A DNA stretch of 64,000 nt from NCBI RefSeq assembly GCF_014189855.1, contig NZ_BJFN01000003.1:62001-126000 (forward strand), read 5' to 3'. This DNA is from Buttiauxella sp. A111. GTDB taxonomy: Bacteria; Pseudomonadota; Gammaproteobacteria; Enterobacterales; Enterobacteriaceae. Both the position numbers and the translations under genes were made by a program. Positions 1 to 64,000 of the stretch are shown here, one piece after another; within the stretch, counting starts at the first letter, position 1, and each line of letters begins with the position of its first letter. A model generated the notes under the pieces. That model was not told the origin of the DNA. It did not search any database and saw only the letters and a program-made list of their open reading frames with translations.

Positions 1-419
1 CCCCACACATGGGCGGTGAACGCGCAGGCGCAATCATCACGGTCGTCGCCCCCGCAAGCACAATGGCGATTCCGGGCCACCTTGGTCACGTCGTCGGTTG
101 CGCGGGTACGGAAGCCTTCGTCAAGGCCCTTGCCAGCGAACTTGCACCGAGGAATATTCGAGTTATCTGCGTGCGTTCGCATGCGATAGACGGCGCTGTG
201 CAGGCAGGTTCCTATACCGGTGAGGTGTTCGCACCCAAGGCTCAAGCAATGGGATTGACGGTTGAACAATGGGTCGGTGGCGCTGCACAAAGTACCATGC
301 TCAAACGCTTGCCCACACTTTCTCAAGTGGCCGAGCTAATGACATTTTTGGCATCAGATCATGCCGGCGCAATGACGGCAACAGTGGTCAACATGACTGC
401 AGGTACGACGACCCACTGA
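1..419 (+). CDS. SDR-family oxidoreductase-like protein, 3' part only
   Basis: The gene enters from outside the window (frame open from base 3) and ends in TGA at 417-419. The visible part is the C-terminal half of a short-chain dehydrogenase/reductase fold: a beta strand (GAIITVVAP), the helix ending SELAPRNIRVICV, and a final segment FLASDHAGAMTATVVNMTAG typical of the SDR C-terminus. The catalytic YxxxK is not visible. Where families read YxASKAA this protein reads GCAGTEAF, so Tyr and Lys are replaced. It may be an atypical or inactive SDR; the N-terminal nucleotide-binding half lies outside the window. Confidence 0.7.
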   Translation, partial: PHMGGERAGAIITVVAPASTMAIPGHLGHVVGCAGTEAFVKALASELAPRNIRVICVRSHAIDGAVQAGSYTGEVFAPKAQAMGLTVEQWVGGAAQSTMLKRLPTLSQVAELMTFLASDHAGAMTATVVNMTAGTTTH

Positions 420-526
420 CAGGTAGAACAGTTTGATGACGGCAGAGGTGGGTAATTTCCTTCTGCCGCCATCCCACAAGTCGAATGAATTTAGATATGA
501 GTATCCTATTAATTTATTGCCCAGGA

Positions 527-1762
527 TTACCCACTCTTTTTAAAATTCAAAGCATTACCTCCATTTCGCCCCACTCTCTGGTTTGCGACCAGCATACAAA
601 TCATTACTGCAAACCCACCGCCGGAACTGAGATATAGCACCCATGCCGGGTCGTACGTGTCAGCGGCAAAGCCTGCTATTACGGGTAAAATCAAGGTGAT
701 AACCAGTTGGAAGCGCCAGGCCTTTGCCATCGCTCTGCCGGTTATTGAAGCAGGAAAAATCTGCATGATGTTTAGCGTTGCCAACACGTAGACGATGTTA
801 GTAAAGATATGCGCCATGACTATCAATAACATCGCCACCCATTGCTTATCAGTGATTGAGACCAGCGCGTAGCAGCAAATAAACAGAGCAAGCGAAATGA
901 TAAGCACATTGAGTTTCCCTGTATGGCGCTGCAACTGTGCCTCAGACAACAGCAACGGGCCGATGAGCTGTCCCACACTGCGAGCCAGTAACAACATCAA
1001 TCCAGAGTCAGAAGATGTGCCGCCAAAGTTTGGTGCCAATGCAGGTAACAGGGCCATTGCGGGTGCACCAACGAATGCGATTGCCGGTAGAAATAGTAAG
1101 CTGCGACGCTGTATTTGCGTGAGTTCCCGCCAGTTGAGGTTGGGTAAAACCTCAACATGTCCCGGAGTACAAACTGGGCGATACGCCCTGTGTGCCGCGA
1201 ACAGCAGAACTATCCCGAGAATAAAACTCATCGCATCCAGTGCGAGAATTGCCGATGTTGCCATACGTCCATAAAGCAATGTGCCGATGCCGATACCAAG
1301 AATAACGTTTGCCGCGAAGATAAACGTCTCCAGGCCAGACGCAGCGGGTAATTCTGCGGATTTAAGGCCACTCTTTAACGTCTGGCTGAGCACCGGAACC
1401 ATCATACCGCCCGCAAAAGCCGCCACTGCCTGACTTGAAAGTAGCAAGATCTGGTTATCGCTAAATAACGACCATACAGGCAATCCCAGCCCCATCAACC
1501 CAATGATTTCACACAAAATCATAACTGGAATAGACGACATTTTGGTGAGCAACTTTTCTGCCAGATAACTTCCCGGAAAGCCGGGAGCTAGCGCGAGAAT
1601 ATAGGCAAGAGTGAGTACCGAAGGTTTCGCCTCAAGAGCGAGGAGTTTTCCAAAAACGATGACGTAAGTCAGCCCGTTTCCGACTGAAGAGAGGAGTAAT
1701 GCCGCCCCAAGCAGGGCAAACCAGCGGTGCTGGCGAAGCGTACGCAGAATGAGAAAAAACAT
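527..1762 (-). CDS. MFS transporter, probable drug/metabolite exporter
   Basis: 411-residue hydrophobic protein with about 12 predicted membrane segments, of the major facilitator superfamily (MFS_3-like exporters). The N-terminal segment (WFALLGAALLLSSVGNGLTY) and the G-rich segment GIGIGTLLYG resemble the first helix and the motif C region of exporters. An AAGGGATAACCC stretch lies just before the ATG. It stands alone, with its 5' end about 160 bp from the TetR-type gene rcdA, which reads the same way. Substrate cannot be told from sequence. Confidence 0.75.
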   Translation of the reverse strand: MFFLILRTLRQHRWFALLGAALLLSSVGNGLTYVIVFGKLLALEAKPSVLTLAYILALAPGFPGSYLAEKLLTKMSSIPVMILCEIIGLMGLGLPVWSLFSDNQILLLSSQAVAAFAGGMMVPVLSQTLKSGLKSAELPAASGLETFIFAANVILGIGIGTLLYGRMATSAILALDAMSFILGIVLLFAAHRAYRPVCTPGHVEVLPNLNWRELTQIQRRSLLFLPAIAFVGAPAMALLPALAPNFGGTSSDSGLMLLLARSVGQLIGPLLLSEAQLQRHTGKLNVLIISLALFICCYALVSITDKQWVAMLLIVMAHIFTNIVYVLATLNIMQIFPASITGRAMAKAWRFQLVITLILPVIAGFAADTYDPAWVLYLSSGGGFAVMICMLVANQRVGRNGGNALNFKKSG

Positions 1763-1920
1763 GGGTTATCCCTTATCAACAAGCACAAAGTAGTCGCCGA
1801 CGATTCGTCGGTTTTAAAACTGTGTTTATCGCGAAGGGAAAAACTACATTGGTAACAGACCCACATTAAGAAACTGCTTCAAACTCTAGCTAACAATACG
1901 CAGAAAATCACCTGCCAAAT

Positions 1921-2466
1921 TTATCCCACAATTTTTGCCAGCATTCTGCTGAGATCTTCGCGGCTCAGCGGATGCCTGTCAGTCACATAATGCAGTGTCA
2001 TGCCTTCGATAAAAGCATCCAGCGTTCGGGCGGTTATCGGGTCAAAGAAGGCTTCCAGCACTTGCTGGCTACGGCACATCCAGTCTTGCATGATGATTTT
2101 CAAGGCGGGGTTACGGTTGGCGTAGGCATAAAGTTGATACATCACTTGCAGGTTGTAGGACGTCGCCATTTTCTCACCGCAAATCATATCGACGATAGCT
2201 TCGCAAGCCTCGGCGCGATTGCTGGCTTGCTCCATGCGACTGCGGTACTCATCTGACATCTGATGGGCAAATTGCGTGAATGCTTCGCTCAGCAATGATT
2301 CTATGCCGTTGAAATAATAGGTCATTGATCCTAACGAAACGTCTGCTGCCTCAGCAATTTTGCGGTGCGTAATATGGCTAATTCCATGCTCTACCAGCAT
2401 ATCCAGTGTCGCTTGCAGAATGCGTTCACGTCGTGAAGGATCGTTACGGCGCGGGGCTTTGCTCAT
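1921..2466 (-). CDS. rcdA: TetR-family regulator RcdA (YbjK)-like
   Basis: 181 aa. The N-terminal TetR DNA-binding domain (about residues 10-60) has the helix-turn-helix ITHRKIAEAADVSLGSMTYYFNGIESLL; the C-terminal part is the ligand/dimer domain. Divergent orientation to ybjJ-ybjI is the arrangement of E. coli rcdA (ybjK), a regulator of curli/biofilm and stress genes. That synteny supports the name more than the divergent C-terminal sequence does. A perfect 18-bp palindrome between the two genes is the likely operator, so autoregulation and control of ybjJ are inferred. Confidence 0.75.
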   Translation of the reverse strand: MSKAPRRNDPSRRERILQATLDMLVEHGISHITHRKIAEAADVSLGSMTYYFNGIESLLSEAFTQFAHQMSDEYRSRMEQASNRAEACEAIVDMICGEKMATSYNLQVMYQLYAYANRNPALKIIMQDWMCRSQQVLEAFFDPITARTLDAFIEGMTLHYVTDRHPLSREDLSRMLAKIVG

Positions 2467-2511
2467 TATTTTCGCTCGTTTAAACCGGACTCAAAAGAGT
2501 TTACCAGGCAA

Positions 2512-2529
2512 TGTGTACATATGTACACA
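2512..2529. promoter_or_regulatory. 18-bp perfect palindrome, probable RcdA operator
   Basis: TGTGTACATATGTACACA is perfectly self-complementary and lies in the 106-bp gap between divergent rcdA (start 2466) and ybjJ (start 2573). TetR-family repressors typically bind such palindromes in the shared promoter region. Binding by RcdA is inferred from position. Confidence 0.7.
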
Positions 2530-2572
2530 ATCTTGCTAGTGTAATTCGCATTCATCGCCAACCGGTATATCC

Positions 2573-3796
2573 ATGTCTGCCGCTATTAGCCAACGTAAAG
2601 CGACACAACGTCGCACCTGGGCATTATTCGCCTTCTTCTTTCTGCCGGGTCTTGTTATGGCCTCCTGGGCTACACGTACTCCTGCTATTCGGGACACGCT
2701 CAGCGTGTCGACCGCGGGTATGGGCATCGTGCTGTTTGGCCTGTCGATTGGATCGATGAGCGGTATTCTCTGTTCCGGTTGGTTGGTTAAGCGTTTTGGT
2801 ACGCGCAATATTATCCGTAGCGGCATGACGCTAATGGTGACCGGCATGTTGGTGATGGGGGTTGCGCTGTTCCTTTCGTCACCTTGGTTGTTTGCTCTGG
2901 GGCTTGCGATTTTAGGCGCAGGGCTTGGCTCGTCTGAAGTGGCGATGAACGTAGAAGGCGCCATTGTGGAAGGCCTGCTGAAAAAAACGGTGCTACCGAT
3001 GATGCACGGTTTTTACAGTCTGGGAACACTTGCTGGCGCGGGCATTGGCATGAGTCTGACGGCCTTTAACGTCACTGCTTATGGGCATCTGTTGGTGATT
3101 GGCCTAATCGTGATTGCGCCGATTATTATCGCGATTACCGCAATCCCCCATGGCGTAGGAAAGGACAATACCGATGCGAACTCTGTTGATGCGCACGAAC
3201 CGCACCCGCCGTTTTATAAAGATCTTCAGCTGATACTGATTGGCACTATTGTGCTGGCGATGGCGTTTGCAGAAGGCTCCGCCAATGACTGGTTACCCCT
3301 GCTGATGGTCGACGGTCATGGTTTTAGCCCCACATCCGGCTCAATGATTTATGTCGGCTTTACGCTTGGAATGACCGTTGGGCGCTTTACCGGCGGTTGG
3401 TTTATCGACCGCTACAGCCGCGTGACGGTGGTTCGTGCCTGTGCAGTGATGGGGATTTTAGGTATAGGTCTCATCATCTTTGTTGATAATGCCTTTGTGG
3501 CTGGCATTTCCGTGATTCTATGGGGATTGGGAACTTCACTTGGCTTCCCGCTCACCATCTCTGCCGCAGGTGATACCGGGCCAGACCCGGCAACTCGCGT
3601 CAGTGTCGTCGCCGCGTCAGGTTATATTGCGTTCCTTGTAGGCCCGCCTTTGCTGGGCTTCCTCGGTGAGCATTACGGCCTGCGTCTGGCCATGCTGGTA
3701 GTACTGAGTTTGATGGTAGTTGCAGCCCTGGTTGCGAAAGCCGTCGCTAAACCTACAGACCTTGTACCCGAGTTAATTCAACGGAGAAATCGATGA
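2573..3796 (+). CDS. ybjJ: MFS transporter YbjJ
   Basis: 407 aa, about 12 membrane segments, major facilitator superfamily. The conserved [14 protein letters not shown] loop (motif A type, middle of the protein) and the N-terminal [22 protein letters not shown] are characteristic of the YbjJ/FucP-like branch. It overlaps ybjI by 4 bp (ATGA), the same pair as in E. coli, so the two are probably translationally coupled. Transport substrate unknown. The upstream palindrome suggests repression by RcdA. Confidence 0.85.
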
Positions 3797-4608
3797 GTGT
3801 GAAACTAATTGCCGTCGACATGGATGGAACGTTCCTGGACGATAATAAAGAGTACAACCGCGCACGTTTTGCTGAACTCTATGCGCAGATGAAAGAGCAA
3901 GGTATTCGGTTTGTGGTCGCCAGTGGCAACCAGTATTACCAGTTAATTTCGTTTTTCCCGGAGATTGCCCACGAGATTTCATTCGTTGCCGACAACGGGG
4001 GATGGGTCGTTAACGAGGGCAAAGATACGTTCAACGGTGAGTTGACACAACAGCAGTTCAATACCGTTATCGACCATCTGCTGACACTGCCACATGTGGA
4101 GATTATCGCCTGTGGCAAGCGCAACGGTTATACCCTGAAAAGTTATGACGACGCGTTCAAAAAATTGGCACGCATGTATTATCACCGCCTGGAATTAGTC
4201 GACAATTTCTCAAGACTCGACGATATCTTCTTTAAATTTGCTCTGAATTTGCCCGACAGTTTGTTGGAAGACACCATGAGTTCGCTGGCAGAACAATTCG
4301 AAGGCATTATGGTGCCGGTTTCCAGCGGCCATGGCTCGATTGACCTTATCATTCCAGGCATTCACAAAGCTAACGGCTTGCGGATACTGCAAGAAAAATG
4401 GGGTATTGATGACAGCGAAGTCGTCACGTTTGGCGATGGCGGTAACGATATTGAGATGCTGCGTCAGGCCAGGTTCGGCTTTGCTATGGCCAATGCTCCT
4501 GAAAAAATTAAACACGTTGCATCTTATCAGGCTGGACATTGCAATCAGCAAGGTGTGTTGGATGTGATTGAAAAAGTTCTGAAGAAAGAGTCGCCGTTTG
4601 ACGAGTGA
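3793..4608 (+). CDS. ybjI: HAD-family sugar/flavin phosphatase YbjI
   Basis: 271 aa, same length as E. coli YbjI, a Cof-type HAD phosphatase active on FMN and sugar phosphates. Motif I is VDMDGTF (nucleophile Asp9, general acid Asp11), motif IV is [11 protein letters not shown] near residue 215, and the C2-type cap lies between. It starts inside the last codons of ybjJ. The gene ends at a strong bidirectional terminator shared with convergent ybiR. Confidence 0.92.
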
Positions 4609-4612
4609 TTCG

Positions 4613-4642
4613 AAAAGAGGGGCAAATATGCCCCTCTTTTTT
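4613..4642. terminator. Bidirectional terminator between ybjI and ybiR
   Basis: Perfect stem AAAGAGGGGC / GCCCCTCTTT (4614-4623 and 4630-4639) with a 6-nt loop, flanked by A and T runs on both sides. It serves both convergent genes. Confidence 0.9.
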
Positions 4643-4645
4643 ACT

Positions 4646-5764
4646 TTACAACGCTTTAAGCAACAACAATAAACCGTATCCCACCACAGCCGCCCACAAT
4701 AACATCGGCAATGAATAGTAGTGGAAACGTACCCAAATACGGCGATCGTTGGCCATACGTAAGGCAATCAGATTCGCCAGCGAACCGGGCAGCAGACCAA
4801 AACCGCCAATATTTACCGCGAAAGCGAGCAACATTGACGCGGGCACATAATTCAGCAGCAAAATCGTCGAGGGAACATTACTAATCACCTGCGACAAACC
4901 GATTCCCAGCGCGAATAGCCCCCCTGTAGAAAGCTGATTAATGCCTGCTAATGCGTGCTGTAACACCGGGAGCTGCGTTATCAGATACACATCGATAAAC
5001 ATCACCATAAATACCAACAGCAAACTCCAGTCGATATTCAGCAATACTCTGCGGGCCAGCACAAGAAACCCCGCGGTCACGACGAGCAGTCCCCAGATCT
5101 CTTGTTTTAGCTCCAGCGCGACAATAAATACCCCATACAGCGCAATACAACTCAGTACCAGTTTTGGCTGCCAGTCATGTTTTTTATCATGACTCTGGTA
5201 AATGAGTTTTTTATTGGGAAAACAGAACCAACTAAGCGCCAATAGGCTGAGCATGATAGCCAGCGCCAGCGGCGCCATTTGCCAGCTAAATTCCCCGAAC
5301 GATAAACCCGAACGCCCCCACAGCAAAATATTCTGCGGATTACCAATTGGCGTAAGCATTGAGCCTGCATTTACCGCCAACGCTTCAAAAATAATGAGCC
5401 GGTTAATGGGGATCGCGCACATTTTTTTCAGCGTGATGGTTAACGGCACGATGATAAACAGTGCAACGTCGTTGGTCAGAAACGTTGAGAGCAATGCCGC
5501 CGCGCTGATTAAAAACAGGGCAAGCGTTCGCTCATTATCAAAACGTTTCACCATCCGACGGCCCAGCACATCGAAATAGCCACTCAGTTCCACGCCTTTG
5601 GTCAACATCATTAAGCCCGCAAGCGTAATAATGGTGTGCCAATCAATGGCATTAGCCCAAAGGGTTGGATGAAAAGGCGCGATAAAACTCAGAACCACAC
5701 CAATAAGTAGCAATAGATGAAGGAATCGATCGCGAGCAAAAGGGCGAACCAGGGTTAACAACAT
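4646..5764 (-). CDS. ybiR: Anion transporter-family inner membrane protein YbiR
   Basis: 372 aa, the same size as E. coli YbiR, a member of the ArsB/NhaD ion transporter superfamily with about 10 membrane segments. Recognisable segments are LAGLMMLTKGVELSGYF, FLTNDVALFIIVPLT and the hairpin sequence LAVNAGSMLTPIGNPQN with the NPQN signature of this superfamily. It begins 2 nt downstream of the mntR stop, so mntR-ybiR form an operon; transported ion unknown. Confidence 0.88.
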   Translation of the reverse strand: MLLTLVRPFARDRFLHLLLLIGVVLSFIAPFHPTLWANAIDWHTIITLAGLMMLTKGVELSGYFDVLGRRMVKRFDNERTLALFLISAAALLSTFLTNDVALFIIVPLTITLKKMCAIPINRLIIFEALAVNAGSMLTPIGNPQNILLWGRSGLSFGEFSWQMAPLALAIMLSLLALSWFCFPNKKLIYQSHDKKHDWQPKLVLSCIALYGVFIVALELKQEIWGLLVVTAGFLVLARRVLLNIDWSLLLVFMVMFIDVYLITQLPVLQHALAGINQLSTGGLFALGIGLSQVISNVPSTILLLNYVPASMLLAFAVNIGGFGLLPGSLANLIALRMANDRRIWVRFHYYSLPMLLWAAVVGYGLLLLLKAL

Positions 5765-5766
5765 TC

Positions 5767-6234
5767 CTACTTGAACCCTCGCTGCTCACTAAACAAGCGA
5801 AATGCTGCCAGGGTCTCTTCACTGACGTGATGCTCTACCCCTTCAGCGTCAATCCTTGCGGTTTCCGGGCTAATACCCAATGCGAGGAAAAAGTTCTCGA
5901 CGACCTGATGACGTTCACGACTGATTTGCGCCAGCTTTTCACCTTCGGCAGTCAGAAACACACCACGCCACGGTATTTGCTCTATAAGCCCAACCGAAGC
6001 AAGTCTTTTTAACATTTTTGCAACGGTCGGCTGAGAAACACCGAGTCGCGCCGCCATGTCTACCTGGCGCACTTCCCCAACTTCGCGAATCAAATCTGAA
6101 ATCAACTCTACGTAGTCATCAATTAATTCACGACGGTGCGCTTCCCGCACCTGCCGAAAGCCTTCGACATGCTCTTCAACATTTACCAACTGCGTCACTT
6201 TCTGTTTATTTTTTTGGCCAGGCGTACGGCTCAT
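5767..6234 (-). CDS. mntR: Manganese-responsive repressor MntR
   Basis: 155 aa, identical in length to E. coli MntR of the DtxR family. The winged helix ([41 protein letters not shown], about residues 55-97) is followed by the dimer/metal domain carrying ERH, E and [10 protein letters not shown] metal ligands. Mn-bound MntR represses mntH and mntS and affects mntP in E. coli. Its promoter lies in the 106 bp between its start and the left prophage junction and appears untouched by integration. Confidence 0.93.
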
Positions 6235-6597
6235 GATGCTTCCTCATGCAGTGGCGCGGCATCGTCCAATGACGACGTTTGGCCCCATTGTAAACCAGCA
6301 TCACGTAAGCACAAAAATTTAACGAATTAGCAATAGCTATACAATATAGCCTGTTCATAAAATTGACCATAAAATTAATGTCATTAATTACAAACAGTTG
6401 AAAATTAAACTCAGTCAAATAATTGTTTGATATGTACTATGTGTCGCATAAATGTCTCAATAATTCAAGATTGCCTGATTTTTTGTACTACAAGATCACA
6501 CATCTGCTTAAATCATGTAAACATTGATTGTAAGGTCTATGAAACATGATCTAAATTAGTTCGCATAAAATTAATGACACTAATACGGAGGTTACTC
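6235..6597. other. mntR upstream region and left prophage junction
   Basis: Holds the presumed mntR promoter (6235-6340), attL (6341-6355), and then about 240 bp of A+T-rich phage DNA before the PIN-like gene. At 6345-6351 an ATATAGC MntR half-site survives, but its partner GCTATAT is replaced by phage sequence. No gene is seen. Confidence 0.6.
6341..6355. other. attL core
   Basis: First copy of the 15-bp direct repeat TACAATATAGCCTGT. The match to attR stops abruptly on both sides (A versus T before, T versus G after). It contains the left half of the MntR operator that belongs to mntS. Confidence 0.88.
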
Positions 6598-7998
6598 TTG
6601 AAATCAGCTTTTTCGGGCTTCTACAGCACACCAAATGAATCACTCAGAGATATTTGGTTGTCTGATTCAACATTATTTGTATTTGATACTAATTGCTTAC
6701 TTAATCTTTATAGATGCGAAGATCATACTAGAGAAGATATTCTAAAAGTAATGAAAGAAATTTCATCAAGAACTTGGATACCTTTTCAAGTAGGACTTGA
6801 ATATCAAAGAAAAAGACGAGTTGTAATTGAAGACAGTATAGCCAGTTTAAAAAAAATAAAAAATGAGCTGCAACAAATTCACTCCCAAAACATTTTATCT
6901 TCCGGTGGGGTAAAAAAACATCTTTACAACTCTTTAAATGATGAAATATCAGAATTACAAAACCAAATTAAGACTCCAATAGAAGACTATATAAACACTA
7001 AAATTACGCCACGTATCGAAAGCAAACAACAAATTTCACAACATGATTTCATTCGAGATGAAATTGACTCTATAATATTAGATAATGTTGGGTCCAGACC
7101 AACACAAGAGAAAATAAATTCTATAAACACTGAAGGTGATCAACGTTATAAAAATAAAATCCCACCTGGTTTTATGGATATAAAAAAAAGTGACTCATAT
7201 TTCTTTTCTGGAGTGGAAATTCAAGCCAAATATGGAGATTTATACTTATGGAAAGAGATAATAGAAAAATCAAAATCAGATAATATTCATAATGTCATAT
7301 TCATTTGTGATGACCTAAAAGAAGACTGGTGGTTTATTCATGATGGAAAAACACATGGAGCTTTAGCTGCTCTTAAAACTGAGATATGCCAAAAAGCAAA
7401 CGTTAAAAACTTCAAACTTATTAGTCAACTTACCTTCCTTCATGAATCAAAAGAAAATCTTGCAAATATAGAAATACGTGAATCATCTTTAAAAGAAGTA
7501 GAAGAATTATCTCATATTTCAGTGGAGAATGATGAAGAACGCTATACATGGTCTAATTTGATTCACGATAATTATAATAAGAACTTTAACGATCAATTAA
7601 GCTTCTTCAAAAAACTCACATCACATCGTAATAATAAAACGCACCAGAACCCATCAGCTTTAGTATTAATCCAACTTGCGGATGAGGCATTACATGAATC
7701 CGAGAATAAAAAACATCAGGGTTCATCAATGCTGTCTGATTTCTACGTTTTTGAAAATGAGTTATTGAGTTATATTGATCTTGATGTATTCTCAGAATTT
7801 ACTAAAGTATTAAAATTAAAAATATCTCAAATGGAAGCATGTAGTGAAAAACTAACATCTCTTATTAAACAAATACAACATACAGGTTTTAACGATGTGC
7901 CAGAGATCCAAGATACTATTAGAGAATTGCGTGTTTTTAATTTCCTGATGGATTCGCTGATTGAAAAAGGAAATGAGTATTTAAAATATATTCTTTAA
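6598..7998 (+). CDS. PIN-like domain protein (PIN_8 type), prophage cargo
   Basis: 466 aa when started at TTG 6598, chosen because a perfect GGAGG (6587-6591) sits 6 nt upstream; the ATG at 6574 has no ribosome site. The N-terminus has the PIN-nuclease pattern of the PIN-like (PF18476-type) family: LFVFDTNCLLNLYR (Asp30), WIPFQVGLEYQRKR (Glu68), YGDLYLWKEI (Asp214) and VIFICDDLKEDWWF (Asp238/239), a plausible acidic metal site. Helical and coiled regions separate the motifs. It is markedly A+T-rich and lies directly inside attL, outside the conserved phage operons, as lysogenic conversion or defence genes do. Anti-phage or RNase activity is inference. Confidence 0.75.
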   Translation: MKSAFSGFYSTPNESLRDIWLSDSTLFVFDTNCLLNLYRCEDHTREDILKVMKEISSRTWIPFQVGLEYQRKRRVVIEDSIASLKKIKNELQQIHSQNILSSGGVKKHLYNSLNDEISELQNQIKTPIEDYINTKITPRIESKQQISQHDFIRDEIDSIILDNVGSRPTQEKINSINTEGDQRYKNKIPPGFMDIKKSDSYFFSGVEIQAKYGDLYLWKEIIEKSKSDNIHNVIFICDDLKEDWWFIHDGKTHGALAALKTEICQKANVKNFKLISQLTFLHESKENLANIEIRESSLKEVEELSHISVENDEERYTWSNLIHDNYNKNFNDQLSFFKKLTSHRNNKTHQNPSALVLIQLADEALHESENKKHQGSSMLSDFYVFENELLSYIDLDVFSEFTKVLKLKISQMEACSEKLTSLIKQIQHTGFNDVPEIQDTIRELRVFNFLMDSLIEKGNEYLKYIL

Positions 7999-8014
7999 AA
8001 ATCTAGTTATAGAG

Positions 8015-8036
8015 GGTAGACCGAAATTGGTCTACC
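8015..8036 (+). terminator. Hairpin after the PIN-like gene
   Basis: Perfect 8-bp stem GGTAGACC / GGTCTACC with a 6-nt loop, 17 nt after the stop codon. There is no following T-run, so it may be an RNA end-stabilising hairpin rather than an efficient terminator. Confidence 0.45.
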
Positions 8037-8229
8037 TCAGTGGTTCCACCTATGTAACTCAAGTAAGTCATGCAATCTTTTCTTTAAATTTCAATTGGTT
8101 AACCTGATTGTACGAAATGAATTTCGTATTCCCAAATGCGCCTTGCCACGAATGAGTTATATAGGCTTCCACAAATACGTTATCCATGACACAATTGAGG
8201 AATGTTTTCTCATTATTATTGGATGCAAA

Positions 8230-8454
8230 ATGAGCAAGGAAGTAATTTTAATTTATACAAACGAAACTACTGAAAAAGTATTTGCTGCAAATAACCTGAC
8301 AGAATGGAAATTTACTTTAAAGGATGTGTTCCCAAAAGAAGATGTGCAAAGGCCGATTGAAATGTATCAGTCAAAAGACACTGTTCGATTCTTTGCCCGT
8401 GAAAGTGAAGTCATATCCAATACCTGGGTAGAGCGCGTAATGTCTAGTTTGTAA
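8230..8454 (+). CDS. Small hypothetical protein, prophage cargo
   Basis: 74 aa from ATG 8230, chosen because GGA lies 6 nt upstream and the sequence from MSKEVILIYTN onward looks protein-like. The frame stays open upstream to 8095, but that stretch looks less like coding sequence. No recognised family, no signal peptide or membrane segment. It ends before a good terminator at 8489. It could be a partner of the PIN-like gene or an independent cargo gene. Confidence 0.45.
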   Translation: MSKEVILIYTNETTEKVFAANNLTEWKFTLKDVFPKEDVQRPIEMYQSKDTVRFFARESEVISNTWVERVMSSL

Positions 8455-8488
8455 ATTTCAGAATCTACGATTATATCGCACCATTTCG

Positions 8489-8519
8489 ACCCGCGTCACT
8501 CTTGATGTCGCGGGTTTTA
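8489..8519 (+). terminator. Rho-independent terminator, rightward
   Basis: Stem ACCCGCG / CGCGGGT (8489-8495 and 8509-8515) followed by TTTT. It closes the small cargo gene on the plus strand. Confidence 0.75.
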
Positions 8520-8749
8520 CTCCAAATTTCATACAACAATCGATAACCGCTCGCCATAACCAATATAAATTTTTCCCTTATATATCTGATAGTTAACAAT
8601 AATTTAAAATCCTATACGATGCATTGAAACTGAAAAACACTGAAATTCTTTTCAATCTTTTCAGTTTCTTATATGCACAGGATGCCCAGTTACAGCGCGG
8701 TCAGGCATATACTTTTGTAGAAAAATAAAACTGAAAAATTTTTATGATC

Positions 8750-8767
8750 AAAAACCCGCAGGCGGGT
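8750..8767 (-). terminator. Second leftward terminator
   Basis: On the minus strand ACCCG-CCTG-CGGGT followed by a T-run. It backs up the terminator at 8924 at the left end of the leftward transcripts. Confidence 0.7.
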
Positions 8768-8923
8768 GCGGTGTAGTGCCGATTTTGTCGCGAAAGGTTT
8801 TATTTTGTCAGCCTGTCGAGCTACCAGCGAGACGGCATAATACAGATCTATTTCATGGTTGGTGATTCGTTAGATTGCCGCATGGAATGCACCACGGGCT
8901 TCCTGTGCTGTGTGGTTAAGACG

Positions 8924-8948
8924 TAAAAAAACCCGCACAGTGGCGGGT
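8924..8948 (-). terminator. Terminator of the leftward cargo gene
   Basis: Minus-strand stem ACCCGC-CACTGT-GCGGGT followed by seven T. It lies 24 bp past the stop codon of the gene at 8972. Confidence 0.88.
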
Positions 8949-8971
8949 CTAATATGTATCTAAACGTTAGA

Positions 8972-9463
8972 TTAACTACCGATGCAAGCGCCAGCAACAG
9001 CAGAAAGGATGCCAGCTACAGTTTGATTGTTTAACAACCTATCGAGAAGTCCTTTAGCCTCGGCATCTCCACTTTTTCGGATCTCATCGGCTAGTTGCTG
9101 AATGGTTATCTCTTGTTTGATCGAATTGTTATTCCCTGCTTGCAAATTGCTGGCAGTCACAGAAGCATTAAAATTAAATGTCTGACTTATGGGGTTATTT
9201 TTTGGAAGCGCATCCAAAGATCGTACATTTAGAACCGCCAGATATGGTTTCCCACCCATACCCTCACTGCTTTGAACACTCCAGTCTGCAACCTCAAAGA
9301 ACCGTTCCTTACTTCCAATTTTCTGCGTAACAACTTCGCTAATATCAAAAGGACAGTCGTTTGTATCAATCAAAATTAGTAGCTCGTTGTTACTACGCTG
9401 TCCTTTATAGCTAATCCCTTTAAATTCAAATGAATCCGGGTAAAAAAAATCATCATCGTCCAT
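8972..9463 (-). CDS. Hypothetical protein, prophage cargo between tail genes and attL
   Basis: 163 aa from ATG 9463, preceded by GAGAGGA at good spacing. The acidic N-terminus MDDDDFFYPDSF is followed by a predicted beta-rich domain (about 10-105). Then comes an Asn-rich strand segment FNFNASVTASNLQAGNNNS, a charged helix, and a hydrophobic C-terminal tail NQTVAGILSAVAGACIG. The NLQAGNNNS-plus-short-helix tail resembles C-terminal regions of various phage and defence-island proteins, but no function can be assigned. It has its own terminator and its own ribosome site, so it is expressed separately from the late operon. Confidence 0.6.
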   Translation of the reverse strand: MDDDDFFYPDSFEFKGISYKGQRSNNELLILIDTNDCPFDISEVVTQKIGSKERFFEVADWSVQSSEGMGGKPYLAVLNVRSLDALPKNNPISQTFNFNASVTASNLQAGNNNSIKQEITIQQLADEIRKSGDAEAKGLLDRLLNNQTVAGILSAVAGACIGS

Positions 9464-9516
9464 ATATTGTCCTCTCACAGTCAGGAAAATCCCCTCCCAT
9501 AGTGGATTATTGGCGA

Positions 9517-9543
9517 TAAAAGAAAAGTGACTTCCGCAGAAGT
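9517..9543 (-). terminator. Probable end hairpin of the late operon
   Basis: Stem ACTTC-TGCG-GAAGT (9530-9543) followed on the minus strand by CACTTTTCTTTT. It lies about 30 bp after the last late gene. The T-tract is interrupted. Confidence 0.5.
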
Positions 9544-9574
9544 AAGCAGATTTTTTATCCTATGCATCAGTTAA

Positions 9575-11251
9575 CTAGCCTATTACAGGATCATATTTAT
9601 TCTTCAGCACATCAGCTGCTGTACCCGTTCCCGAAATAGCGCTGGCATTGGTTGGGGTGCCAACGCTCGGATGCGTATGCGCGGCGGTTAGTTCGGCCAG
9701 TTGCTTCACCACATCCAGTGTATCCAGCATCAGCTGTGCCACGTTGATACTTTCGCTGCCCAGCCAGATAACCGGCGCAATCAGCTCCTGACGCTGTGCG
9801 GCCACGCTACGGCGTATTGTCCCGATTTGCTCTATCAGGTCTTTGCCGGTTGTCGTCGTTTTACTGCCGGTAATATCTGTTTCAGCATTACCGCCCACGC
9901 TGGCCAGCATGTTGCCCTGCACTGCCTGGCTGTAATCTCCAGTGGCCATATGCTGGATGGTTCCGGCCAATAACTGCGCCGCCCCCAGTACCGTGGTTTT
10001 ATCGTTCGCCTTCACCGTGGTTTCACGGCTGACCAACTGGCGGCGCTCTGTATCGGCAACCACTTCCCGCACCATGGATGTTTCACTGATTGTCTGGTCT
10101 GTCTTACGCACCCAGTCACCTGCCTGGGTGACACGCTGTGAGACTTCTTCTCGTTGCTGTTGCAGCTGCTCACCGGGTTTCACATCCGGCAGACTGGTAC
10201 CATCCGCCACCATCTGACGTACAAAGGGCTTATCGGGTCGCCCACCCGTAAATCCGACTTCAACCAGCGTCCCTTCAGGCGGGAACTGAAACATGCCCGA
10301 ATCATTCCCCGCCATCGGTACCGGCAGCGGAACAGCAGAGTAAACCGGAGTTTCTTTGTCCGGCTGGCCATCCGCATCAAGCAGTTGTACATCCACCGCA
10401 TAGCGCGGGCGGAATGGGTCGGAAAAATTGCCACTGGTGACATGCTCAGTGGGTGCCATTACCCTGGCAAACTTAGGTAAATGCAGTCCGGAAGCCAGTT
10501 CAGGAAAATGGCTTTCCATCTGGCGTTGCAACGGCGTTTTTTGCAGTGCTGCACCGGTTGCTTTGTTGCGCGGCGTCCAGGTAATATTCATGTTGTCATT
10601 ATGCAGATTAACTTTTGTCAGCCGCTGGCCGTTAACTTCCACGCCGGGGCGGAGACTCTGCACCATGGGAATGGCCATCGTATTTCCCCCTGCCGCGTTC
10701 TGGCCAAATTCATGGGGGATCTCAACCGGGCGACCTGCAAACAGGGCTTTTTCCGCCCCACCCACGTACACATCACCATCCGGCAGCGGGTACCAGACAT
10801 AATCAGGAATACTGAATGCCCGTCCCAGATTGTCTAACAACTGGTAGCCAGTGCCGCTATGGGTGAAATGGGGGATAGGTTTATCGCTGTAGGCGACATC
10901 GGGAACGGTGATGGCCAACCCGCTGTGTTCTGTCAACCAGGTGGCCACATCCCGTAAAGTGGGATGCTGAAATGAGCATGGCCAGTTCCGTTCAAATACC
11001 CCCGCCAGCTCCCGCACAAACAGACGCTGATAGCCGTTTTCTGCCGGTTGCGAGCGTTCCACATATCCGGTGAACCAGCGTAAAAGCAAATCGGTATAAC
11101 CCACATCCACGCGCACCACTTTCCCGGTGTAATCCGTATCGGTTTTGGCCGTGATAAAACCACGGCCACAGCTGTTCAACTCCAGCACCAGATTCACATC
11201 AGCCAGATGAACTTCATCTGTTGAAAGGTAAAGACGTTTAATCGGTTTCAT
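9575..11251 (-). CDS. Fused tail hub-spike protein (gpD/VgrG-like)
   Basis: 558 aa from ATG 11251; the preceding TTG is less likely. The N-terminal about 300 residues match the tail-hub fold of P2 gpD/HP1-type proteins. An OB-fold region follows (about 285-360, ending FQFPPEGTLVEVGFTGGRPDKPFVRQMV). The C-terminal beta-helical part ends in AHTHPSVGTPTNAS, whose HTH triplet is the metal-binding tip pattern of contractile-tail spikes. P2 encodes hub and spike separately (D and V); here they are fused as in VgrG. It is the last gene of the leftward tail operon. Confidence 0.8.
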   Translation of the reverse strand: MKPIKRLYLSTDEVHLADVNLVLELNSCGRGFITAKTDTDYTGKVVRVDVGYTDLLLRWFTGYVERSQPAENGYQRLFVRELAGVFERNWPCSFQHPTLRDVATWLTEHSGLAITVPDVAYSDKPIPHFTHSGTGYQLLDNLGRAFSIPDYVWYPLPDGDVYVGGAEKALFAGRPVEIPHEFGQNAAGGNTMAIPMVQSLRPGVEVNGQRLTKVNLHNDNMNITWTPRNKATGAALQKTPLQRQMESHFPELASGLHLPKFARVMAPTEHVTSGNFSDPFRPRYAVDVQLLDADGQPDKETPVYSAVPLPVPMAGNDSGMFQFPPEGTLVEVGFTGGRPDKPFVRQMVADGTSLPDVKPGEQLQQQREEVSQRVTQAGDWVRKTDQTISETSMVREVVADTERRQLVSRETTVKANDKTTVLGAAQLLAGTIQHMATGDYSQAVQGNMLASVGGNAETDITGSKTTTTGKDLIEQIGTIRRSVAAQRQELIAPVIWLGSESINVAQLMLDTLDVVKQLAELTAAHTHPSVGTPTNASAISGTGTAADVLKNKYDPVIG

Positions 11252-11254
11252 CAA

Positions 11255-11800
11255 TTACCCCAGCGCATCATTGACGGGTTTAAGCACCTTGCTTTCAAAC
11301 CACGTCAGTTTTTCGGCATCTTCACCCGCTGGCTGACCTGCGGGATTACCGCTATTCGCTGCACCCTGCTTTCTGGCTGTTGTTTTAGCACTGGCGCGGG
11401 CTTCACGTTTTTCCTGGACGCTGACATGTTCACTCAGGGTAAACGTCACCAGCCACGACATTTTCCCATCATTTTGGGGCGCATCCAGCGTGCCGGTAAA
11501 TGTGGCTTCCCGTAAATTCACGGCGCGGGCAACATCATGCGCCACACGATACGTTTGCAGTTTTCCGGCACCATCACGGGCGCTGGCCAGCTCAAATATG
11601 CGCTTGAGAATTTCCGGCTTTTTAAACGGTACTTCTCCCACCACGCGCAGTTCTTTACCCTTGATACCCTGCTCTGATTTGGTCGTGGCACTCGTCTGGC
11701 CGGACTGGTCTTTATCCTGAAACTGCATGCTGATCGTCACACGCATATTTTGCAGTGGGATGGCTTCGCCATTAAGTGCCAGTGTCGGGGTCGAATTCAT
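11255..11800 (-). CDS. Baseplate complex protein (HP1-type)
   Basis: 181 aa. It resembles the small baseplate proteins found directly upstream of the hub gene in HP1/K139-like phages. A beta-rich N-terminal domain carries GIKGKELRVVGEVPF and YRVAHDVARAVNLREATFTGTLD; the C-terminus is Ala/Lys-rich. It is separated by 3 nt from the hub gene and overlaps the upstream gene by 29 bp, so it is translated in the tail operon. Precise virion role inferred from position. Confidence 0.65.
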   Translation of the reverse strand: MNSTPTLALNGEAIPLQNMRVTISMQFQDKDQSGQTSATTKSEQGIKGKELRVVGEVPFKKPEILKRIFELASARDGAGKLQTYRVAHDVARAVNLREATFTGTLDAPQNDGKMSWLVTFTLSEHVSVQEKREARASAKTTARKQGAANSGNPAGQPAGEDAEKLTWFESKVLKPVNDALG

Positions 11801-12497
11801 GGATCATTCCTTTTACACCATCGAGATTATCGCCAACCAGCATCATGCCGACGCTGAACACGGCTGATTGCTGAGGGATGCCGTTAAGCAGCTGCTTGAC
11901 GGTGGTCGCTACATCACCGCTGGCCGTAAATACCCACGCTCTGGCACTTTTTGTCTGAAGATCAGCCAGCCCGCTGGCCGCATCACTAACCAGTGCCGCA
12001 TGCTGGCTGATAAATTCCGTTAGCTGGCCTTTCATACTGGCCAGACTGGAGCCAGTACTGACTGCCTTTTGTGCATCAGCCATAGCCATGGCATTCAACG
12101 CTGCGCGGGATGTTGGCACTGATAGCGGTATGGCCGCAGGTAATCCCCCCGTGCTTTTAGCCGGTAACTGCATTCTGATTGTGGCCAGTTCAGCGGCAGA
12201 CTTCACCAGACGGCTAACTTGTGTAAATACGGGCGCGGGAAAAACTGCCGTCAACGCATTCAGGCTGGCCATGAAACTGTTATGGGTTAAACCGGTCACA
12301 AGGAAAACCACCACGTCAGCATTTCCCCCCACACTGGCCAGCTTGCCCGAAAGATAAGAGACAGCATTAACCGGGCTTAAATAGGCACCGTTATCCGTTT
12401 GCTGCCCCAGCCCATAAATCCACGGATGAGCCGGTACAATTGAACAATTGAGCGCGGCCAGTGAATCAGAAAAGGCCACCTTTGCTTCACGCCACAT
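11772..12497 (-). CDS. Phage structural/hypothetical protein of the baseplate-fibre region
   Basis: 241 aa from ATG 12497, chosen for a GGAGG 9 nt upstream rather than the longer open frame. It starts MWREAKVAFSDSLAALN and is Ala/Ser-rich. No enzymatic motif. An equivalent gene of unknown function occurs between fibre assembly and baseplate genes in HP1-like phages. It overlaps both neighbours, so it belongs to the same transcript. Confidence 0.6.
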   Translation of the reverse strand: MWREAKVAFSDSLAALNCSIVPAHPWIYGLGQQTDNGAYLSPVNAVSYLSGKLASVGGNADVVVFLVTGLTHNSFMASLNALTAVFPAPVFTQVSRLVKSAAELATIRMQLPAKSTGGLPAAIPLSVPTSRAALNAMAMADAQKAVSTGSSLASMKGQLTEFISQHAALVSDAASGLADLQTKSARAWVFTASGDVATTVKQLLNGIPQQSAVFSVGMMLVGDNLDGVKGMIHEFDPDTGT

Positions 12498-13023
12498 GAC
12501 CCGGTACCTCCGGCCACTTAACATCAGGTGCCGTTGAAATATCTACGACTTCAAGCAGATCAATGTAATCAAGCCAGGTATTCAGCTCGTTAAACTGTTT
12601 ATCGGTTAAAGTCCTGCCCAGGGCTAACTTTGTCTGCCCGACAACAATGTTTTCTTTCGCATTACTGATTAAACGGGCGCGTTTATCTTCAGCCTGTTGC
12701 TGCAATTCTTCTGGCGAATAGCTGAATGCGCGGATTTTTTTACCATCAAAAACCCAGCGTGTACCCTCGTCAAAAAACGTTACGGGAACACTGGATTTTT
12801 TAATTTCTGAAACCGATAAATTATCGGGTGCCAGCATGGAAACATCCCATGATGCGGCAACAATATTGCCCCTGTCGTCAAACATAAATTTCAGGCTGGT
12901 TTTCGAAAATTCCTTTTGCGCTTCATACCAGTCGTTCCCGTCTTCATCGGTAAAAACCAGTACCGCGATATCATCCAGTTGTTTAACCGATGAGGTGAAA
13001 TTCTTCATTGTTTTCATTGTCAC
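12487..13023 (-). CDS. Tail fibre assembly chaperone
   Basis: 178 aa (starts at 13023, 13017 or 13008 are all possible), located directly after the tail fibre gene. The C-terminal half, with AEDKRARLISNAKENIVVGQTKLALGRTLTDKQFNELNTWLDYID, is typical of the Caudo_TAP family (P2 gpG, lambda Tfa), which helps trimerise the fibre tip. It overlaps the next gene by 11 bp. Confidence 0.88.
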   Translation of the reverse strand: MTMKTMKNFTSSVKQLDDIAVLVFTDEDGNDWYEAQKEFSKTSLKFMFDDRGNIVAASWDVSMLAPDNLSVSEIKKSSVPVTFFDEGTRWVFDGKKIRAFSYSPEELQQQAEDKRARLISNAKENIVVGQTKLALGRTLTDKQFNELNTWLDYIDLLEVVDISTAPDVKWPEVPGHVA

Positions 13024-13029
13024 TAATCC

Positions 13030-15423
13030 TTATGAATATGAAGCCGTATACCAGACGTCATTAATGAGATATTGCAAAGGGCGGATACGTATCCAGTAAT
13101 TTGAACTCCCCCTGTCAGCAAAAGAGGTCACGACGCCGCCGCCGACACGTTCGTTATTACTGCGCTCCTGATATTCACCCGACGCCCCGAAACGTATGCT
13201 CTGAACAAACCAGGAGCGCACCCATGAAGTATCGGCTTTCGCATCACGTTGCGGGATGGTGCAAAAGTTGCCATTTACCCAGGCCTGTACATCCGATACA
13301 CGCCCGTTAACCCAGGGTTGGGTTGCCATCGTAAAACCGCTACTGCCGTTGGCGTAGTTAATATCCCCGCTCTGGTTATTGAACATCCACCACCCAAACG
13401 AACCATTGTCGTTTTTTGCATAGACAACGGGGTTGTTGAAAGCATTGTTGGGCGGGATGTAGAAACCAAAGGAAACACTGGTGGCATAACCCGTTCCTTT
13501 CTGGCCGTGTCCTTTAATCATCGGACACCAGGCATCACCACCAGAGGCATAAACATCAGAGGCATTAAACGGCGCGGTCTTATAATTACCCCACTCAGCC
13601 CCCCATCCACCTGCCGCCCCTTTGCCGACAAACTGCCCGGAAGAATGGTTAAAAAGTGGGTTGGCTGCCACGCCCTGCATAGAAAGCTGATTGTGCGCAT
13701 TGTTATAAAGGCGGACGTTGAAGTCATCGGCATCAGAATTAAAATGGAAGTCGATAACCGATGCGCCGCCCGTCAGTTCAATACTTGATGTTTCTAAGCC
13801 GCCCCTTGCCCGAAGTGACTTGTCCAGTACAAATTTGCTGCTATCCCACCAACCAATATTCGTATTATTGGCTCGGATAAATGCGCTGCCGTCGCCGTTT
13901 GCCAGAAAACCGGTATCATCATCACCAATACAAATAGCGCGTTTGGCGTAGACGTTATTCGCAAACAGGGTGCCAGTCCCCTGCAACGTGGCATCCCCTG
14001 CCGAGTTCACATCAAATGACGGTCCTTGCCCGGCTCTCATATGAATAACTTTATCGTCAGAGGCATACACCAGCCCCATTTCCGCGCCTTTAGGATCATA
14101 AAACCAGATGTGTTTGTTGCCTGTTCCACGTACATAGATGCCGTTAGCGGCTAATTCAGTTGCACCATTAAAGGCCTTGACACCACCAGGGGAAACAAAT
14201 GTCCCGCTGCCGCCAAACTGAAAATCAAGATCCCCAACGTGCATTTCAACCTGATTGGCGCCAATCGCAAATGTGCCACCGTTTACCAGAACTCGGCCTG
14301 CTGTTACGTCACCCCGTGCGGTCTGAACATCCCGTAAAGCAGCGGTTTTCAATTCCAGATTGCCACGTGCCTGAGCTTTATCTTCCACATCGGAAAGGTT
14401 ATTGCCTTTTTGCAGGGCGTTAACGATGCGTGGATCATCGCCCGCTGTCACCGTTCCGGCAGTGGCACCCACATCCAGTACCGCAGCCCCTTTCAACCCC
14501 AGACTTTTGCGCGCGGCAGGAACGTCCTTCACATCCGATAAGTTTTTATCTTTACGCAGATAATCACGGCCTCCCTGCTGCTCTCCCAAACTGCCCTTTG
14601 GGCGTAAATCCGTGATCACGCCATTGGCGTCGATACTGGCCAGCGCAAAAACATAATGCGCGATCCCTGACTGCGTGTAGTTATCCAGTGCCGTGGCCAG
14701 AGTTAGTTTGATATCCGTCTGGAAAGCACTGGTTAACGTGCCGTGATAGCTCACATCTGCCCAGACTTTAATGGGTTTGGTTGTTACTGTGATATTGCTG
14801 TTAGCCGCAAGGTTTGCACGTAATCCACCGATGTATCCCACGCCCTGCGTCACAAAATACTGATTTCCGGTTTTAGCGACCAAAAAACCATCCCCAAGGA
14901 ACGCACCCGGACCATAAATATCAATGTTATCCAGGCGCTGACGCTCATCAATGCCCGCCAGACGTGCCGTGAAATCAATCTGCCAGGTTTCTGCCGGTGT
15001 GGTGATCTGCGTTTCCGTCGCAGCCCCGTTGTATTCCATCAGGAATGAACGCGTCAGTACGTTACCCTGCTGACCAGATGCATTTTTATATTTGGTCTGA
15101 AGTGGCGCATGGATGACCATAGCCAGTGTGCCGGTTGCTTTGTTGATCAGACCAATCCAGTTAAAGGAGAAGTCGCCCACATCGCTACCCAGCGTTACCG
15201 AATAGACCACCGCGTTTTCATTCACCAGGCCAGTCATACCTACCGCCTGACGATGCACAATCTGGCCAGCCGGTGGCAACGTTTCGTTGCGGTCAATGGG
15301 CAATGAGGGATCAAGCCCTGGCACATTGGCCAGCACAAATTCATCCAGAACAACCGGCTGACTGTTAGCACCCTGCTGCGCTTTCCATCGTTCAAATGCC
15401 AGGGTAATGGCGGTCTGTGACAT
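13030..15423 (-). CDS. Tail fibre protein (gpH-like)
   Basis: 797 aa. The N-terminus (MSQTAITLAFERWKAQQ..., to about residue 160) is the conserved virion-attachment domain of P2-like fibres (DUF3751 type). Short repeats of the DVPAARKSLGLKGAA / NLSDVEDKAQARGNLEL type follow, as in many collar fibres. The C-terminal receptor-binding part is Gly/Trp/Asn-rich and ends YWIRIRPLQYLINDVWYTASYS. It determines host range; the distal part is the portion expected to vary between related phages. Confidence 0.9.
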   Translation of the reverse strand: MSQTAITLAFERWKAQQGANSQPVVLDEFVLANVPGLDPSLPIDRNETLPPAGQIVHRQAVGMTGLVNENAVVYSVTLGSDVGDFSFNWIGLINKATGTLAMVIHAPLQTKYKNASGQQGNVLTRSFLMEYNGAATETQITTPAETWQIDFTARLAGIDERQRLDNIDIYGPGAFLGDGFLVAKTGNQYFVTQGVGYIGGLRANLAANSNITVTTKPIKVWADVSYHGTLTSAFQTDIKLTLATALDNYTQSGIAHYVFALASIDANGVITDLRPKGSLGEQQGGRDYLRKDKNLSDVKDVPAARKSLGLKGAAVLDVGATAGTVTAGDDPRIVNALQKGNNLSDVEDKAQARGNLELKTAALRDVQTARGDVTAGRVLVNGGTFAIGANQVEMHVGDLDFQFGGSGTFVSPGGVKAFNGATELAANGIYVRGTGNKHIWFYDPKGAEMGLVYASDDKVIHMRAGQGPSFDVNSAGDATLQGTGTLFANNVYAKRAICIGDDDTGFLANGDGSAFIRANNTNIGWWDSSKFVLDKSLRARGGLETSSIELTGGASVIDFHFNSDADDFNVRLYNNAHNQLSMQGVAANPLFNHSSGQFVGKGAAGGWGAEWGNYKTAPFNASDVYASGGDAWCPMIKGHGQKGTGYATSVSFGFYIPPNNAFNNPVVYAKNDNGSFGWWMFNNQSGDINYANGSSGFTMATQPWVNGRVSDVQAWVNGNFCTIPQRDAKADTSWVRSWFVQSIRFGASGEYQERSNNERVGGGVVTSFADRGSSNYWIRIRPLQYLINDVWYTASYS

Positions 15424-15425
15424 GG

Positions 15426-16025
15426 TTAATTCTCCAGTTTCGCGCCATAGGTGGCGCTGTCGTTATTGGTGCCGGTAGCCTCAAGGCGTGCCGGATAGCA
15501 GATGTATTCCCCGTCAAACCAGCCCGCACGGATAAACAGATCGCTGGTCGTGATAACTTCAAAGCGGTAACGGCGGCAGGTGCGCCCGTACTGGCGGATA
15601 ATCTCCAGCATCAGTTCCGGGTTATCTGACAGCTGGCTATCCGTCACCCTGACGGTTATCACATCCCAGTCGATGCCTTTCTGGCGTTCCAGCAACTCCA
15701 CATACCCAATTCCGAGCCGCTGAAAAATACTGATAAAACCGGCCACACTCCCGGCATCACTGGCATTAATAAACGCATACGCCACGCGCTTTCTGAACAG
15801 GGTCAGCGGTTCGCCATTAAAGCGAGTGATATCGCGGTCATACGCAATCAGGTTGAGCAAGGATTCCGAGCAGGTCAGTGGATCAAACTGCTTCAGTGGC
15901 CATGTGATCCACTCATAAGCCTGAAACCAGAACACCTGCGACGCCTTCAGTAATTTCCCCGGCTCGCCTTTATTCATCCAGAAAGGTAATGCCAGCGAGG
16001 CCATCTTTTTCATAAAATCATTCAT
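15426..16025 (-). CDS. Baseplate protein gpI
   Basis: 199 aa with the tail_P2_I signature region LPFWMNKGEPGKLLKASQ and DPLTCSESLLNLIAYDRDITRF. It is a wedge component of the contractile-tail baseplate. It overlaps gpJ by 8 bp and is followed at once by the fibre gene, the order seen in P2 (J-I-H). Confidence 0.85.
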   Translation of the reverse strand: MNDFMKKMASLALPFWMNKGEPGKLLKASQVFWFQAYEWITWPLKQFDPLTCSESLLNLIAYDRDITRFNGEPLTLFRKRVAYAFINASDAGSVAGFISIFQRLGIGYVELLERQKGIDWDVITVRVTDSQLSDNPELMLEIIRQYGRTCRRYRFEVITTSDLFIRAGWFDGEYICYPARLEATGTNNDSATYGAKLEN

Positions 16026-17202
16026 GTTTCAGGCTCACTGTTAGCGCGTCCAGGCGCGGCACATTCAGTTCACTGACGATATCGCCCAGGGAAAAATGCA
16101 GGGAATCGATCACCGCAAACTGACGATGCACCTCACGCCCCAGATTCGAAACGGAAAAGCGCGAGTATGGCCATGTCTTTTTTACGTTGAAATTGCTGTT
16201 TTCCCTGAAGGCACAGCGGATCAGATTTTCCACGCCAGCCACCAACCTTGCCTGTTCCTCGTCCGTCATGTTGTCCGGATTCATCACAAACACGTCCACT
16301 GCAAGGGTGTGCCGGGTTTCTGGCATCGAAAAACATTGCATATCATCCCCATGGCCATGATGACCTTGCGTGTTGATGTAATGATTTACGGCTTCAATAA
16401 ACGGCTCAGACGTCACACCACTGTCCAGCAACAAATACGCATTGGCCGTACCAGGTCCACGCGGTGCATCATGCAAAAAGAAAATACGCTCGACACTCAA
16501 CCCGACAACTCCGGCAATCATGGAGCGGTAAACCGCATCGGTGTGGTAGTTACCCACCAGATTGAACTGATTGCGGCAGCGTTCGCGTAATTCGTCGTCG
16601 CTTTCTTCATCGGCTCCCGGCACGGTCAGCCAGTCTTCTTCACTGGCCACATGGCTAATCCCCGTCACTGCAACCGGCAAAATACGGTAATACCCCGGCG
16701 CAAGGTTGTATGCTCCACCGGCACCCGTAGCTTTAACGGGCAGCAGGGCATCCGCTGTTCCTGCGGGAATGGTGATGTCTCCCACCGTGACCAGTTCGTA
16801 GACTGTGCCGTTAATCCGTTCCGTCTGGATCACTGTCCCGGCGTTCACCGTGACCACAGCCCTGGCATCTTCTTTAAAAAAACGTATCACCCCTTCGGCG
16901 GCACTGGCGGGTTTAGCCGTCAGATTCACCGCCCACGCCAACAGTCTCAGCATCTGGCCACTGGCTGTGGCCACAAACATATTGGCCAGCACAGTGGAAA
17001 CAAGGGCGTCTTTCAGCCACATCACCGGCGCGGTAACAATCGCAGTAATGAGCCGCCAGAACGGTGACATACGGGATGTATTGGTGATCAGCCCTTCCGC
17101 TTTGACGATGGCGTTAAATCGGGTACGCACTTCTTCTTCCGTCGTGGGCATCCCGCTTTCTTTCACCACTTCTTCAAAATCAATCTGCGGCTTTTCCGTC
17201 AT
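16018..17202 (-). CDS. Baseplate protein gpJ
   Basis: 394 aa from ATG 17202, whose ATGA overlaps the stop codon of the preceding gene; the longer open frame begins inside that gene. It is a baseplate_J family protein with the wedge core GADEESDDELRERCRNQFN near residue 200 and the segment GPGTANAYLLLDSG. With gpI it forms the wedge joining hub to fibres. Confidence 0.88.
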   Translation of the reverse strand: MTEKPQIDFEEVVKESGMPTTEEEVRTRFNAIVKAEGLITNTSRMSPFWRLITAIVTAPVMWLKDALVSTVLANMFVATASGQMLRLLAWAVNLTAKPASAAEGVIRFFKEDARAVVTVNAGTVIQTERINGTVYELVTVGDITIPAGTADALLPVKATGAGGAYNLAPGYYRILPVAVTGISHVASEEDWLTVPGADEESDDELRERCRNQFNLVGNYHTDAVYRSMIAGVVGLSVERIFFLHDAPRGPGTANAYLLLDSGVTSEPFIEAVNHYINTQGHHGHGDDMQCFSMPETRHTLAVDVFVMNPDNMTDEEQARLVAGVENLIRCAFRENSNFNVKKTWPYSRFSVSNLGREVHRQFAVIDSLHFSLGDIVSELNVPRLDALTVSLKHE

Positions 17203-17528
17203 AGCATCACCCCCGCCGAAATCACGCCAAAGGCTTCCGTTTCCGCCGTCACCCAAAGACGCGATCGACTTTCTTCTGAAACTGTCACGGTACCCGGCAC
17301 AATACGTTCATCCCCTTCCACCAGTAATTCCAGGCGGGTGAAAATATCTGCGCGTAATGTCGGGCTGCGCTCAGCAATTAATTCTGTGGCAAGCCCGCTT
17401 TCTAATATTGCGTGAACGATATCCTGCCCAATACTTTGTCGGTTATTGCACAGTTCTGGCTCCTGCCCGGTGTTCAGTAAAAAATCATCATTCTGAATCA
17501 GCAGGTCTATATAAAATACTTCACTCAT
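17199..17528 (-). CDS. DUF2590-like baseplate protein (in gpW position)
   Basis: 109 aa from ATG 17528. The pattern YIDLLIQNDDFLLNTGQEPELCNNRQSIGQDIVHAILESGL resembles the DUF2590 family of HP1/kappa-like vibrio and enteric phages. These occupy the place of P2 gpW/T4 gp25, just upstream of gpJ. The IGQDIVHAILESGL helix looks like the conserved gp25-type segment. Role as a wedge/sheath-initiator component is inferred. Confidence 0.7.
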   Translation of the reverse strand: MSEVFYIDLLIQNDDFLLNTGQEPELCNNRQSIGQDIVHAILESGLATELIAERSPTLRADIFTRLELLVEGDERIVPGTVTVSEESRSRLWVTAETEAFGVISAGVML

Positions 17529-19693
17529 CCATTCAGCTCCTGCCATTCCATTAATTGCCCGGGCGTTAATGTTTCTTTCGGGTAAATATTTACCGTGTCG
17601 ATTTTTTTGCTGTTATCAGTCACTGAACGGCTGTTGCTGTTTATGGTTTTACTTATGCCACCCTTATCAATGTTTTTAATTTTGTCACCCGTCGATAATG
17701 TATTTTGCATAACGACGGGAGAAGGTGGCGATGGTAAGACCGTGTTGTTAATAACAGGCACTGGCGCACCTGCAATTTTGTTATTTATTACAGGAGGTGG
17801 AACCCCGCCCAGATTAATTTCCGGAACAGTCGCATTTTGTGCCACCGGTTTACCTGCAACACCGATAACGGGTGAAGTCGGGATACCTTCGGGCAATGGT
17901 CTACTGGCCACCTGCTCTACGGTGTTATTTCCTGCCAGCGAAATATCCACCCCTGGAATGTTATTCAGCTTCCCTACAATCCAGTTCCATGATTTAAGAA
18001 AGCCACCTTTAATAGTCTCCCAGACGTTATCAAACAGGGTGATAATCCCCGTGGCCATGCCAGCCAGCGCGTCAGAAGGTGAAAAGCCCGTCAGCACCTG
18101 AACAAAGCTGTTCCAGCCATCAGTGATAAATTGCCAGGCTGAAGCAAACACTCCGGCCAGCCACTGCACCACACCGGCAACACCCTTAAAAACTGCGGTA
18201 TCCATCGCCGCCGCTTTGACAGCATCCCAGTGTTTCACCAGTAAATAGCAACCGACTACCAGCGCCGCAATCGCTCCAATAATCAGCAGTACCGGCCAGC
18301 TCAGCAGGTTGATACTGATACCTGCAAGCATGGCTGCCATGCGCACGGCCAGTAAGACACCGCGCAGCGTTTTCAGCACAACATTCCAGGCAATTACTGC
18401 TTTTTGTGCCAGCCAGATAACCAGGGTATAAGACTTAACGACGGTAACCAGGGCTTTCCAAATGCCCGTAAGCCCCATCATGATGAAAGAAGAAACTCCC
18501 ATCACAATATTGACTGTCGCCCCCACAGCGGCGAATCCCAGTAAAGCCAGCGTGGCATACCCCACCACGCGGGCAATGTTGGGAAACATCTGCATCCAGC
18601 GGGCAAAGGTCTGTCCGATATCGGCCAGACGGTTTAGCAACGGATAAAGAACTGGGATCAGCGTCAAACCAATGACGGTCTGAATGGCCTTGAGGATTTC
18701 CACAAAACGATCCCAGGGCTTGACCATCTTTGCTGCCATTTCCTGTGTACGTTTCAGTCCATCAGAACCACCCAGTTCAGTAATATTGCGCTGAAGTAAT
18801 CCCACGTTGCCATACAGCTGCTTGACCACGGCAGAACTGTCACCAAATGCGGCATCCAGCTCCGCCTGTGCTTTCAGGTTTCCTTCCAGGCTTTTGCCAT
18901 ATTTACCCTGAAGTTTGATCAGCATCTCCGGCATGGAAAGCATTTTCCCGGTGGAATCGGTAAATGACATTCCCAGCTTTTCCGCGCCCTCAATCGCGCC
19001 GGTCATAAAGCCTTCATAGGCGCTGCTCGCTTCCGTCCCCAGGGTGCGCTGAAGCTGCCCCAGCACCGCCAGCTGTTCATCCAGCCCGATACCGTAGTTA
19101 GAACCCACACCGCGAGCACCTTCCATCAGGTCTTTGATAGTGGCCATTTCCGTGCCAAACGTCTGGCGCATGTAAGCCATTTTCCCGGCCAGTTGCTCAG
19201 CAAAAGGCACTTTGCCCAGCGCATCCGCTTCACGCCTGAAATTACCGAACATCTGCCCCATAAATTCACTGGCTTCTGCTGCGGTGGATTTCATGGCAAA
19301 CGCCAGTGTATTGGCGACTGTCGTGACCTTTGGCAGCTCATCACGACTCAGCCCGGCAATGGAGGCGTTAATGTCTTTGGTTGAATTAACAAACTCCACG
19401 GCACTGGCACCGTATGTGGTACTGAAGCGTAGTGCGTCACGTTGTACAGATTCTAACGCTGTGTTATCGATTCCCCGCGCTGACGCCTCACTCAGCGCGT
19501 CATACATTTCAATAGCCGGTGACAACGCCCCTTTTACCGTCTGGCCAACACCCCACAATGCCAGCGCACCACCACCCATCCGGGTAAAGGCTTCTTTTGA
19601 GGCATCAGCAAAACCCGTCACGCTGCCCTGCGCCTGTTTTAACGGGCGGGTCAGTTTGTCGATAAGGCTTAATGTAAATTCAAGCTGTTTCAT
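17525..19693 (-). CDS. Tail tape measure protein (gpT-like)
   Basis: 722 aa. The N-terminal about 330 residues match the conserved tape-measure domain (FTRMGGGALALWGVGQTVKGALSP, LDAAFGDSSAVVKQLYG). Several hydrophobic segments span about 340-500, and the C-terminal tail is Pro/Val-rich with repeats of the VINN type. Its length sets tail length. It overlaps the stop of the frameshifted chaperone extension (ATGA) and the start of the DUF2590 gene. Confidence 0.9.
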   Translation of the reverse strand: MKQLEFTLSLIDKLTRPLKQAQGSVTGFADASKEAFTRMGGGALALWGVGQTVKGALSPAIEMYDALSEASARGIDNTALESVQRDALRFSTTYGASAVEFVNSTKDINASIAGLSRDELPKVTTVANTLAFAMKSTAAEASEFMGQMFGNFRREADALGKVPFAEQLAGKMAYMRQTFGTEMATIKDLMEGARGVGSNYGIGLDEQLAVLGQLQRTLGTEASSAYEGFMTGAIEGAEKLGMSFTDSTGKMLSMPEMLIKLQGKYGKSLEGNLKAQAELDAAFGDSSAVVKQLYGNVGLLQRNITELGGSDGLKRTQEMAAKMVKPWDRFVEILKAIQTVIGLTLIPVLYPLLNRLADIGQTFARWMQMFPNIARVVGYATLALLGFAAVGATVNIVMGVSSFIMMGLTGIWKALVTVVKSYTLVIWLAQKAVIAWNVVLKTLRGVLLAVRMAAMLAGISINLLSWPVLLIIGAIAALVVGCYLLVKHWDAVKAAAMDTAVFKGVAGVVQWLAGVFASAWQFITDGWNSFVQVLTGFSPSDALAGMATGIITLFDNVWETIKGGFLKSWNWIVGKLNNIPGVDISLAGNNTVEQVASRPLPEGIPTSPVIGVAGKPVAQNATVPEINLGGVPPPVINNKIAGAPVPVINNTVLPSPPSPVVMQNTLSTGDKIKNIDKGGISKTINSNSRSVTDNSKKIDTVNIYPKETLTPGQLMEWQELNG

Positions 19694-20138
19694 TCAGCGC
19701 CTTTAAATGCTGTGCCAATACCGCTGGCAATGGCCACACGCATATATTCCCAGAAACGATTATCCAGCCAGACGGCAGCGGCAATATCATCCGTATTATC
19801 TTCACCACGGGGTAAATAATGACGACGTAGAATTAAATATTGCTCAAGGGCGTTGTTATCAATTGCGCGAACCCGCGCCGTTAGTTTTTTACTTCAATTT
19901 CCAGATCAGGTGCATAAATTTCATTGACCTTACCGGCCAACTGAATGGCAGCACCCGGACGGGTTAATACTTCCGTCAGTGCTTCTTTGGTTTCTGCCGT
20001 CACAATACGCATCAGATAATTGTGCGCAGGGGCAACTTTGTTATCCATGGCCATTTCGTTAATAAATTTATTATATGCCGACTGATTAGGCTCAAAACAA
20101 ATATCAGCACCTGCAACAGATAATTTAATCTTTTCCAT
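19690..20138 (-). CDS. Tail assembly chaperone, short form and -1 frameshifted long form (E / E+E')
   Basis: The zero-frame product (20138 to 19881) has 85 aa ending EIEVKN. The last codons contain the slippery heptamer A AAA AAC just before the stop codon. A -1 slip continues in a frame open for 64 more residues (LTARVRAIDNNALEQYLILR... to FKGAE) and ends TGA at 19690, overlapping the tape-measure ATG. The extension has no good start of its own. This is the standard tail chaperone arrangement directly before the tape measure gene (P2 E/E', lambda G/GT). The minor fused form is expected to have about 149 aa and bind the tape measure protein. Confidence 0.85.
19884..19890 (-). promoter_or_regulatory. 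Programmed -1 ribosomal frameshift site
   Basis: On the minus strand the heptamer A AAA AAC is in the X XXY YYZ phase of the upstream frame, immediately followed by the zero-frame TAA. P2 uses T TTT TTG at the same place. No downstream pseudoknot was worked out. Confidence 0.82.
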
Positions 20139-20373
20139 TTAATAAACTCTCTCTTAAATTAATTTCATCAACCAGCTGGTTATGCCGTGCAGCACACTGG
20201 CCATAAATATCTAAATAAATAATTAACAGGTCTGCCGCACTACTTCCCTGATTGCCCGTCAGGCGTGGCAGTTGCACGGGGCATTTTGTTTTCAGGTTTT
20301 CCTGATAACGCACGTTCGACTTTGGCGGCGGCATCGTTGTACATGCTGACAAACTCAGCAGACAGACAAACAT
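20125..20373 (-). CDS. Rz1-like outer-membrane spanin lipoprotein
   Basis: 82 aa from ATG 20373, lying partly inside the Rz gene in another frame, the classic nested spanin layout. It begins MFVCLLSLSACTTMPPP: a lipoprotein signal with lipobox LSAC, then a Pro-rich stretch. The longer frame upstream has no lipoprotein signal at its start. The ribosome site is weak, as is usual for nested Rz1 genes. Confidence 0.75.
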   Translation of the reverse strand: MFVCLLSLSACTTMPPPKSNVRYQENLKTKCPVQLPRLTGNQGSSAADLLIIYLDIYGQCAARHNQLVDEINLRESLLNGKD

Positions 20374-20617
20374 TGGTAAAGACCGGTTTAACCAGCTCCG
20401 TGCGGATTTCCCGTGGTGGCGCGTTACGGATCTCATCCAGTTTTCCTTCCAGTTCTCTTGCTGACTGACTGGCGGCGGCCTCCAGTTTTTTGCCGGTGGC
20501 AGTGGCACTTTTTTCAATCACCAGCTCCAGGCTGTCCCGCTGCCAGATAGCGACTTTCCAGCCTGCCAGAAAGGCCAGCACAAGCGCCGCTATTGCCAGC
20601 ACGGTGGCGCGATTCAT
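20240..20617 (-). CDS. Rz-like inner-membrane spanin
   Basis: 125 aa, one N-terminal membrane anchor (VLAIAALVLAFLAGWKVAIW), then a long charged helical periplasmic region as in i-spanins. It follows the endopeptidase gene with its ATG overlapping that stop. With the nested Rz1 it fuses inner and outer membranes at lysis. Confidence 0.78.
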   Translation of the reverse strand: MNRATVLAIAALVLAFLAGWKVAIWQRDSLELVIEKSATATGKKLEAAASQSARELEGKLDEIRNAPPREIRTELVKPVFTNVCLSAEFVSMYNDAAAKVERALSGKPENKMPRATATPDGQSGK

Positions 20618-20958
20618 CAGCGCACCCCGTTATGTTCCAGGCTGAAATGATTGCCGTCCGGGTTGGTTTTAAAGCGCCCACCCCAACTGCCACCCAGGGA
20701 TTCCCAGTATTCACCCAGCGGCAGATAATCTTCCGTGCGGGTTTTGTACTGGCCATTAACAAACAGATTAAAATCCACGGCCAGACGCTGGGTGTGAAGG
20801 CTGTTTGAAATGCCGCTGCCCTTCTTCGCATTCAGCGCTGCCTGTTCCGGGGTGCGGTAAACCTCACCGAATGTCAGACGCAAACCACGTTCATCAGCCC
20901 ATAAAATCAGCTGTGCAATTTTCACAGCAAGCAGTTGCTGCTTTTCGCTCAGTGTCAT
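20617..20958 (-). CDS. M15-type endolysin (peptidoglycan L-Ala-D-Glu peptidase-like)
   Basis: 113 aa. It carries the M15 zinc-peptidase pattern SLHTQRLAVDFNL (His and Asp zinc ligands) and the C-terminal NHFSLEH with the third His. Such small M15 peptidases are endolysins in several contractile phages. It is located between holin and spanins. P2 uses a glycosidase (K) here instead. Confidence 0.85.
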   Translation of the reverse strand: MTLSEKQQLLAVKIAQLILWADERGLRLTFGEVYRTPEQAALNAKKGSGISNSLHTQRLAVDFNLFVNGQYKTRTEDYLPLGEYWESLGGSWGGRFKTNPDGNHFSLEHNGVR

Positions 20959-21017
20959 GGTGTTTCGCTCCCGTTACTTTTCCCGGCTGCGTGGCGACGC
21001 AACCACATTTCAACCGC

Positions 21018-21248
21018 CTAATAACCGGCAATGCCCAGCGCAGCCCCCACGCCATTAATGGCTACCGGGGAAATATCAGGGAACTGAATCAATAACCCAC
21101 CCGCCGCCAGCGATACCGCCGATCCCAGAATCATGCGCCCGACAAACAGACGCAGCGTGATAGGCTCATTGCTGGTCAGTACCTTCCCGATGGCAATCAG
21201 CGCACCAATCACAATCAGGGTATAAAGGCTTTTTTCGTGCTCCTGCAT
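21018..21248 (-). CDS. Holin (HP1-type)
   Basis: 76 aa with two hydrophobic segments (LYTLIVIGALIAIGKVL and MILGSAVSLAAGGLLIQF) and a third weaker one at the C-terminus. Size, position directly before the endolysin, and the charged N-terminus MQEHEKS fit a holin that releases the endolysin. Confidence 0.8.
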   Translation of the reverse strand: MQEHEKSLYTLIVIGALIAIGKVLTSNEPITLRLFVGRMILGSAVSLAAGGLLIQFPDISPVAINGVGAALGIAGY

Positions 21249-21257
21249 CTGACTCCC

Positions 21258-21713
21258 TTACCCAACCAAGTTTGCCGTGGCTTCTGCTTCCAGATACGGA
21301 ATACCGTTAATTTTTACGAACTCCGGACTGGTCACGAAGTATTTAATTTTGTGCGTGGTAATGCTGCCGCCCTTCGGTTCAACATCCAGAATGTTATTGA
21401 GTTGCAGCTTGCAGCCGAACGCCTCCACTTTCATTTCTTCATTGCCCGCTTTGGCATAGAAAAGAAAATCCTGTGGCTCCACTCCACGCCATGAACCAGC
21501 ACGGCGAGCCAGACCGGTGACAATGGCCAGCGCTTTCGTGCTCAGTTCAATCTCCCCTTCAGCAGCAACGTCGCCATCAACGTGGCCATCCGGCACACCA
21601 CGTGTCTGCGCGGCAGCACTGTTATCGGTGATATCCAGGCTGATTTTTTCAACGTGGATCAGCTGACCACCCATATGGGTATCAAACGACATACCCGAAA
21701 TTCGTTTTGTCAT
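21258..21713 (-). CDS. Tail tube protein (DUF2597-like)
   Basis: 151 aa; DUF2597-type tube subunit of HP1/kappa-like phages (MTKRISGMSFDTHMGGQLIHVEKISLDITDNSA). It directly follows the sheath gene with a 4-bp overlap. The family replaces P2 FII in this phage lineage. Confidence 0.8.
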   Translation of the reverse strand: MTKRISGMSFDTHMGGQLIHVEKISLDITDNSAAAQTRGVPDGHVDGDVAAEGEIELSTKALAIVTGLARRAGSWRGVEPQDFLFYAKAGNEEMKVEAFGCKLQLNNILDVEPKGGSITTHKIKYFVTSPEFVKINGIPYLEAEATANLVG

Positions 21714-22837
21714 GCGCTCGCCTCCAGGCTGGCATCCAGTAACAGGCTGATAGTGATTTGCAGCGGTACTTCATAGGTGCGTACCACAATGTAAATCTCC
21801 ACCGCCTTTTTGCTTTTCCAGACAATCGACACATCCCCATCCTGTGGAGACTTCACCTCCCCCGGAAACGTCACGCCGTTAATGGCCGAACTCACTGACA
21901 TTTCACGCAACGGCTTTGCAAACAGCTGCTCATGCGCGGCGATACTGGAAGGCGTACTGTTCAGCGAACGGTCTGCAATATGCGCAATGGCCAGCAGACG
22001 AACGCGACGAGCGGCTTTATCCGCAATACGCAGCGTTTCAATGCTCTGATAGTCACCGCCTTCCACATCCAGTGTGCGCCCATCTGACCAGTACAGACCG
22101 TCATAATCCGGGTACCACATCGGGACGCTAAAGCGTTGTGCTTCCAGAGCCTGAAGCGTTGCCAGCGAGAGCGGCACGTTCATCCCGTCCTGTGGTGTTT
22201 CGTCACTGCCCATACTGATAAGCGCCCCGGTTTTCACCCGCGCCGGACTGTCTGCAATGGTGACGGCGCGACTGCACAAGCGTCCGGCCAGCACTCCCGC
22301 TTCGTTACCCCACAAGCGCGGTACCAACTGCACCGCCTTTTCAGCAATGCCATCCTGAAGCGTGGACAAACGTGTCAGATAACCCGCCTGGCCTTCTTCA
22401 TCCTGCATTCCCTGAACTGCGAGGATGAACCACACCCAGCGTCCAAAGCGGGCGATAAGATTTGCCCGAAGCGTGACGGCCTGATTAATGGTGGTCTTTG
22501 CGGTGATATCATCTGACAGCACCACCCCTTCTACCGAACAGGAAAGCTGTGCGGCCAGCACCACATCCACCCACGCATCCGGCGCACTTTCAGCCGCCAG
22601 CACATGCACAAAGCCCCACCAGTTCTGGCCAGCGTTTGCCAGGGCTGCAAGCACATCACTTTTTAACGGGCTTTCATCCTCACCCAGCAGTGCATCAAAA
22701 TCACTCTGGGCATTCACGGCCAGCGTTTTGCCCACATTCACGGTACCCGTCCCGATAAACAGCACAGTGCGTTCCACTTCGTTGGTTTCGCCCAGCAACT
22801 GGTTAATCTGGTTTACTGTCACATTTGGCCAGGTCAT
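21710..22837 (-). CDS. Tail sheath protein (DUF2586-like)
   Basis: 375 aa, DUF2586-type sheath with the conserved stretch MWYPDYDGLYWSDGRTLDVEGGDYQSIETLR near residue 240 and the domain III-like C-terminus. It is co-transcribed with the tube gene. P2's FI sheath belongs to a different family and sits elsewhere in the genome, so this is an HP1-type tail module. Confidence 0.85.
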   Translation of the reverse strand: MTWPNVTVNQINQLLGETNEVERTVLFIGTGTVNVGKTLAVNAQSDFDALLGEDESPLKSDVLAALANAGQNWWGFVHVLAAESAPDAWVDVVLAAQLSCSVEGVVLSDDITAKTTINQAVTLRANLIARFGRWVWFILAVQGMQDEEGQAGYLTRLSTLQDGIAEKAVQLVPRLWGNEAGVLAGRLCSRAVTIADSPARVKTGALISMGSDETPQDGMNVPLSLATLQALEAQRFSVPMWYPDYDGLYWSDGRTLDVEGGDYQSIETLRIADKAARRVRLLAIAHIADRSLNSTPSSIAAHEQLFAKPLREMSVSSAINGVTFPGEVKSPQDGDVSIVWKSKKAVEIYIVVRTYEVPLQITISLLLDASLEASA

Positions 22838-23541
22838 GCCCCACCCCTTATGTCCTGTGCGTTGACGTCCCAGCCAAAGCCGATGGCCTGAAGCTGTCGC
22901 GCTAGCGCTTTATTAAAATCGTCGTCACTCATACCGAGGAACTCACGCGCCGGAAGGTCAACTGTCCAGCTTGTTTTCACCACCTTCCCGCTTAGCTTTC
23001 TGATCAATAACCCGGCCTGACTGTATGGCATGGTGTCCATCAACTGCCGGTACGTGGGCTTTTTCATCCGCTTGCCCTTGCGCACCTGATAACCCAGAGC
23101 GCGGAGTTTTTTGGCCTGTTTTAATGTGGCCATCCGCCCTGTCTGAACACTGGCGGATTTCTCGCTGCGACTTACCCGCACCCGCATGCCGTTTTGCTGT
23201 GAGTACCCCACCGTGCCAGCCGGTACCGGTTTTTCACCGTTGCGGTACCCTCCACCCTGCAAATACACCCGCACGGCCTGAATTTCTGGCATCTCGCGGA
23301 TATGAAGCAACTTTGGCAGGTTGCGCAGCATCTTCCCTTTGCGCCCGGTGTTACGGGCTGCCCATGCCTGACCATCCGGGCTTTGCTGGTTTCGGACATT
23401 ACGCTTTGCGGCAGCAATCAATCCGTATTTAGCCAACCGCCAGATCAGGCGCTGGCGCTTTTTCGGTGGCAAATCCAGACCTGCCAGCGTTTCACGCAGC
23501 GCGGCCAGTTGCTTTTTGTTCAGCTCCCCGCCCGCAAACAT
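22834..23541 (-). CDS. Virion morphogenesis / tail completion protein (gpS-like)
   Basis: 235 aa, strongly basic. It matches the phage virion morphogenesis family in position and in patterns such as NKKQLAALRETLAGLDLPPKKRQRLIWRLAKYGL at the N-terminus and PAREFLGMSDDDFNKALARQL at the C-terminus. It is longer than P2 gpS (150 aa). It overlaps both neighbours. Confidence 0.75.
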   Translation of the reverse strand: MFAGGELNKKQLAALRETLAGLDLPPKKRQRLIWRLAKYGLIAAAKRNVRNQQSPDGQAWAARNTGRKGKMLRNLPKLLHIREMPEIQAVRVYLQGGGYRNGEKPVPAGTVGYSQQNGMRVRVSRSEKSASVQTGRMATLKQAKKLRALGYQVRKGKRMKKPTYRQLMDTMPYSQAGLLIRKLSGKVVKTSWTVDLPAREFLGMSDDDFNKALARQLQAIGFGWDVNAQDIRGGA

Positions 23542-24044
23542 CAGTCAGCCCCTACCGGTGCACCGGTTTCATCCACGCCGTAAATCTGTGCGGTTATCGC
23601 TGTCCAGATTTCAGGCTCAACCAGTGACCAGCGTTTTCCGTTCCATGGAATTGCGCCTTTTGCATCAGGTTTAATCACCAGTTCTTCGGCCATTGGCACG
23701 GTCAAAACAATGGTGGCCGTTTCTTCCGACTCCACCGAAACATCCCAGTCCGGCTCAGCATCGGTTAACCCGATTTCGTCCAGCAACGCCCGGTCAGCAT
23801 CATCCAGCCACGCCGCCAGCAACGACATCAGCAGCTGTGGCGGGCAAAGGCGGAACGGGAAGCGCTGCCAGCTCAGTAGCGCGTCATAACGAATCACCGC
23901 CTGGCGGTACTGTTCCAGCCCTAAATCTTTGGCAGCCGGAATAAACTGCATCTCATCCACGACGCTGGAAAATTCCGCCATTGCCCGCGCGGGTACGTTG
24001 TTCTTAAAAAATGCCGTCAGTGATTCAAGTTGCGTCTGGCTCAT
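23541..24044 (-). CDS. Tail completion protein (gpR-like)
   Basis: 167 aa. It has the P2 gpR pattern: N-terminal LTAFFKNNVP, central YDALLSWQRFPFRLCPPQLLMSLLAAWLDD. It acts at the head-proximal tail end. It starts in a 4-bp overlap with the head completion gene, so it belongs to the head-tail operon. Confidence 0.78.
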   Translation of the reverse strand: MSQTQLESLTAFFKNNVPARAMAEFSSVVDEMQFIPAAKDLGLEQYRQAVIRYDALLSWQRFPFRLCPPQLLMSLLAAWLDDADRALLDEIGLTDAEPDWDVSVESEETATIVLTVPMAEELVIKPDAKGAIPWNGKRWSLVEPEIWTAITAQIYGVDETGAPVGAD

Positions 24045-24493
24045 ACCATTTTCACCGTTGCCCGTTTCAGCCCTTTCATGCGTCGGATCACTACCGAGGC
24101 TTCCGCCAGCAGTCCAGCGCGCGTTTCCGTGCTTTCCTGCCCCGGATGGGTTTCACGCTGTCCAATAGTGGCAAACTCACCCAGCAGATCGGCTTTTGCC
24201 CTGGCAAATACCGCTTTGGTGTACTGCGCACATAACGCGTTAAGCCCTGACATTTTTACGCCGGGTACTGCTGCCGCTGATTCATACCCTTTTGCCCGCT
24301 GCTGATACTCCACGCTTTCCAGCTCCGCATTCACTTCCGCCACGGCAACAATCAATGCCTGGGCGATGGTGTCTGCATCAATATCCGCAGGGATGGTTCG
24401 CTGGCTCTGGAAGTCCTTTAAGTTCAGATCTGGCCAGAATCCGTTGTTCTCCAGCGGCTCATCCTGAAAATCTATCGGTGTTCCGCTAAACAT
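24041..24493 (-). CDS. Head completion protein (gpL-like)
   Basis: 150 aa; gpL family. The N-terminal FWPDLNLKDFQSQRTIPADIDADTIAQALIVAVAEVN and the following ELESVEYQQRAKGYESA match the conserved part of P2 gpL, which closes packaged heads. It lies 97 bp downstream of the terminase small subunit gene. Confidence 0.85.
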   Translation of the reverse strand: MFSGTPIDFQDEPLENNGFWPDLNLKDFQSQRTIPADIDADTIAQALIVAVAEVNAELESVEYQQRAKGYESAAAVPGVKMSGLNALCAQYTKAVFARAKADLLGEFATIGQRETHPGQESTETRAGLLAEASVVIRRMKGLKRATVKMV

Positions 24494-24590
24494 TTATCCC
24501 CCGAAAAAGGTGGGCTGACCGGCATCCATGGCGCATTACGCTTATGCGTTCTGCCCTCCGCCGCGCCCACCCGGCTGTCGGTAGTCGTTG

Positions 24591-25292
24591 TTATTCTTTG
24601 GTCAGTGCGCGAAGCCGGGCGGCAATGGTTTTGCGCACGGTACCCACGCCCACTTTTTTATAGAACCCTTCCGCACTGGCCAGCAGGGCATCGGCTTTCT
24701 GAAGTGTTTCCACATCATCCACCGCTGCGGCCACAGGTCGCCCGCTGTCGTCTCGCAGAAGCAGCAAACCGGCAAACTTGAACCATTTGGCGGTCACCTC
24801 CTCATGCAGACGCCATTTACTGGCAACATTTTCAAAGGTGCGTGAAAAATACGGCTCCACACTTTCACCCGCCTCAGCGGTACCCGTCGCCCAGTCCAGC
24901 ATCGTATCCGCCACAAACGTGGGGAAATTACTGCGGAATGCCTCCGGCGTGGGTTGCTGTTGTTCAATGGCGATATCAGCCCATTCCAGCGCCTGGTCAA
25001 ACTCCCCCACATCAAACAGCCACACGATGCACCAGGCTAAAATCGGGTTAGCGTGAACGTTGCCCCCCTTCAGATAATCCTCCGCAGTCGGCAGCCAGCG
25101 TGGTAGCAACACATCACGTTTAAAGGTGATACGGTCTGCCATGGTTGGCTGATTCGTTACCCGTTGCACATCGTCATTGAGCGCCCTGACCTGTACATGC
25201 AGACTGTCAGCACTGGCCACAGACAATTGCCGCTTCAGTTGCTGCTCCATCTCAACGCGCCGGTTATGACGCTGGGCGGGTGAAAGTGACAT
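24591..25292 (-). CDS. Terminase small subunit (gpM-like)
   Basis: 233 aa; gpM family. It begins MSLSPAQRHNRRVEMEQQ and contains FKRDVLLPRWLPTAEDYLKGG and the conserved WADIAIEQQQPTPEAF. Recognises cos for packaging with gpP. It lies 3 bp after the capsid gene in the leftward head operon. Confidence 0.88.
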   Translation of the reverse strand: MSLSPAQRHNRRVEMEQQLKRQLSVASADSLHVQVRALNDDVQRVTNQPTMADRITFKRDVLLPRWLPTAEDYLKGGNVHANPILAWCIVWLFDVGEFDQALEWADIAIEQQQPTPEAFRSNFPTFVADTMLDWATGTAEAGESVEPYFSRTFENVASKWRLHEEVTAKWFKFAGLLLLRDDSGRPVAAAVDDVETLQKADALLASAEGFYKKVGVGTVRKTIAARLRALTKE

Positions 25293-25295
25293 TTA

Positions 25296-26315
25296 TCAGC
25301 CCTCTGCCGGTTCCGTGATTTTGCCGATGGTCACCGCCGCTTCGTCGATAGCGGCATACACTTCCGGCACTTCAACCGCGTAACCTTCATTGCGCAGATA
25401 TTTGTTTTCGTACTGTTTACGATCTTCAACAAACTCCGCTTTACGCTGGCGGGTATTACGCTGGGTGTAGATATGCAGGTTGCTCAGTGGCGTAACCACC
25501 ATGCGTTTACCTGGCATAAATGGCGGTACGATGGCCGGACGTCCTGCAATGGTATTCCCCAGCATTTGCGCGGCGATTTTTTCAGTCGGACGGTCTGCGG
25601 CCTGGTAAAGTCGGTATTGCTCAGCAGCCACCAGATCGGCACCGACCAACACCACCAGACGCGGGTCATTACGGAACTGTTGCGGAATTTTGCTGTTGAT
25701 AAGGTCGGATGCCATGGCATCCAGCGAGTGATAATCACCGGCATCATCCAGGGTGATGGCATCGGTAATAATCTGCTTGCCGTCATTGAAGGTTTTCATA
25801 CGGGCATGCCAGCCAATATTCACATCTTCGCCGTTCGGGTTGGCCACCGGGTCAGTGGTCGGTGCAACGGTTTTGCCATTAAAGCCAATCCGCAGCATAT
25901 CCAGCGCAAATGCCTGGTTAGAAAACGCCTGTACCAGCTGGAAAAATTCCTCTTCACTGCCCGCATTAGCCCAGATAGACAGCAGATCCCAGCGCAGTGC
26001 GGCACAGGAATCCGTTTCAACCAGCTTGTAATCATTGCCGTCCACGCCAACACGACGAATAAAACGCCCGTCAGCATTACGCCCGGTGTGAAGTGCAGAT
26101 GCGCCAACGGAAACAACCTGGCCACTCAGCTGGTCTACATCGGCACAGGTGATCAGGCTCAGAAATTCAACCGACTCCAGCAGCGCACCACGCAGTGATG
26201 TTTCCTGGGGATCAGTCAGTTTGAATGCGCGGGACGGGTTAGTGACGCCGTAATGCCCTGCCAGACCAGCAGAGTAAGCATCAATAAATTCCAGCGCACG
26301 GTGATTAAGTTGCAT
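25296..26315 (-). CDS. Major capsid protein (gpN-like)
   Basis: 339 aa; P2 gpN family, HK97 fold. Typical segments are VGVDGNDYKLVETDSCAALRWDLLSIWAN and MRIGFNGKTVAPTTDP-like IGFNGKTVA. In P2 the N-terminal 31 residues are removed by gpO; equivalent processing is expected. Immediately downstream of the scaffold gene. Confidence 0.92.
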   Translation of the reverse strand: MQLNHRALEFIDAYSAGLAGHYGVTNPSRAFKLTDPQETSLRGALLESVEFLSLITCADVDQLSGQVVSVGASALHTGRNADGRFIRRVGVDGNDYKLVETDSCAALRWDLLSIWANAGSEEEFFQLVQAFSNQAFALDMLRIGFNGKTVAPTTDPVANPNGEDVNIGWHARMKTFNDGKQIITDAITLDDAGDYHSLDAMASDLINSKIPQQFRNDPRLVVLVGADLVAAEQYRLYQAADRPTEKIAAQMLGNTIAGRPAIVPPFMPGKRMVVTPLSNLHIYTQRNTRQRKAEFVEDRKQYENKYLRNEGYAVEVPEVYAAIDEAAVTIGKITEPAEG

Positions 26316-26381
26316 AAATTCCCCTCGCGTTAACGCGAAATAGATTAATCAGAATCAAATAAATTTCGGGCTGATACTTAA

Positions 26382-27203
26382 TCAGAGAAACTTAAATTTT
26401 TTGTCTTTGCCGGAATTGTCTTTATTAGCAAATTTACGCGCCGGGATTTCAGTCACTTTTTTATCCAGCTTGCCAAAATTAGCCACAATGGTTCCGACGT
26501 TATCACGCAGCTTTGCAAAATCCTCGGTATCCACGACACCGGCAATGGTTTCCACATCACCTTCCACACCTGCCATTTTTGTTTCAATGGCTGAAAGGCG
26601 CGATTCAATTTCATTGACCGCATTGGCCAATACCTGCAATTTATCTTCTTCGCCTGGAACTTCTTCTGTTTCTTCTTCAGCGAATTTTTTTGGTTGAATA
26701 CCAAACCAGCTCTGCCAGTCTTTTTTCATTTCCATTTCCTGTGTAATAGTTCCGGCTCGGGTAATAGTGCATCCGTAATAACCGGGTTTAACGTTTTTGC
26801 GTTTGCTAAAACGCAGTCGTGTTGTTCCCACGCTGGCCGGTGTATCCGTGACCGCCAGCCCTTCCAGATAATGCCGTCCCGTTCCACGCCAGTTTCCATT
26901 TGGCGTAAGCTCAACAGAAAAGAAAATCATTTGCCCGTAACGGTTGGCTTCCAGCAGATAAGCATTGGGACAAAGCTGGACATAAAGCCTGACCAGTCCG
27001 TCATCCCCTTCCTGATACATCGCGGTAAGGACTTCGCCAAAATTACCGTAATCCTTACAATGTTCAGGCCAGATAAGCGCACCATATAATTCGGCGTCAT
27101 ATAATTGAGCAGCATCAATTAACCACTGCCGTTCTAATACCCTGCCGTCTACTGTATCTCCTTCGGTAGCAACACAAAGCCATTCAGTGCGTAATTGCGA
27201 CAT
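26382..27203 (-). CDS. Capsid scaffold / maturation protease (gpO-like)
   Basis: 273 aa. The N-terminal half is a serine-type maturation protease with Asp19 and His48 in the positions known for P2 gpO and a candidate catalytic Ser96 in MIFFSVEL. The C-terminal half (about 180-273) is a coiled-coil scaffold (ANAVNEIESRLSAIETKM). First gene of the leftward late head-tail operon, divergent from the terminase large subunit gene. Confidence 0.9.
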   Translation of the reverse strand: MSQLRTEWLCVATEGDTVDGRVLERQWLIDAAQLYDAELYGALIWPEHCKDYGNFGEVLTAMYQEGDDGLVRLYVQLCPNAYLLEANRYGQMIFFSVELTPNGNWRGTGRHYLEGLAVTDTPASVGTTRLRFSKRKNVKPGYYGCTITRAGTITQEMEMKKDWQSWFGIQPKKFAEEETEEVPGEEDKLQVLANAVNEIESRLSAIETKMAGVEGDVETIAGVVDTEDFAKLRDNVGTIVANFGKLDKKVTEIPARKFANKDNSGKDKKFKFL

Positions 27204-27367
27204 TCATTTTCCTGATTGCTTGTTGTGTTCCAGCAAATGAATTATTGCGGAATTACTTTCGCTACGCACCCGCATTAATTCTTCTCAGTTCGGATATAAC
27301 GCCTTTATCGAATAAGTACGAATTACACCCGTAAATATAAATAACTGACGCGGGCATAATAAAGGCT

Positions 27368-29137
27368 ATGGCTAAATACTCTGAAGAACTTAAAGGCGTT
27401 GCGCGTGCTCTCTATTTACGCAGAAGCACACCAAAAGAAATCGCCGCTGATTTAAATCTGCCGAATGTGCGGATCATTTACTACTGGGCGGAAAAACACA
27501 GCTGGGCGGATTTGCTCAGCCATGAAAGTACCGAGGAGGCCATTGAACGCCGTTACCAGCTGCTTGCCGGACGTGACGGGAAAAGCGACCTTGATTTAAA
27601 AGAAATGGATTTGCTGATTGCCCACGCCACAAAATTACGTGCGCAGTCCAACAAGCACAAAGAAATGCTGGCGAAGGAAAAAGGCAGTGGCGCAGCTGCG
27701 GCGCGTGGAGAGCAGGACGACCAGCCGAAAAAGCGCAAATACCGCAAAAATGATATCGACGGGCTGACAAAAGAAGATTTTGACGCCTGGGCAGATGAGC
27801 ATCTTTTCGGGTACCAGAAACACCTGCGCCTGAATCTTGCCCGACAGGTGAGAAACATCCTCAAAAGCCGCCAGATTGGGGCGACCTGGTACTTTGCTTT
27901 TGAGGCATTTGAAAATGCCGTGCTGACCGGCGATCCGCAAATATTCCTTTCCGCATCCCGCGCCCAGGCGGAGGTGTTCCGTTCTTATATCGTCAACATT
28001 GCAGAGCAGTATTTTGGCGTAACGCTTACCGGCAACCCTATCCGCTTATCAAACGGTGCGGAGTTACGTTTCTTATCGACCAACAAAAATACAGCCCAGT
28101 CCTACAGTGGCCATTTGTATTGTGACGAATATTTTTGGGTACCGAACTTTGCCCGCCTGAATGAAGTGGCCAGCGCCATGGCCACCCATGACAAATGGCG
28201 CACCACCTACTTTTCCACCCCTTCGGCCAAAACACACCAGGGCTATCCGTTCTGGACAGGCGAGGAATGGAAACAGGGAAGCAAGAAACGCGGCACCGTG
28301 AAATTCCCGGACTTTGACGAGCTGCGCGACGGCGGGCGTTTATGCCCGGATGGCCAGTGGCGTTACGTCATTACGATGGAAGATGCCATTGCCGGTGGCT
28401 TTAATCTGGCCAGCATCGACAAACTGCGCAACCGCTACAACGTTGACACATTCAACATGCTTTATATGTGCGTGTTTGTGGACAGCAAGGATTCCGTTTT
28501 CAGCTTTGCCGATCTGGAAGCCTGTGGCGTGGATGTGGAAATGTGGCAAGACCATCACCCCGGCAAAGCGCGCCCCTTTGGAAACCGACCAGTGTGGGGC
28601 GGGTTTGACCCGGCACGTTCAGGTGATTTGTCCTGCTTTGTCATCATCGCCCCACCCCAGCACGACGGCGAGAAGTTCCGCGTACTGCGGATTTTTAACT
28701 GGCAGGGGATGAATTTTCGCTGGCAAGCCAAGGAAATCAAAAAGCTGTTTGAACAGTACAACTTCACTTACCTGGGTGTTGACGTCACCGGCATTGGACA
28801 GGGTGTTTTCGACAACATCCAGCACTTTGCCCTGCGCGTGGCCGTGGCGATTCGCTATGACCGCAACACGAAAAACCAGCTGGTTTTAAAGGCTTCCGAT
28901 GTGGTCGGCAGCCAGCGCATTGAATGGGATAAAGACCAGAAAGAAATTCCGGCCAGTTTTATGGCCATCAGGCATACCACCACGCAAAGCGGTAATGCCA
29001 TGACCTTCGTTGCTGACCGCAGCCCTGAAACCGGCCACGCAGAAGCATTCTGGGCAATCACTCATGCCCTGCATAACGAACCGCTTAACTACGAAAATAA
29101 ACCACAGTCCCGCTGGAGGCTGAAGAAAGCAGCATGA
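27368..29137 (+). CDS. Terminase large subunit (gpP-like)
   Basis: 589 aa, same size class as P2 gpP. It has an N-terminal HTH-like segment (PKEIAADLNLPNVRIIYYWAEKHSW), an ATPase domain around NILKSRQIGATWYFAFEAF (about residue 165) and a C-terminal nuclease domain with GFDPARSGDLSC and YLGVDVTGIGQGVFD. The 164 bp between gpO and gpP hold the divergent late promoters. Confidence 0.93.
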   Translation: MAKYSEELKGVARALYLRRSTPKEIAADLNLPNVRIIYYWAEKHSWADLLSHESTEEAIERRYQLLAGRDGKSDLDLKEMDLLIAHATKLRAQSNKHKEMLAKEKGSGAAAARGEQDDQPKKRKYRKNDIDGLTKEDFDAWADEHLFGYQKHLRLNLARQVRNILKSRQIGATWYFAFEAFENAVLTGDPQIFLSASRAQAEVFRSYIVNIAEQYFGVTLTGNPIRLSNGAELRFLSTNKNTAQSYSGHLYCDEYFWVPNFARLNEVASAMATHDKWRTTYFSTPSAKTHQGYPFWTGEEWKQGSKKRGTVKFPDFDELRDGGRLCPDGQWRYVITMEDAIAGGFNLASIDKLRNRYNVDTFNMLYMCVFVDSKDSVFSFADLEACGVDVEMWQDHHPGKARPFGNRPVWGGFDPARSGDLSCFVIIAPPQHDGEKFRVLRIFNWQGMNFRWQAKEIKKLFEQYNFTYLGVDVTGIGQGVFDNIQHFALRVAVAIRYDRNTKNQLVLKASDVVGSQRIEWDKDQKEIPASFMAIRHTTTQSGNAMTFVADRSPETGHAEAFWAITHALHNEPLNYENKPQSRWRLKKAA

Positions 29138-30165
29138 AAAAATACAACAAACGCACCGCAAAGCGCATCGACAAAGACCAGCCCGCTAAAAAAATGAGCG
29201 TATTACGGTTCGGCAAACCCGAACCCGTGCTGACCACTGGCACCGATTACCACGATATCTGGTACGACAGCAACGCAGACCATTACACCCTGCCAATTGA
29301 CCGGTTAGCGCTGGCGCAGCTGATTAACCTTAACGGCCAGCATGGCGGCATTATCCATGCCCGCAAAAACATGATCACCTCTGATTACCAGCATGGCGGG
29401 CTGAATCATGACGATCTGGAAGCCGGAGTGTTTGATTTTCTGACCTTCGGTGATGTGGCCATTCTGAAAGTGCGTAACGGCTGGGGAGAAGTGGCTTCTC
29501 TTGTGCCGCTGCCTGGGCTGTACATGCGGATGCGTAAAACGGGGGAATTTGTGGTTCTACAGGATGGTGAACCCCTGGTGTACAGCCCGGACGATATCGT
29601 TTTTATCAAGATGTACGACCCGCAACAGCATATCTATGGGTTGCCGGATTACATCGGTGGGATTCATTCCGCGCTGCTCAACAGCGAAGCTGTGATTTTC
29701 CGCCGCCGCTACTACCACAACGGGGCGCACACTGGCGGGATTCTCTATACCCGTGACCCTAGCATGACGGATGAAATGGAAGAAGAAATTGAACGCAACC
29801 TGGCTGACAGCAAGGGTATCGGTAACTTCTCTACCATTCTGGTGAACATCCCGAACGGCGACCCGGAAGGCGTTAAATTTATTCAGATGGGGGATATTTC
29901 TGCCAAGGATGAATTTGCCAACATTAAGAATATCAGCGCCCAGGATGTTCTTAACGCCCACCGCTTCCCGGCAGGGCTTGCGGGCATCGTTCCGCAAAAT
30001 ACTGCGGGACTGGGCGACCCGGAAAAAGCCCGAAACACCTACCGCAAAGATGAAGTGTTACCCGTGCAGCGCCGCCTGATGGCCGCTATCAGTAATGACC
30101 CTGAAATCCCGGCACATTTACACCTGGTATTTGCAGCAGAAACAACGGATAAGGGTGCAGCATGA
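29134..30165 (+). CDS. Portal protein (gpQ-like)
   Basis: 343 aa (P2 gpQ 344). Conserved SVLRFGKPEPVLTTG-type N-terminus, FLTFGDVAILKVRN, and the C-terminal RFPAGLAGIVPQNTAGLGDPEKA. It overlaps the terminase stop by 4 bp (ATGA). Together these two are the rightward packaging operon. Confidence 0.93.
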   Translation: MKKYNKRTAKRIDKDQPAKKMSVLRFGKPEPVLTTGTDYHDIWYDSNADHYTLPIDRLALAQLINLNGQHGGIIHARKNMITSDYQHGGLNHDDLEAGVFDFLTFGDVAILKVRNGWGEVASLVPLPGLYMRMRKTGEFVVLQDGEPLVYSPDDIVFIKMYDPQQHIYGLPDYIGGIHSALLNSEAVIFRRRYYHNGAHTGGILYTRDPSMTDEMEEEIERNLADSKGIGNFSTILVNIPNGDPEGVKFIQMGDISAKDEFANIKNISAQDVLNAHRFPAGLAGIVPQNTAGLGDPEKARNTYRKDEVLPVQRRLMAAISNDPEIPAHLHLVFAAETTDKGAA

Positions 30166-30215
30166 GGCGAAACAGGCTAAAATCCAGGCATGTTTTAACA
30201 GCTGGAGCATGGAAT

Positions 30216-30485
30216 ATGCGTGTTTTAAAAATAGAATGTCCGGAGTGCGGCTCTAAAGCTGTTATTCGCAAAACGAACCGCAAACACCGCCAGATTGCAG
30301 ATATTTACTGCGCCTGTGCTGATGTGGAATGCGGGCATACTTTTGTTATGAATCTGACTTTTTCGCACACCCTCAGTCCAAGCGCTAAAACCGGCGATAT
30401 TCTGGTACAAAAGCTACTCAGCACAATGTCACCGGAACAGCGGCAAATGGCTTTTGATTTACTGAAAACCGCCCCCGCCGCATGA
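30216..30485 (+). CDS. Ogr/Delta-type zinc-finger late gene activator
   Basis: 89 aa from ATG 30216 (GGAG 8 nt upstream). The zinc finger CPEC ... CACADVEC has spacing Cys-x2-Cys-x22-Cys-x4-Cys near Ogr (CPLC ... CQNVNC), followed by the FVMNLTFSHTLSPS segment matching the ogr/delta family. Such proteins turn on P2-type late promoters. In P2 ogr lies at the other end of the late block beside int; here it follows the portal gene. Confidence 0.88.
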   Translation: MRVLKIECPECGSKAVIRKTNRKHRQIADIYCACADVECGHTFVMNLTFSHTLSPSAKTGDILVQKLLSTMSPEQRQMAFDLLKTAPAA

Positions 30486-30671
30486 TTCAAAGCCACCTCT
30501 GACCGGTGGCTTGTTCATTTCTGAAACAACCCCCTGTCTAATTTCTTCAGCCATTTCAGCAATCCAAATTAATGCCACCTGGCGCTCCCTGGAGCTACTA
30601 TCGTCAACGCATGCGAATTTCGCCAGTAGCTCAATTCGTTCTAATACCGCTGACTGCTCTAACAAATCCAT
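30459..30671 (-). CDS. Small SOS-controlled protein, possible antirepressor (Tum position)
   Basis: 70 aa from ATG 30671, which has GGTGGAGG 5 nt upstream; the open frame extends further but has no ribosome site. The sequence LEQSAVLERIELLAKFACVD...ERQVALIWIAEMAEEIRQG is helical, with a Gly-rich end. A near-consensus LexA box lies 23 bp upstream over the promoter. In phage 186 the LexA-controlled antirepressor gene tum occupies this end of the genome. Sequence similarity to Tum is not evident, so the antirepressor role is inference. The gene overlaps the 3' end of ogr. Confidence 0.6.
   Translation of the reverse strand: MDLLEQSAVLERIELLAKFACVDDSSSRERQVALIWIAEMAEEIRQGVVSEMNKPPVRGGFESCGGGGFQ
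30490..30512 (+). terminator. Hairpin after ogr
   Basis: Perfect 8-bp stem AAGCCACC / GGTGGCTT with a 7-nt loop, 5 bp past the ogr stop, then TGTTCATTT. It lies within the antiparallel small gene. T-tract weak. Confidence 0.5.
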
Positions 30672-30950
30672 CTTGCCTCCACCTTTAAAAGCACTGTATG
30701 CACATACAGTATATAGTGATAAATTCCTTTTAAAACAATTTTTTCCATTTTCTTGATGTTTGCATGCTGTGTTAATCCACACTTGGAGAGCATCTTAAAC
30801 TGGATGCTTTATGAGCACGTAATACACATAACACACCGGGAAAGAGGCAACCATCCAACGAAGTTTTCAATAACTTTGTTTAGTTGTAGGCGACATAAAA
30901 AAGATTGTAGGATTAGGACATAACCACTTTTGAAGGAAGGATTTTTTCTT
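30672..30950. other. Divergent control region, candidate cos segment
   Basis: Contains the SOS promoter of the leftward small gene (30694-30740) and the unseen promoter of the rightward DUF2806-like gene. A short inverted repeat AGCATC / GATGCT (30789-30808) lies between. By P2 gene order the packaging cos site should be close to here, downstream of the portal gene. No sequence was recognised as cos with confidence. Confidence 0.4.
30694..30709 (-). promoter_or_regulatory. LexA (SOS) box
   Basis: CTGTATGCACATACAG fits CTGT-N8-ACAG, with TA on either side as in the strong E. coli consensus. On the minus strand it abuts a promoter-like TTGTTT ... TATACT and precedes the small gene starting at 30671. 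Confidence 0.88.
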
Positions 30951-31988
30951 ATGTTTGGTTCAAAACTTGCGACTAAGATGTGGGAAACAGCTGCGGAAAA
31001 AGGCATTGGAGGACTTTTTAAGCCTTGGCAGATGCGCCGTGAGGGGAATACTAGCATTGAGCTAAAAAGAAAAGAAATGCTTATCATTGCCCAAACAGAA
31101 AAGGATATTGAGGGCATTAAAAAAGGTGAAGTCATCGTATCTTTGACTGATATAAACAATCCTAAGTTGATATCTATGAAGGATCCCGATTCTTTTCATT
31201 TTGATGACAAAAAAGAACCTCATCTAGACATTAAATCATTAATGCTCAATGCAAATAACTACAGCATCGCAAACGAAATACAAAAAGAGATAAATGTTAC
31301 AAAAGCATTATATATAGCCGAAGACATACTTTCGCTTGACCAGTCTGACCCACTAGATGATGAAATTGAAGCGGACTGGCTTATCCGTTGGAGAGACAGT
31401 GCCGCTACAACAAGTTCAGAGCATCTTCAACAGCTTTGGGGAAGGGTTCTGGCTGGTGAAATAAAATCACCGGGCCACTATTCCTTAAGAACTTTAGAAT
31501 TTATTAAAAACCTGACTCAACGAGAAGCTAAAGATATTGAGAAATTATTCTCACATTCATTCATAAACTTAATAATTAAAAGTGACGGTCTCGAAAAAAG
31601 CTTTGATGATGAAGTTATAGCAAATGAACTAAACTATACTTTTCTTTCGGAGATGCAATCTCTTGGGTTAATTAGTGGCTTTGAGTCTTTAGGAGTACAG
31701 ACAACCTTCATTTCAAAATCGGAAGATTTATTCATACAACATTTCATTTATAATGAAAAGGTCATGACTGTCACAAATGATAATGCACAAAAAAAGCTCG
31801 AAATTTCAGTATTTCTGTTCACGCCTCTCGCAGTCGAGTTAAGTTCATTATGCAAAATATTAATAAATTCACATTATTTGAACTTCGTAATTAAATATAT
31901 TAAAGGGAAAGGATTTAAAGTTACCATTGGTGATTTAACCACGGATGAAAATGGACAGAAATTCTCATCCAATAATGTAGAGGTTTAA
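30951..31988 (+). CDS. DUF2806-like protein, prophage cargo
   Basis: 345 aa from ATG 30951, with AAGGAAGG upstream; a TTG at 30930 is an alternative. The body (ALYIAEDILSLDQSDPLDDEIEADWLIRWRDSAATTSSEHLQQLWGRVLAGEIKSPGHYSLRTLEFIKNLT) matches my memory of the DUF2806 family. No membrane segment or catalytic motif seen. A+T-rich compared with neighbouring phage genes and inserted between the SOS gene and gpA, the place where P2 carries tin and old. An exclusion or defence role is inference. Confidence 0.72.
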   Translation: MFGSKLATKMWETAAEKGIGGLFKPWQMRREGNTSIELKRKEMLIIAQTEKDIEGIKKGEVIVSLTDINNPKLISMKDPDSFHFDDKKEPHLDIKSLMLNANNYSIANEIQKEINVTKALYIAEDILSLDQSDPLDDEIEADWLIRWRDSAATTSSEHLQQLWGRVLAGEIKSPGHYSLRTLEFIKNLTQREAKDIEKLFSHSFINLIIKSDGLEKSFDDEVIANELNYTFLSEMQSLGLISGFESLGVQTTFISKSEDLFIQHFIYNEKVMTVTNDNAQKKLEISVFLFTPLAVELSSLCKILINSHYLNFVIKYIKGKGFKVTIGDLTTDENGQKFSSNNVEV

Positions 31989-32073
31989 ACCTTGTGCCCA
32001 TTAACAGCTATGCTTAATGGGCAACTATATTGGTATCAAATTTCGATTAAAAAACCAGCTGAATAATCATTAT

Positions 32074-34107
32074 TCAAGACCATCCCGGCCATTGCTCCTT
32101 CAAAGGTTCATTTTTCCTCTCGTTTAACCTCCCGTTTCTGTAAACCAGGGAGTTACCACAACCAAGCGCCAGCCCACTCCCTCGGATTAGGATGGCCAAT
32201 TCACTATCAGTGGCCTCAAAACCCCTTCGATTTAGCTCCAGTGTTAACCGCCTCCGGGTTCCCTCCGTACAGTTATTGACAGAACTCCAAGGGGCGGCGT
32301 TGCCGCCAGAAAAACCAGCCTCCGCTGACGCTTCGGCCAACTTCGGCACCTTCTCCCACTTAACCAGACGAGTAACGATTTCAGAATCAGGGATCAAAGG
32401 TGAATAGATACCCTGGACGCGCTGAATATCTTCAGCGTATTCATTGCCCTGCTCTGTGATTTCATAGGCGAGGCGAACAACCAAATCTTTACGCGAGACT
32501 AGCGCCCCGCCCTGCGCTTGTGTGTATGACGCCCAGCATCCAACATCAGCTGCGGCCAGCACGGCATCCATTCGCTGATCGGCTAACCGCTGATCACCAA
32601 GACGGCGTAACTCACGCCACACCGTAACCGGAGCGCCACCGATTTGCTGAAACTGACGAATACGCCAGCGGGATGCCCAAGCAGAAACGGCCTTAGCCAT
32701 ATCCCGCAAGCTCTCACCTGTTTCACCGTCTTTTTCTCCATCGAGTGCATAACCGTCGATATTTTTGGAAATGTATTTAGCGATGTAGCCAGTGGCTGAA
32801 CCTTTAGCGGGATCGATAGGCTCAACGTGAAAACGCGCCTTTAGCGCGTGGAGGGATTGCAGTTCTTCAGAGTCAGCAATGCGGGAGTAATAACAAAGGA
32901 TGTCACGCACAGCGTCCACATCCTGTGGGCGCATGAACAGCAACATATGCCAGTGCGGGGTACCGTCATGATGCGGCTCTACTACCCGAAAACCGAACAC
33001 ATGAATACCGGCACGGGAAAGTGCTGCGCGAGCCTTTGCCCAGACTCCGCATAAATACTTCTGCGTGTCGCGGGGATTGCTCCCGTTCCACTGAGACACG
33101 AAACCGCCCTTGCTGTGTACCGCGTGATAACGGGATGGTGCCGTGATGGTGTAGAACTCTCCGGCCAGTTGCTGCTCATTGGCCAGGTCTTCAAATCCGC
33201 GCATTCTTGTCATTAATTCAGAGCGACGGATTGCAGGGTTAGACACGCTTTTATAGACCATATCGGCCAGCGCGATCCGTTCCCCCATATCGTTAATCAG
33301 GTCGAACTTTTTAAAAAACTCCGCATTGCGTTTCTTCTGCTCCAGCCACTCACCCAGTGCGCCACGTGAAACGTATGCACTGGCCGCTTTTTGCACCTGC
33401 CCCACTGCAATGGCCAGATGTTCACGCTGAACATCACGCATGCGTTTCAGTCGGCCATACCACCACTCTGGAGCCATCATACGCAGCAAGCCAGATTCCG
33501 CTTTGCGCGTATCCAGCTCGTCTTCATTAGACTGATATTCTGCCCAATATGGCGGCTTGTTGCCCAGCATCATGCACAGTTCGCAAAGGTGTTCGTAACT
33601 CAGCAAAGTTCGGCGGTGCATTTCCGCAGCGTCCTTAGTTGCCCCTTCAATTGCGGTTTCGGTAAATGCGTAAAACGACTCAGCCAGCCACATGGAAACC
33701 CTTGTGGCCAGCTTTTTGATTTCGAATCGGTCCAGAGCGGGCAAACGTTGCAGTGTTTTGCCAAACGGAAGATCGTCAACGTCAACCGGCAGCTTGTAGC
33801 GAGCCATGACATTGCGCAGACGTGGCAATACATTCTGGCCGATAGTCTGGCGTAAAAATGTATTGGCACGGCGACGTCCGCCACGAGGGGCGTTAAACAG
33901 TTTTTCATAACGCTGGCCAAAATACCCGGCTAACCAGTCGGGTATTTCGTGAATGTACTCTTTGCGAAAATCATGATCGGCAGGGTTAACCGTCCACAGC
34001 TTACGCTCTGTCAGAGTCACATCTTTTGGGATACCTGGCGCAAAGGTTTCACGCCGCCATTCATTGACGGCGTGATAGTTGCCCATAGTGAGAGTTGATT
34101 CACTCAC
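32074..34107 (-). CDS. Replication initiation endonuclease (gpA-like)
   Basis: 677 aa (P2 gpA 761). HUH-type rolling-circle nuclease: HUH motif in GTPHWHMLLF (His385, His387) and the two-tyrosine motif YIAKYISKNIDGY (Tyr441, Tyr445), the arrangement by which P2 and 186 A nick the origin inside their own gene. Last gene of the leftward early operon; overlaps the preceding small membrane protein gene by 8 bp. Confidence 0.92.
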   Translation of the reverse strand: MSESTLTMGNYHAVNEWRRETFAPGIPKDVTLTERKLWTVNPADHDFRKEYIHEIPDWLAGYFGQRYEKLFNAPRGGRRRANTFLRQTIGQNVLPRLRNVMARYKLPVDVDDLPFGKTLQRLPALDRFEIKKLATRVSMWLAESFYAFTETAIEGATKDAAEMHRRTLLSYEHLCELCMMLGNKPPYWAEYQSNEDELDTRKAESGLLRMMAPEWWYGRLKRMRDVQREHLAIAVGQVQKAASAYVSRGALGEWLEQKKRNAEFFKKFDLINDMGERIALADMVYKSVSNPAIRRSELMTRMRGFEDLANEQQLAGEFYTITAPSRYHAVHSKGGFVSQWNGSNPRDTQKYLCGVWAKARAALSRAGIHVFGFRVVEPHHDGTPHWHMLLFMRPQDVDAVRDILCYYSRIADSEELQSLHALKARFHVEPIDPAKGSATGYIAKYISKNIDGYALDGEKDGETGESLRDMAKAVSAWASRWRIRQFQQIGGAPVTVWRELRRLGDQRLADQRMDAVLAAADVGCWASYTQAQGGALVSRKDLVVRLAYEITEQGNEYAEDIQRVQGIYSPLIPDSEIVTRLVKWEKVPKLAEASAEAGFSGGNAAPWSSVNNCTEGTRRRLTLELNRRGFEATDSELAILIRGSGLALGCGNSLVYRNGRLNERKNEPLKEQWPGWS

Positions 34108-34324
34108 CGCTATTTACCCACTTGATCCAGGTATCACCAATCAGGCAAAAGAGGCTGCCCAGCAGTATTAAAGGCCAGATAACAGCCTGAAAAACCGTAG
34201 AGCAATAATCCCCAAAATCAGCATCTTTATTGCTTATTCGCTTTTCATGCCATGTAAAGTAAACAAAGCAGATAACCGCAGCCACAATGTAGAAAGTGGA
34301 AACTAACAGCTCGATATCAGACAT
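34100..34324 (-). CDS. Small membrane protein of the early operon
   Basis: 74 aa from ATG 34324, chosen for GGGGAG 7 nt upstream; the start overlaps the Dam stop codon. Two hydrophobic segments (LLVSTFYIVAAVICFVYF and VIWPLILLGSLFCLIG) enclose a charged loop. Function unknown; could be a superinfection or replication-membrane factor. Confidence 0.6.
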   Translation of the reverse strand: MSDIELLVSTFYIVAAVICFVYFTWHEKRISNKDADFGDYCSTVFQAVIWPLILLGSLFCLIGDTWIKWVNSGE

Positions 34325-35132
34325 GAGCATTCTCCCCACTAACGGCAAGCAATTCACCAACAGAGGAATCACTGCCCTTTGCTGCGCCAATACTGCGCGG
34401 AGCTGTTAGCGTGTGCCGCGTGAAATGGGAATAAAGATTGTGCGCTTCATGGGTATCGCTATTTGAAGCAACAACAGAAATATCCGCAGATAGCTGATGG
34501 AGCAAGCTGGCCAGCCGAAGCTGATCATCTTGTGTGAAACCATCGGTGTGGTACTGAGTAAAGTTCGCCGTTGGGTTTACCGGGATGTACGGTGGATCGC
34601 AATATACGACATCACCAGGGCGTACCAGTTGCAGGGTTTCTTCAAAGCTGGCGCAGATGAACGTAGCCCGCTTTGCCTTCTCTGCAAAAGCGCGGATCTC
34701 CACTTCAGGGAAATATGGCTTTTTATAGCAGCCATAAGGCACGTTGAAATGCCCGCGCTGGTTGTAGCGGCAAATACCACCATAACAATGGCGATTAAGG
34801 TAGAGGAACATCGCTGCGCGCCACTGCCACTCCGGTTCAATATTAAAACTTGCGCGCAGTTTGTAGTAAGCGACCTCTTCGTTAGAAAGCTCAAAAAAGC
34901 GCCGGGCATCCTGTATGAATTGCTCTTTATCCATCTGGATATACTGGTAAAGGTGAATCAAATCAGGATTCACATCAGCAATCAGATACTCTTCATAATC
35001 TGTGTTCATCATGACAGCACAGGAACCGGCAAACGGCTCAACAAGGCGCTTGCCCTTGGGTAAATGCGGAAGCAACTGCGGCATGAGGCGAGCTTTGCTC
35101 CCGACCCATTTCAATGGTGTTTTTACTGCCAT
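34317..35132 (-). CDS. DNA adenine methyltransferase (Dam-type)
   Basis: 271 aa, D12 class. Motif I FAGSCAV (34-40), the motif IV catalytic DPPY (179-182), and the N-terminal LKWVGSKARL binding loop. It closely follows the E. coli Dam layout, so GATC is the likely target. It may protect phage DNA or affect replication and packaging. Sits in the early operon just before the gpA block. Confidence 0.9.
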   Translation of the reverse strand: MAVKTPLKWVGSKARLMPQLLPHLPKGKRLVEPFAGSCAVMMNTDYEEYLIADVNPDLIHLYQYIQMDKEQFIQDARRFFELSNEEVAYYKLRASFNIEPEWQWRAAMFLYLNRHCYGGICRYNQRGHFNVPYGCYKKPYFPEVEIRAFAEKAKRATFICASFEETLQLVRPGDVVYCDPPYIPVNPTANFTQYHTDGFTQDDQLRLASLLHQLSADISVVASNSDTHEAHNLYSHFTRHTLTAPRSIGAAKGSDSSVGELLAVSGENAHV

Positions 35133-35353
35133 GCTGCACCGCCTTTGCTGCTCAGACTTTCAGATTCCTGGCGGATCAGCTCAATGATTTCATTGGCACT
35201 CAGGCCGTAATTAGCTGCATGGGTAGCCAGCTTATCCAGGCGAGTTGAACAGAGATCAGCGGCAGCTTTCTTACCGTCGTTGGTTGCTTGCTTCAGCAAC
35301 TGCGGCAACCCAACACCGTGGGCGGTTGGTATGTCCTGGCGAACCATTTTCAT
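35123..35353 (-). CDS. DUF2732-like early protein
   Basis: 76 aa from ATG 35353 (GGAG 8 nt upstream). Pattern LLKQATNDGKKAAADLCSTRLDKLATHAANYGLSANEIIELIRQE resembles small DUF2732 proteins that occur beside gpA in P2-like phages. Its stop overlaps the Dam start. Role unknown. Confidence 0.65.
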   Translation of the reverse strand: MKMVRQDIPTAHGVGLPQLLKQATNDGKKAAADLCSTRLDKLATHAANYGLSANEIIELIRQESESLSSKGGAAWQ

Positions 35354-35432
35354 GTTTAAAACTCCAAATTTAGGCAAGACGAATCCCCGGCCAACGAATG
35401 AAGGCCGTAGGGTTGTAGGGATTAATTAAGGG

Positions 35433-35840
35433 TTAGTGGAGCGCTGCGGGTGCCGGTTCTGGGGTAAATCGGACATTAAGCGCTGGCAGTTGATGGACGG
35501 GAAAACTCATGTCCCACCAACGGTGCAACATCAGTACGAACTGGCTTTGCCCCAACATGCCAGCCATGACATTCAATGACTGAATTGCCCCCAGCGCTTG
35601 TGCCTGGTCTGCGGCCACTTCAGCTTCACGGTAGACACGACACCAGAAAGCGGCATAAGCAGCCAGCCACTGGTGCGGGTTATTCAAATGTTGAGTGTCG
35701 TTAAACTGGAATGCTGTCAGTTCAACGGTGCGGCCAGTGTCATTATTTTTGGCCAGAAATTTATGTACATAATTAGGAGCAACTCCCCAATCGCGCATAT
35801 CTGCCAACAGGCCTTCCCTTTCTACTGCAATGGCTTTCAT
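35433..35840 (-). CDS. Early operon protein of unknown function
   Basis: 135 aa, no recognised motif. Trp-rich central stretch HQWLAAYAAFWCRVYREAEVAADQAQALG; no membrane segment. Lies in the replication operon 80 bp upstream of the DUF2732-like gene. I do not recognise the family securely. Confidence 0.6.
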   Translation of the reverse strand: MKAIAVEREGLLADMRDWGVAPNYVHKFLAKNNDTGRTVELTAFQFNDTQHLNNPHQWLAAYAAFWCRVYREAEVAADQAQALGAIQSLNVMAGMLGQSQFVLMLHRWWDMSFPVHQLPALNVRFTPEPAPAALH

Positions 35841-35850
35841 TTTTCGTCCC

Positions 35851-36231
35851 TCAGTGATTACGCGTAATAGCGCCGGTTTTAAGTTTGTTGCGGGCTTCCA
35901 ATACAGCCTGAATAACTAAGGAAGCCTGTTCTGGCTTACTGACTTCAGCAACAACCACCGGCAAAACTGGCTGTACAAAATCCAGATCACTTATCGATCC
36001 AAAAGCATTGGCAAGCGCTCGTAAACGCTGTATTCCTCGCTTTAGCTGCCGTAACTCGCGATTATTAAAATCTTTCCAGTCATACGGGCAGAAACGCGCA
36101 CTTAGCCCGGCTGAATGAAGAATTACACCACGCTGGCGTTGGTTCATTCCCTCCCACGCTTTACGCGCTTTACTGTGATGTTCAGTAATTAACTGGCGGC
36201 ACACGGCCAGCCAGTGGTTATGATCTTTCAT
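35851..36231 (-). CDS. DUF5347-like early protein
   Basis: 126 aa from ATG 36231; a GTG 15 bp upstream is less likely. It contains WEGMNQRQRGVILHSAGLSARFCPYDWKDFNNRELRQLKRGIQRLR, the pattern of DUF5347-type phage replication-region proteins. Basic, possibly nucleic-acid binding. Part of the leftward early operon. Confidence 0.62.
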   Translation of the reverse strand: MKDHNHWLAVCRQLITEHHSKARKAWEGMNQRQRGVILHSAGLSARFCPYDWKDFNNRELRQLKRGIQRLRALANAFGSISDLDFVQPVLPVVVAEVSKPEQASLVIQAVLEARNKLKTGAITRNH

Positions 36232-36344
36232 AGTGCATACCCCCACACCAGGTTGTTGTTCCTAAAACAGTTGCCATTTGTCTTGCCAATAAAAAATTGC
36301 ATAATTGGCTATCTCAGACTCATGACTACACACCGGAAAATAAA

Positions 36345-36596
36345 ATGCTCAACGATGCAGAAAGAGAACGAATCAAAGATCTTGAAAACACCATTCATCA
36401 ACTTCGTGAAGAACTGAATATTCAGCGAATTGTCATTACTGGCCTGATTGCCCGCCTCTACACCCCCGAGGGAGATCAGATTGAGAAATTCACTGTTGGG
36501 CTGCGAAATGCAGTAACTAAAAAATGTTACAGCACAACTAAGCAGCAAGATTACTTCCATAAAATTCAGAAATTGATTGATGCCTCCCAAGCGTAA
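36345..36596 (+). CDS. Small coiled-coil protein encoded against the early operon
   Basis: 83 aa from ATG 36345 (GGA 8 nt upstream). The N-terminal half is a predicted coiled coil (NDAERERIKDLENTIHQLREELNIQR). A promoter-like TTGTCT-16-CATAAT (36278-36305) lies upstream on the same strand. It is convergent with 36605-36838 and divergent from the DUF5347-like gene, so it interrupts the leftward operon. Unknown function; the antisense frame is open as well, which lowers confidence. Confidence 0.45.
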   Translation: MLNDAERERIKDLENTIHQLREELNIQRIVITGLIARLYTPEGDQIEKFTVGLRNAVTKKCYSTTKQQDYFHKIQKLIDASQA

Positions 36597-36604
36597 GAAC
36601 CTTT

Positions 36605-36838
36605 TTAGCTACATAAAGCCAGAGGTGATTGTTTTGACTGAGTAAGCTCTTTAACTTGCTCACCCCGAAACCTCTGGCCGTCTTTCAGCGTAAAAAAATA
36701 ACTTCCATCTCCAATAACAGACGGATAGCAAAAAGCGATTTCACTTTCATCCAGAACGAATTTCTCCCCTTGATGCTGAAATATGTAAGTAATCGTATTA
36801 TTCACTTCGCCCCCCGAATCCACCTGGCCATACACCAT
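36605..36838 (-). CDS. Small early protein, overlaps the Fil-like gene
   Basis: 77 aa. Beta-rich sequence TYIFQHQGEKFVLDESEIAFCYPSVIGDGSYFFTLKDGQRFRGEQVKEL looks like a real domain. The exact start is uncertain because no clear ribosome site precedes the ATG. It overlaps the upstream gene by 37 bp in another frame, suggesting translational coupling. Family not recognised. Confidence 0.5.
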   Translation of the reverse strand: MVYGQVDSGGEVNNTITYIFQHQGEKFVLDESEIAFCYPSVIGDGSYFFTLKDGQRFRGEQVKELTQSKQSPLALCS

Positions 36839-36999
36839 GTTGATGATCGCCGTGCCACACTGCTGGCGTTAAATTTGAATTTTGTTGCAGGGTTCCACAG
36901 TTGGCCATTCGGTAACTCAATCCACCCGTGACCATGCGCATTAAGCTGTGGTGTTGGTGATTGGTTTTTCAGGTAGGCAACAAAAGGCTTGTTGTGCAT
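36802..36999 (-). CDS. Fil-like (phage filamentation) protein
   Basis: 65 aa. The pattern FVAYLKNQSPTPQ...HGWIELPNGQLWNP is typical of the Fil/DUF2724 family following cII in 186-like phages. In 186, Fil delays host division after infection. It lies 9 bp downstream of the CII gene. The basic C-terminus is less conserved. Confidence 0.68.
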   Translation of the reverse strand: MHNKPFVAYLKNQSPTPQLNAHGHGWIELPNGQLWNPATKFKFNASSVARRSSTWCMARWIRGAK

Positions 37000-37008
37000 G
37001 GTTTTCCC

Positions 37009-37512
37009 TCACATCAGGCCAGTGGCGTTGCTTGTCACAAGATCGACAGCAGCGGCCAGCACGGGAGCGGATTGAAAACGGGCTTCGACGGTATAAACCA
37101 GCATCGAAAGATTTCTGATTGCATCGTTTGCCCGGTCAAGGATTGCGTTTTTACGCGAGGCGGTCATTTTCTCCGTTAATACAGCTTCCCCAGCAATCGC
37201 GCCCATACTTGCGGTGGCAGTGAGTGCGCATATCTGCATGCTGTTTTCTGTGGCGTTGTTTACTGGCACTGAAGGCAGACAGTTAATCTGCGCCAGCAAG
37301 CCATCCAGCAAGCGGGCATCTTCGGTAAAATCAGTAATGGCCAGCAATTCATCCACAGTCATACGGTGCGGCTGGTCTGGATTTAGCTTGTTACGCAGAA
37401 CCTGGGGACGCATAGCCAAAGCCAGCGCAATTTCTTCCAGGTTGTTAGCTTGCGCAAATGCTCGGCAAGCTGCATCAAAATGGGAATGTTTGGAGGTCTG
37501 ATAATCAAACAT
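37009..37512 (-). CDS. Phage regulatory protein CII (186-type)
   Basis: 167 aa from ATG 37512 with AGGGTGG 8 nt upstream. CP76-type CII family: MFDYQTSKHSHFDAACRAFAQANN, then a helix-turn-helix ALAMRPQVLRNKLNPDQPHRMTVDELLAITDFT. In 186, CII activates the promoter for establishing cI expression. Second gene of the lytic operon, after apl/cox. Confidence 0.85.
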   Translation of the reverse strand: MFDYQTSKHSHFDAACRAFAQANNLEEIALALAMRPQVLRNKLNPDQPHRMTVDELLAITDFTEDARLLDGLLAQINCLPSVPVNNATENSMQICALTATASMGAIAGEAVLTEKMTASRKNAILDRANDAIRNLSMLVYTVEARFQSAPVLAAAVDLVTSNATGLM

Positions 37513-37542
37513 TGTTCGTGCCACCCTAATTGATACGATTAA

Positions 37543-37764
37543 TTACGCATTAAGCGAAATATCACACTCGCTTAAGGCCATAACGGTAAGCGCGGCCATG
37601 TTCACTTCAACTAGGCCTTTCTTTTGCTTACCCTTCGGCTTAATAGGCAACTTCCCGTATTCGATCAGGTTTCTGGCGGTTTCTTTGTTGGTACCAGTGC
37701 GGCGGCAATACTCTTCTAATGGTAGGTAAGGCTCTGGGATGACAATTGTAATGTTGGGGCGCAT
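37543..37764 (-). CDS. Apl/Cox-type excisionase and regulator
   Basis: 73 aa from ATG 37764 (CGGAG upstream). The small winged-helix/HTH segment LPLEEYCRRTGTNKETARNLIEYGKLPIKPKGKQKK is characteristic of P2 Cox and 186 Apl, which repress the lysogenic promoter and direct excision. It is the first gene leftward from the genetic switch, divergent from cI. Confidence 0.8.
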   Translation of the reverse strand: MRPNITIVIPEPYLPLEEYCRRTGTNKETARNLIEYGKLPIKPKGKQKKGLVEVNMAALTVMALSECDISLNA

Positions 37765-37846
37765 AAGGCAAACTCCGTTAGTTAACCTGTACGGCAATAC
37801 AGGTTTATGTCAGTTGATATTCGTATAAAACTACAACAACGGAGAG

Positions 37847-37874
37847 GTTATATCGCAAAATGCGACAATGCAAA
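37847..37874 (-). promoter_or_regulatory. Predicted lytic (early) promoter
   Basis: On the minus strand TTTGCA (37869-37874), 16-bp spacer, TATAAC (37847-37852), reading into apl/cox. The palindromic operator 37853-37865 lies wholly in the spacer, so repressor binding would block polymerase. Confidence 0.6.
37853..37865. promoter_or_regulatory. Repressor operator 1
   Basis: TCGCA-AAA-TGCGA, perfect inverted repeat in the lytic promoter, between divergent cox and cI. Confidence 0.7.
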
Positions 37875-37882
37875 TTGTTTTT

Positions 37883-37895
37883 TCGCATTTTACGA
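37883..37895. promoter_or_regulatory. Repressor operator 2
   Basis: TCGCA-TTT-TACGA, one mismatch from a perfect repeat, centred exactly 30 bp (about three helical turns) from operator 1, on the same DNA face. Confidence 0.65.
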
Positions 37896-37910
37896 CAAAC
37901 CGTACACGCA

Positions 37911-38492
37911 ATGAGCAAATTTATCTTTGAGCAGATCGGACATAGCAGCGAAGTCCTAGACCGAATCATTGAAGCTTACGGATTCACATCAAAATTGATG
38001 CTTGCGGATCACTTCGACATGGCCTCTAGCAGCTTGGCTGGACGATATAAGCGAGGTGGCTTCCCCGCCGATATGGTGGTTCGATGTGTAGCTGAAACAG
38101 GAGCAAACCTTGAATGGCTTGCAACTGGTACAGGACGAAAGTTTGACGATGAGGAATTGGATATTCTCAAAGTTCCCCGCCGCAAAATTGTTGATGGGCA
38201 GCTCTATGAAGCAGGGATGGTCATGCTGGATAAAGTCACCTTTTTACCAGGTAAACCGTTACCTCAGAACCCGATCTGGGTAATTGACGGTAATGCTCAA
38301 TACGTAATAGAGCAGCTTTTCACAGAAGTTTATGACGATGAATGGCTTGTAGAGATTGAAGGAAAAACCAGTATCCGGACTCTAACTCGTATTCCTGTAA
38401 AAAAAGTTCGGGTCAGCGGCGTAGGCATGGCTTTTGATTGTGGTATTGACGACATCAAGGTTATTGGCCGTGTAGTTTTGACCATAAATTAG
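37911..38492 (+). CDS. CI-type lysogeny repressor (186-like)
   Basis: 193 aa from ATG 37911 (186 CI has 192). The frame is open from 37860, but that ATG lies inside operator 1, and homology begins with VLDRIIEAYGF shortly after Met-37911. The N-terminal HTH has KLMLADHFDMASSSLAGRYKRGGFP, and the C-terminal oligomerisation domain ends with FDCGIDDIKVIGRVV as in 186 CI. It is co-oriented with int, 8 bp upstream of it, as in 186. No RecA-cleavage motif is obvious, consistent with control by a separate antirepressor. Confidence 0.88.
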   Translation: MSKFIFEQIGHSSEVLDRIIEAYGFTSKLMLADHFDMASSSLAGRYKRGGFPADMVVRCVAETGANLEWLATGTGRKFDDEELDILKVPRRKIVDGQLYEAGMVMLDKVTFLPGKPLPQNPIWVIDGNAQYVIEQLFTEVYDDEWLVEIEGKTSIRTLTRIPVKKVRVSGVGMAFDCGIDDIKVIGRVVLTIN

Positions 38493-38500
38493 GTTTTGAG

Positions 38501-39541
38501 ATGCCTGTAAGAAAGCTTCCAGATGGCCAGTGGATTGCCGATTTCTACACGACAGATAGAAGTAATGGCAAACGGGGCAAGCGTATCCGCAAGAAGTTCT
38601 CCACTAAAGGGGAAGCGCTTGCTTTCGAAAACTACACACTGCAACAAATCGAGCAATCCCCCTGGCTGGGCGAAGGCAAAGATCATCGCACGTTAATAGA
38701 CCTGATCAACATGTGGCATGAACGCCACGGCGTAGCATTGCGTAACGGTTTAAAACGTAAGGATGCAATGAGCTGGGCGGCTGAATGTATGGGGTTTCCG
38801 CTTGCCTCAGAATTTAATGCACAACTATTCACCGCATACCGCGCAAAAAGGCTAGACGGCCAATTTTCCAGAACAAAACGAGTATCACTGGTTTCCCCCA
38901 AAACGATGAACCTTGAGCATGCTTACTTCTTGGCTATGTTCAATGAACTGAAACGTATAGGCGAATGGTCAGCCCCCAACCCACTGGAAAACGTCAGACA
39001 GTACCGGACCGATGAAACTGAGATGGCCTTTCTCACGTTTGAAGAAATAGACCAGCTATTACTTGAGTGCCGTCGTAGCAGAGTCGATTACCTTGAGCTG
39101 GTTGTGAAACTATGTCTGGCTACTGGTGCACGATGGAATGAAGCAGAATCTCTTAAGCGATCTCAGATTGCAGCCGGTAAGGTCACGTTCATAAAAACCA
39201 AAGGTAAGCGAAACAGAACAATCCCACTGGACGCAGAATTACTGGCAGAGATACCGGACAAGCACGGCGCGTTATTCCCAAACTCCTGTTACAACGCGTT
39301 TCGCTCAGCGTTGGAGCGAGCTGGTATTGAATTACCTGCTGGCCAGTTAACCCACGTATTACGGCACACCTTTGCAAGCCACTTTATGATGAACGGCGGT
39401 AACATTCTTGTTCTTCAAAAAATTCTCGGGCATGCAGACATCACAATGACTATGCGCTACGCGCATTTTGCCCCAAGTCACCTGGAAGAAGCATCACGAC
39501 TCAACCCCCTGAAATGTCGCAAAATTGTCGCGCCAGCTTAG
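38501..39541 (+). CDS. int: Tyrosine site-specific integrase
   Basis: 346 aa, P2-type integrase. Catalytic residues are visible as Arg211 (GARWNE), His285-x-x-Arg288 (HVLRHTF), His311 (LGHADI) and Tyr320 (MRYAHF). N-terminal arm-binding and core-binding domains precede. It ends 87 bp before attR. Apparently intact, so integration and excision with Apl/Cox should be possible. Confidence 0.95.
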   Translation: MPVRKLPDGQWIADFYTTDRSNGKRGKRIRKKFSTKGEALAFENYTLQQIEQSPWLGEGKDHRTLIDLINMWHERHGVALRNGLKRKDAMSWAAECMGFPLASEFNAQLFTAYRAKRLDGQFSRTKRVSLVSPKTMNLEHAYFLAMFNELKRIGEWSAPNPLENVRQYRTDETEMAFLTFEEIDQLLLECRRSRVDYLELVVKLCLATGARWNEAESLKRSQIAAGKVTFIKTKGKRNRTIPLDAELLAEIPDKHGALFPNSCYNAFRSALERAGIELPAGQLTHVLRHTFASHFMMNGGNILVLQKILGHADITMTMRYAHFAPSHLEEASRLNPLKCRKIVAPA

Positions 39542-39628
39542 AAACACTGCCTAATACTGACGAATATTACTTTAATTAACTCATTGATAACATTATAAAT
39601 CATTGTTTTTCATAGATAGTTAATGCTT

Positions 39629-39643
39629 TACAATATAGCCTGT
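39629..39643. other. attR core
   Basis: Second copy of TACAATATAGCCTGT, between int and mntS. Its last 11 bases form the left half and spacer of the MntR operator of mntS. Confidence 0.88.
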
Positions 39644-39650
39644 GCTATAT
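39633..39650. promoter_or_regulatory. MntR operator of mntS, spanning the attR junction
   Basis: ATATAGC-CTGT-GCTATAT, perfect 7-bp inverted repeat with a 4-bp spacer. The left half and spacer lie within the att core, the right half in chromosomal DNA. In E. coli MntR represses mntS through such a site. Because the core supplies the left half, the operator is intact after integration. Confidence 0.82.
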
Positions 39651-39713
39651 CTGTATGTAATGCAATCAGCCCTAAAGGGAATCAAGGGCAGCAGAAGTGA
39701 ACGGGAGGAAATA

Positions 39714-39842
39714 ATGAGCGAATTTAAAAGGTGCATGAAAGTGTTTACACATTCCCCATTTCAAGTGCGGCTTATGCTGCTGAACATGTTATGTGATTGG
39801 GTTTCCGGGAAACCAGAGCAGGGCGAAAAACCTAAGTCGTAG
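39714..39842 (+). CDS. mntS: Small manganese-homeostasis protein MntS
   Basis: 42 aa, begins MSEFKRCMKVFTHSPFQVRL and continues MLLNMLCDWVSGKPEQGEK, aligning end to end with E. coli MntS (also 42 aa). MntS raises available Mn, probably by inhibiting the MntP exporter, and is made when Mn is scarce. GGGAGG at the end of the leader precedes the ATG. The upstream frame to 39642 is part of the leader and att region and not coding. Confidence 0.92.
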   Translation: MSEFKRCMKVFTHSPFQVRLMLLNMLCDWVSGKPEQGEKPKS

Positions 39843-39860
39843 GCAGCCGCCCTGCCTTCT
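39842..39860 (+). terminator. Hairpin overlapping the mntS stop codon
   Basis: GGCAG-ccgcc-CTGCC followed by TTCTTCT. A modest terminator-like structure directly at the gene end. Confidence 0.45.
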
Positions 39861-40161
39861 TCTGCTTCAGTCTCTCAGAAATTTAACCGCAGCTTGTTTG
39901 TAACAGTTCATTTCAATAGATTCAGGGAATACCTCGCGCTGAGGCGCTTAAACCCTACCATTTGTCGGATTTGCTACCTGTTTCGCAAAACACACTTCTC
40001 TTATCAGTTGATCTTCTTATCGTACCGCTCTATCTTCTTGCAGCCCTGCACATGAAACGGCTCGCAGATGCGGTCCAGTCTCCCTTCTTTTCCGTCTGTC
40101 AGGCAGGTTCTTACCCTCGTCGCCAGGGTTTTCGCATGGCGTTTAGTAGATCTCGATAAAC
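39861..40161. other. mntS-opgE intergenic region
   Basis: About 300 bp with no convincing gene; the open frame at 39962-40159 lacks a ribosome site and family resemblance. It presumably holds the opgE promoter and leader. Confidence 0.5.
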
Positions 40162-41748
40162 ATGAATTTAACGGTTAAAGATACCCTGACGATTCGCGCA
40201 GTTGCGCTTAATCCGTGGACTGGTTTTTATTTCCTTCAGTCTTTATTGATTAACTTTGCTCTCGGTTACGAATTTAGCATTCTGTATGCAGTGGCTTTCA
40301 GTTGTGTCTTACTGCTGCTGTGGCGCAGTGCGCCCAAATTACAAAAAGGTTTACTGGCGATTTGCAGCCTGATTGCTGCTATGTATTTCCCATTTGGCCA
40401 GGCCTATGGCTCGCCAAACTTTAATACCCTGCTTGCCCTGCATTCGACTAATTTCGAAGAGTCCACGGAATTGATGACCATCTTCCCGTGGTACAGCTAT
40501 TTAGTATCGCTATTTATTCTTGCGCTCGGTGTTATTGCTTTGCGCCGCAAAGTTGCGCCGAATAAACGCCTCTGGTGCCATTTTGATAGTTTATGTCTGG
40601 TCGTTAGCGTGGTGTGTTTCTTTGTCGCTCCGGTACAAAACCTGGCATATGGCGGCGTATTTAAAATCAAAGATTCCGGCTACCCGGTATTCCGCTTCGT
40701 TAAAGATGTTGTAGTCAATAATCAGGAAGTTATTGACGAGCAAACGCGCATGCAGGCCTTCGCGCAAATGAAGGACACCTGGAATGTGCTGGCAGTTAAA
40801 CCAAAATATCAAACTTACGTGGTGGTAATTGGTGAAAGCGCGCGCCGCGACGTGTTAGGGGCATTCGGCGGCCATTGGGACAACACCCCGTTTGCCAGCC
40901 AGGTCAACGGCAATCTGTTTATGGATTATGTGGCAGCCAGCGGCTCGACGCAGAAATCACTGGGCATGACGCTTAACCGTGTGATTGATGGCAAACCGCA
41001 ATATCAAGACAACATTATTACGCTTGCTAACCGTGCAGGTTTCCAGACCTGGTGGTTCTCAAATCAGGGGCAAATTGGTGAGTACGATACCGCCATTGCC
41101 AGTATCGCCAAACGCGCCGATGAAGTGCAGTTCCTGAAAAGCGGTGATTTTGAAGCAGATAAAAATACTCGTGACGAAGCCTTGCTCAAAATGACGGCGC
41201 AAGTGTTTGCGACACCGCGAACCACGCCGCAATTAATTGTGCTGCATTTGATGGGCTCGCATCCACAAGCATGCGACCGAACGCAAGGTAAGTATAAAGA
41301 TTTCGTCCAGTCGAAAGAGACGTCTTGTTATATCTATAGCATGACGCAAACCGACGATTTGCTAAAACAACTCTACCAACAGCTACAAAATAGCGGCGAG
41401 AGTTTCTCGATGGTTTACTTCTCTGACCACGGTCTGGCTGTCAAAGAACGCGGTACTGATGTGCAGTATCTGGCGCATGATGATGCGTTCCAACAAAACT
41501 TCCAGGTACCGTTTATGGTGCTGTCCAGTGACGATAAAGTGCATCGCCAGATAAAAGCACGCCGTTCAGCAAATGATTTCCTGAACTTCTTCTCTGCGTG
41601 GACTGGCATTAAAACCAAGGAATTAACGCCGAAGTATAAGTTCATTTCTGAGCAAAATGCCGGGCCAATCTACATCACCAACTTTAAGCTCAAAAAGGTG
41701 GACTATACTCACCTTCAGACGGATGTGTTTGAAACAAAGACTCGGTAA
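40162..41748 (+). CDS. opgE: OPG phosphoethanolamine transferase OpgE (YbiP)
   Basis: 528 aa (E. coli 527). About five N-terminal membrane segments to residue 165, then a periplasmic sulfatase/alkaline-phosphatase-fold domain with VVVIGESARRD (metal site), GSTQKSLGMTLNR (nucleophile region) and YFSDHGLAVKERG (metal ligands Asp-His). It adds phosphoethanolamine to osmoregulated periplasmic glucans. Ends at a terminator shared with convergent ompX. Confidence 0.93.
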   Translation: MNLTVKDTLTIRAVALNPWTGFYFLQSLLINFALGYEFSILYAVAFSCVLLLLWRSAPKLQKGLLAICSLIAAMYFPFGQAYGSPNFNTLLALHSTNFEESTELMTIFPWYSYLVSLFILALGVIALRRKVAPNKRLWCHFDSLCLVVSVVCFFVAPVQNLAYGGVFKIKDSGYPVFRFVKDVVVNNQEVIDEQTRMQAFAQMKDTWNVLAVKPKYQTYVVVIGESARRDVLGAFGGHWDNTPFASQVNGNLFMDYVAASGSTQKSLGMTLNRVIDGKPQYQDNIITLANRAGFQTWWFSNQGQIGEYDTAIASIAKRADEVQFLKSGDFEADKNTRDEALLKMTAQVFATPRTTPQLIVLHLMGSHPQACDRTQGKYKDFVQSKETSCYIYSMTQTDDLLKQLYQQLQNSGESFSMVYFSDHGLAVKERGTDVQYLAHDDAFQQNFQVPFMVLSSDDKVHRQIKARRSANDFLNFFSAWTGIKTKELTPKYKFISEQNAGPIYITNFKLKKVDYTHLQTDVFETKTR

Positions 41749-41764
41749 CTCAAATTGTAGATAT

Positions 41765-41798
41765 AAAAAATCCGCCACTAAGGGCGGATTTTTTTTCA
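41765..41798. terminator. Bidirectional terminator opgE/ompX
   Basis: A-run, TCCGCC-actaag-GGCGGA (41771-41776 and 41783-41788), eight T. Works in both directions. Confidence 0.92.
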
Positions 41799-41816
41799 CT
41801 CGATAAAAGAGTGAAA

Positions 41817-42323
41817 TTAGAAGCGGTAACCCACGCCCGCGATCCAAGTGCCAACATCAACGTTACGGATGCGGCTCTGCTCGTAGGAAACGTCCAGAGC
41901 AACGTTTTCGATTGGGTTAAACTGCATACCTGCGCCGTAAGAGAAACCGTAGTCGCTGGTGTCAGATTTGTTAGGGAAAGCGGTGTTCTGGAATTTACCG
42001 TAACCCACACCCACTACACCGTAGATGCTTGCCCAATCGTTGATGCGGTAAGCAGGACCAGCAGTGATACCGTAGTATTGGCCTTTGTTATAAACGCCAT
42101 CTTCAGTACGGTTTTTCTCGGTGTAAGTGAAAGAACCGATGTAACCCAGTGGGGTGTCGTTTTCGTAACGGTATTTCAGGTTAAAACCGCTAGCTTTGTT
42201 AGCAACGCCCTGCATATCGCTCTGTGCGTAGCCACCGGTTACGGTGCTAGTTGCTGCAGATGCGGTACCAACGGAAACGGCCAGAACACAAGCCAGTGCT
42301 GAAAGACATGCAATTTTTTTCAT
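41817..42323 (-). CDS. ompX: Outer membrane protein OmpX
   Basis: 168 aa from ATG 42323; MKKIACLSALA signal peptide with cleavage after ASA. An eight-strand beta barrel follows with YRINDWASIYGVVGVGYGKFQ and the terminal IAGVGYRF (C-terminal Phe for Bam recognition). E. coli OmpX has 171 aa; the difference lies in loop regions (ENDTPLG, AFPNKSD). The upstream long A+T-rich leader fits the sRNA-regulated ompX mRNA. Confidence 0.96.
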   Translation of the reverse strand: MKKIACLSALACVLAVSVGTASAATSTVTGGYAQSDMQGVANKASGFNLKYRYENDTPLGYIGSFTYTEKNRTEDGVYNKGQYYGITAGPAYRINDWASIYGVVGVGYGKFQNTAFPNKSDTSDYGFSYGAGMQFNPIENVALDVSYEQSRIRNVDVGTWIAGVGYRF

Positions 42324-42692
42324 AATCCACCTCAAATGTGCTTCAAGTAACTTCTAAGTTTTTAATATATCAAAATTGTGTCAGAAACTCTTCGACATTT
42401 ACGTTGTCTAATGAACCCTTTCATGTAACAGATCATTTCCATTACATCCTACTACCTTAAATTCATAGACTTTTTGTCAGAAAGCGACGTAATTGTTGGC
42501 ATAAAATGCAACATAGTCATCCAGATAATTCTTAAACAATTTCGAACAAATCTTATGCATTCACACAGTTATCTTACTGCATCGGGCCATTATTTTTTTC
42601 AATGAAATCTCAACCAGCCATAACTTAATCATTTACACTGGAGTCACTTTTACTTTCTTGACCCAAACAGACACTGACTGACAGGATGCTGG
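42324..42692. other. Divergent promoter region ompX/rhtA
   Basis: 369 bp, A+T-rich, no ORF. It carries the ompX promoter and leader leftward and the rhtA promoter rightward. No individual site was identified with confidence. Confidence 0.5.
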
Positions 42693-43580
42693 ATGCCGTT
42701 ATCGCCACGTAAAACCCCCATATGGTTACCTATTGTTGTTCTTTTGATTGCGATGACCTCCATTCAAAGTGGTGCATCACTTGCAAAATCGCTTTTCCCA
42801 CTAGTCGGTGCACCTGGGGTGACGGCGTTACGCCTGGCGCTGGGAACATTGATTCTGGTGGTTGTCTTTAAGCCGTGGAAACTCCGATTCAAAGCTGAGC
42901 AACGCATCCCTTTATTGATGTACGGGCTGGCGCTCGGGGGCATGAACTACCTGTTTTATTTATCTATCCAAACAGTGCCGCTCGGGATTGCCGTCGCGCT
43001 TGAGTTCACCGGCCCGCTTGCGGTGGCTCTGTTTTCATCACGCCGAGCGGTGGATTTTATCTGGGTGATTTTGGCGGTGTTGGGCCTTTGGTTCTTGTTA
43101 CCACTCGGGCAATCAATTTCGCATGTCGATCTCGCGGGGGCCGCCTATGCCTTGGGTGCCGGGGCTTGTTGGGCGGTTTACATCCTGTTTGGGCAGAAAG
43201 CGGGGGCCGACCATGGGCCAGCAACGGTGGCATTTGGTTCGCTTATTGCGGCAATTGTCTTTGTGCCAATTGGCGCATGGCAGTCAGGGGAACTCCTCTG
43301 GCATTGGTCACTTTTACCGTTAGGCCTAGGCGTTGCGGTGTTATCGACGGCTCTGCCCTACTCGCTGGAAATGATTGCGCTCACGCGATTACCGACACGC
43401 ACCTTTGGCACGCTAATGAGTATGGAACCCGGGCTCGCAGCACTGTCAGGGATGTTGTTCCTTGGTGAACATCTGACTTTGGTGCAATGGCTGGCACTGC
43501 TCTCAATTATTGCCGCATCTGTCGGCTCGACGCTTACACTCAAGCGCGAAACACAGATTACTAGCGTCGATGTAAATTAA
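42693..43580 (+). CDS. rhtA: Threonine/homoserine exporter RhtA
   Basis: 295 aa, same length as E. coli RhtA, DMT superfamily with about 10 membrane segments in two EamA repeats. MLALGGMNYLFYLSIQTVPLGIAVALEFTGPLAVAL-type segments match the family. It exports threonine, homoserine and other amino acids. Divergent from ompX; ends at a strong hairpin. Confidence 0.94.
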   Translation: MPLSPRKTPIWLPIVVLLIAMTSIQSGASLAKSLFPLVGAPGVTALRLALGTLILVVVFKPWKLRFKAEQRIPLLMYGLALGGMNYLFYLSIQTVPLGIAVALEFTGPLAVALFSSRRAVDFIWVILAVLGLWFLLPLGQSISHVDLAGAAYALGAGACWAVYILFGQKAGADHGPATVAFGSLIAAIVFVPIGAWQSGELLWHWSLLPLGLGVAVLSTALPYSLEMIALTRLPTRTFGTLMSMEPGLAALSGMLFLGEHLTLVQWLALLSIIAASVGSTLTLKRETQITSVDVN

Positions 43581-43591
43581 CCTTCTCTATT

Positions 43592-43628
43592 ATTATTTAC
43601 CGTGGTTATTGTTATCACGGTAAATAAT
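43592..43628. terminator. Hairpin after rhtA
   Basis: 13-bp perfect inverted repeat ATTATTTACCGTG / CACGGTAAATAAT with an 11-nt loop, directly after the rhtA stop. A+T-rich outer part gives T-richness on both strands. Confidence 0.7.
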
Positions 43629-44489
<861 letters not shown>

Positions 44490-44509
44490 TTGCTAGCGAT
44501 TAGTGACTT

Positions 44510-44533
44510 CATCCTCCCGTCTTCGGGAGGATG
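44510..44533 (+). terminator. Terminator after dps
   Basis: Perfect 10-bp stem CATCCTCCCG / CGGGAGGATG with loop TCTT, then TTTGC. Confidence 0.75.
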
Positions 44534-44681
44534 TTTGCACTGTTTTAGCGCATTAATTTGTTAATCCCCACCGCAAAAGTTACTTATTTGTAATAATCAC
44601 TTCACACAATCGTTAACAGATGATTGTTTTACCACCTCAATCTGCGGTAAAAATAGGCTTCAACATTTCTCCCCATTTTAC

Positions 44682-44709
44682 GCACCAAAACTGGGCACCA
44701 TAACAGTGC
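44682..44709. promoter_or_regulatory. NtrC binding sites upstream of glnH
   Basis: GCACCATAACAGTGC (44695-44709) fits the GCAC-N7-GTGC NtrC box. An overlapping weaker copy GCACCAAAACTGGGC starts at 44682. About 80-100 bp upstream of the sigma-54-like promoter. Confidence 0.75.
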
Positions 44710-44783
44710 ATTGTAACTGGCTTGCAACCATTATTGTGCAATGTTACATATTCACATCCTTGCAAAAACAGTAAGTTGAAAAC

Positions 44784-44800
44784 TTGGCATGATTTTTTCA
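44784..44800 (+). promoter_or_regulatory. Sigma-54-like promoter of glnH
   Basis: TTGGCATGATTTTTTCA: the -24 element TGGCA is good, but the -12 element reads TTTCA instead of TTGCA. Position and upstream NtrC sites match the nitrogen-regulated glnHp2 promoter of E. coli. Confidence 0.65.
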
Positions 44801-44844
44801 TGTTACGGTTTGCTGATGCAGGGGATTGCCCCATGGATAAATAA

Positions 44845-45600
<756 letters not shown>

Positions 45601-45629
45601 TAAATCTAAAATGATGTAAGCAAGACCTA

Positions 45630-45648
45630 AGGGGCGGCTTTCGCCCCT
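45630..45648 (+). terminator. Intercistronic hairpin glnH-glnP
   Basis: AGGGGCG-gcttt-CGCCCCT followed by GATATTTTT. It probably stabilises or partly terminates the glnH message, giving more binding protein than permease. Confidence 0.65.
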
Positions 45649-45671
45649 GATATTTTTGAACCACGGTAACT

Positions 45672-45791
45672 ACCCTAAATAATTCGAGTTGCATCGCAGC
45701 GGCAAAAGAACCCACCACGGACAAAAATATGTGATGGGGTGAATAGACGCAGTCAACACCGTTGCAGCTTGCAGATATGAAGGGATAACAA
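45672..45791. repeat. ERIC-like palindromic repeat between glnH and glnP
   Basis: Begins TACCCTAAATAATTCGAGTT and ends GCAGCTTGCAGATATGAAGG, with TACCCT/AGGGATA type terminal complementarity. The ends are the same as those of the ERIC at 56872, but the centre (ACCCACCACGG...) differs. It lies inside the transcribed operon. Confidence 0.7.
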
Positions 45792-45803
45792 CAGGAATTA
45801 ATC

Positions 45804-46463
45804 ATGGAGTTCGACTGGAGTGCCATTTGGCCTGCAATCCCGCTTTTGATTGAAGGCGCCAAAATGACTTTGCTGATTTCGGTCATCGGGTTATTTGGTG
45901 GTCTGATCATTGGCCTGGTGGCCGGTTTCGCCCGTACCTACGGCGGCTGGATTGCCAACCACATCGCATTAGTTTTCATTGAAGTCATCCGCGGTACGCC
46001 AATCGTCGTACAGGTGATGTTCATCTACTTCGCGCTGCCTATGGCAGTCCCTGACTTGCGCATCGACCCGTTCACTGCGGCTGTCGTGACCATTATGATC
46101 AACTCCGGCGCCTATATTGCGGAAATTACCCGTGGTGCGGTGCTGTCGATTCATAAAGGCTTCCAGGAAGCCGGGCTTGCACTCGGTCTGTCCAAGCGCG
46201 AAACCATCCGCCACGTCATTATGCCGCTGGCTCTGCGCCGTATGCTGCCGCCGCTGGGTAACCAGTGGATTATCAGCATCAAAGATACGTCGCTGTTTAT
46301 CGTTATCGGTGTGGCTGAGCTGACCCGTCAGGGGCAAGAAATTATTGCAGGAAACTTCCGTGCGCTAGAGATTTGGAGCGCCGTTGCAGTCTTCTATCTG
46401 ATTATTACTTTGGTGCTAAGCTTCGTGCTGCGTCGCCTTGAAAGAAGGATGAAAATCCTGTGA
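45804..46463 (+). CDS. glnP: Glutamine ABC transporter permease GlnP
   Basis: 219 aa as in E. coli. HisM-type permease with five membrane segments and the cytoplasmic EAA loop [29 protein letters not shown]. It overlaps glnQ by 4 bp. Forms the membrane dimer of the glutamine importer. Confidence 0.97.
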
Positions 46464-47182
46464 TTGAATTTAAAAACGTCTCTAAGCACTTTGGCAAAAC
46501 CCAGGTGCTGCATAACATCGACCTCAACATTAAACAGGGCGAAGTGGTGGTGATTATCGGGCCGTCAGGCTCCGGCAAATCCACGTTGCTGCGTTGCATT
46601 AACAAACTGGAAGACATCACCAGTGGCGACCTGTTCGTTGACGGTCTGAAAGTGAATGATCCGAAAGTGGATGAGCGCCTGATTCGCCAGGAAGCTGGGA
46701 TGGTATTCCAACAGTTCTATCTGTTCCCACATCTGACTGCGCTGGAAAACGTCGCCTTTGGTCCGATTCGTGTGCGTGGTCTGAAAAAAGACGCGGCCGA
46801 TAAACTGGCTAAAGAGCTATTGGCAAAAGTGGGCCTTGCTGAACGCGCACATCACTATCCGTCAGAGCTTTCCGGTGGCCAACAACAGCGTGTGGCGATT
46901 GCCCGTGCGTTGGCTGTGAAGCCGAAAATGATGCTGTTTGATGAGCCTACCTCAGCACTTGACCCGGAACTGCGTCACGAAGTGTTGAAGGTTATGCAGG
47001 ATCTGGCAGAAGAAGGCATGACGATGGTTATCGTAACTCACGAAGTGGGATTTGCCGCCAAAGTCGCTTCGCGCCTGATCTTCATTGATAAAGGGCGCAT
47101 TGCTGAAGATGGTAATCCGCAAGAGTTGATTGATAACCCACCAAGCCAGCGTTTGCAGGAATTCTTGCAGCACGTGTCTTGA
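46460..47182 (+). CDS. glnQ: Glutamine ABC transporter ATPase GlnQ
   Basis: 240 aa. Walker [10 protein letters not shown] (34-42), signature LSGGQQQR, Walker B MMLFDEP, and H-loop IVTHEVGF are all intact. Starts with GTG inside the glnP stop region (GTGA), like E. coli. Powers glutamine import. The operon ends in a repeat-rich spacer. Confidence 0.97.
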
Positions 47183-47187
47183 TTTCC

Positions 47188-47334
47188 CCCCTCACCCTAG
47201 CCCTCTCCCTCAAGGGAGAGGGGATAATCCGGAATTCTCCCTCAAGAATGGGAAGATGATTCAGTCTTCTCCCTCAAGAATGAGAGGATGGTTCCGTCTT
47301 CTCCCTCTCCTGGGGGAGAGGGCCGGGGTGAGGG
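47188..47334. repeat. Long palindromic intergenic repeat
   Basis: Outer arms CCCTCACCCTAGCCCTCTCC (47188 on) and GGGAGAGGGCCGGGGTGAGGG (ending 47334) are complementary. The middle holds three short repeats of CTTCTCCCTCAAGAATG type. It resembles the CCCTCACCCCGGCCCTCTCCC elements scattered in enterobacterial genomes. It separates convergent glnQ and rlmF and may act in 3'-end formation. Confidence 0.75.
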
Positions 47335-47346
47335 TGTTCTATTGGA

Positions 47347-48294
47347 TTAAGACGGCTTGTAACGTGTTGCAGCCCAACGAGCGCGTTGTGCGTCATTCAT
47401 AAAGGTCCAGGCAATGAAACGGCTCTGTTTCTGCCCCTGAGCCATCTCTTTTTTCACCACTTTCTCGACACCCGCTTCCTGCAATACGCGGTAAATCAGC
47501 GGCAGATTTTCGCCACGGGACACCAACGAAGTGAACCACTGAACCTGGCGGCCAAACGCTTTGCTCTCGTTAATCATCTGGCTGACGAATGCCACTTCGC
47601 CACCTTCACACCACAGTTCTTGCTCACGGCCGCCAAAATTCAATGCGGCGTCTTTGTCCTGACCGAGGTTTACGCGTTTACGCTCACTACCGCTGCGAGC
47701 AGCTTGTGCAGAGTCGTGGAACGGAGGATTGCAGAGTGTGGCATCAAACATTTCATTCTTATGAATCACGCCGGGTAAAATCGCCGTTGGCGTTTTCTGG
47801 CGACGCACACGAATAAGACGCGACAGCCCTGGGTTTGCATCAATAATCGCCGTCGCATTACGCACAGCTTCAGCATCCACATCTGTCCCAGTGAAGCGCC
47901 AGCCGTACTCGTGCTGGCCGATCAGTGGATAAATACAGTTCGCACCAACGCCCACATCCAACACCGAAGCCTGTGAAGGCACCACACCGCCGTTACCTTC
48001 AGCCAGTAAATCGGCCAGATGGTGAATATAGTCGGCACGTCCTGGCACCGGAGGGCAAAGAAAACCTTCTGGAATGTCCCACTGTTTCACCCCGTAGAAA
48101 TGCGCCAACAACGCCTGATTGAGCGCTTTAACTGCCAGAGGGTCGGCAAAATCAACTGTCGTATCGCCATGTGGGCCTGGGCGTAAAAACGCGCTCAGCG
48201 CTGGGCTACTTTGCGTCAGCGCCGGGAAATCATAACGGTTACGGTGGCGGTTACGTGGGTGCAAACCTGGTTTAGTGGTGGCAGGGGTTTTCAT
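47347..48294 (-). CDS. rlmF: 23S rRNA m6A1618 methyltransferase RlmF
   Basis: 315 aa from ATG 48294, preceded by AAGGAG; the open frame runs further upstream but into the divergent neighbour. Motifs: SAM-binding [14 protein letters not shown], and the catalytic NPPF in [12 protein letters not shown] typical of N6-adenine methylation. Modifies A1618 of 23S rRNA. In E. coli it is also near glnQ. Confidence 0.93.
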
Positions 48295-48384
48295 TGCGGC
48301 TTCTCCTTGTGTGGTCGCGTAAGATACTCTGTGAAACCTGCGGGGTAAATACGCCACGCCAATTTCATCACTGAATGAGGTCTT

Positions 48385-49011
48385 ATGTCCGCGAAACGCT
48401 ATTACTACGAACCTGCCGACGGCCACGGTTTGCCCCACGACCCATTGAACGCCATTATCGGTCCCCGCCCTATTGGCTGGATTGCCTCCTACAATCAGCA
48501 AGGCCAACGAAATCTGGCACCGTACAGTTTCTTTAACTGCTTTAATTATCGACCACCGATTATTGGGTACGCCAGTAGCGGCTGGAAAGACAGCGTGCAA
48601 AATATTCTTGAGACCAAAGAGTTTGTCTGGAACCTGACCACGCGTGAACTGGCCGAACAGATGAATGAAACCTCCGCCTCTATCCCGCACGGTGAAGATG
48701 AGTTTACTCGCGCCGGATTGACCGCTGTTGCAGGACGAAAAGTCAAAGCCAGTCTGGTGGCAGAAAGTCCGGTCAATTTCGAGTGCCGCTTGTCTCAGTG
48801 CATTCAGCTAACGGGTGCTGACGGGACGGCTATCAATACCTGGCTTGTCCTGGGTGAAGTCGTCGCGGTACATATCGATGAGTCCCTGCTGATCGAGGGC
48901 ATTTACCAAACTGCATTGGCAAAACCGGTGCTGCGCGCGGGCGGCCCATCAGCTTATTACACCATTGATGAATCCCATCGCTTTGACTTAATTCGCCCTG
49001 ACGCGCGATAA
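48385..49011 (+). CDS. Flavin reductase-like (FMN-binding) protein
   Basis: 208 aa of the flavin reductase-like/DIM6-NTAB family: N-terminal [41 protein letters not shown] contains the FMN-binding P-x-G-W-I/APYSFF signature. Divergent from rlmF with a 90-bp promoter gap. Substrate unknown; relatives reduce flavins or act in aromatic or lactone metabolism. Confidence 0.85.
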
Positions 49012-49188
49012 AACCAACGAAATCATGATCCTGTATCTGCATGATTTGTAAGTATTCCGTCAAGTTATGTTGTTCAAAAAATGAGCATAAGTTAATCAAT
49101 TTTTTGCGTCTTTTATTTACCGCATTGCACCTACACTTCAAGTGCTGATTGTTTTTTATCAGCACCCCTAAAGCGAGAGGATGTGATT

Positions 49189-49449
49189 ATGAAAAAATTG
49201 CTGTATTTTTCTGCGGTTGTCACCCTTGCGACATTACCGTTTGCTACCATGGCCGCCGATCAACTTTCTAAAGACAACCTAGGTCAACTGCGTCCGGCAG
49301 GGACCGTCTCTGTCTCTGGCGCAGCTAATCTTGACGATCTACAAGCCAAACTTGGTGAGAAAGCGAAAGAAGAAGGTGCAAAAGGTTTTATTGTTAACTC
49401 TGCCAGTGGTGACGAACGTATGTTTGGCACCGCGACTATTTATAAATAG
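49189..49449 (+). CDS. mcbA: McbA, BhsA/YdgH-family periplasmic protein
   Basis: 86 aa from ATG 49189 (AGAGG 8 nt upstream). Signal peptide MKKLLYFSAVVTLATLPFATMA, then the DUF1471 domain QLRPAGTVSVSGA ... AKGFIVNSASGDERMFGTATIYK, nearly colinear with E. coli McbA (86 aa), a colanic-acid/biofilm-related protein under McbR. Its place next to rlmF is the E. coli one. Confidence 0.9.
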   Translation: MKKLLYFSAVVTLATLPFATMAADQLSKDNLGQLRPAGTVSVSGAANLDDLQAKLGEKAKEEGAKGFIVNSASGDERMFGTATIYK

Positions 49450-49481
49450 TCTGAATAGTTTGTCCCCGGGGTATAAGTAAT

Positions 49482-49511
49482 AACGGCTTCTCTATCAGGA
49501 GGCCGTTTTTT
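49482..49511 (+). terminator. Terminator after mcbA
   Basis: AACGGCttCTC-loop-GAGgCCGTT followed by six T. Confidence 0.75.
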
Positions 49512-49811
49512 ATGGTCGCCTTTATAAGTCATATTATTTCCGAAATAAATAACACTGGTAAATCCGAGGTGACACATCGGTAATTTCTTATTATCTTTTC
49601 TTTGACAATTAAATAGCCTCCATTGATAAGCAATAAATATTGACCAAATAAAAATAAGAGGGTGAGCAAGAGCACAAAAATAGCAAAAGCATCTCAGTTA
49701 CTTGAAAAATGTGAAGTCAACATAGCATTGCTATCAGACAAATATCATAAGCTGTCATACAGCAATGTGAACTTCTAATCGTTACTTAACATTATTGCAG
49801 GGAGCATTTTC
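49512..49811. other. Promoter region of the TRAP operon
   Basis: A+T-rich 300 bp without ORF. It contains an inverted repeat TTATTTCCGAAATAA near 49540 and TGTGA half-sites (AATGTGAAGTC near 49710, AATGTGAAC near 49766) that could be weak CRP sites. None proven. Confidence 0.4.
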
Positions 49812-50798
49812 ATGAAATTTCTCACTTTTCCTCGCCAACTACTTTGTGCCTCACTTATTACACTATGCGCAACAGGTGCAAATGCTGCAGACAAAATAAC
49901 CTTAAAGCTCGCTCATAATCTTGAGCGCAGCCATGTAGTACACCAAGCTTTTGAAGAACTTGCCAAAGAGGTACAACAACTTTCTGACGGCAATATGCGT
50001 ATTCGTATTTACCCTGGCAGCCAAATGGGCAGCGCCCGAGAAACATTGGAACTATTGCAAAATGGCGCACTGGATATGACAAAAGGTTCTGCCAGTGATT
50101 TAGAATCTTTCGACAATACTTATGCTATTTATAATTTGCCGTACTTATTTAAAGACCAGGCTCATTTTGATCGCGTGGTCTTTGGTGAGGTCGGCAAAGA
50201 AATTATGGACTCTACAAAAGATAAAGGCTTCTTTGCCATTTCTGCTTATGTCGCTGGCACTCGTAGTTTTTACGCAAAAAAACCTATTACCAAACCTGAA
50301 GATTTAAAAGGGCTTAAAATTCGTGTGCAGGCAAGCCCAACTACATTAAAAATGGTTGAGCTGATGGGCGGTTCACCAACACCAATTTCATTTGGTGAAG
50401 TGTATACAGCCATGCAGCAAGGTGTGGTAGATGGTGCGGAAAATAACGTTCCGTCATGGGTTCAAACTCGCCATATCGAAATCGCTAAAGTGTTCTCCGA
50501 AGATGAACATACTTCAATTCCAGACTTCCTCGTTATCTCCACTAAAACCTGGGCCAAGCTCTCTCCGGAACAGCAACAAATTCTGATCAAAGCGGCGAAA
50601 AACTCCGAAGCGTATCAACAAAAACTTTGGGCAAAAGTCGATTCAGATTCACGTGCTCAGGCTAAAGCAATGGGCGCAACTATCCTGACCGTTGATAAAG
50701 CCCCATTCCGCGCAGCGGTAAAACCTCTGTATGACGACTTCGCCAAAGATCCAAAACAAGCTGCACTGCTGGCCAAATTCGAAGCTGCGGCTGAGTAA
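49812..50798 (+). CDS. TRAP transporter substrate-binding protein (DctP family)
   Basis: 328 aa. Signal peptide MKFLTFPRQLLCASLITLCATGANA. DctP fold with LKGLKIRVQASPTTLKMVELMGGSPTPISFGEVYTAMQQGVVDGAENN: the conserved Arg in KIRVQ and the GAENN motif indicate carboxylate substrates, often sugar acids. Delivers ligand to the DctQM membrane pair encoded next. Exact substrate unknown. Confidence 0.9.
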   Translation: MKFLTFPRQLLCASLITLCATGANAADKITLKLAHNLERSHVVHQAFEELAKEVQQLSDGNMRIRIYPGSQMGSARETLELLQNGALDMTKGSASDLESFDNTYAIYNLPYLFKDQAHFDRVVFGEVGKEIMDSTKDKGFFAISAYVAGTRSFYAKKPITKPEDLKGLKIRVQASPTTLKMVELMGGSPTPISFGEVYTAMQQGVVDGAENNVPSWVQTRHIEIAKVFSEDEHTSIPDFLVISTKTWAKLSPEQQQILIKAAKNSEAYQQKLWAKVDSDSRAQAKAMGATILTVDKAPFRAAVKPLYDDFAKDPKQAALLAKFEAAAE

Positions 50799-50884
50799 TT
50801 TCGACGTTGTAGTGTAGATATCTTGCGGGTGAAATGAAGCAATTTCCCCCGCACAGGCAAAGCTAATTTTTTCAGGTATGCAAA

Positions 50885-51382
50885 ATGATACTTAAGCCCA
50901 TCAAGCTTGTGGTAGACCGGACTATTGCCACATTTTCAATACTGGTGATGATAGCATTGGTTTTCTGCGTGGTATGGCAGGTTTTCAGCCGCTACGTACT
51001 TAACCAGCCCAGCACATTAACGGATGAACTGGCGCGTTTTCTGATGATTTGGGTCGGGCTGCTGGGCGCGTCCTATACGGTTGGCGCACAACGTCACCTG
51101 TCCATCGATTTTCTTGCAATGATGTTGCCAGATAATAAAAAACCACTGCTTAATATCCTCATCAACACGCTGATTCTGCTGTTCTCCGGAATGGTTATCG
51201 TCAACGGCGGGTTGAAGCTCATTGAAAAAACATTAGCCACCTCACAGCTCTCTGCGGCGCTGCAAATCCCTATGGGTTATGTCTACATTGTGCTGCCGTT
51301 AAGTGGGGCAATCATGATGTTTTACTCACTCTATTTCATCCTGACTGACGCTCAGTCATTAGTCTGCAAAGAGGGTCAATAA
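50885..51382 (+). CDS. TRAP transporter small permease (DctQ)
   Basis: 165 aa, four membrane segments, with the DctQ signature VFSRYVLNQPSTLTDELARFLMIWVGLLGASY near residue 35. Partner of DctM. Stop overlaps the dctM start (TAATG). Confidence 0.9.
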   Translation: MILKPIKLVVDRTIATFSILVMIALVFCVVWQVFSRYVLNQPSTLTDELARFLMIWVGLLGASYTVGAQRHLSIDFLAMMLPDNKKPLLNILINTLILLFSGMVIVNGGLKLIEKTLATSQLSAALQIPMGYVYIVLPLSGAIMMFYSLYFILTDAQSLVCKEGQ

Positions 51383-52683
51383 TGGATACTTACATCGCCC
51401 TCACCTTATTTGGCGCGTTCTTCGTACTGGTGTTCATCGGCGTTCCCATCTCCTTTGCGATAGGGATTGCCACCGTCTCTTCGATGTTGTTGATGTTCCC
51501 GTGGGATATTGCGGTGATCACGGTTTCACAGCGTCTGGCAAACGGTCTGGATAACTTCGCATTGCTTGCAATTCCGTTCTTTATATTTGCCGGAACGCTG
51601 ATGAACAGCGGCGGAATAGCCATGAGGCTGATTAACCTGGCGCAAATTATGGTTGGTCGAATTCCAGGTTCACTGGGCCACGTTAATGTGCTGGCGAACA
51701 TGATGTTTGGTTCGATTTCCGGCTCTGCGGTCGCAGCAGCAGCAGCCGTCGGAGGGACGCTTTCTCCCATTCAAAATAAAGAGGGTTACGACCCGGCATT
51801 CTCAACTGCGGTTAACGTTTCATCCTGTATTACCGGGCTGCTGATCCCTCCTTCTAACGTTCTGATTGTCTTCTCGCTGACCGCGGGTGGCGTATCAGTA
51901 GCCTCGCTATTTATGGCCGGTTATTTGCCTGGCATATTAATGGGCTTGTCGATCATGCTGGTCTGCTGGATTATTTCCAAACGACGCGGCTATCCGGTAT
52001 CTGAACGTCCAACCTGTGCCATGGCAGCGAAAGCGTTCCTCGACGCGCTACCAAGTTTGCTGCTGGTACTGATTGTGATGGGCGGGATTCTTGGCGGTGT
52101 GTTCACTGCAACGGAAGCCTCAGCTATCGCGGTGGTCTACACCTTCGTGCTCTCCGTACTAATTTATCGTGAAGTGAAATGGCGCGATTTGCCAAAACTC
52201 ATTCTGGATTCGGTCGTCACCACCTCCATTGTTCTACTGCTGATTGGCTTCTCTGTTGGCATGTCCTGGGCTATGACCAACGCAGATATTCCGTACATGA
52301 TCAGTGACTCGTTGATGGGTATCTCGGATAACCCGCTGGTTATTCTGCTGCTGATTAATATCGTTCTGCTGATTGTCGGTATCTTTATGGATATGACACC
52401 AGCGGTGCTGATCTTTACGCCAATATTCCTGCCGATTGCGCAAGAGTTAGGTATGGACCCCGTTCATTTCGGCATCATGATGGTAGCGAACCTATGCGTC
52501 GGATTACTGACGCCACCCGTCGGTAGCGCACTGTTTGTCGGATGCTCGATAACTGGGGTTAAAATTCAGAATCTGATCATACCGCTACTCCCCTTCTACG
52601 CAGCGCTGTTTGTCTCGCTTATGCTGATTACCTATATCCCAGAGATCTCTCTGTTTATTCCAAAACTGTTGGGATTAATGTAA
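51382..52683 (+). CDS. TRAP transporter large permease (DctM)
   Basis: 433 aa, about 12 membrane segments. DctM family motifs are present: ALLAIPFFIFAGTLMNSGGIA, MFGSISGSAVAAAAAVGGTL and FGIMMVANLCVGLLTPPVG. Secondary, ion-gradient-driven importer core. E. coli has the homologous yiaMNO elsewhere; this three-gene set lies between mcbA and the PTS operon with no catabolic gene attached. Confidence 0.92.
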   Translation: MDTYIALTLFGAFFVLVFIGVPISFAIGIATVSSMLLMFPWDIAVITVSQRLANGLDNFALLAIPFFIFAGTLMNSGGIAMRLINLAQIMVGRIPGSLGHVNVLANMMFGSISGSAVAAAAAVGGTLSPIQNKEGYDPAFSTAVNVSSCITGLLIPPSNVLIVFSLTAGGVSVASLFMAGYLPGILMGLSIMLVCWIISKRRGYPVSERPTCAMAAKAFLDALPSLLLVLIVMGGILGGVFTATEASAIAVVYTFVLSVLIYREVKWRDLPKLILDSVVTTSIVLLLIGFSVGMSWAMTNADIPYMISDSLMGISDNPLVILLLINIVLLIVGIFMDMTPAVLIFTPIFLPIAQELGMDPVHFGIMMVANLCVGLLTPPVGSALFVGCSITGVKIQNLIIPLLPFYAALFVSLMLITYIPEISLFIPKLLGLM

Positions 52684-52691
52684 ACCCACAT

Positions 52692-52718
52692 AAAAAAGCG
52701 GTTTCTGACCGCTTTTTT
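52692..52718 (+). terminator. Terminator after the TRAP operon
   Basis: AAAAAGCGG-tttctga-CCGCTTTTTT, strong stem and T-run. Confidence 0.9.
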
Positions 52719-52844
52719 ACTTTAAGCAATCACATGATACTTTTATCAGTTATCTGTGAATTATCTCACTTTATTCACCGCTAACAATGTCTACTGTATG
52801 TGGCACAAGAATTGTCTCTTGTGATTACATACGGAGCGGTAATA

Positions 52845-54152
52845 ATGAAAAACCTGATGGCCGCAATAGAAGCAAAGCTGATGCCGCTTGCGGGAAGAAT
52901 GGCACAACAACGCCATCTCGGAGCCATTCGCGATGCGTATATCTCGTTTATGCCGTTTATTATTGTGGGTTCTATTCTGCTGGTTATTTCCTCTTTCCCA
53001 AGCACTGCTTATCAACAGTTTATGGCATCAATTTTTGGTGAAGGTTGGTCTGCCACTATAGAAATTCCGTTTAATGCCATTTTCTCTACCATGGCGGTGT
53101 TTATTAGCTTTTTGGTCGCTTACCGTCTGGCCGAGCGTTATGACATTGACAAAATGTCAGCCGGTATTTTGTCGCTCTCCTGCTTTTTGATCCTCACACC
53201 TTTTGCTAAAACTCAGGAGATTGGCAACTTGATCCCGATGGAATGGCTGGGATCAAAGGGGTTATTTGTGGCGATGCTGGGGGCGCTTGCCAGCACGGAA
53301 TTATTTGCCTGGATGCTACGTCAAAACTGGGTGATACGTATGCCAGACGGCGTGCCACCAGCAGTACAGAAATCATTTGCCGCACTGATCCCATCACTGC
53401 TGATACTGGTCATTGCACTCGCAATTCGTGTGCTGTTCGCCAAAACGGATTACCACACCATTCACCAGTTTGTTTATGAAGTCCTCGCAACGCCAATTCG
53501 TCACTTTGGTACCTCCTATATCGGGGCGCTGTTTACCTGCTTTAGCATTACCAGTTTGTGGTCGGTCGGTATTAACTCCGGCTCGATGGTCAATGGCATC
53601 CTGCGTCCTTTCTGGATGGAAAACCAGATGGAAAATCTGGCGGCAACTCAAGCCGGTTTGCTGCCACCGCATGTGGTAACCGAACAGTTCTACGACATGA
53701 TTTGGATGGGGGGTGCCGGTGCAACTTTGTCTCTGGTGATTGCTATGCTGCTCTTTGCCCGCAGCCAGCACATTAAAAACGTTTCACGCCTTGCCGCAGG
53801 CTCTTCCATCTTCAACATTAACGAACCGGTGCTCTTTGGCCTGCCGGTTATCATGAACCCCATCATGCTCATCCCATTCAACCTGGTTCCGCTGGTGCTG
53901 GTTACCGTGCAGTACATCGCGATGTCGATAGGTTGGGTTGCCACCACTACTGGAGTGTATATCCCATGGACACTGCCTCCGGTGCTAAGCGGTTTTATCG
54001 TTACCGGACATCTCAGCGGTGCCATCATTCAGCTTATTAACCTGCTGATCGGCGCCATCATCTATCTGCCATTCCTTAAAGTGGTGGATAAGCAATATCG
54101 GGCCAATGAAACCCCGGCGCTTGTCCCATCAACCAAACCCGCCACGGAGTAA
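52845..54152 (+). CDS. PTS EIIC component, lactose/cellobiose family
   Basis: 435 aa from ATG 52845 with GGAGCGG upstream. About 10 membrane segments. Family motifs: N-terminal RHLGAIRDAYISFMPFIIVGSILL, central FWSVGINSG-like SLWSVGINSGSMVNG, and the sugar-binding loop FNINEPVLFGLPVIMNP. It forms the membrane channel for a phospho-sugar import system of the chitobiose/cellobiose type. EIIB is encoded four genes on in the same operon; no EIIA is present in the window. Confidence 0.9.
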   Translation: MKNLMAAIEAKLMPLAGRMAQQRHLGAIRDAYISFMPFIIVGSILLVISSFPSTAYQQFMASIFGEGWSATIEIPFNAIFSTMAVFISFLVAYRLAERYDIDKMSAGILSLSCFLILTPFAKTQEIGNLIPMEWLGSKGLFVAMLGALASTELFAWMLRQNWVIRMPDGVPPAVQKSFAALIPSLLILVIALAIRVLFAKTDYHTIHQFVYEVLATPIRHFGTSYIGALFTCFSITSLWSVGINSGSMVNGILRPFWMENQMENLAATQAGLLPPHVVTEQFYDMIWMGGAGATLSLVIAMLLFARSQHIKNVSRLAAGSSIFNINEPVLFGLPVIMNPIMLIPFNLVPLVLVTVQYIAMSIGWVATTTGVYIPWTLPPVLSGFIVTGHLSGAIIQLINLLIGAIIYLPFLKVVDKQYRANETPALVPSTKPATE

Positions 54153-54159
54153 GTAAAAC

Positions 54160-55128
54160 ATGACGTTATCGACAAACTGGGGCGTGATAGCGACCTGGCG
54201 CATGGCCTGGGAAGGGGTCAGTGAAGCCGCGCAATTATTGCAAGATAAAAATAATGCCAGCGATGCTGCAGTACGGGCCGTAACTTGTGTGGAAGATTAC
54301 CCATATTATAAATCCGTAGGGTACGGCGGTTTGCCAAACGAGCAAGGCGTTGTCGAACTCGACGCTGCGTTTATGGACGGCTCAACGCTTGCCATCGGCG
54401 CAGTCGCCAGTATCCGCGACATCGCTAACCCCATTCTGGTGGCCCAGGCATTAAGCCGCGAACGCTTTAATAGTTTTATGGTGGGCGAAGGTGCTCAAAC
54501 CTGGGCTTTTGCCCACGGCTTTGAACGCAAAAACATGCTGACGGACCGCGCCCATCAGCATTACCTGAAACGCAAACGTGAAACACTGGATCGTGGTTTA
54601 AGTCCGTACACCGGGCACGACACCGTCGGCGTTATCACGCTCGACCAAAATCAGCAAATGTGTGTCGCCACCTCAACCAGCGGGTTGTTTATGAAACGCC
54701 CTGGCCGCGTCGGTGACTCCCCCGTCTCCGGTTCAGGATTTTATGCCGATAGCCAGATTGGTGCCGCAACAGCCACCGGTCTTGGCGAAGATCTAATGAA
54801 AGGCTGTATCAGCTACGAAATTGTCAGCCGCATGGGGCGCGGCATGTCACCTCAACAGGCGGCAGAATCCGCAGTTTACGATTTGGAAAGCCAACTGATT
54901 GCCCGCTATGGCCGAGCAGGAGATTTGTCTGTCGTTTGCATGAATAATCACGGTGAATACGGTGCCGCAACCACTATTGATAACTTCTCGTTTTCGGTCG
55001 CCACGCCCGCACAAGCGCCAGCCGTGTTTTTGACCACTCGCGAAGGCAAGCACACGCTCATTCGCCCCGCAGATCAGGCCTGGCTTGATGCCTACCTGCA
55101 GCGCATAACTGCGGAGGTGATTGTATGA
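54160..55128 (+). CDS. Glycosylasparaginase-like N-terminal nucleophile hydrolase
   Basis: 322 aa, asparaginase_2 family. Autocleavage/nucleophile site GHDTVG (Thr155) with downstream GRVGDSPVSGSGFYAD and the substrate loop AATATGLGED. The HDT form and the GRVGDSP motif are those of glycosylasparaginases rather than plain isoaspartyl peptidases. Such enzymes split the bond between Asn and N-acetylglucosamine. No signal peptide, so cytoplasmic, which fits PTS-imported substrate. Overlaps the next gene by 4 bp. Confidence 0.85.
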   Translation: MTLSTNWGVIATWRMAWEGVSEAAQLLQDKNNASDAAVRAVTCVEDYPYYKSVGYGGLPNEQGVVELDAAFMDGSTLAIGAVASIRDIANPILVAQALSRERFNSFMVGEGAQTWAFAHGFERKNMLTDRAHQHYLKRKRETLDRGLSPYTGHDTVGVITLDQNQQMCVATSTSGLFMKRPGRVGDSPVSGSGFYADSQIGAATATGLGEDLMKGCISYEIVSRMGRGMSPQQAAESAVYDLESQLIARYGRAGDLSVVCMNNHGEYGAATTIDNFSFSVATPAQAPAVFLTTREGKHTLIRPADQAWLDAYLQRITAEVIV

Positions 55129-56594
55129 AATGCCAGATAACAACCCTTGCACAATGCCGGACAGACGCCCATTTAATGTTGTGGAAAGCGCATACGGATG
55201 CGTGGCCAGAAGCATTGCGCCCGCTGCTTGCTGAAATGACGCACGGTGATGAGCCACAATCCACCCGCTTTGGTTTAAACGGCCTCTGCCAGCAGCTCAC
55301 TCTTTTGCCTTCGAGCCAGATTGAGCGCCCCGAAATTCTGCGCCAGCTAACCGAAAGCCTGAATACTCTTTTGCCCAGCCCCGTATTGCATCCCGTCGCG
55401 CTGGATATTTCCGCTTTCAATCTGGCAGACCGCACCGTATTTACTCGCCTGCGTACGCTGCTGGTTGCGTTGATGAACCGCTTTTATCAGCTCCCACAAT
55501 TGGGTTTTCGACAAGGCCAGCAAGAAAGCAACGGGCAGCTTTGGCTTTTGAGCACAGAGCACAACACGCTTGCCGATGAGTTGGCCGCGCAAACTCAGGC
55601 TATTGCTCAAGGCATGTTTCTATCGCGCAAACTTTCCGACACACCTGCAAATGGCTGCCGTCCGCAGGATGTTGCGCAGCAGGCGCAAGCTTGGGCGAGC
55701 GCCCATCCGCAAACTCACTGCGATATTCTGGATGAAAACACCCTCCGTGAGCTGGGTTTAGGCTGCCTTGATGCCACAGGGAAAGGCAGCAAGAATCCTC
55801 CACGACTGGTGACACTTCGCTGGCAAGGCGCGGCAGAAAACGCGCCATATTATGCCTTTGTCGGCAAAGGCATTACTTTCGATACCGGCGGGCTGTGGCT
55901 CAAGGAAGGCGAAGGGATGCGCACCATGAAGTACGACATGTGTGGTGCCGCCGTGGTCTTCGGGCTAATGGAGATTGTTAAAACGCTACAACTGCCGCTG
56001 AACGTGGTCGCCGTGATGGCGCTGGCAGAAAACATGCCAGGTGAAAATGCCATGCTGCCGGGTGATGTGGTGAAATCGCATGCAGGCCATAGCGTCGAAA
56101 TTATTAATACCGATGCAGAAGGTCGCCTGGTACTGGCAGATGCGCTCAGCTACACCGCAACACGATTTAAACCGGCGGCATTAATCGACGTCGCCACGCT
56201 GACAGGTGCAGTAGTCAAAGCATTGGGTTACGACATTTCGGGTCTGATGAGTAATAACCCGAAATTGAGCCAACAACTACAGCAGGCGGCCGACTTAACC
56301 CAAGACCGGATCTGGCCGCTACCGCTGGACGAAAGTTTTGATCCGCAGGTCAAAAGTCATATTGCCGATCTGACCAATACCCCCCCTAACAACGCGGCGA
56401 TTGCCGTCTCAGCCGCTCATTTTTTAAGTAAGTTCTGCCATCAGTTGCCATGGGCGCACTTAGATGTCAGCGGTACCGCACTCAGCCGCGGTAAATTCAC
56501 GCAGGCCAGCGGCCGTCCCGCTCTGCTATTGACGCAATACTTACTCGATCTGAGCAAAGGAAACTCCAATGAAAAAGATTCTACTGGTATGTGA
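55125..56594 (+). CDS. M17 leucyl aminopeptidase-family peptidase
   Basis: 489 aa. Metal and catalytic residues of the M17 family are complete: Lys248 and Asp253 in VGKGITFDTGG, Asp271, and Asp330, Glu332 and Arg334 in NTDAEGRLVLADAL. The N-terminal about 160 residues diverge from PepA. Cytoplasmic. It probably trims peptide parts of the substrate handled by the operon. Its last 26 bp overlap the EIIB gene. Confidence 0.9.
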   Translation: MKCQITTLAQCRTDAHLMLWKAHTDAWPEALRPLLAEMTHGDEPQSTRFGLNGLCQQLTLLPSSQIERPEILRQLTESLNTLLPSPVLHPVALDISAFNLADRTVFTRLRTLLVALMNRFYQLPQLGFRQGQQESNGQLWLLSTEHNTLADELAAQTQAIAQGMFLSRKLSDTPANGCRPQDVAQQAQAWASAHPQTHCDILDENTLRELGLGCLDATGKGSKNPPRLVTLRWQGAAENAPYYAFVGKGITFDTGGLWLKEGEGMRTMKYDMCGAAVVFGLMEIVKTLQLPLNVVAVMALAENMPGENAMLPGDVVKSHAGHSVEIINTDAEGRLVLADALSYTATRFKPAALIDVATLTGAVVKALGYDISGLMSNNPKLSQQLQQAADLTQDRIWPLPLDESFDPQVKSHIADLTNTPPNNAAIAVSAAHFLSKFCHQLPWAHLDVSGTALSRGKFTQASGRPALLLTQYLLDLSKGNSNEKDSTGM

Positions 56595-56874
56595 TTTAGG
56601 GATGTCGACCAGTCTGGTCGTCAAACGGATGCAAGAAGCTGCCGCAAAACGTGAGCTGGAGGTTGAGATCCAGGCGAAAGGAATGAGTGATTTTAAAAAC
56701 GCGATTACGGCTTTTGACTGCGCGCTGCTCGGCCCGCAGATTGCTTATAAACTCGCTGATTGCAAGCAAATCGCCGCCGCGCTCAACAAACGCGTTGAAA
56801 CCATTAACATGATGGATTACGGAATGGTCAATGGAGAGAAGATCCTCGATCACGCACTATCCCTCTGTAATTAA
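56569..56874 (+). CDS. PTS EIIB component, lactose/cellobiose family
   Basis: 101 aa. Phosphorylation site Cys8 in ILLVCDLGMSTSLVVKRM, the P-loop-like signature of EIIB-Chb/Lac proteins; the segment CALLGPQIAYKL also fits. Phosphorylates the sugar entering through the EIIC at 52845. AAAGGAAA precedes the ATG. The stop codon TAA lies in the terminal repeat of an ERIC element. Confidence 0.92.
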   Translation: MKKILLVCDLGMSTSLVVKRMQEAAAKRELEVEIQAKGMSDFKNAITAFDCALLGPQIAYKLADCKQIAAALNKRVETINMMDYGMVNGEKILDHALSLCN

Positions 56875-56998
56875 ACTCTAAATAATTCGAGTTGTAGGAA
56901 GGCGGCAAGGGAGTGAGTCCTCAGGAGCTTACTTAGGTAAGTGACTGAGGCGAGGGAGTGCAGCCAACGCACCTACAGCTTGAAGTATGACGAGTTTA
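56872..56998. repeat. ERIC element (127 bp)
   Basis: Terminal repeat TAAACTC / GAGTTTA. The core GTGAGTCCTCAGGAGCTTAC and AAGTAAGTGACTGAGGCGAG match the well-known ERIC core sequences. Length 127 bp is the canonical ERIC size. Both flanking genes (EIIB and the minus-strand gene) have their stop codons in its termini. Confidence 0.93.
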
Positions 56999-57817
56999 GC
57001 GAGATTTTAGCCATGCAGCCGGTGTGAGATTCTTCAACCGGCTGCGGATAATCCGATGATTCAGCAAATCCTCAAATTCCAGTAACACGGCTCCAAACCC
57101 TAACCGTTTATCGAACCGTTCACCATTGAGCAACTGCTCCAGAGGCTGCGCCCATTCACCACCTGCTGCCCTTTCCTGCCACGCTTCAGGTTGTGCTTCA
57201 TGCAAGGGAACCTGGAGTTTTTGCGTCAGTTGCCTGGCAAGTTCACCAGTATTCGCCGTCAATGACCGCACCTGCAACAGCAAGCCATGTTGCAAAAAGC
57301 CCACCAACGCATCAAGTGATTGCTCATCATTACGCTCCCGCAGCGCTACGGCAAGAAAACCTGAAACCGGGCAGCTAAACGCCAGCAACATGCCGTGCTT
57401 ATGGCTAATGCTTTCCGGCAGCGGGAAAACATCAAGACGAAGATGACCGGTAGGCTGTTTTAAATCGGGTTTAGTCAGGCGTGATTGTTGCCAGTTTTGC
57501 AGTGTTCTGCTGACACTCGCACGAGAAATCCCCTGCTGTACCAGCAATTGCGCCGCTTCCAGAAGCTCATCAAGCGAAAGAGATAAACGCACACGCAAAA
57601 AGACCAGCATGGACTCTTGTTCATGGCTCAATGCGCGATGAATAGTATTAGGTCGATGAGATTTGTCATAACAGTCATCCCGTTTGCGCCAGCGCCTTAC
57701 GGTATCCACTGAAATATTCAGCTCTTCCGCCAGCTCGCTGTCGCTCTTGTCAGAGCTTTGAATATATTTACGGGTACGCGGCGTCGTGGTGGCGTTGGAG
57801 TGCAGCTTAATCTCCAT
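56996..57817 (-). CDS. Domesticated IS481-type transposase remnant with HTH domain
   Basis: 273 aa from ATG 57817 (AGAGG just upstream). The N-terminal 110 residues follow IS481-family transposases: KLHSNATTTPRTRKYIQSSD, an HTH ELAEELNISVDTVRRWRKRDD, then SHRPNTIHRALSHEQE and GISRASVSRTLQNW. The rest aligns with their integrase core, shortened. The first Asp is kept (LRLDVF), but the usual TDNG reads TANTG and no catalytic Glu is evident. The frame is intact, with no terminal repeats or target duplication seen. It probably now serves as a DNA-binding regulator. It is convergent with the PTS operon. Confidence 0.78.
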   Translation of the reverse strand: MEIKLHSNATTTPRTRKYIQSSDKSDSELAEELNISVDTVRRWRKRDDCYDKSHRPNTIHRALSHEQESMLVFLRVRLSLSLDELLEAAQLLVQQGISRASVSRTLQNWQQSRLTKPDLKQPTGHLRLDVFPLPESISHKHGMLLAFSCPVSGFLAVALRERNDEQSLDALVGFLQHGLLLQVRSLTANTGELARQLTQKLQVPLHEAQPEAWQERAAGGEWAQPLEQLLNGERFDKRLGFGAVLLEFEDLLNHRIIRSRLKNLTPAAWLKSR

Positions 57818-58178
57818 CAAACCTCTTGTGGCAAACTGTTAATTAAGATCTTCATTATAAAAGTAAGTTAGCTCACGCAAAGAGCTAATAGCCACATTAT
57901 CGTAAAAAGAGCGCGCAAGCGATTGCAGACCAGAGCGGGGCAACGCTGATAAAAAAAGTAGCAAAAGGTGCGGTAAACGAAGCGGATGTAAAGATACATA
58001 AAGTGAAATGATAATTCGCACGCTAATCATTTTTTATATCAATGATTTAACATAAATTCAAATTATTTGAACAAGGCAGTCAATTCTATTCGATTTATTA
58101 TTCTGCTTAAAAGTGTGACCATAATCACATCGACGGAGCATCGTCACCCTAAACAGAATAACCTGCGAGAAATTAACT
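57818..58178. other. Intergenic region before ybiJ
   Basis: 361 bp, A+T-rich, holding the divergent promoters of the transposase-like gene and ybiJ. Short open frames on both strands lack ribosome sites or recognisable products. Confidence 0.5.
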
Positions 58179-58439
58179 ATGAAAACCATCAAATATGCTG
58201 TAGCCGCCATCGCTCTTTCAACTCTTTCTTTCGGCGCGTTCGCTGCACAATCTATCAATCCTGCTGAAGCTCAGAATTTAAACAAAGTAGGCGTGGTATC
58301 TGCAGACGGCGCATCAACTCTGGATGGACTGGAAGCAAAACTGGCTGATAAAGCAGAAGCAGCAGGCGCAAAAGCGTACTCCATCACTTCTGCTAATACT
58401 AACGGCAAGATGAGCGGTACTGCTGTTATCTACAAGTAA
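58179..58439 (+). CDS. ybiJ: YbiJ, BhsA/YdgH-family periplasmic protein
   Basis: 86 aa, same as E. coli YbiJ. Signal peptide MKTIKYAVAAIALSTLSFGAFA, then the DUF1471 domain AQNLNKVGVVSADGASTLDGLEAKLADKAEAAGAKAY...SGTAVIYK. Small secreted stress/biofilm-type protein, paralogue of mcbA at 49189. Confidence 0.94.
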   Translation: MKTIKYAVAAIALSTLSFGAFAAQSINPAEAQNLNKVGVVSADGASTLDGLEAKLADKAEAAGAKAYSITSANTNGKMSGTAVIYK

Positions 58440-58514
58440 TCCTGCAGTATTACCCAGTTTTACCCTCATTTTGGAGCGCTGCTCCACCCTGCTCACTCTG
58501 TTATTACCCTTGTT

Positions 58515-58545
58515 GCCCGCGGCCATTTACCGCGGGCTTTTTTTT
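58515..58545 (+). terminator. Terminator after ybiJ
   Basis: Perfect 8-bp GC stem GCCCGCGG / CCGCGGGC with a 7-nt loop, then eight T. Confidence 0.93.
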
Positions 58546-58572
58546 GCCTTTCTCCCGTTAAAACGCTCCGGG

Positions 58573-59541
58573 TCAGAAAGTTTGATTCACGCGAGTAAAA
58601 CCATCCTCAAGGGTAGCCACTTCACCCGTCGCAACCAGGCAACAGGCCATTTGCGTTTTTAAGGATTGCGGAATCGGCTCAACGCCGGCAACGCAGCGTT
58701 CTATCCAACGAGCGGTCACTTCCGGATCTTTCCCGGCAGGCAGCACCACTTCCTCGTCACTGAATTCCGTTTGACGCTCGCTGACGACGCGTGCGCCCAA
58801 CGAGTCGATAAGCGTAATCTGCGGGCAGCGTTGCGGATTGGCATACACCTCCCCTTCCGTACCGTGCATCAACAGGCCGCGCCCACCAATGTCTGCAAAG
58901 AATTTTGCCACTTTCGGGACATATTCAGGATGTGAAACGCTTGCCAGACGCAGTGCAGCGTCTTCTTCAAACGGTGTCGCCAGTTTTGCGAGAGTATGCG
59001 CACTGTTACGCACGCCCATCCGCCAGCGCATGGCGAGTTGATTTTCCATTGGCGGACATAGCGCACTGATGGGGATATAGACCGGATGATGTGAATCCAG
59101 CCGGGCTTGCGCCTGGCCGGCATGCTCCGTCGGCTCAATGCCCATCAGCTTAAAAATAGTTTCTGTTAACACGCGCGTTGGATCGTGGCTAACGCCATGC
59201 ACCACCACCGGGAAACCGAGACGGTTAAGCAGCATCGCCAGCAATGGCGTAAGGTTGGCTTGTTTGCGGGCACCGTTATAAGAAGGAATAACAATGGGCA
59301 TCGGCTTGTTAATCGGTGGCGTCAGGGAGATCAGATGATGTTTCATCGCGTCATAAAAGCCGAGCATCTCCGCCTCGCCTTCACCTTTGATACGCAGCGC
59401 AATCAGCACGCCGCCGAGCTCCAGTTCCGGCACCTCACCTCTGAGCATATGGGCATATAAGCCGCGAGCGGTGTCAAAATCCAGATCGCGTGCGTGGTTC
59501 TTACCCCGCCCGACTTCTTTAATGATCTTACGGTAATCCAC
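58573..59541 (-). CDS. ybiB: YbiB, TrpD2-family nucleic-acid-binding protein
   Basis: 322 aa (E. coli 320). Glycosyltransferase family 3 fold related to anthranilate phosphoribosyltransferase; SYNGARKQANLTPLLAMLLNRLGFPVVVHGV is the equivalent of the phosphoribosyl site but lacks the TrpD catalytic signature. E. coli YbiB binds DNA/RNA and is LexA-controlled. It lies 14 bp downstream of dinG in one operon. Confidence 0.93.
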   Translation of the reverse strand: MDYRKIIKEVGRGKNHARDLDFDTARGLYAHMLRGEVPELELGGVLIALRIKGEGEAEMLGFYDAMKHHLISLTPPINKPMPIVIPSYNGARKQANLTPLLAMLLNRLGFPVVVHGVSHDPTRVLTETIFKLMGIEPTEHAGQAQARLDSHHPVYIPISALCPPMENQLAMRWRMGVRNSAHTLAKLATPFEEDAALRLASVSHPEYVPKVAKFFADIGGRGLLMHGTEGEVYANPQRCPQITLIDSLGARVVSERQTEFSDEEVVLPAGKDPEVTARWIERCVAGVEPIPQSLKTQMACCLVATGEVATLEDGFTRVNQTF

Positions 59542-59555
59542 TCACAGTCTCCTTT

Positions 59556-61718
59556 CTATTTCTTACTCGTACGTTTGCGCCGCACCGTGGTCTTTTTCGG
59601 TTTGGTATCAATCAGTTTAGCTGCTGGCGCTTCAGGCTGGCTTATCGGAAATACCGGCAACGCCCCCAGTAGACGCTGACCATAATTTTTGGTCAACAGG
59701 CGTCGGTCGTAAATCACCACCTCACCATAACAGCCGTGGCTGCGAATTAAACGCCCGACTTGTTGAATAAGATTAAATGAAGCGCTCGGTAAACTCTGTA
59801 CTTCAAAAGGATAGCGTTTCAGGGTTTTTAACCATTCCCCTTCAGTCACCACGACCGGGCTGTCGATAGGCGGGAAGGCAATTTTATGGATATGCACCTG
59901 GCTGAGTAAATCGCCCTTTAAATCCAGACCTTCTGCAAAGGATTGCAGGCCAACCAGTACGCTGGTTTCGCCTTGTTCAACGCGTTTACGGTGCGTTTCC
60001 ACAAGACGATAACGTGGCTGGTCGCCCTGCACTAACAGGGTCAGGCGCAGATCGGTGACATGAGTCAGGAACACCTGCATTGCTCGGTTGCTGGCAAACA
60101 ACACCAGCATCCCTTTATGCTCACCTTTAGCCAATTCAGCACGGAAAAACGCCGCCATTTCAGCCAGATGTTGGGCTTCGTTTTCCATAGTCGGTTCTAC
60201 CGTCAACTGTGGAATAACCAGCTTTCCCTGTTCGACATGATTAAACGGTGAATCAAGCGCAACAAAACGATCGCCCGCTTTTTCGCTTAAACCGCTCATC
60301 TCTTGCAGGCGGTCGAATTTATTGAGCGAACGAAGCGTCGCCGATGTCACGATAACGTGCGGCACATTACGCCACACCAGTTTCTCGAGCTGGTCGCAGA
60401 CGCGGATACCCACGCAATGGAAGAACAGATGCGGCTGCCCTTCACGAATGTCGCGCGTTACCCATTTTGATACAGGTGCGCCCGATGCCTGTTCCATTGC
60501 CGAGAGTCGCCACAGTTTGCTTTGCGTCTCGAAATACCCCAATGCACGGTTCATATGCAATAACGAGCGGTGTAAACGCACGATGTCATGAGTGCCCGTT
60601 TTTTCACTAAGATCGTTAAGCAGCGCTTCTGCCAGGCTGCGTAGCCCTTCCATGAGTTTCGCCAGACGCTTACAAATCGCCATGATTTCATCTGGCAAAA
60701 TGCCCATTTCAAAACGGTGTTCGGCTTCGTGCTCACCCGGCAGCCACAACGACACAATGCTGTTAAACGAGCTCAGCAATTCGTAGATTTCATCGCAATG
60801 ATTGGTCAAGCGCTCAGGGTTCGTCAGCGGCGGCGGGCTTTTCGGACGAAACTGCGCCATGCAGGTTTCTACCAGTTTGCTGAACAGATCAAACTGCAAA
60901 CGGCTATAGCCGGGAGTGATTTCCGCGCTCATTTCCAGCGCGTCGCGTGCGACATCCGGTAAATGGTGGCCTTCATCTAAAATCAGCAGCAGGTTTTTCG
61001 CTTCTGGCAAAACCGCATCACTTTCCATGGCGGCCATCACCAGTGCGTGATTCGCCACCACGACTTCGGCATCGTCAATTTCACGCCGTGCTACAAAGAA
61101 CGGGCATTCCCGATACCAGTGACAATTGCGGCCTAGGCAACTGGCTTTGTCGGTGCTCAGACGTCGCCACAAATCGTCATCAATGGATTGCGATGTGTGG
61201 TCGCGCAATCCGTCCCATTTGTAACCGTCGAGATCGGTTTTCAGCTTTGCACAGCGCTGCTGTTCGTCTTTGCTGGTTGGGGCCAGTTCATCTTCAAGAA
61301 ATGCCAGCAAATCGCCTTGCGCCAGGTTATCCGTCGCAAGTGCTGCCAGGTTTCGTGGGCAAACATAGCGCCCGCGCCCGAAGGCTGCGGTAAATTTCAG
61401 GTCGGGGATTATTTTGCGTAGCAGCGGTAAATCTTTGCTAAATATTTGATCCTGTAGGGCAACGTTGGCGGTGCTGACGACTAACGTTTTCTGCTCGCCA
61501 CGCGCGATGGCGATCCCGGGGATCAGATAAGAAAGGGTTTTCCCAACACCGGTGGGAGCCTCAATCGCCAGATGACGCCCTTCTTCACCCGCGAGCGTTT
61601 TCGCCACTTCGGCAATCATTTGCCGTTGCGGTGGGCGCGGAATAAAGTCCGGGATCTGTTGCTGTAGCGCCTTATACCAGGCGGCGATTTGCGCTTTTTG
61701 CGCAGAGGACAAAGCCAT
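59556..61718 (-). CDS. dinG: ATP-dependent helicase DinG
   Basis: 720 aa from ATG 61718 (E. coli 716); the frame extends 10 codons upstream into the operator. XPD-like superfamily 2 helicase: Walker A EAPTGVGKTLSYL, DEAH-box DEGHH, and C-terminal motif VI LIQQVGRLIRSHG. The four Fe-S cysteines are visible (CLGRNCHWYRECPF and upstream Cys). Unwinds R-loops and D-loops in SOS repair. Confidence 0.95.
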   Translation of the reverse strand: MALSSAQKAQIAAWYKALQQQIPDFIPRPPQRQMIAEVAKTLAGEEGRHLAIEAPTGVGKTLSYLIPGIAIARGEQKTLVVSTANVALQDQIFSKDLPLLRKIIPDLKFTAAFGRGRYVCPRNLAALATDNLAQGDLLAFLEDELAPTSKDEQQRCAKLKTDLDGYKWDGLRDHTSQSIDDDLWRRLSTDKASCLGRNCHWYRECPFFVARREIDDAEVVVANHALVMAAMESDAVLPEAKNLLLILDEGHHLPDVARDALEMSAEITPGYSRLQFDLFSKLVETCMAQFRPKSPPPLTNPERLTNHCDEIYELLSSFNSIVSLWLPGEHEAEHRFEMGILPDEIMAICKRLAKLMEGLRSLAEALLNDLSEKTGTHDIVRLHRSLLHMNRALGYFETQSKLWRLSAMEQASGAPVSKWVTRDIREGQPHLFFHCVGIRVCDQLEKLVWRNVPHVIVTSATLRSLNKFDRLQEMSGLSEKAGDRFVALDSPFNHVEQGKLVIPQLTVEPTMENEAQHLAEMAAFFRAELAKGEHKGMLVLFASNRAMQVFLTHVTDLRLTLLVQGDQPRYRLVETHRKRVEQGETSVLVGLQSFAEGLDLKGDLLSQVHIHKIAFPPIDSPVVVTEGEWLKTLKRYPFEVQSLPSASFNLIQQVGRLIRSHGCYGEVVIYDRRLLTKNYGQRLLGALPVFPISQPEAPAAKLIDTKPKKTTVRRKRTSKK

Positions 61719-61730
61719 AAAAACCACTTC

Positions 61731-61747
61731 TACTGTATAAACAGCCA
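61731..61747 (-). promoter_or_regulatory. LexA box of dinG-ybiB
   Basis: On the minus strand TGGCTGTTTATACAGTA, the same asymmetric SOS box known before E. coli dinG, 13 bp upstream of the start codon. Confidence 0.85.
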
Positions 61748-61884
61748 CTATTGTCCCACTTTTTGAAGATGGGCTGTATTGTTTTTTCTGATCCGGTGTT
61801 ACAGCAAGCCTTGACGCATGACAAGGCGACCCGCAAGCGACCCTCTCTATAATTAAGCCCGTTTATCCTCCACTGGTGTCAAAA

Positions 61885-63006
61885 ATGGATTATCAACTTA
61901 ATTTAGACTGGCCTGAGTTTATGGCGAAATACTGGCAGAAAAAGCCGGTTATTTTGAAAAATGCGTTTCCTAATTTTGTCGATCCGATTACGCCGGATGA
62001 ATTAGCCGGTCTTGCTATGGAAGCAGAGGTGGATAGCCGACTGGTCAGCCACACCAATGGTCAATGGCAGGCTGCGAACGGGCCTTTCGAACACTTTGAC
62101 AACCTGGGTGAAACGGGCTGGTCACTGCTGGCACAAGCCGTTAACCACTGGCATGCGCCGTCTGCTGAACTGGTACGCCCGTTCCGCGTGTTACCTGACT
62201 GGCGTCTGGACGATCTGATGATCTCCTTCTCCGTACCGGGTGGTGGCGTTGGCCCGCATATCGATCAATATGATGTGTTTATTATTCAGGGCATGGGCAG
62301 CCGTCGCTGGCGTGTCGGTGACAAACTGCCAATGCGTCAGTTCTGTCCACATCCAGCATTGCTGCACGTTGATCCATTTGAACCGATCATTGATGAAGAT
62401 CTGGAACCTGGCGACATTCTGTATATTCCGCCTGGTTTCCCGCACGATGGCTTCACTCATGAAACTGCACTCAACTACTCCGTGGGTTTCCGTGGGCCAA
62501 ATGGCCGCGATCTGATCAGCAGCTTTGCTGACTACGCGCTGGAAAACGATTTGGGTGGCGAGCATTACAGCGACCCTGATTTAACCTGCCGTGAGCATCC
62601 AGGCAAAGTTGAAGGCTATGAGCTAAATCGCCTGCGCGACATGATGATGGACGTCATCAACCAGCCGGAAGATTTCAAGCAGTGGTTTGGCCGCTTTATC
62701 ACCACTCCACGTCATGAACTGGACGTTGCGCCAGCAGAGCCGCCATATCAGCAAGATGAAATCCTCGATGCATTACAAGGTGGTGAAAGCCTGACGCGTT
62801 TGAGCGGATTACGCGTGCTGAACGTGGATGGAAAGTTCTTCGTCAATAGCGAACCGATGGAAGCGCCGGTTCCACAAGCCGCTGACGCGCTGTGCCGTTA
62901 CACCACGCTGAGCCAAACTGAACTGGGTGACGCATTGCAGAACCCGGAATTTGTTAGTGTTTTGACTGAACTGGTTAACCAGGGTTACTGGTACTTCGAC
63001 GACTAA
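61885..63006 (+). CDS. roxA: Ribosomal protein uL16 arginine hydroxylase RoxA (YcfD)
   Basis: 373 aa from ATG 61885 (GTG 61876 is 3 codons upstream), same length as E. coli RoxA. JmjC-type Fe(II)/2-oxoglutarate oxygenase: His125 and Asp127 in GPHIDQYDVF, His187 in PPGFPHDGF. Hydroxylates Arg81 of ribosomal protein L16. In E. coli the gene lies near phoPQ at 25 min, not beside dinG. Confidence 0.95.
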   Translation: MDYQLNLDWPEFMAKYWQKKPVILKNAFPNFVDPITPDELAGLAMEAEVDSRLVSHTNGQWQAANGPFEHFDNLGETGWSLLAQAVNHWHAPSAELVRPFRVLPDWRLDDLMISFSVPGGGVGPHIDQYDVFIIQGMGSRRWRVGDKLPMRQFCPHPALLHVDPFEPIIDEDLEPGDILYIPPGFPHDGFTHETALNYSVGFRGPNGRDLISSFADYALENDLGGEHYSDPDLTCREHPGKVEGYELNRLRDMMMDVINQPEDFKQWFGRFITTPRHELDVAPAEPPYQQDEILDALQGGESLTRLSGLRVLNVDGKFFVNSEPMEAPVPQAADALCRYTTLSQTELGDALQNPEFVSVLTELVNQGYWYFDD

Positions 63007-63034
63007 CACATTTAATGTCAGCTACCGCTACGCG

Positions 63035-63069
63035 AATCCGCCCTACGTTATCTTTTCGTAGGGCGGATT
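63035..63069. repeat. Palindromic intergenic repeat
   Basis: 13-bp perfect inverted repeat AATCCGCCCTACG / CGTAGGGCGGATT with a 9-nt loop, the common GTAGGGCGGATTAACGC type of enterobacterial repeat. It may double as the roxA terminator. Confidence 0.8.
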
Positions 63070-63208
63070 AACGCAAGAAACATTCCCCATTTCCCCTCAA
63101 TGTACTCATAAAACACTTTTAGTTGCGCTCCGTAACTAAAAATCCCACAGAGTCTTTGCCACTGACTACAGTTATACGGGGGCTTCCCGGGAAGACTTTG
63201 GGGATAAC

Positions 63209-63964
63209 ATGGCGCTTTATACTATCGGTGAAGTGGCTCTGCTTTGTGATATCAATCCCGTAACGTTGCGGGCGTGGCAACGCCGTTACGGGCTACTGAA
63301 ACCTCAGCGCACGGATGGCGGTCATCGATTATTTGACGATGCCGACATCGAACGTATTCGCGAAATCAAACACTGGATAGAGAACGGCGTTCAGGTCAGC
63401 AAAGTGAAAGCCTTGTTGAGCGGTGAACTTCAGGATCTGGAAAGCGGCTGGCGTGAACGTCAGGAGCAATTGCTTCAGCAATTACAAAGCGGCAGCCCGA
63501 ACCGGTTACGCAGCTGGATTGCCGACATTGGCCGCGACTACCCAGCAGAAATTCTCGTCAACCAGCTCTACATCCCTCTGCGTCGTCGCCTGCAATGCCA
63601 TCAAGTCACCCTTAACACCCTACTCAGCCTGCTGGATGGCGCGCTGATCAATTACATTGCGCTGTGTCTGGCATCGGCCCGCAAGCGCAGTGGTAAAGAT
63701 GCGTTATTGGTCGGATGGGATACACCTGACACCACCCGTTTGTGGATGGCAGCATGGATGGCAATACAGCAGGGTTGGCGTATTGATGTATTGGCACATC
63801 CACTGCATCAGCTGCGCCCCGAGCTTTTCGCTCAACAAACGTTATTAGTGTGGTGTGGCGATACGCCGACCCATAACCAGCTTGATCAACTGGAACTCTG
63901 GCGCTGTGCTGGATTACAAATCTTCCCACTGATGAGCAATGGGCATTCGACTCAACGCGCATAA
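63209..63964 (+). CDS. mlrA: MerR-family curli/biofilm regulator MlrA
   Basis: 251 aa (E. coli 243). The N-terminal MerR domain MALYTIGEVALLCDINPVTLRAWQRRYGLLKPQRTDGGHRLF is essentially that of E. coli MlrA. The C-terminal CarH-like sensor domain (IPLRRRLQCHQ, LLVGWDTPDTTRLW, LLVWCGDTPT) also aligns. MlrA activates csgD with the diguanylate cyclase/PDE pair YdaM/YciR. Located next to roxA here, unlike E. coli (yehV, 47 min). The last residues differ. Confidence 0.92.
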   Translation: MALYTIGEVALLCDINPVTLRAWQRRYGLLKPQRTDGGHRLFDDADIERIREIKHWIENGVQVSKVKALLSGELQDLESGWRERQEQLLQQLQSGSPNRLRSWIADIGRDYPAEILVNQLYIPLRRRLQCHQVTLNTLLSLLDGALINYIALCLASARKRSGKDALLVGWDTPDTTRLWMAAWMAIQQGWRIDVLAHPLHQLRPELFAQQTLLVWCGDTPTHNQLDQLELWRCAGLQIFPLMSNGHSTQRA

Positions 63965-64000
63965 GACAAACTTAATAGTTCATTAACAAGCCTGCTTCGT

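Follow-up and report, generated by a model that had tools for sequence, protein, structure and literature searches.

Which substrate would a bacterium take up with a phosphotransferase system (PTS) permease encoded side by side with a glycosylasparaginase and an aminopeptidase? The question is raised by a locus of Buttiauxella sp. A111, contained in the window analyzed here, a stretch of 64,000 nt. Four genes recognized there in a sequence-only reading, coding for EIIC, a glycosylasparaginase-like hydrolase (AGA), an M17 aminopeptidase and EIIB, are indeed present as one tight cluster (Table 1), with intergenic gaps EIIC/AGA, AGA/M17 and M17/EIIB of 7, –4 and –26 nt; as that reading also noted, the window's reading frames place neither EIIA nor a phospho-glycosidase in the cluster. 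Sequence comparisons make it likely that the cluster represents a GlcNAc-asparagine PTS operon in its gammaproteobacterial form, controlled by CRP and a PfaR-like protein.

Cluster layout and conservation

Table 1. Genes and candidate regulatory elements of the cluster, in window positions
Feature	Position	Strand	Basis
PTS EIIC, lactose/cellobiose family, 435 aa	52845..54152	+	profile matches
Glycosylasparaginase (AGA), Ntn hydrolase, nucleophile Thr155	54160..55128	+	profile, PDB sequence match, alignment
M17 aminopeptidase, metal-ligand motifs intact	55125..56594	+	profile match, alignment
PTS EIIB, lactose/cellobiose family, Cys8	56569..56874	+	profile match, alignment
PfaR-like regulator (putative)	56996..57820	-	profile, alignment, predicted fold
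Candidate operator of PfaR-like regulator, AATCACATGATACTT	52728..52742	+	motif comparison of loci
CRP-like site TGTGAATTATCTCACT	52755..52770	+	1 mismatch to TGTGAN6TCACA
Terminator-like hairpin AGCGGT/ACCGCT + T run	52697..52718	+	read by eye

The most likely start of EIIC is the ATG at 52845, with GGAG a few bases upstream; a longer frame from GTG 52800 is less likely. A common operon with the upstream TRAP transporter was considered and found unlikely, since the hairpin separates the TRAP genes from the cluster and these genes were detected at only 4 of 80 loci, all four from Buttiauxella. The hairpin is absent from the output of the terminator scanner.

The 80 loci comprise 32 proteobacterial and 48 other ones. 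EIIC is present at all 32 proteobacterial loci and the M17 gene at 30, and at 30 of the 32 EIIC, AGA and M17 follow in the same order on one strand; the clustering of these three genes is more than chance. The order EIIC–AGA–M17–EIIB noted earlier for the window is retained for its first three genes. The fullest proteobacterial loci carry both EIIB and EIIA in addition to EIIC–AGA–M17. As EIIA is found at 10 of the 32, its absence from the window cluster looks like a lineage-specific loss: EIIA seems to have been lost in the lineage of the window, and EIIB too in some of its relatives.

Among the 48 non-proteobacterial loci, EIIC is found at 26, any PTS subunit at 30 and an M20 peptidase at 32, and at many loci of Bacillota and Fusobacteriota an M20 dipeptidase takes the place of M17. 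That an M17 peptidase in some loci and an M20 peptidase in others accompanies this enzyme points to a frequent benefit of trimming down to free GlcNAc-Asn. The peptidase is not universal at AGA–PTS loci: neither M17 nor M20 is found nearby at both Enterovibrio loci or at the PTS–AGA loci of Bacillaceae, Shimazuella, Tepidanaerobacter and Thermosediminibacter. At 18 of the 48 non-proteobacterial loci, some of them cut by contig ends, no PTS subunit is seen near AGA. A megablast search of the E. coli collection yielded no near match to the operon, and AGA relatives turned up in 14 records of the plasmid collection, with identities not exceeding 58.2%.

The enzymes, the permease and described relatives

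The hydrolase belongs to PF01112 (2.7e-62), and its best PDB sequence match is the Flavobacterium glycosylasparaginase (1.3e-51), followed at a distance by 2zak, named L-asparaginase (9e-34), and a chain named isoaspartyl peptidase/L-asparaginase (7.9e-33). With the NCBI beta-aspartyl-peptidase equivalog it scores 122.6 bits against a cut-off of 567. Thr155 in HDT and the GRVGDSP motif, pointed out earlier, are confirmed. Residues W13, H153, D154, T155, R183, D186, T206 and G207 are shared by all 81 aligned AGA members, and T173 by 76 of them; with the roles that we presume for the columns from H153 to G207, the autoproteolysis and catalytic residues of a glycosylasparaginase (HD-T, Thr, Arg, Asp, Thr-Gly) are present. 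Trp11 of the Flavobacterium enzyme corresponds to W13 in 81/81 members, a position which we take to bind the sugar. The other PF01112 protein of the genome, which is isoaspartyl-peptidase-like, has Leu in this column and no HD ahead of the nucleophile. We infer that the hydrolase is of the glycosylasparaginase type, with predicted activity on GlcNAc-Asn. Arg14, next to Trp13, and Arg138 are Arg at 62/62 loci with a PTS nearby, and also at 15 of the 18 without one; with the same Arg at most loci lacking a PTS, both residues are at most candidates for binding the sugar phosphate.

The M17 protein (PF00883, 3.8e-110) retains the motifs VGKGITFDTGG, MKYDMCG and NTDAEGR, and K248, D253, K260, D271, D330, E332 and R334, presumably the metal ligands and the catalytic Lys and Arg, are invariant (31/31). 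EIIC and EIIB are of the lactose/cellobiose PTS family. EIIC matches PF02378 (4.4e-56) and TIGR00410 (446.1 bits, cut-off 236); EIIB matches PF02302 (1.7e-18; 67.4 bits, cut-off 23.6) and stays below the cut-off of TIGR00853 (80.2 bits against 110). The phosphorylation-site Cys8 is conserved in all of the 45 aligned EIIBs except the remnant at locus L019. In a quick tree of EIICs from 30 of the 58 loci having one and only three other EIICs, the AGA-linked proteins form sub-clades, with those of the window and of E. raffinosus in different ones; three unlinked EIICs are the whole background against which this tree could speak for a single origin of AGA-linked EIIC.

The sequence-only reading knew of no described PTS of this composition. 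The ega locus of E. faecalis is a precedent: in the excerpted text of PMC11160706, citing Combret et al., it comprises a glycosylasparaginase with lactose/cellobiose EIIB and EIIC, adjoined by a GntR regulator and a dipeptidase. The ega study is also cited in the available part of PMC12502629. The E. raffinosus locus (GntR–dipeptidase–AGA–EIIB–EIIC–EIIA) is alike. As far as the ega locus is described in these excerpts, AGA, a lactose/cellobiose PTS, a peptidase and a regulator occur together there and in the window, whereas the dipeptidase (Sapep, M20 in E. raffinosus) is replaced by M17, the GntR regulator by a PfaR-like protein, and EIIA, present in E. raffinosus, is absent from the window cluster. 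The main idea of the earlier reading is probably right, then, but not without precedent; what sets the cluster apart from ega-type loci is the M17 peptidase and the probable PfaR-like layer of control. Searches of open-licence papers listed none on a proteobacterial PTS–AGA operon or on a PfaR-like regulator of one.

A second relative is the alf-2 operon of Lactobacillus casei (AsnA2, PepV, AlfH, AlfC), which, according to the excerpts of PMC6960285, similarly groups a peptidase gene with one for a glycosylasparaginase that works in the cytoplasm once the substrate has been imported, but has an MFS transporter and a fucosidase instead of a PTS and needs a sugar kinase. There AsnA2 was shown to free GlcNAc from GlcNAc-Asn, and PepV is not essential. 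The same excerpts state that enzymes of this kind require free alpha-amino and alpha-carboxyl groups, while the title of the paper cited for it says that the amino group is not needed. The catalytic Thr, Arg and Asp and the Trp of the Elizabethkingia (Flavobacterium) meningoseptica enzyme align with AGA; it differs in having Asn and Trp at the positions of Arg14 and Arg138 of the AGA subfamily and, unlike AsnA2, a signal peptide (PMC6960285, excerpts).

Proposed pathway and competing substrates

In the proposed pathway, EIIC and EIIB would import GlcNAc-Asn, or a very short glycopeptide bearing it, with phosphorylation of the sugar. EIIA may be borrowed in this genome from one of two other lactose/cellobiose PTSs; its two PF02255 matches lie on other contigs, each near a GH4 glycosidase gene. 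The M17 enzyme would strip adjoining amino acids, leaving free GlcNAc-Asn for AGA. This enzyme would then cut the sugar–Asn amide bond to give aspartate and 1-amino-GlcNAc phosphate; the latter is expected to break down into GlcNAc-6-P and ammonia. NagA and NagB could then feed the sugar into glycolysis; the genome has both, as well as a NagE-like PTS protein, as outlets for the sugar product, and in Tepidanaerobacter genes for CutC, a NagA-type amidohydrolase and a glucosamine-6-P isomerase family protein lie near the AGA–PTS genes. The originally suggested import of GlcNAc-Asn or a small glycopeptide, with sugar–Asn cleavage to follow, thus gains support by inference from the enzyme type, the conserved order and the nag genes. 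The accompanying suggestion of peptidoglycan-like fragments has no support beyond MupG near 7 of the 48 non-proteobacterial loci; with 0/32 among proteobacterial ones, it was dropped as the main reading.

Two other assignments have to be weighed. The hydrolase could be an isoaspartyl peptidase or general beta-aspartyl amidase in a peptide-scavenging operon, the PTS carrying a separate sugar such as cellobiose. It shares its Pfam family with the isoaspartyl-peptidase-like protein of the genome, an aminopeptidase is in the cluster, and EIIC also passes the NCBI equivalog for cellobiose IIC (446.1 bits against 434.45), a point against GlcNAc-Asn. We nevertheless hold this quite improbable, as the nearest solved relatives are glycosylasparaginases, the differences of the second PF01112 protein at Trp13 and HD mean that such an enzyme is already present elsewhere in the genome, and AGA is paired with a PTS repeatedly in different phyla, with varying peptidases. 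It is also improbable that the PTS brings in, and AGA acts on, some other N-glycosyl asparagine, be it a larger one (chitobiosyl-Asn) or one with a non-GlcNAc sugar. The lactose/cellobiose/chitobiose EIIC family often carries disaccharides, and the chb-type operon of the genome could process freed chitobiose phosphate, but the cluster has no glycosidase, and Combret et al. (Res Microbiol) name GlcNAc-L-asparagine in the title of their ega paper. Moreover, AsnA2 prefers GlcNAc-Asn over its fucosylated form (PMC6960285, excerpts).

The GlcNAc-Asn reading names a specific, assayable substrate. The PTS–AGA–peptidase cluster probably lets bacteria feed on glycoprotein stubs, and such PTS-linked use would extend from Enterococcus-type loci to Enterobacterales, Pasteurellaceae and Vibrionaceae.

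PfaR-like protein and upstream sites

The PfaR-like neighbor and its likely operator were not mentioned in the earlier reading. A PfaR-family protein is encoded at 32/32 proteobacterial loci, upstream and divergent in 19 and downstream in 13. PfaR itself is described (PMC4744452, excerpts) as likely to regulate the genes for omega-3 fatty acid synthase. An alignment of 28 sequences (the window, 22 of the 32 loci and 5 pfa loci) has 26 invariant columns, all within residues 7–105, that is, in the predicted N-terminal helical DNA-binding region (approximately residues 1–110); its late columns are gapped because pfa members are shorter. The predicted fold is RNase-H/DDE-like, with IstA and retroviral integrases as the best Foldseek matches (E from 1.9e-07, query TM-scores only 0.27–0.39 among the 50 matches listed), and PDB sequences gave nothing under E 0.049. 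No acid is conserved at the strand ends taken as catalytic (Asp130 in 10/28). The protein appears to be a transposase-derived regulator of the EIIC operon, with predicted DNA binding.

Transcription would be under cAMP-CRP and this dedicated protein, acting at AATCAyrTGAkACTT 5' of EIIC. The motif occurs with at most three mismatches at 33/33 loci and at most one at 27, as scored on the sequences defining it. PfaR proteins of pfa (EPA/DHA synthase) operons share with the window's regulator the family, the conserved N-terminal region, the integrase-like character, the lack of conserved catalytic acids and a related upstream motif; they differ in lying directly upstream of the ketoacyl-synthase gene (14/14 loci), in a strongly diverged C-terminal half and in the motif, AATCANNCGATACT against AATCANNTGAkACTT at EIIC operons. 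On balance, we favor the view that a catalytically dead DDE family of transposase origin was adopted in two unrelated pathways as dedicated regulator, in marine-type bacteria for the omega-3 synthase operons and in Gammaproteobacteria for the GlcNAc-Asn PTS operons, with the near-same operator AATCA-N3-GATACT in both and with action beside CRP at the PTS operon.

It is rather doubtful, by comparison, that the neighbor does not regulate the EIIC operon and the motif is inherited DNA or another factor's site. The transposase-like nature of the protein, the relatedness of the loci by descent, the two gene arrangements and the 50 of 57 genomes that have a PfaR-like relative and no close AGA would all fit this; set against them are the presence of the protein at every proteobacterial locus in both arrangements, the confinement of conservation to the N-terminal region, the related motif adjoining pfaR, in an unrelated pathway, at 8 of 14 loci (6 lack it) and the description of PfaR as a likely regulator (PMC4744452, in part). 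In 7/7 genomes having a close AGA, the PfaR-like gene lies within about 2.2 kb of it. If it regulates the operon, the PfaR-like protein would be a clear test case of a dead transposase that controls a sugar operon in a sequence-specific manner.

The CRP-like site is found with at most one mismatch at 24 of 33 loci. Whether the motif and the CRP-like site are helically phased was considered, but phasing is not claimed, as the main offsets of 36, 27, 35 and 16 (12, 11, 6 and 2 of the 33 loci) fit whole turns poorly; the offset of 18 at locus L033 probably reflects a mispicked site. A looser form of the operator is missing at the operon in 2 of 6 other operon-bearing genomes and has 9 matches elsewhere across 12 genomes. 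In its strict form, the predicted 15-base site is unique in this genome: AATCAyrTGAkACTT has one match in the window's genome, and AATCANNNGATACTT occurs a single time in it, at the candidate operator.

The operon and its genomic distribution

The EIIC–AGA–M17–EIIB operon of the 4.89-Mb Buttiauxella sp. A111 genome is real and conserved. The sequence-only reading located its genes correctly, with intergenic gaps of 7, –4, and –26 nt, and among named organisms Buttiauxella comes closest at this locus. Family matches are strong for the cluster genes. EIIC exceeds the cut-offs of the lactose/cellobiose IIC subfamily model (446.1 bits, cut-off 236) and of the cellobiose IIC equivalog (434.45), and falls below that of the chitobiose IIC model (233, cut-off 760). 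Among PDB sequences, AGA is best matched by the Flavobacterium glycosylasparaginase. The M17 protein matches bacterial cytosol aminopeptidases.

Positions of the operon, its surroundings, and other features in the window
Feature	Position	Strand	Remarks
EIIC	52845–54152	+	
AGA (glycosylasparaginase)	54160–55128	+	
M17 aminopeptidase	55125–56594	+	
EIIB	56569–56874	+	
PfaR-like regulator	56996–57820	–	274 aa, HTH matches in Pfam
Candidate operator	52728–52742		upstream of EIIC
DctPQM-type TRAP transporter	49812–52683	+	directly upstream of the operon
P2-like prophage	about 8972–39541		presumed from translations
Integrase-like ORF	38501–39541		within the prophage region
DUF2806 gene	30930–31988		inside the prophage region
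PIN_8 gene	6574–7998		beside the prophage region

A terminator-like hairpin lies between the TRAP transporter genes and the operon, and among 80 loci such genes are found by the operon only in four Buttiauxella loci. The DUF2806 and PIN_8 genes have no PADLOC match.

AGA is matched at E ≤ 1e-40 in 12 of 295 genomes drawn from the order, with 63 to 100% identity in seven of the twelve. A scan of genome contigs matched 134 stretches, 119 of them encoding relatives; the best 80 of the 119, used throughout, comprise by record title 32 proteobacterial loci and 48 from Bacillota or Fusobacteriota. The sequence-only reading suggested checking conservation of EIIC–AGA–M17–EIIB; it is borne out for EIIC–AGA–M17, with EIIC near AGA in 32/32 and M17 in 30/32 proteobacterial loci; EIIB (14/32, one being a remnant), EIIA (10/32), and CutC (1/32, L027) are less frequent there, and M20 and GrdB-like genes are not found (0/32 each). 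The corresponding counts for the 48 other loci are 26 for EIIC, 29 each for EIIB and EIIA, 0 for M17, 32 for M20, 34 for CutC (L039, L043, L053–L056, and others), and 16 for GrdB-like genes, absences being uncertain in this group because several loci end at contig ends near AGA. Neither M17 nor M20 is found nearby in either of the two Enterovibrio loci or in the PTS–AGA loci of Bacillaceae, Shimazuella, Tepidanaerobacter, and Thermosediminibacter; hence the peptidase is frequent, not essential.

The fullest proteobacterial arrangement, EIIC–AGA–M17–EIIB–EIIA, is present in Serratia, Atlantibacter, Hafnia, Izhakiella, Klebsiella sp. BIGb0407, uncultured Cedecea, Providencia, and Histophilus. 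A tblastn search of the 32 proteobacterial loci shows an intact EIIB in 13 and detects none in 18, one of which (L047) is on a contig ending 166 bases after M17; EIIA is detected in ten. The 40-residue EIIB remnant following M17 in Cedecea colo (L019), together with the failure to detect EIIB in one Buttiauxella locus (L017, record marked unverified), suggests stepwise loss of PTS subunits. The M17 loci require three changes for EIIB and two for EIIA on the AGA tree, a quick one in which 29 of the 84 inner branches have values under 80. The lack of EIIA in the cluster, noted from the sequence, extends to four other Buttiauxella loci and to all six Cedecea-type loci of the same clade. The genome has two further lactose/cellobiose EIIA genes, one in a chb-type cluster and the other adjoining a second PTS, which is accompanied by a GH4 gene; we infer that either may serve the PTS of the operon. 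In this second lactose/cellobiose PTS (L109, C13:7000-19000 of the same genome) EIIA–EIIB are divergent from EIIC and the GH4 gene, and the ORFs beside it are, presumably, RNA-polymerase-like.

The probable PfaR-like regulator and its candidate operator

The less expected part is the probable regulator, which is transposase-derived and has sub-cut-off matches to IS481, IS630, and IS21 transposases. In Foldseek, its AlphaFold2 model (mean pLDDT 87.4, pTM 0.73) is closest to retroviral integrases and IstA, with E-values starting at 1.9e-07 and low query TM-scores, and no conserved acid is seen at the positions taken as catalytic. All 26 invariant columns of 28 aligned members fall in residues 7–105.

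A relative of the regulator is present at 32/32 proteobacterial loci, in 31 of them at most 215 bases from the operon and in L026, at 2.3 kb; the copy in L049 has just 190 aa. Neighbor counts were grouped by presence of this gene, and as the grouping coincides with the title-based split, its presence at all 32 is a genuine finding. At E ≤ 1e-8 relatives occur in 57 of 295 genomes. These include all seven that carry a close AGA, the two genes being no more than about 2.2 kb apart. In 14 of the remaining 50, which have no close AGA, those checked with queries typed by Pfam, a ketoacyl-synthase-matching frame directly follows the regulator gene (14/14), with a phosphopantetheinyl transferase match nearby in eight; this is the pfa arrangement (omega-3 fatty acid synthase genes), and so these members are PfaR.

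AATCANNTGAKACTT is found upstream of EIIC in 27, 32, and 33 of 33 loci (32 and the window) with at most one, two, and three mismatches, respectively; with five pfaR upstream regions added, in 28, 35, and 37 of 38, compared to Markov-shuffle means of 0.0, 0.9, and 6.65, a comparison flattering the pattern, as it was derived from the same sequences. AATCANNNGATACTT occurs once genome-wide, at the candidate operator, and its reversed control is absent from this genome. AATCANNTGAKAYTT is found at the operon in four of six other operon-bearing genomes (absent there in G166 and G188; on the opposite strand in G274), with nine additional matches elsewhere in the 12 genomes searched, six of them without the operon. 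Of 19 matches to AATCANNCGATACT, nine are no more than about 330 bp from the PfaR-family gene; they come from 8 of the 14 pfa genomes, none of these being among the five genomes of group g20 or genome G194. As the motif is kept across three families and recurs where a member of this regulator family accompanies an unrelated operon, the PfaR-like protein likely binds it. A CRP-like TGTGAN6TCACA site follows the motif within 70 bases in 33/33 loci with at most three mismatches and in 24/33 with at most one (shuffle means 8.74 and 0.18).

Enzyme, substrate, and precedents

Across 81 aligned AGA members (the window plus the 80 loci), there is no variation at W13, H153, D154, T155, R183, D186, T206, or G207, and T173 is kept in 76; T155 would be the Thr nucleophile. 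The other PF01112 protein of the genome (G000:C1:922905-923825), which we take to be IaaA, has Leu at the W13 position and lacks His-Asp before Thr. Among distant homologues, three of five retain W13, His-Asp, and the catalytic residues, and L014 has Asn for W13. L010 (G026:C54:21775-22692, 36% identity) keeps Trp13 and Arg14, but its nucleophile position is Ala and the catalytic Arg and Asp are Val and His, so that it is probably a pseudo-enzyme. Arg14 (beside Trp13) and Arg138, at whose positions the Flavobacterium enzyme carries Asn and Trp, are Arg in 62/62 loci with a nearby PTS subunit and in 15/18 without one, and are candidate phosphate recognition residues.

The substrate is most likely GlcNAc-Asn. 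The sequence-only reading knew of no described PTS of such composition; a close precedent is the Enterococcus faecalis ega locus, which, as described in PMC11160706, combines the glycosylasparaginase EgaG with lactose/cellobiose PTS subunits EIIB and EIIC and a pseudogene of a putative oxidoreductase, a GntR regulator and a dipeptidase being under a separate promoter. By its title, the primary ega paper reports that the locus supplies the catabolic and transport enzymes on which growth-supporting use of GlcNAc-L-asparagine from glycoproteins depends. Consecutive genes for GntR, Sapep dipeptidase, AGA, EIIB, EIIC, and EIIA are present in an E. raffinosus replicon, and GlcNAc release from GlcNAc-Asn is shown for L. 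casei AsnA2 according to PMC6960285. The functional idea thus has close precedent: the operon is of the ega type, and its proteobacterial form differs in the peptidase and the regulator.

The genome encodes NagA (559.6 bits) and, next to one another, a glucosamine-6-P isomerase family protein, an EIICBA resembling NagE, and a ROK protein resembling NagC. In Tepidanaerobacter (L066), genes of CutC, an amidohydrolase, presumably NagA-like, and a glucosamine-6-P isomerase family protein lie on the opposite strand of the 16-kb AGA–PTS stretch, which fits GlcNAc-6-P as the product. CutC is usually labeled a copper homeostasis protein; its frequency beside AGA and its position next to the NagA-like and NagB-like genes here suggest that it may take part in the breakdown of amino sugars or GlcNAc-Asn, and a search of open-licence literature found no paper on CutC together with glycosylasparaginase. 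A short GrdB-related protein is encoded in the PTS–AGA cluster of many Bacillota (L039, L053, L054, and others) and in L125, the L039 copy matching NF041545 with 239.8 bits.
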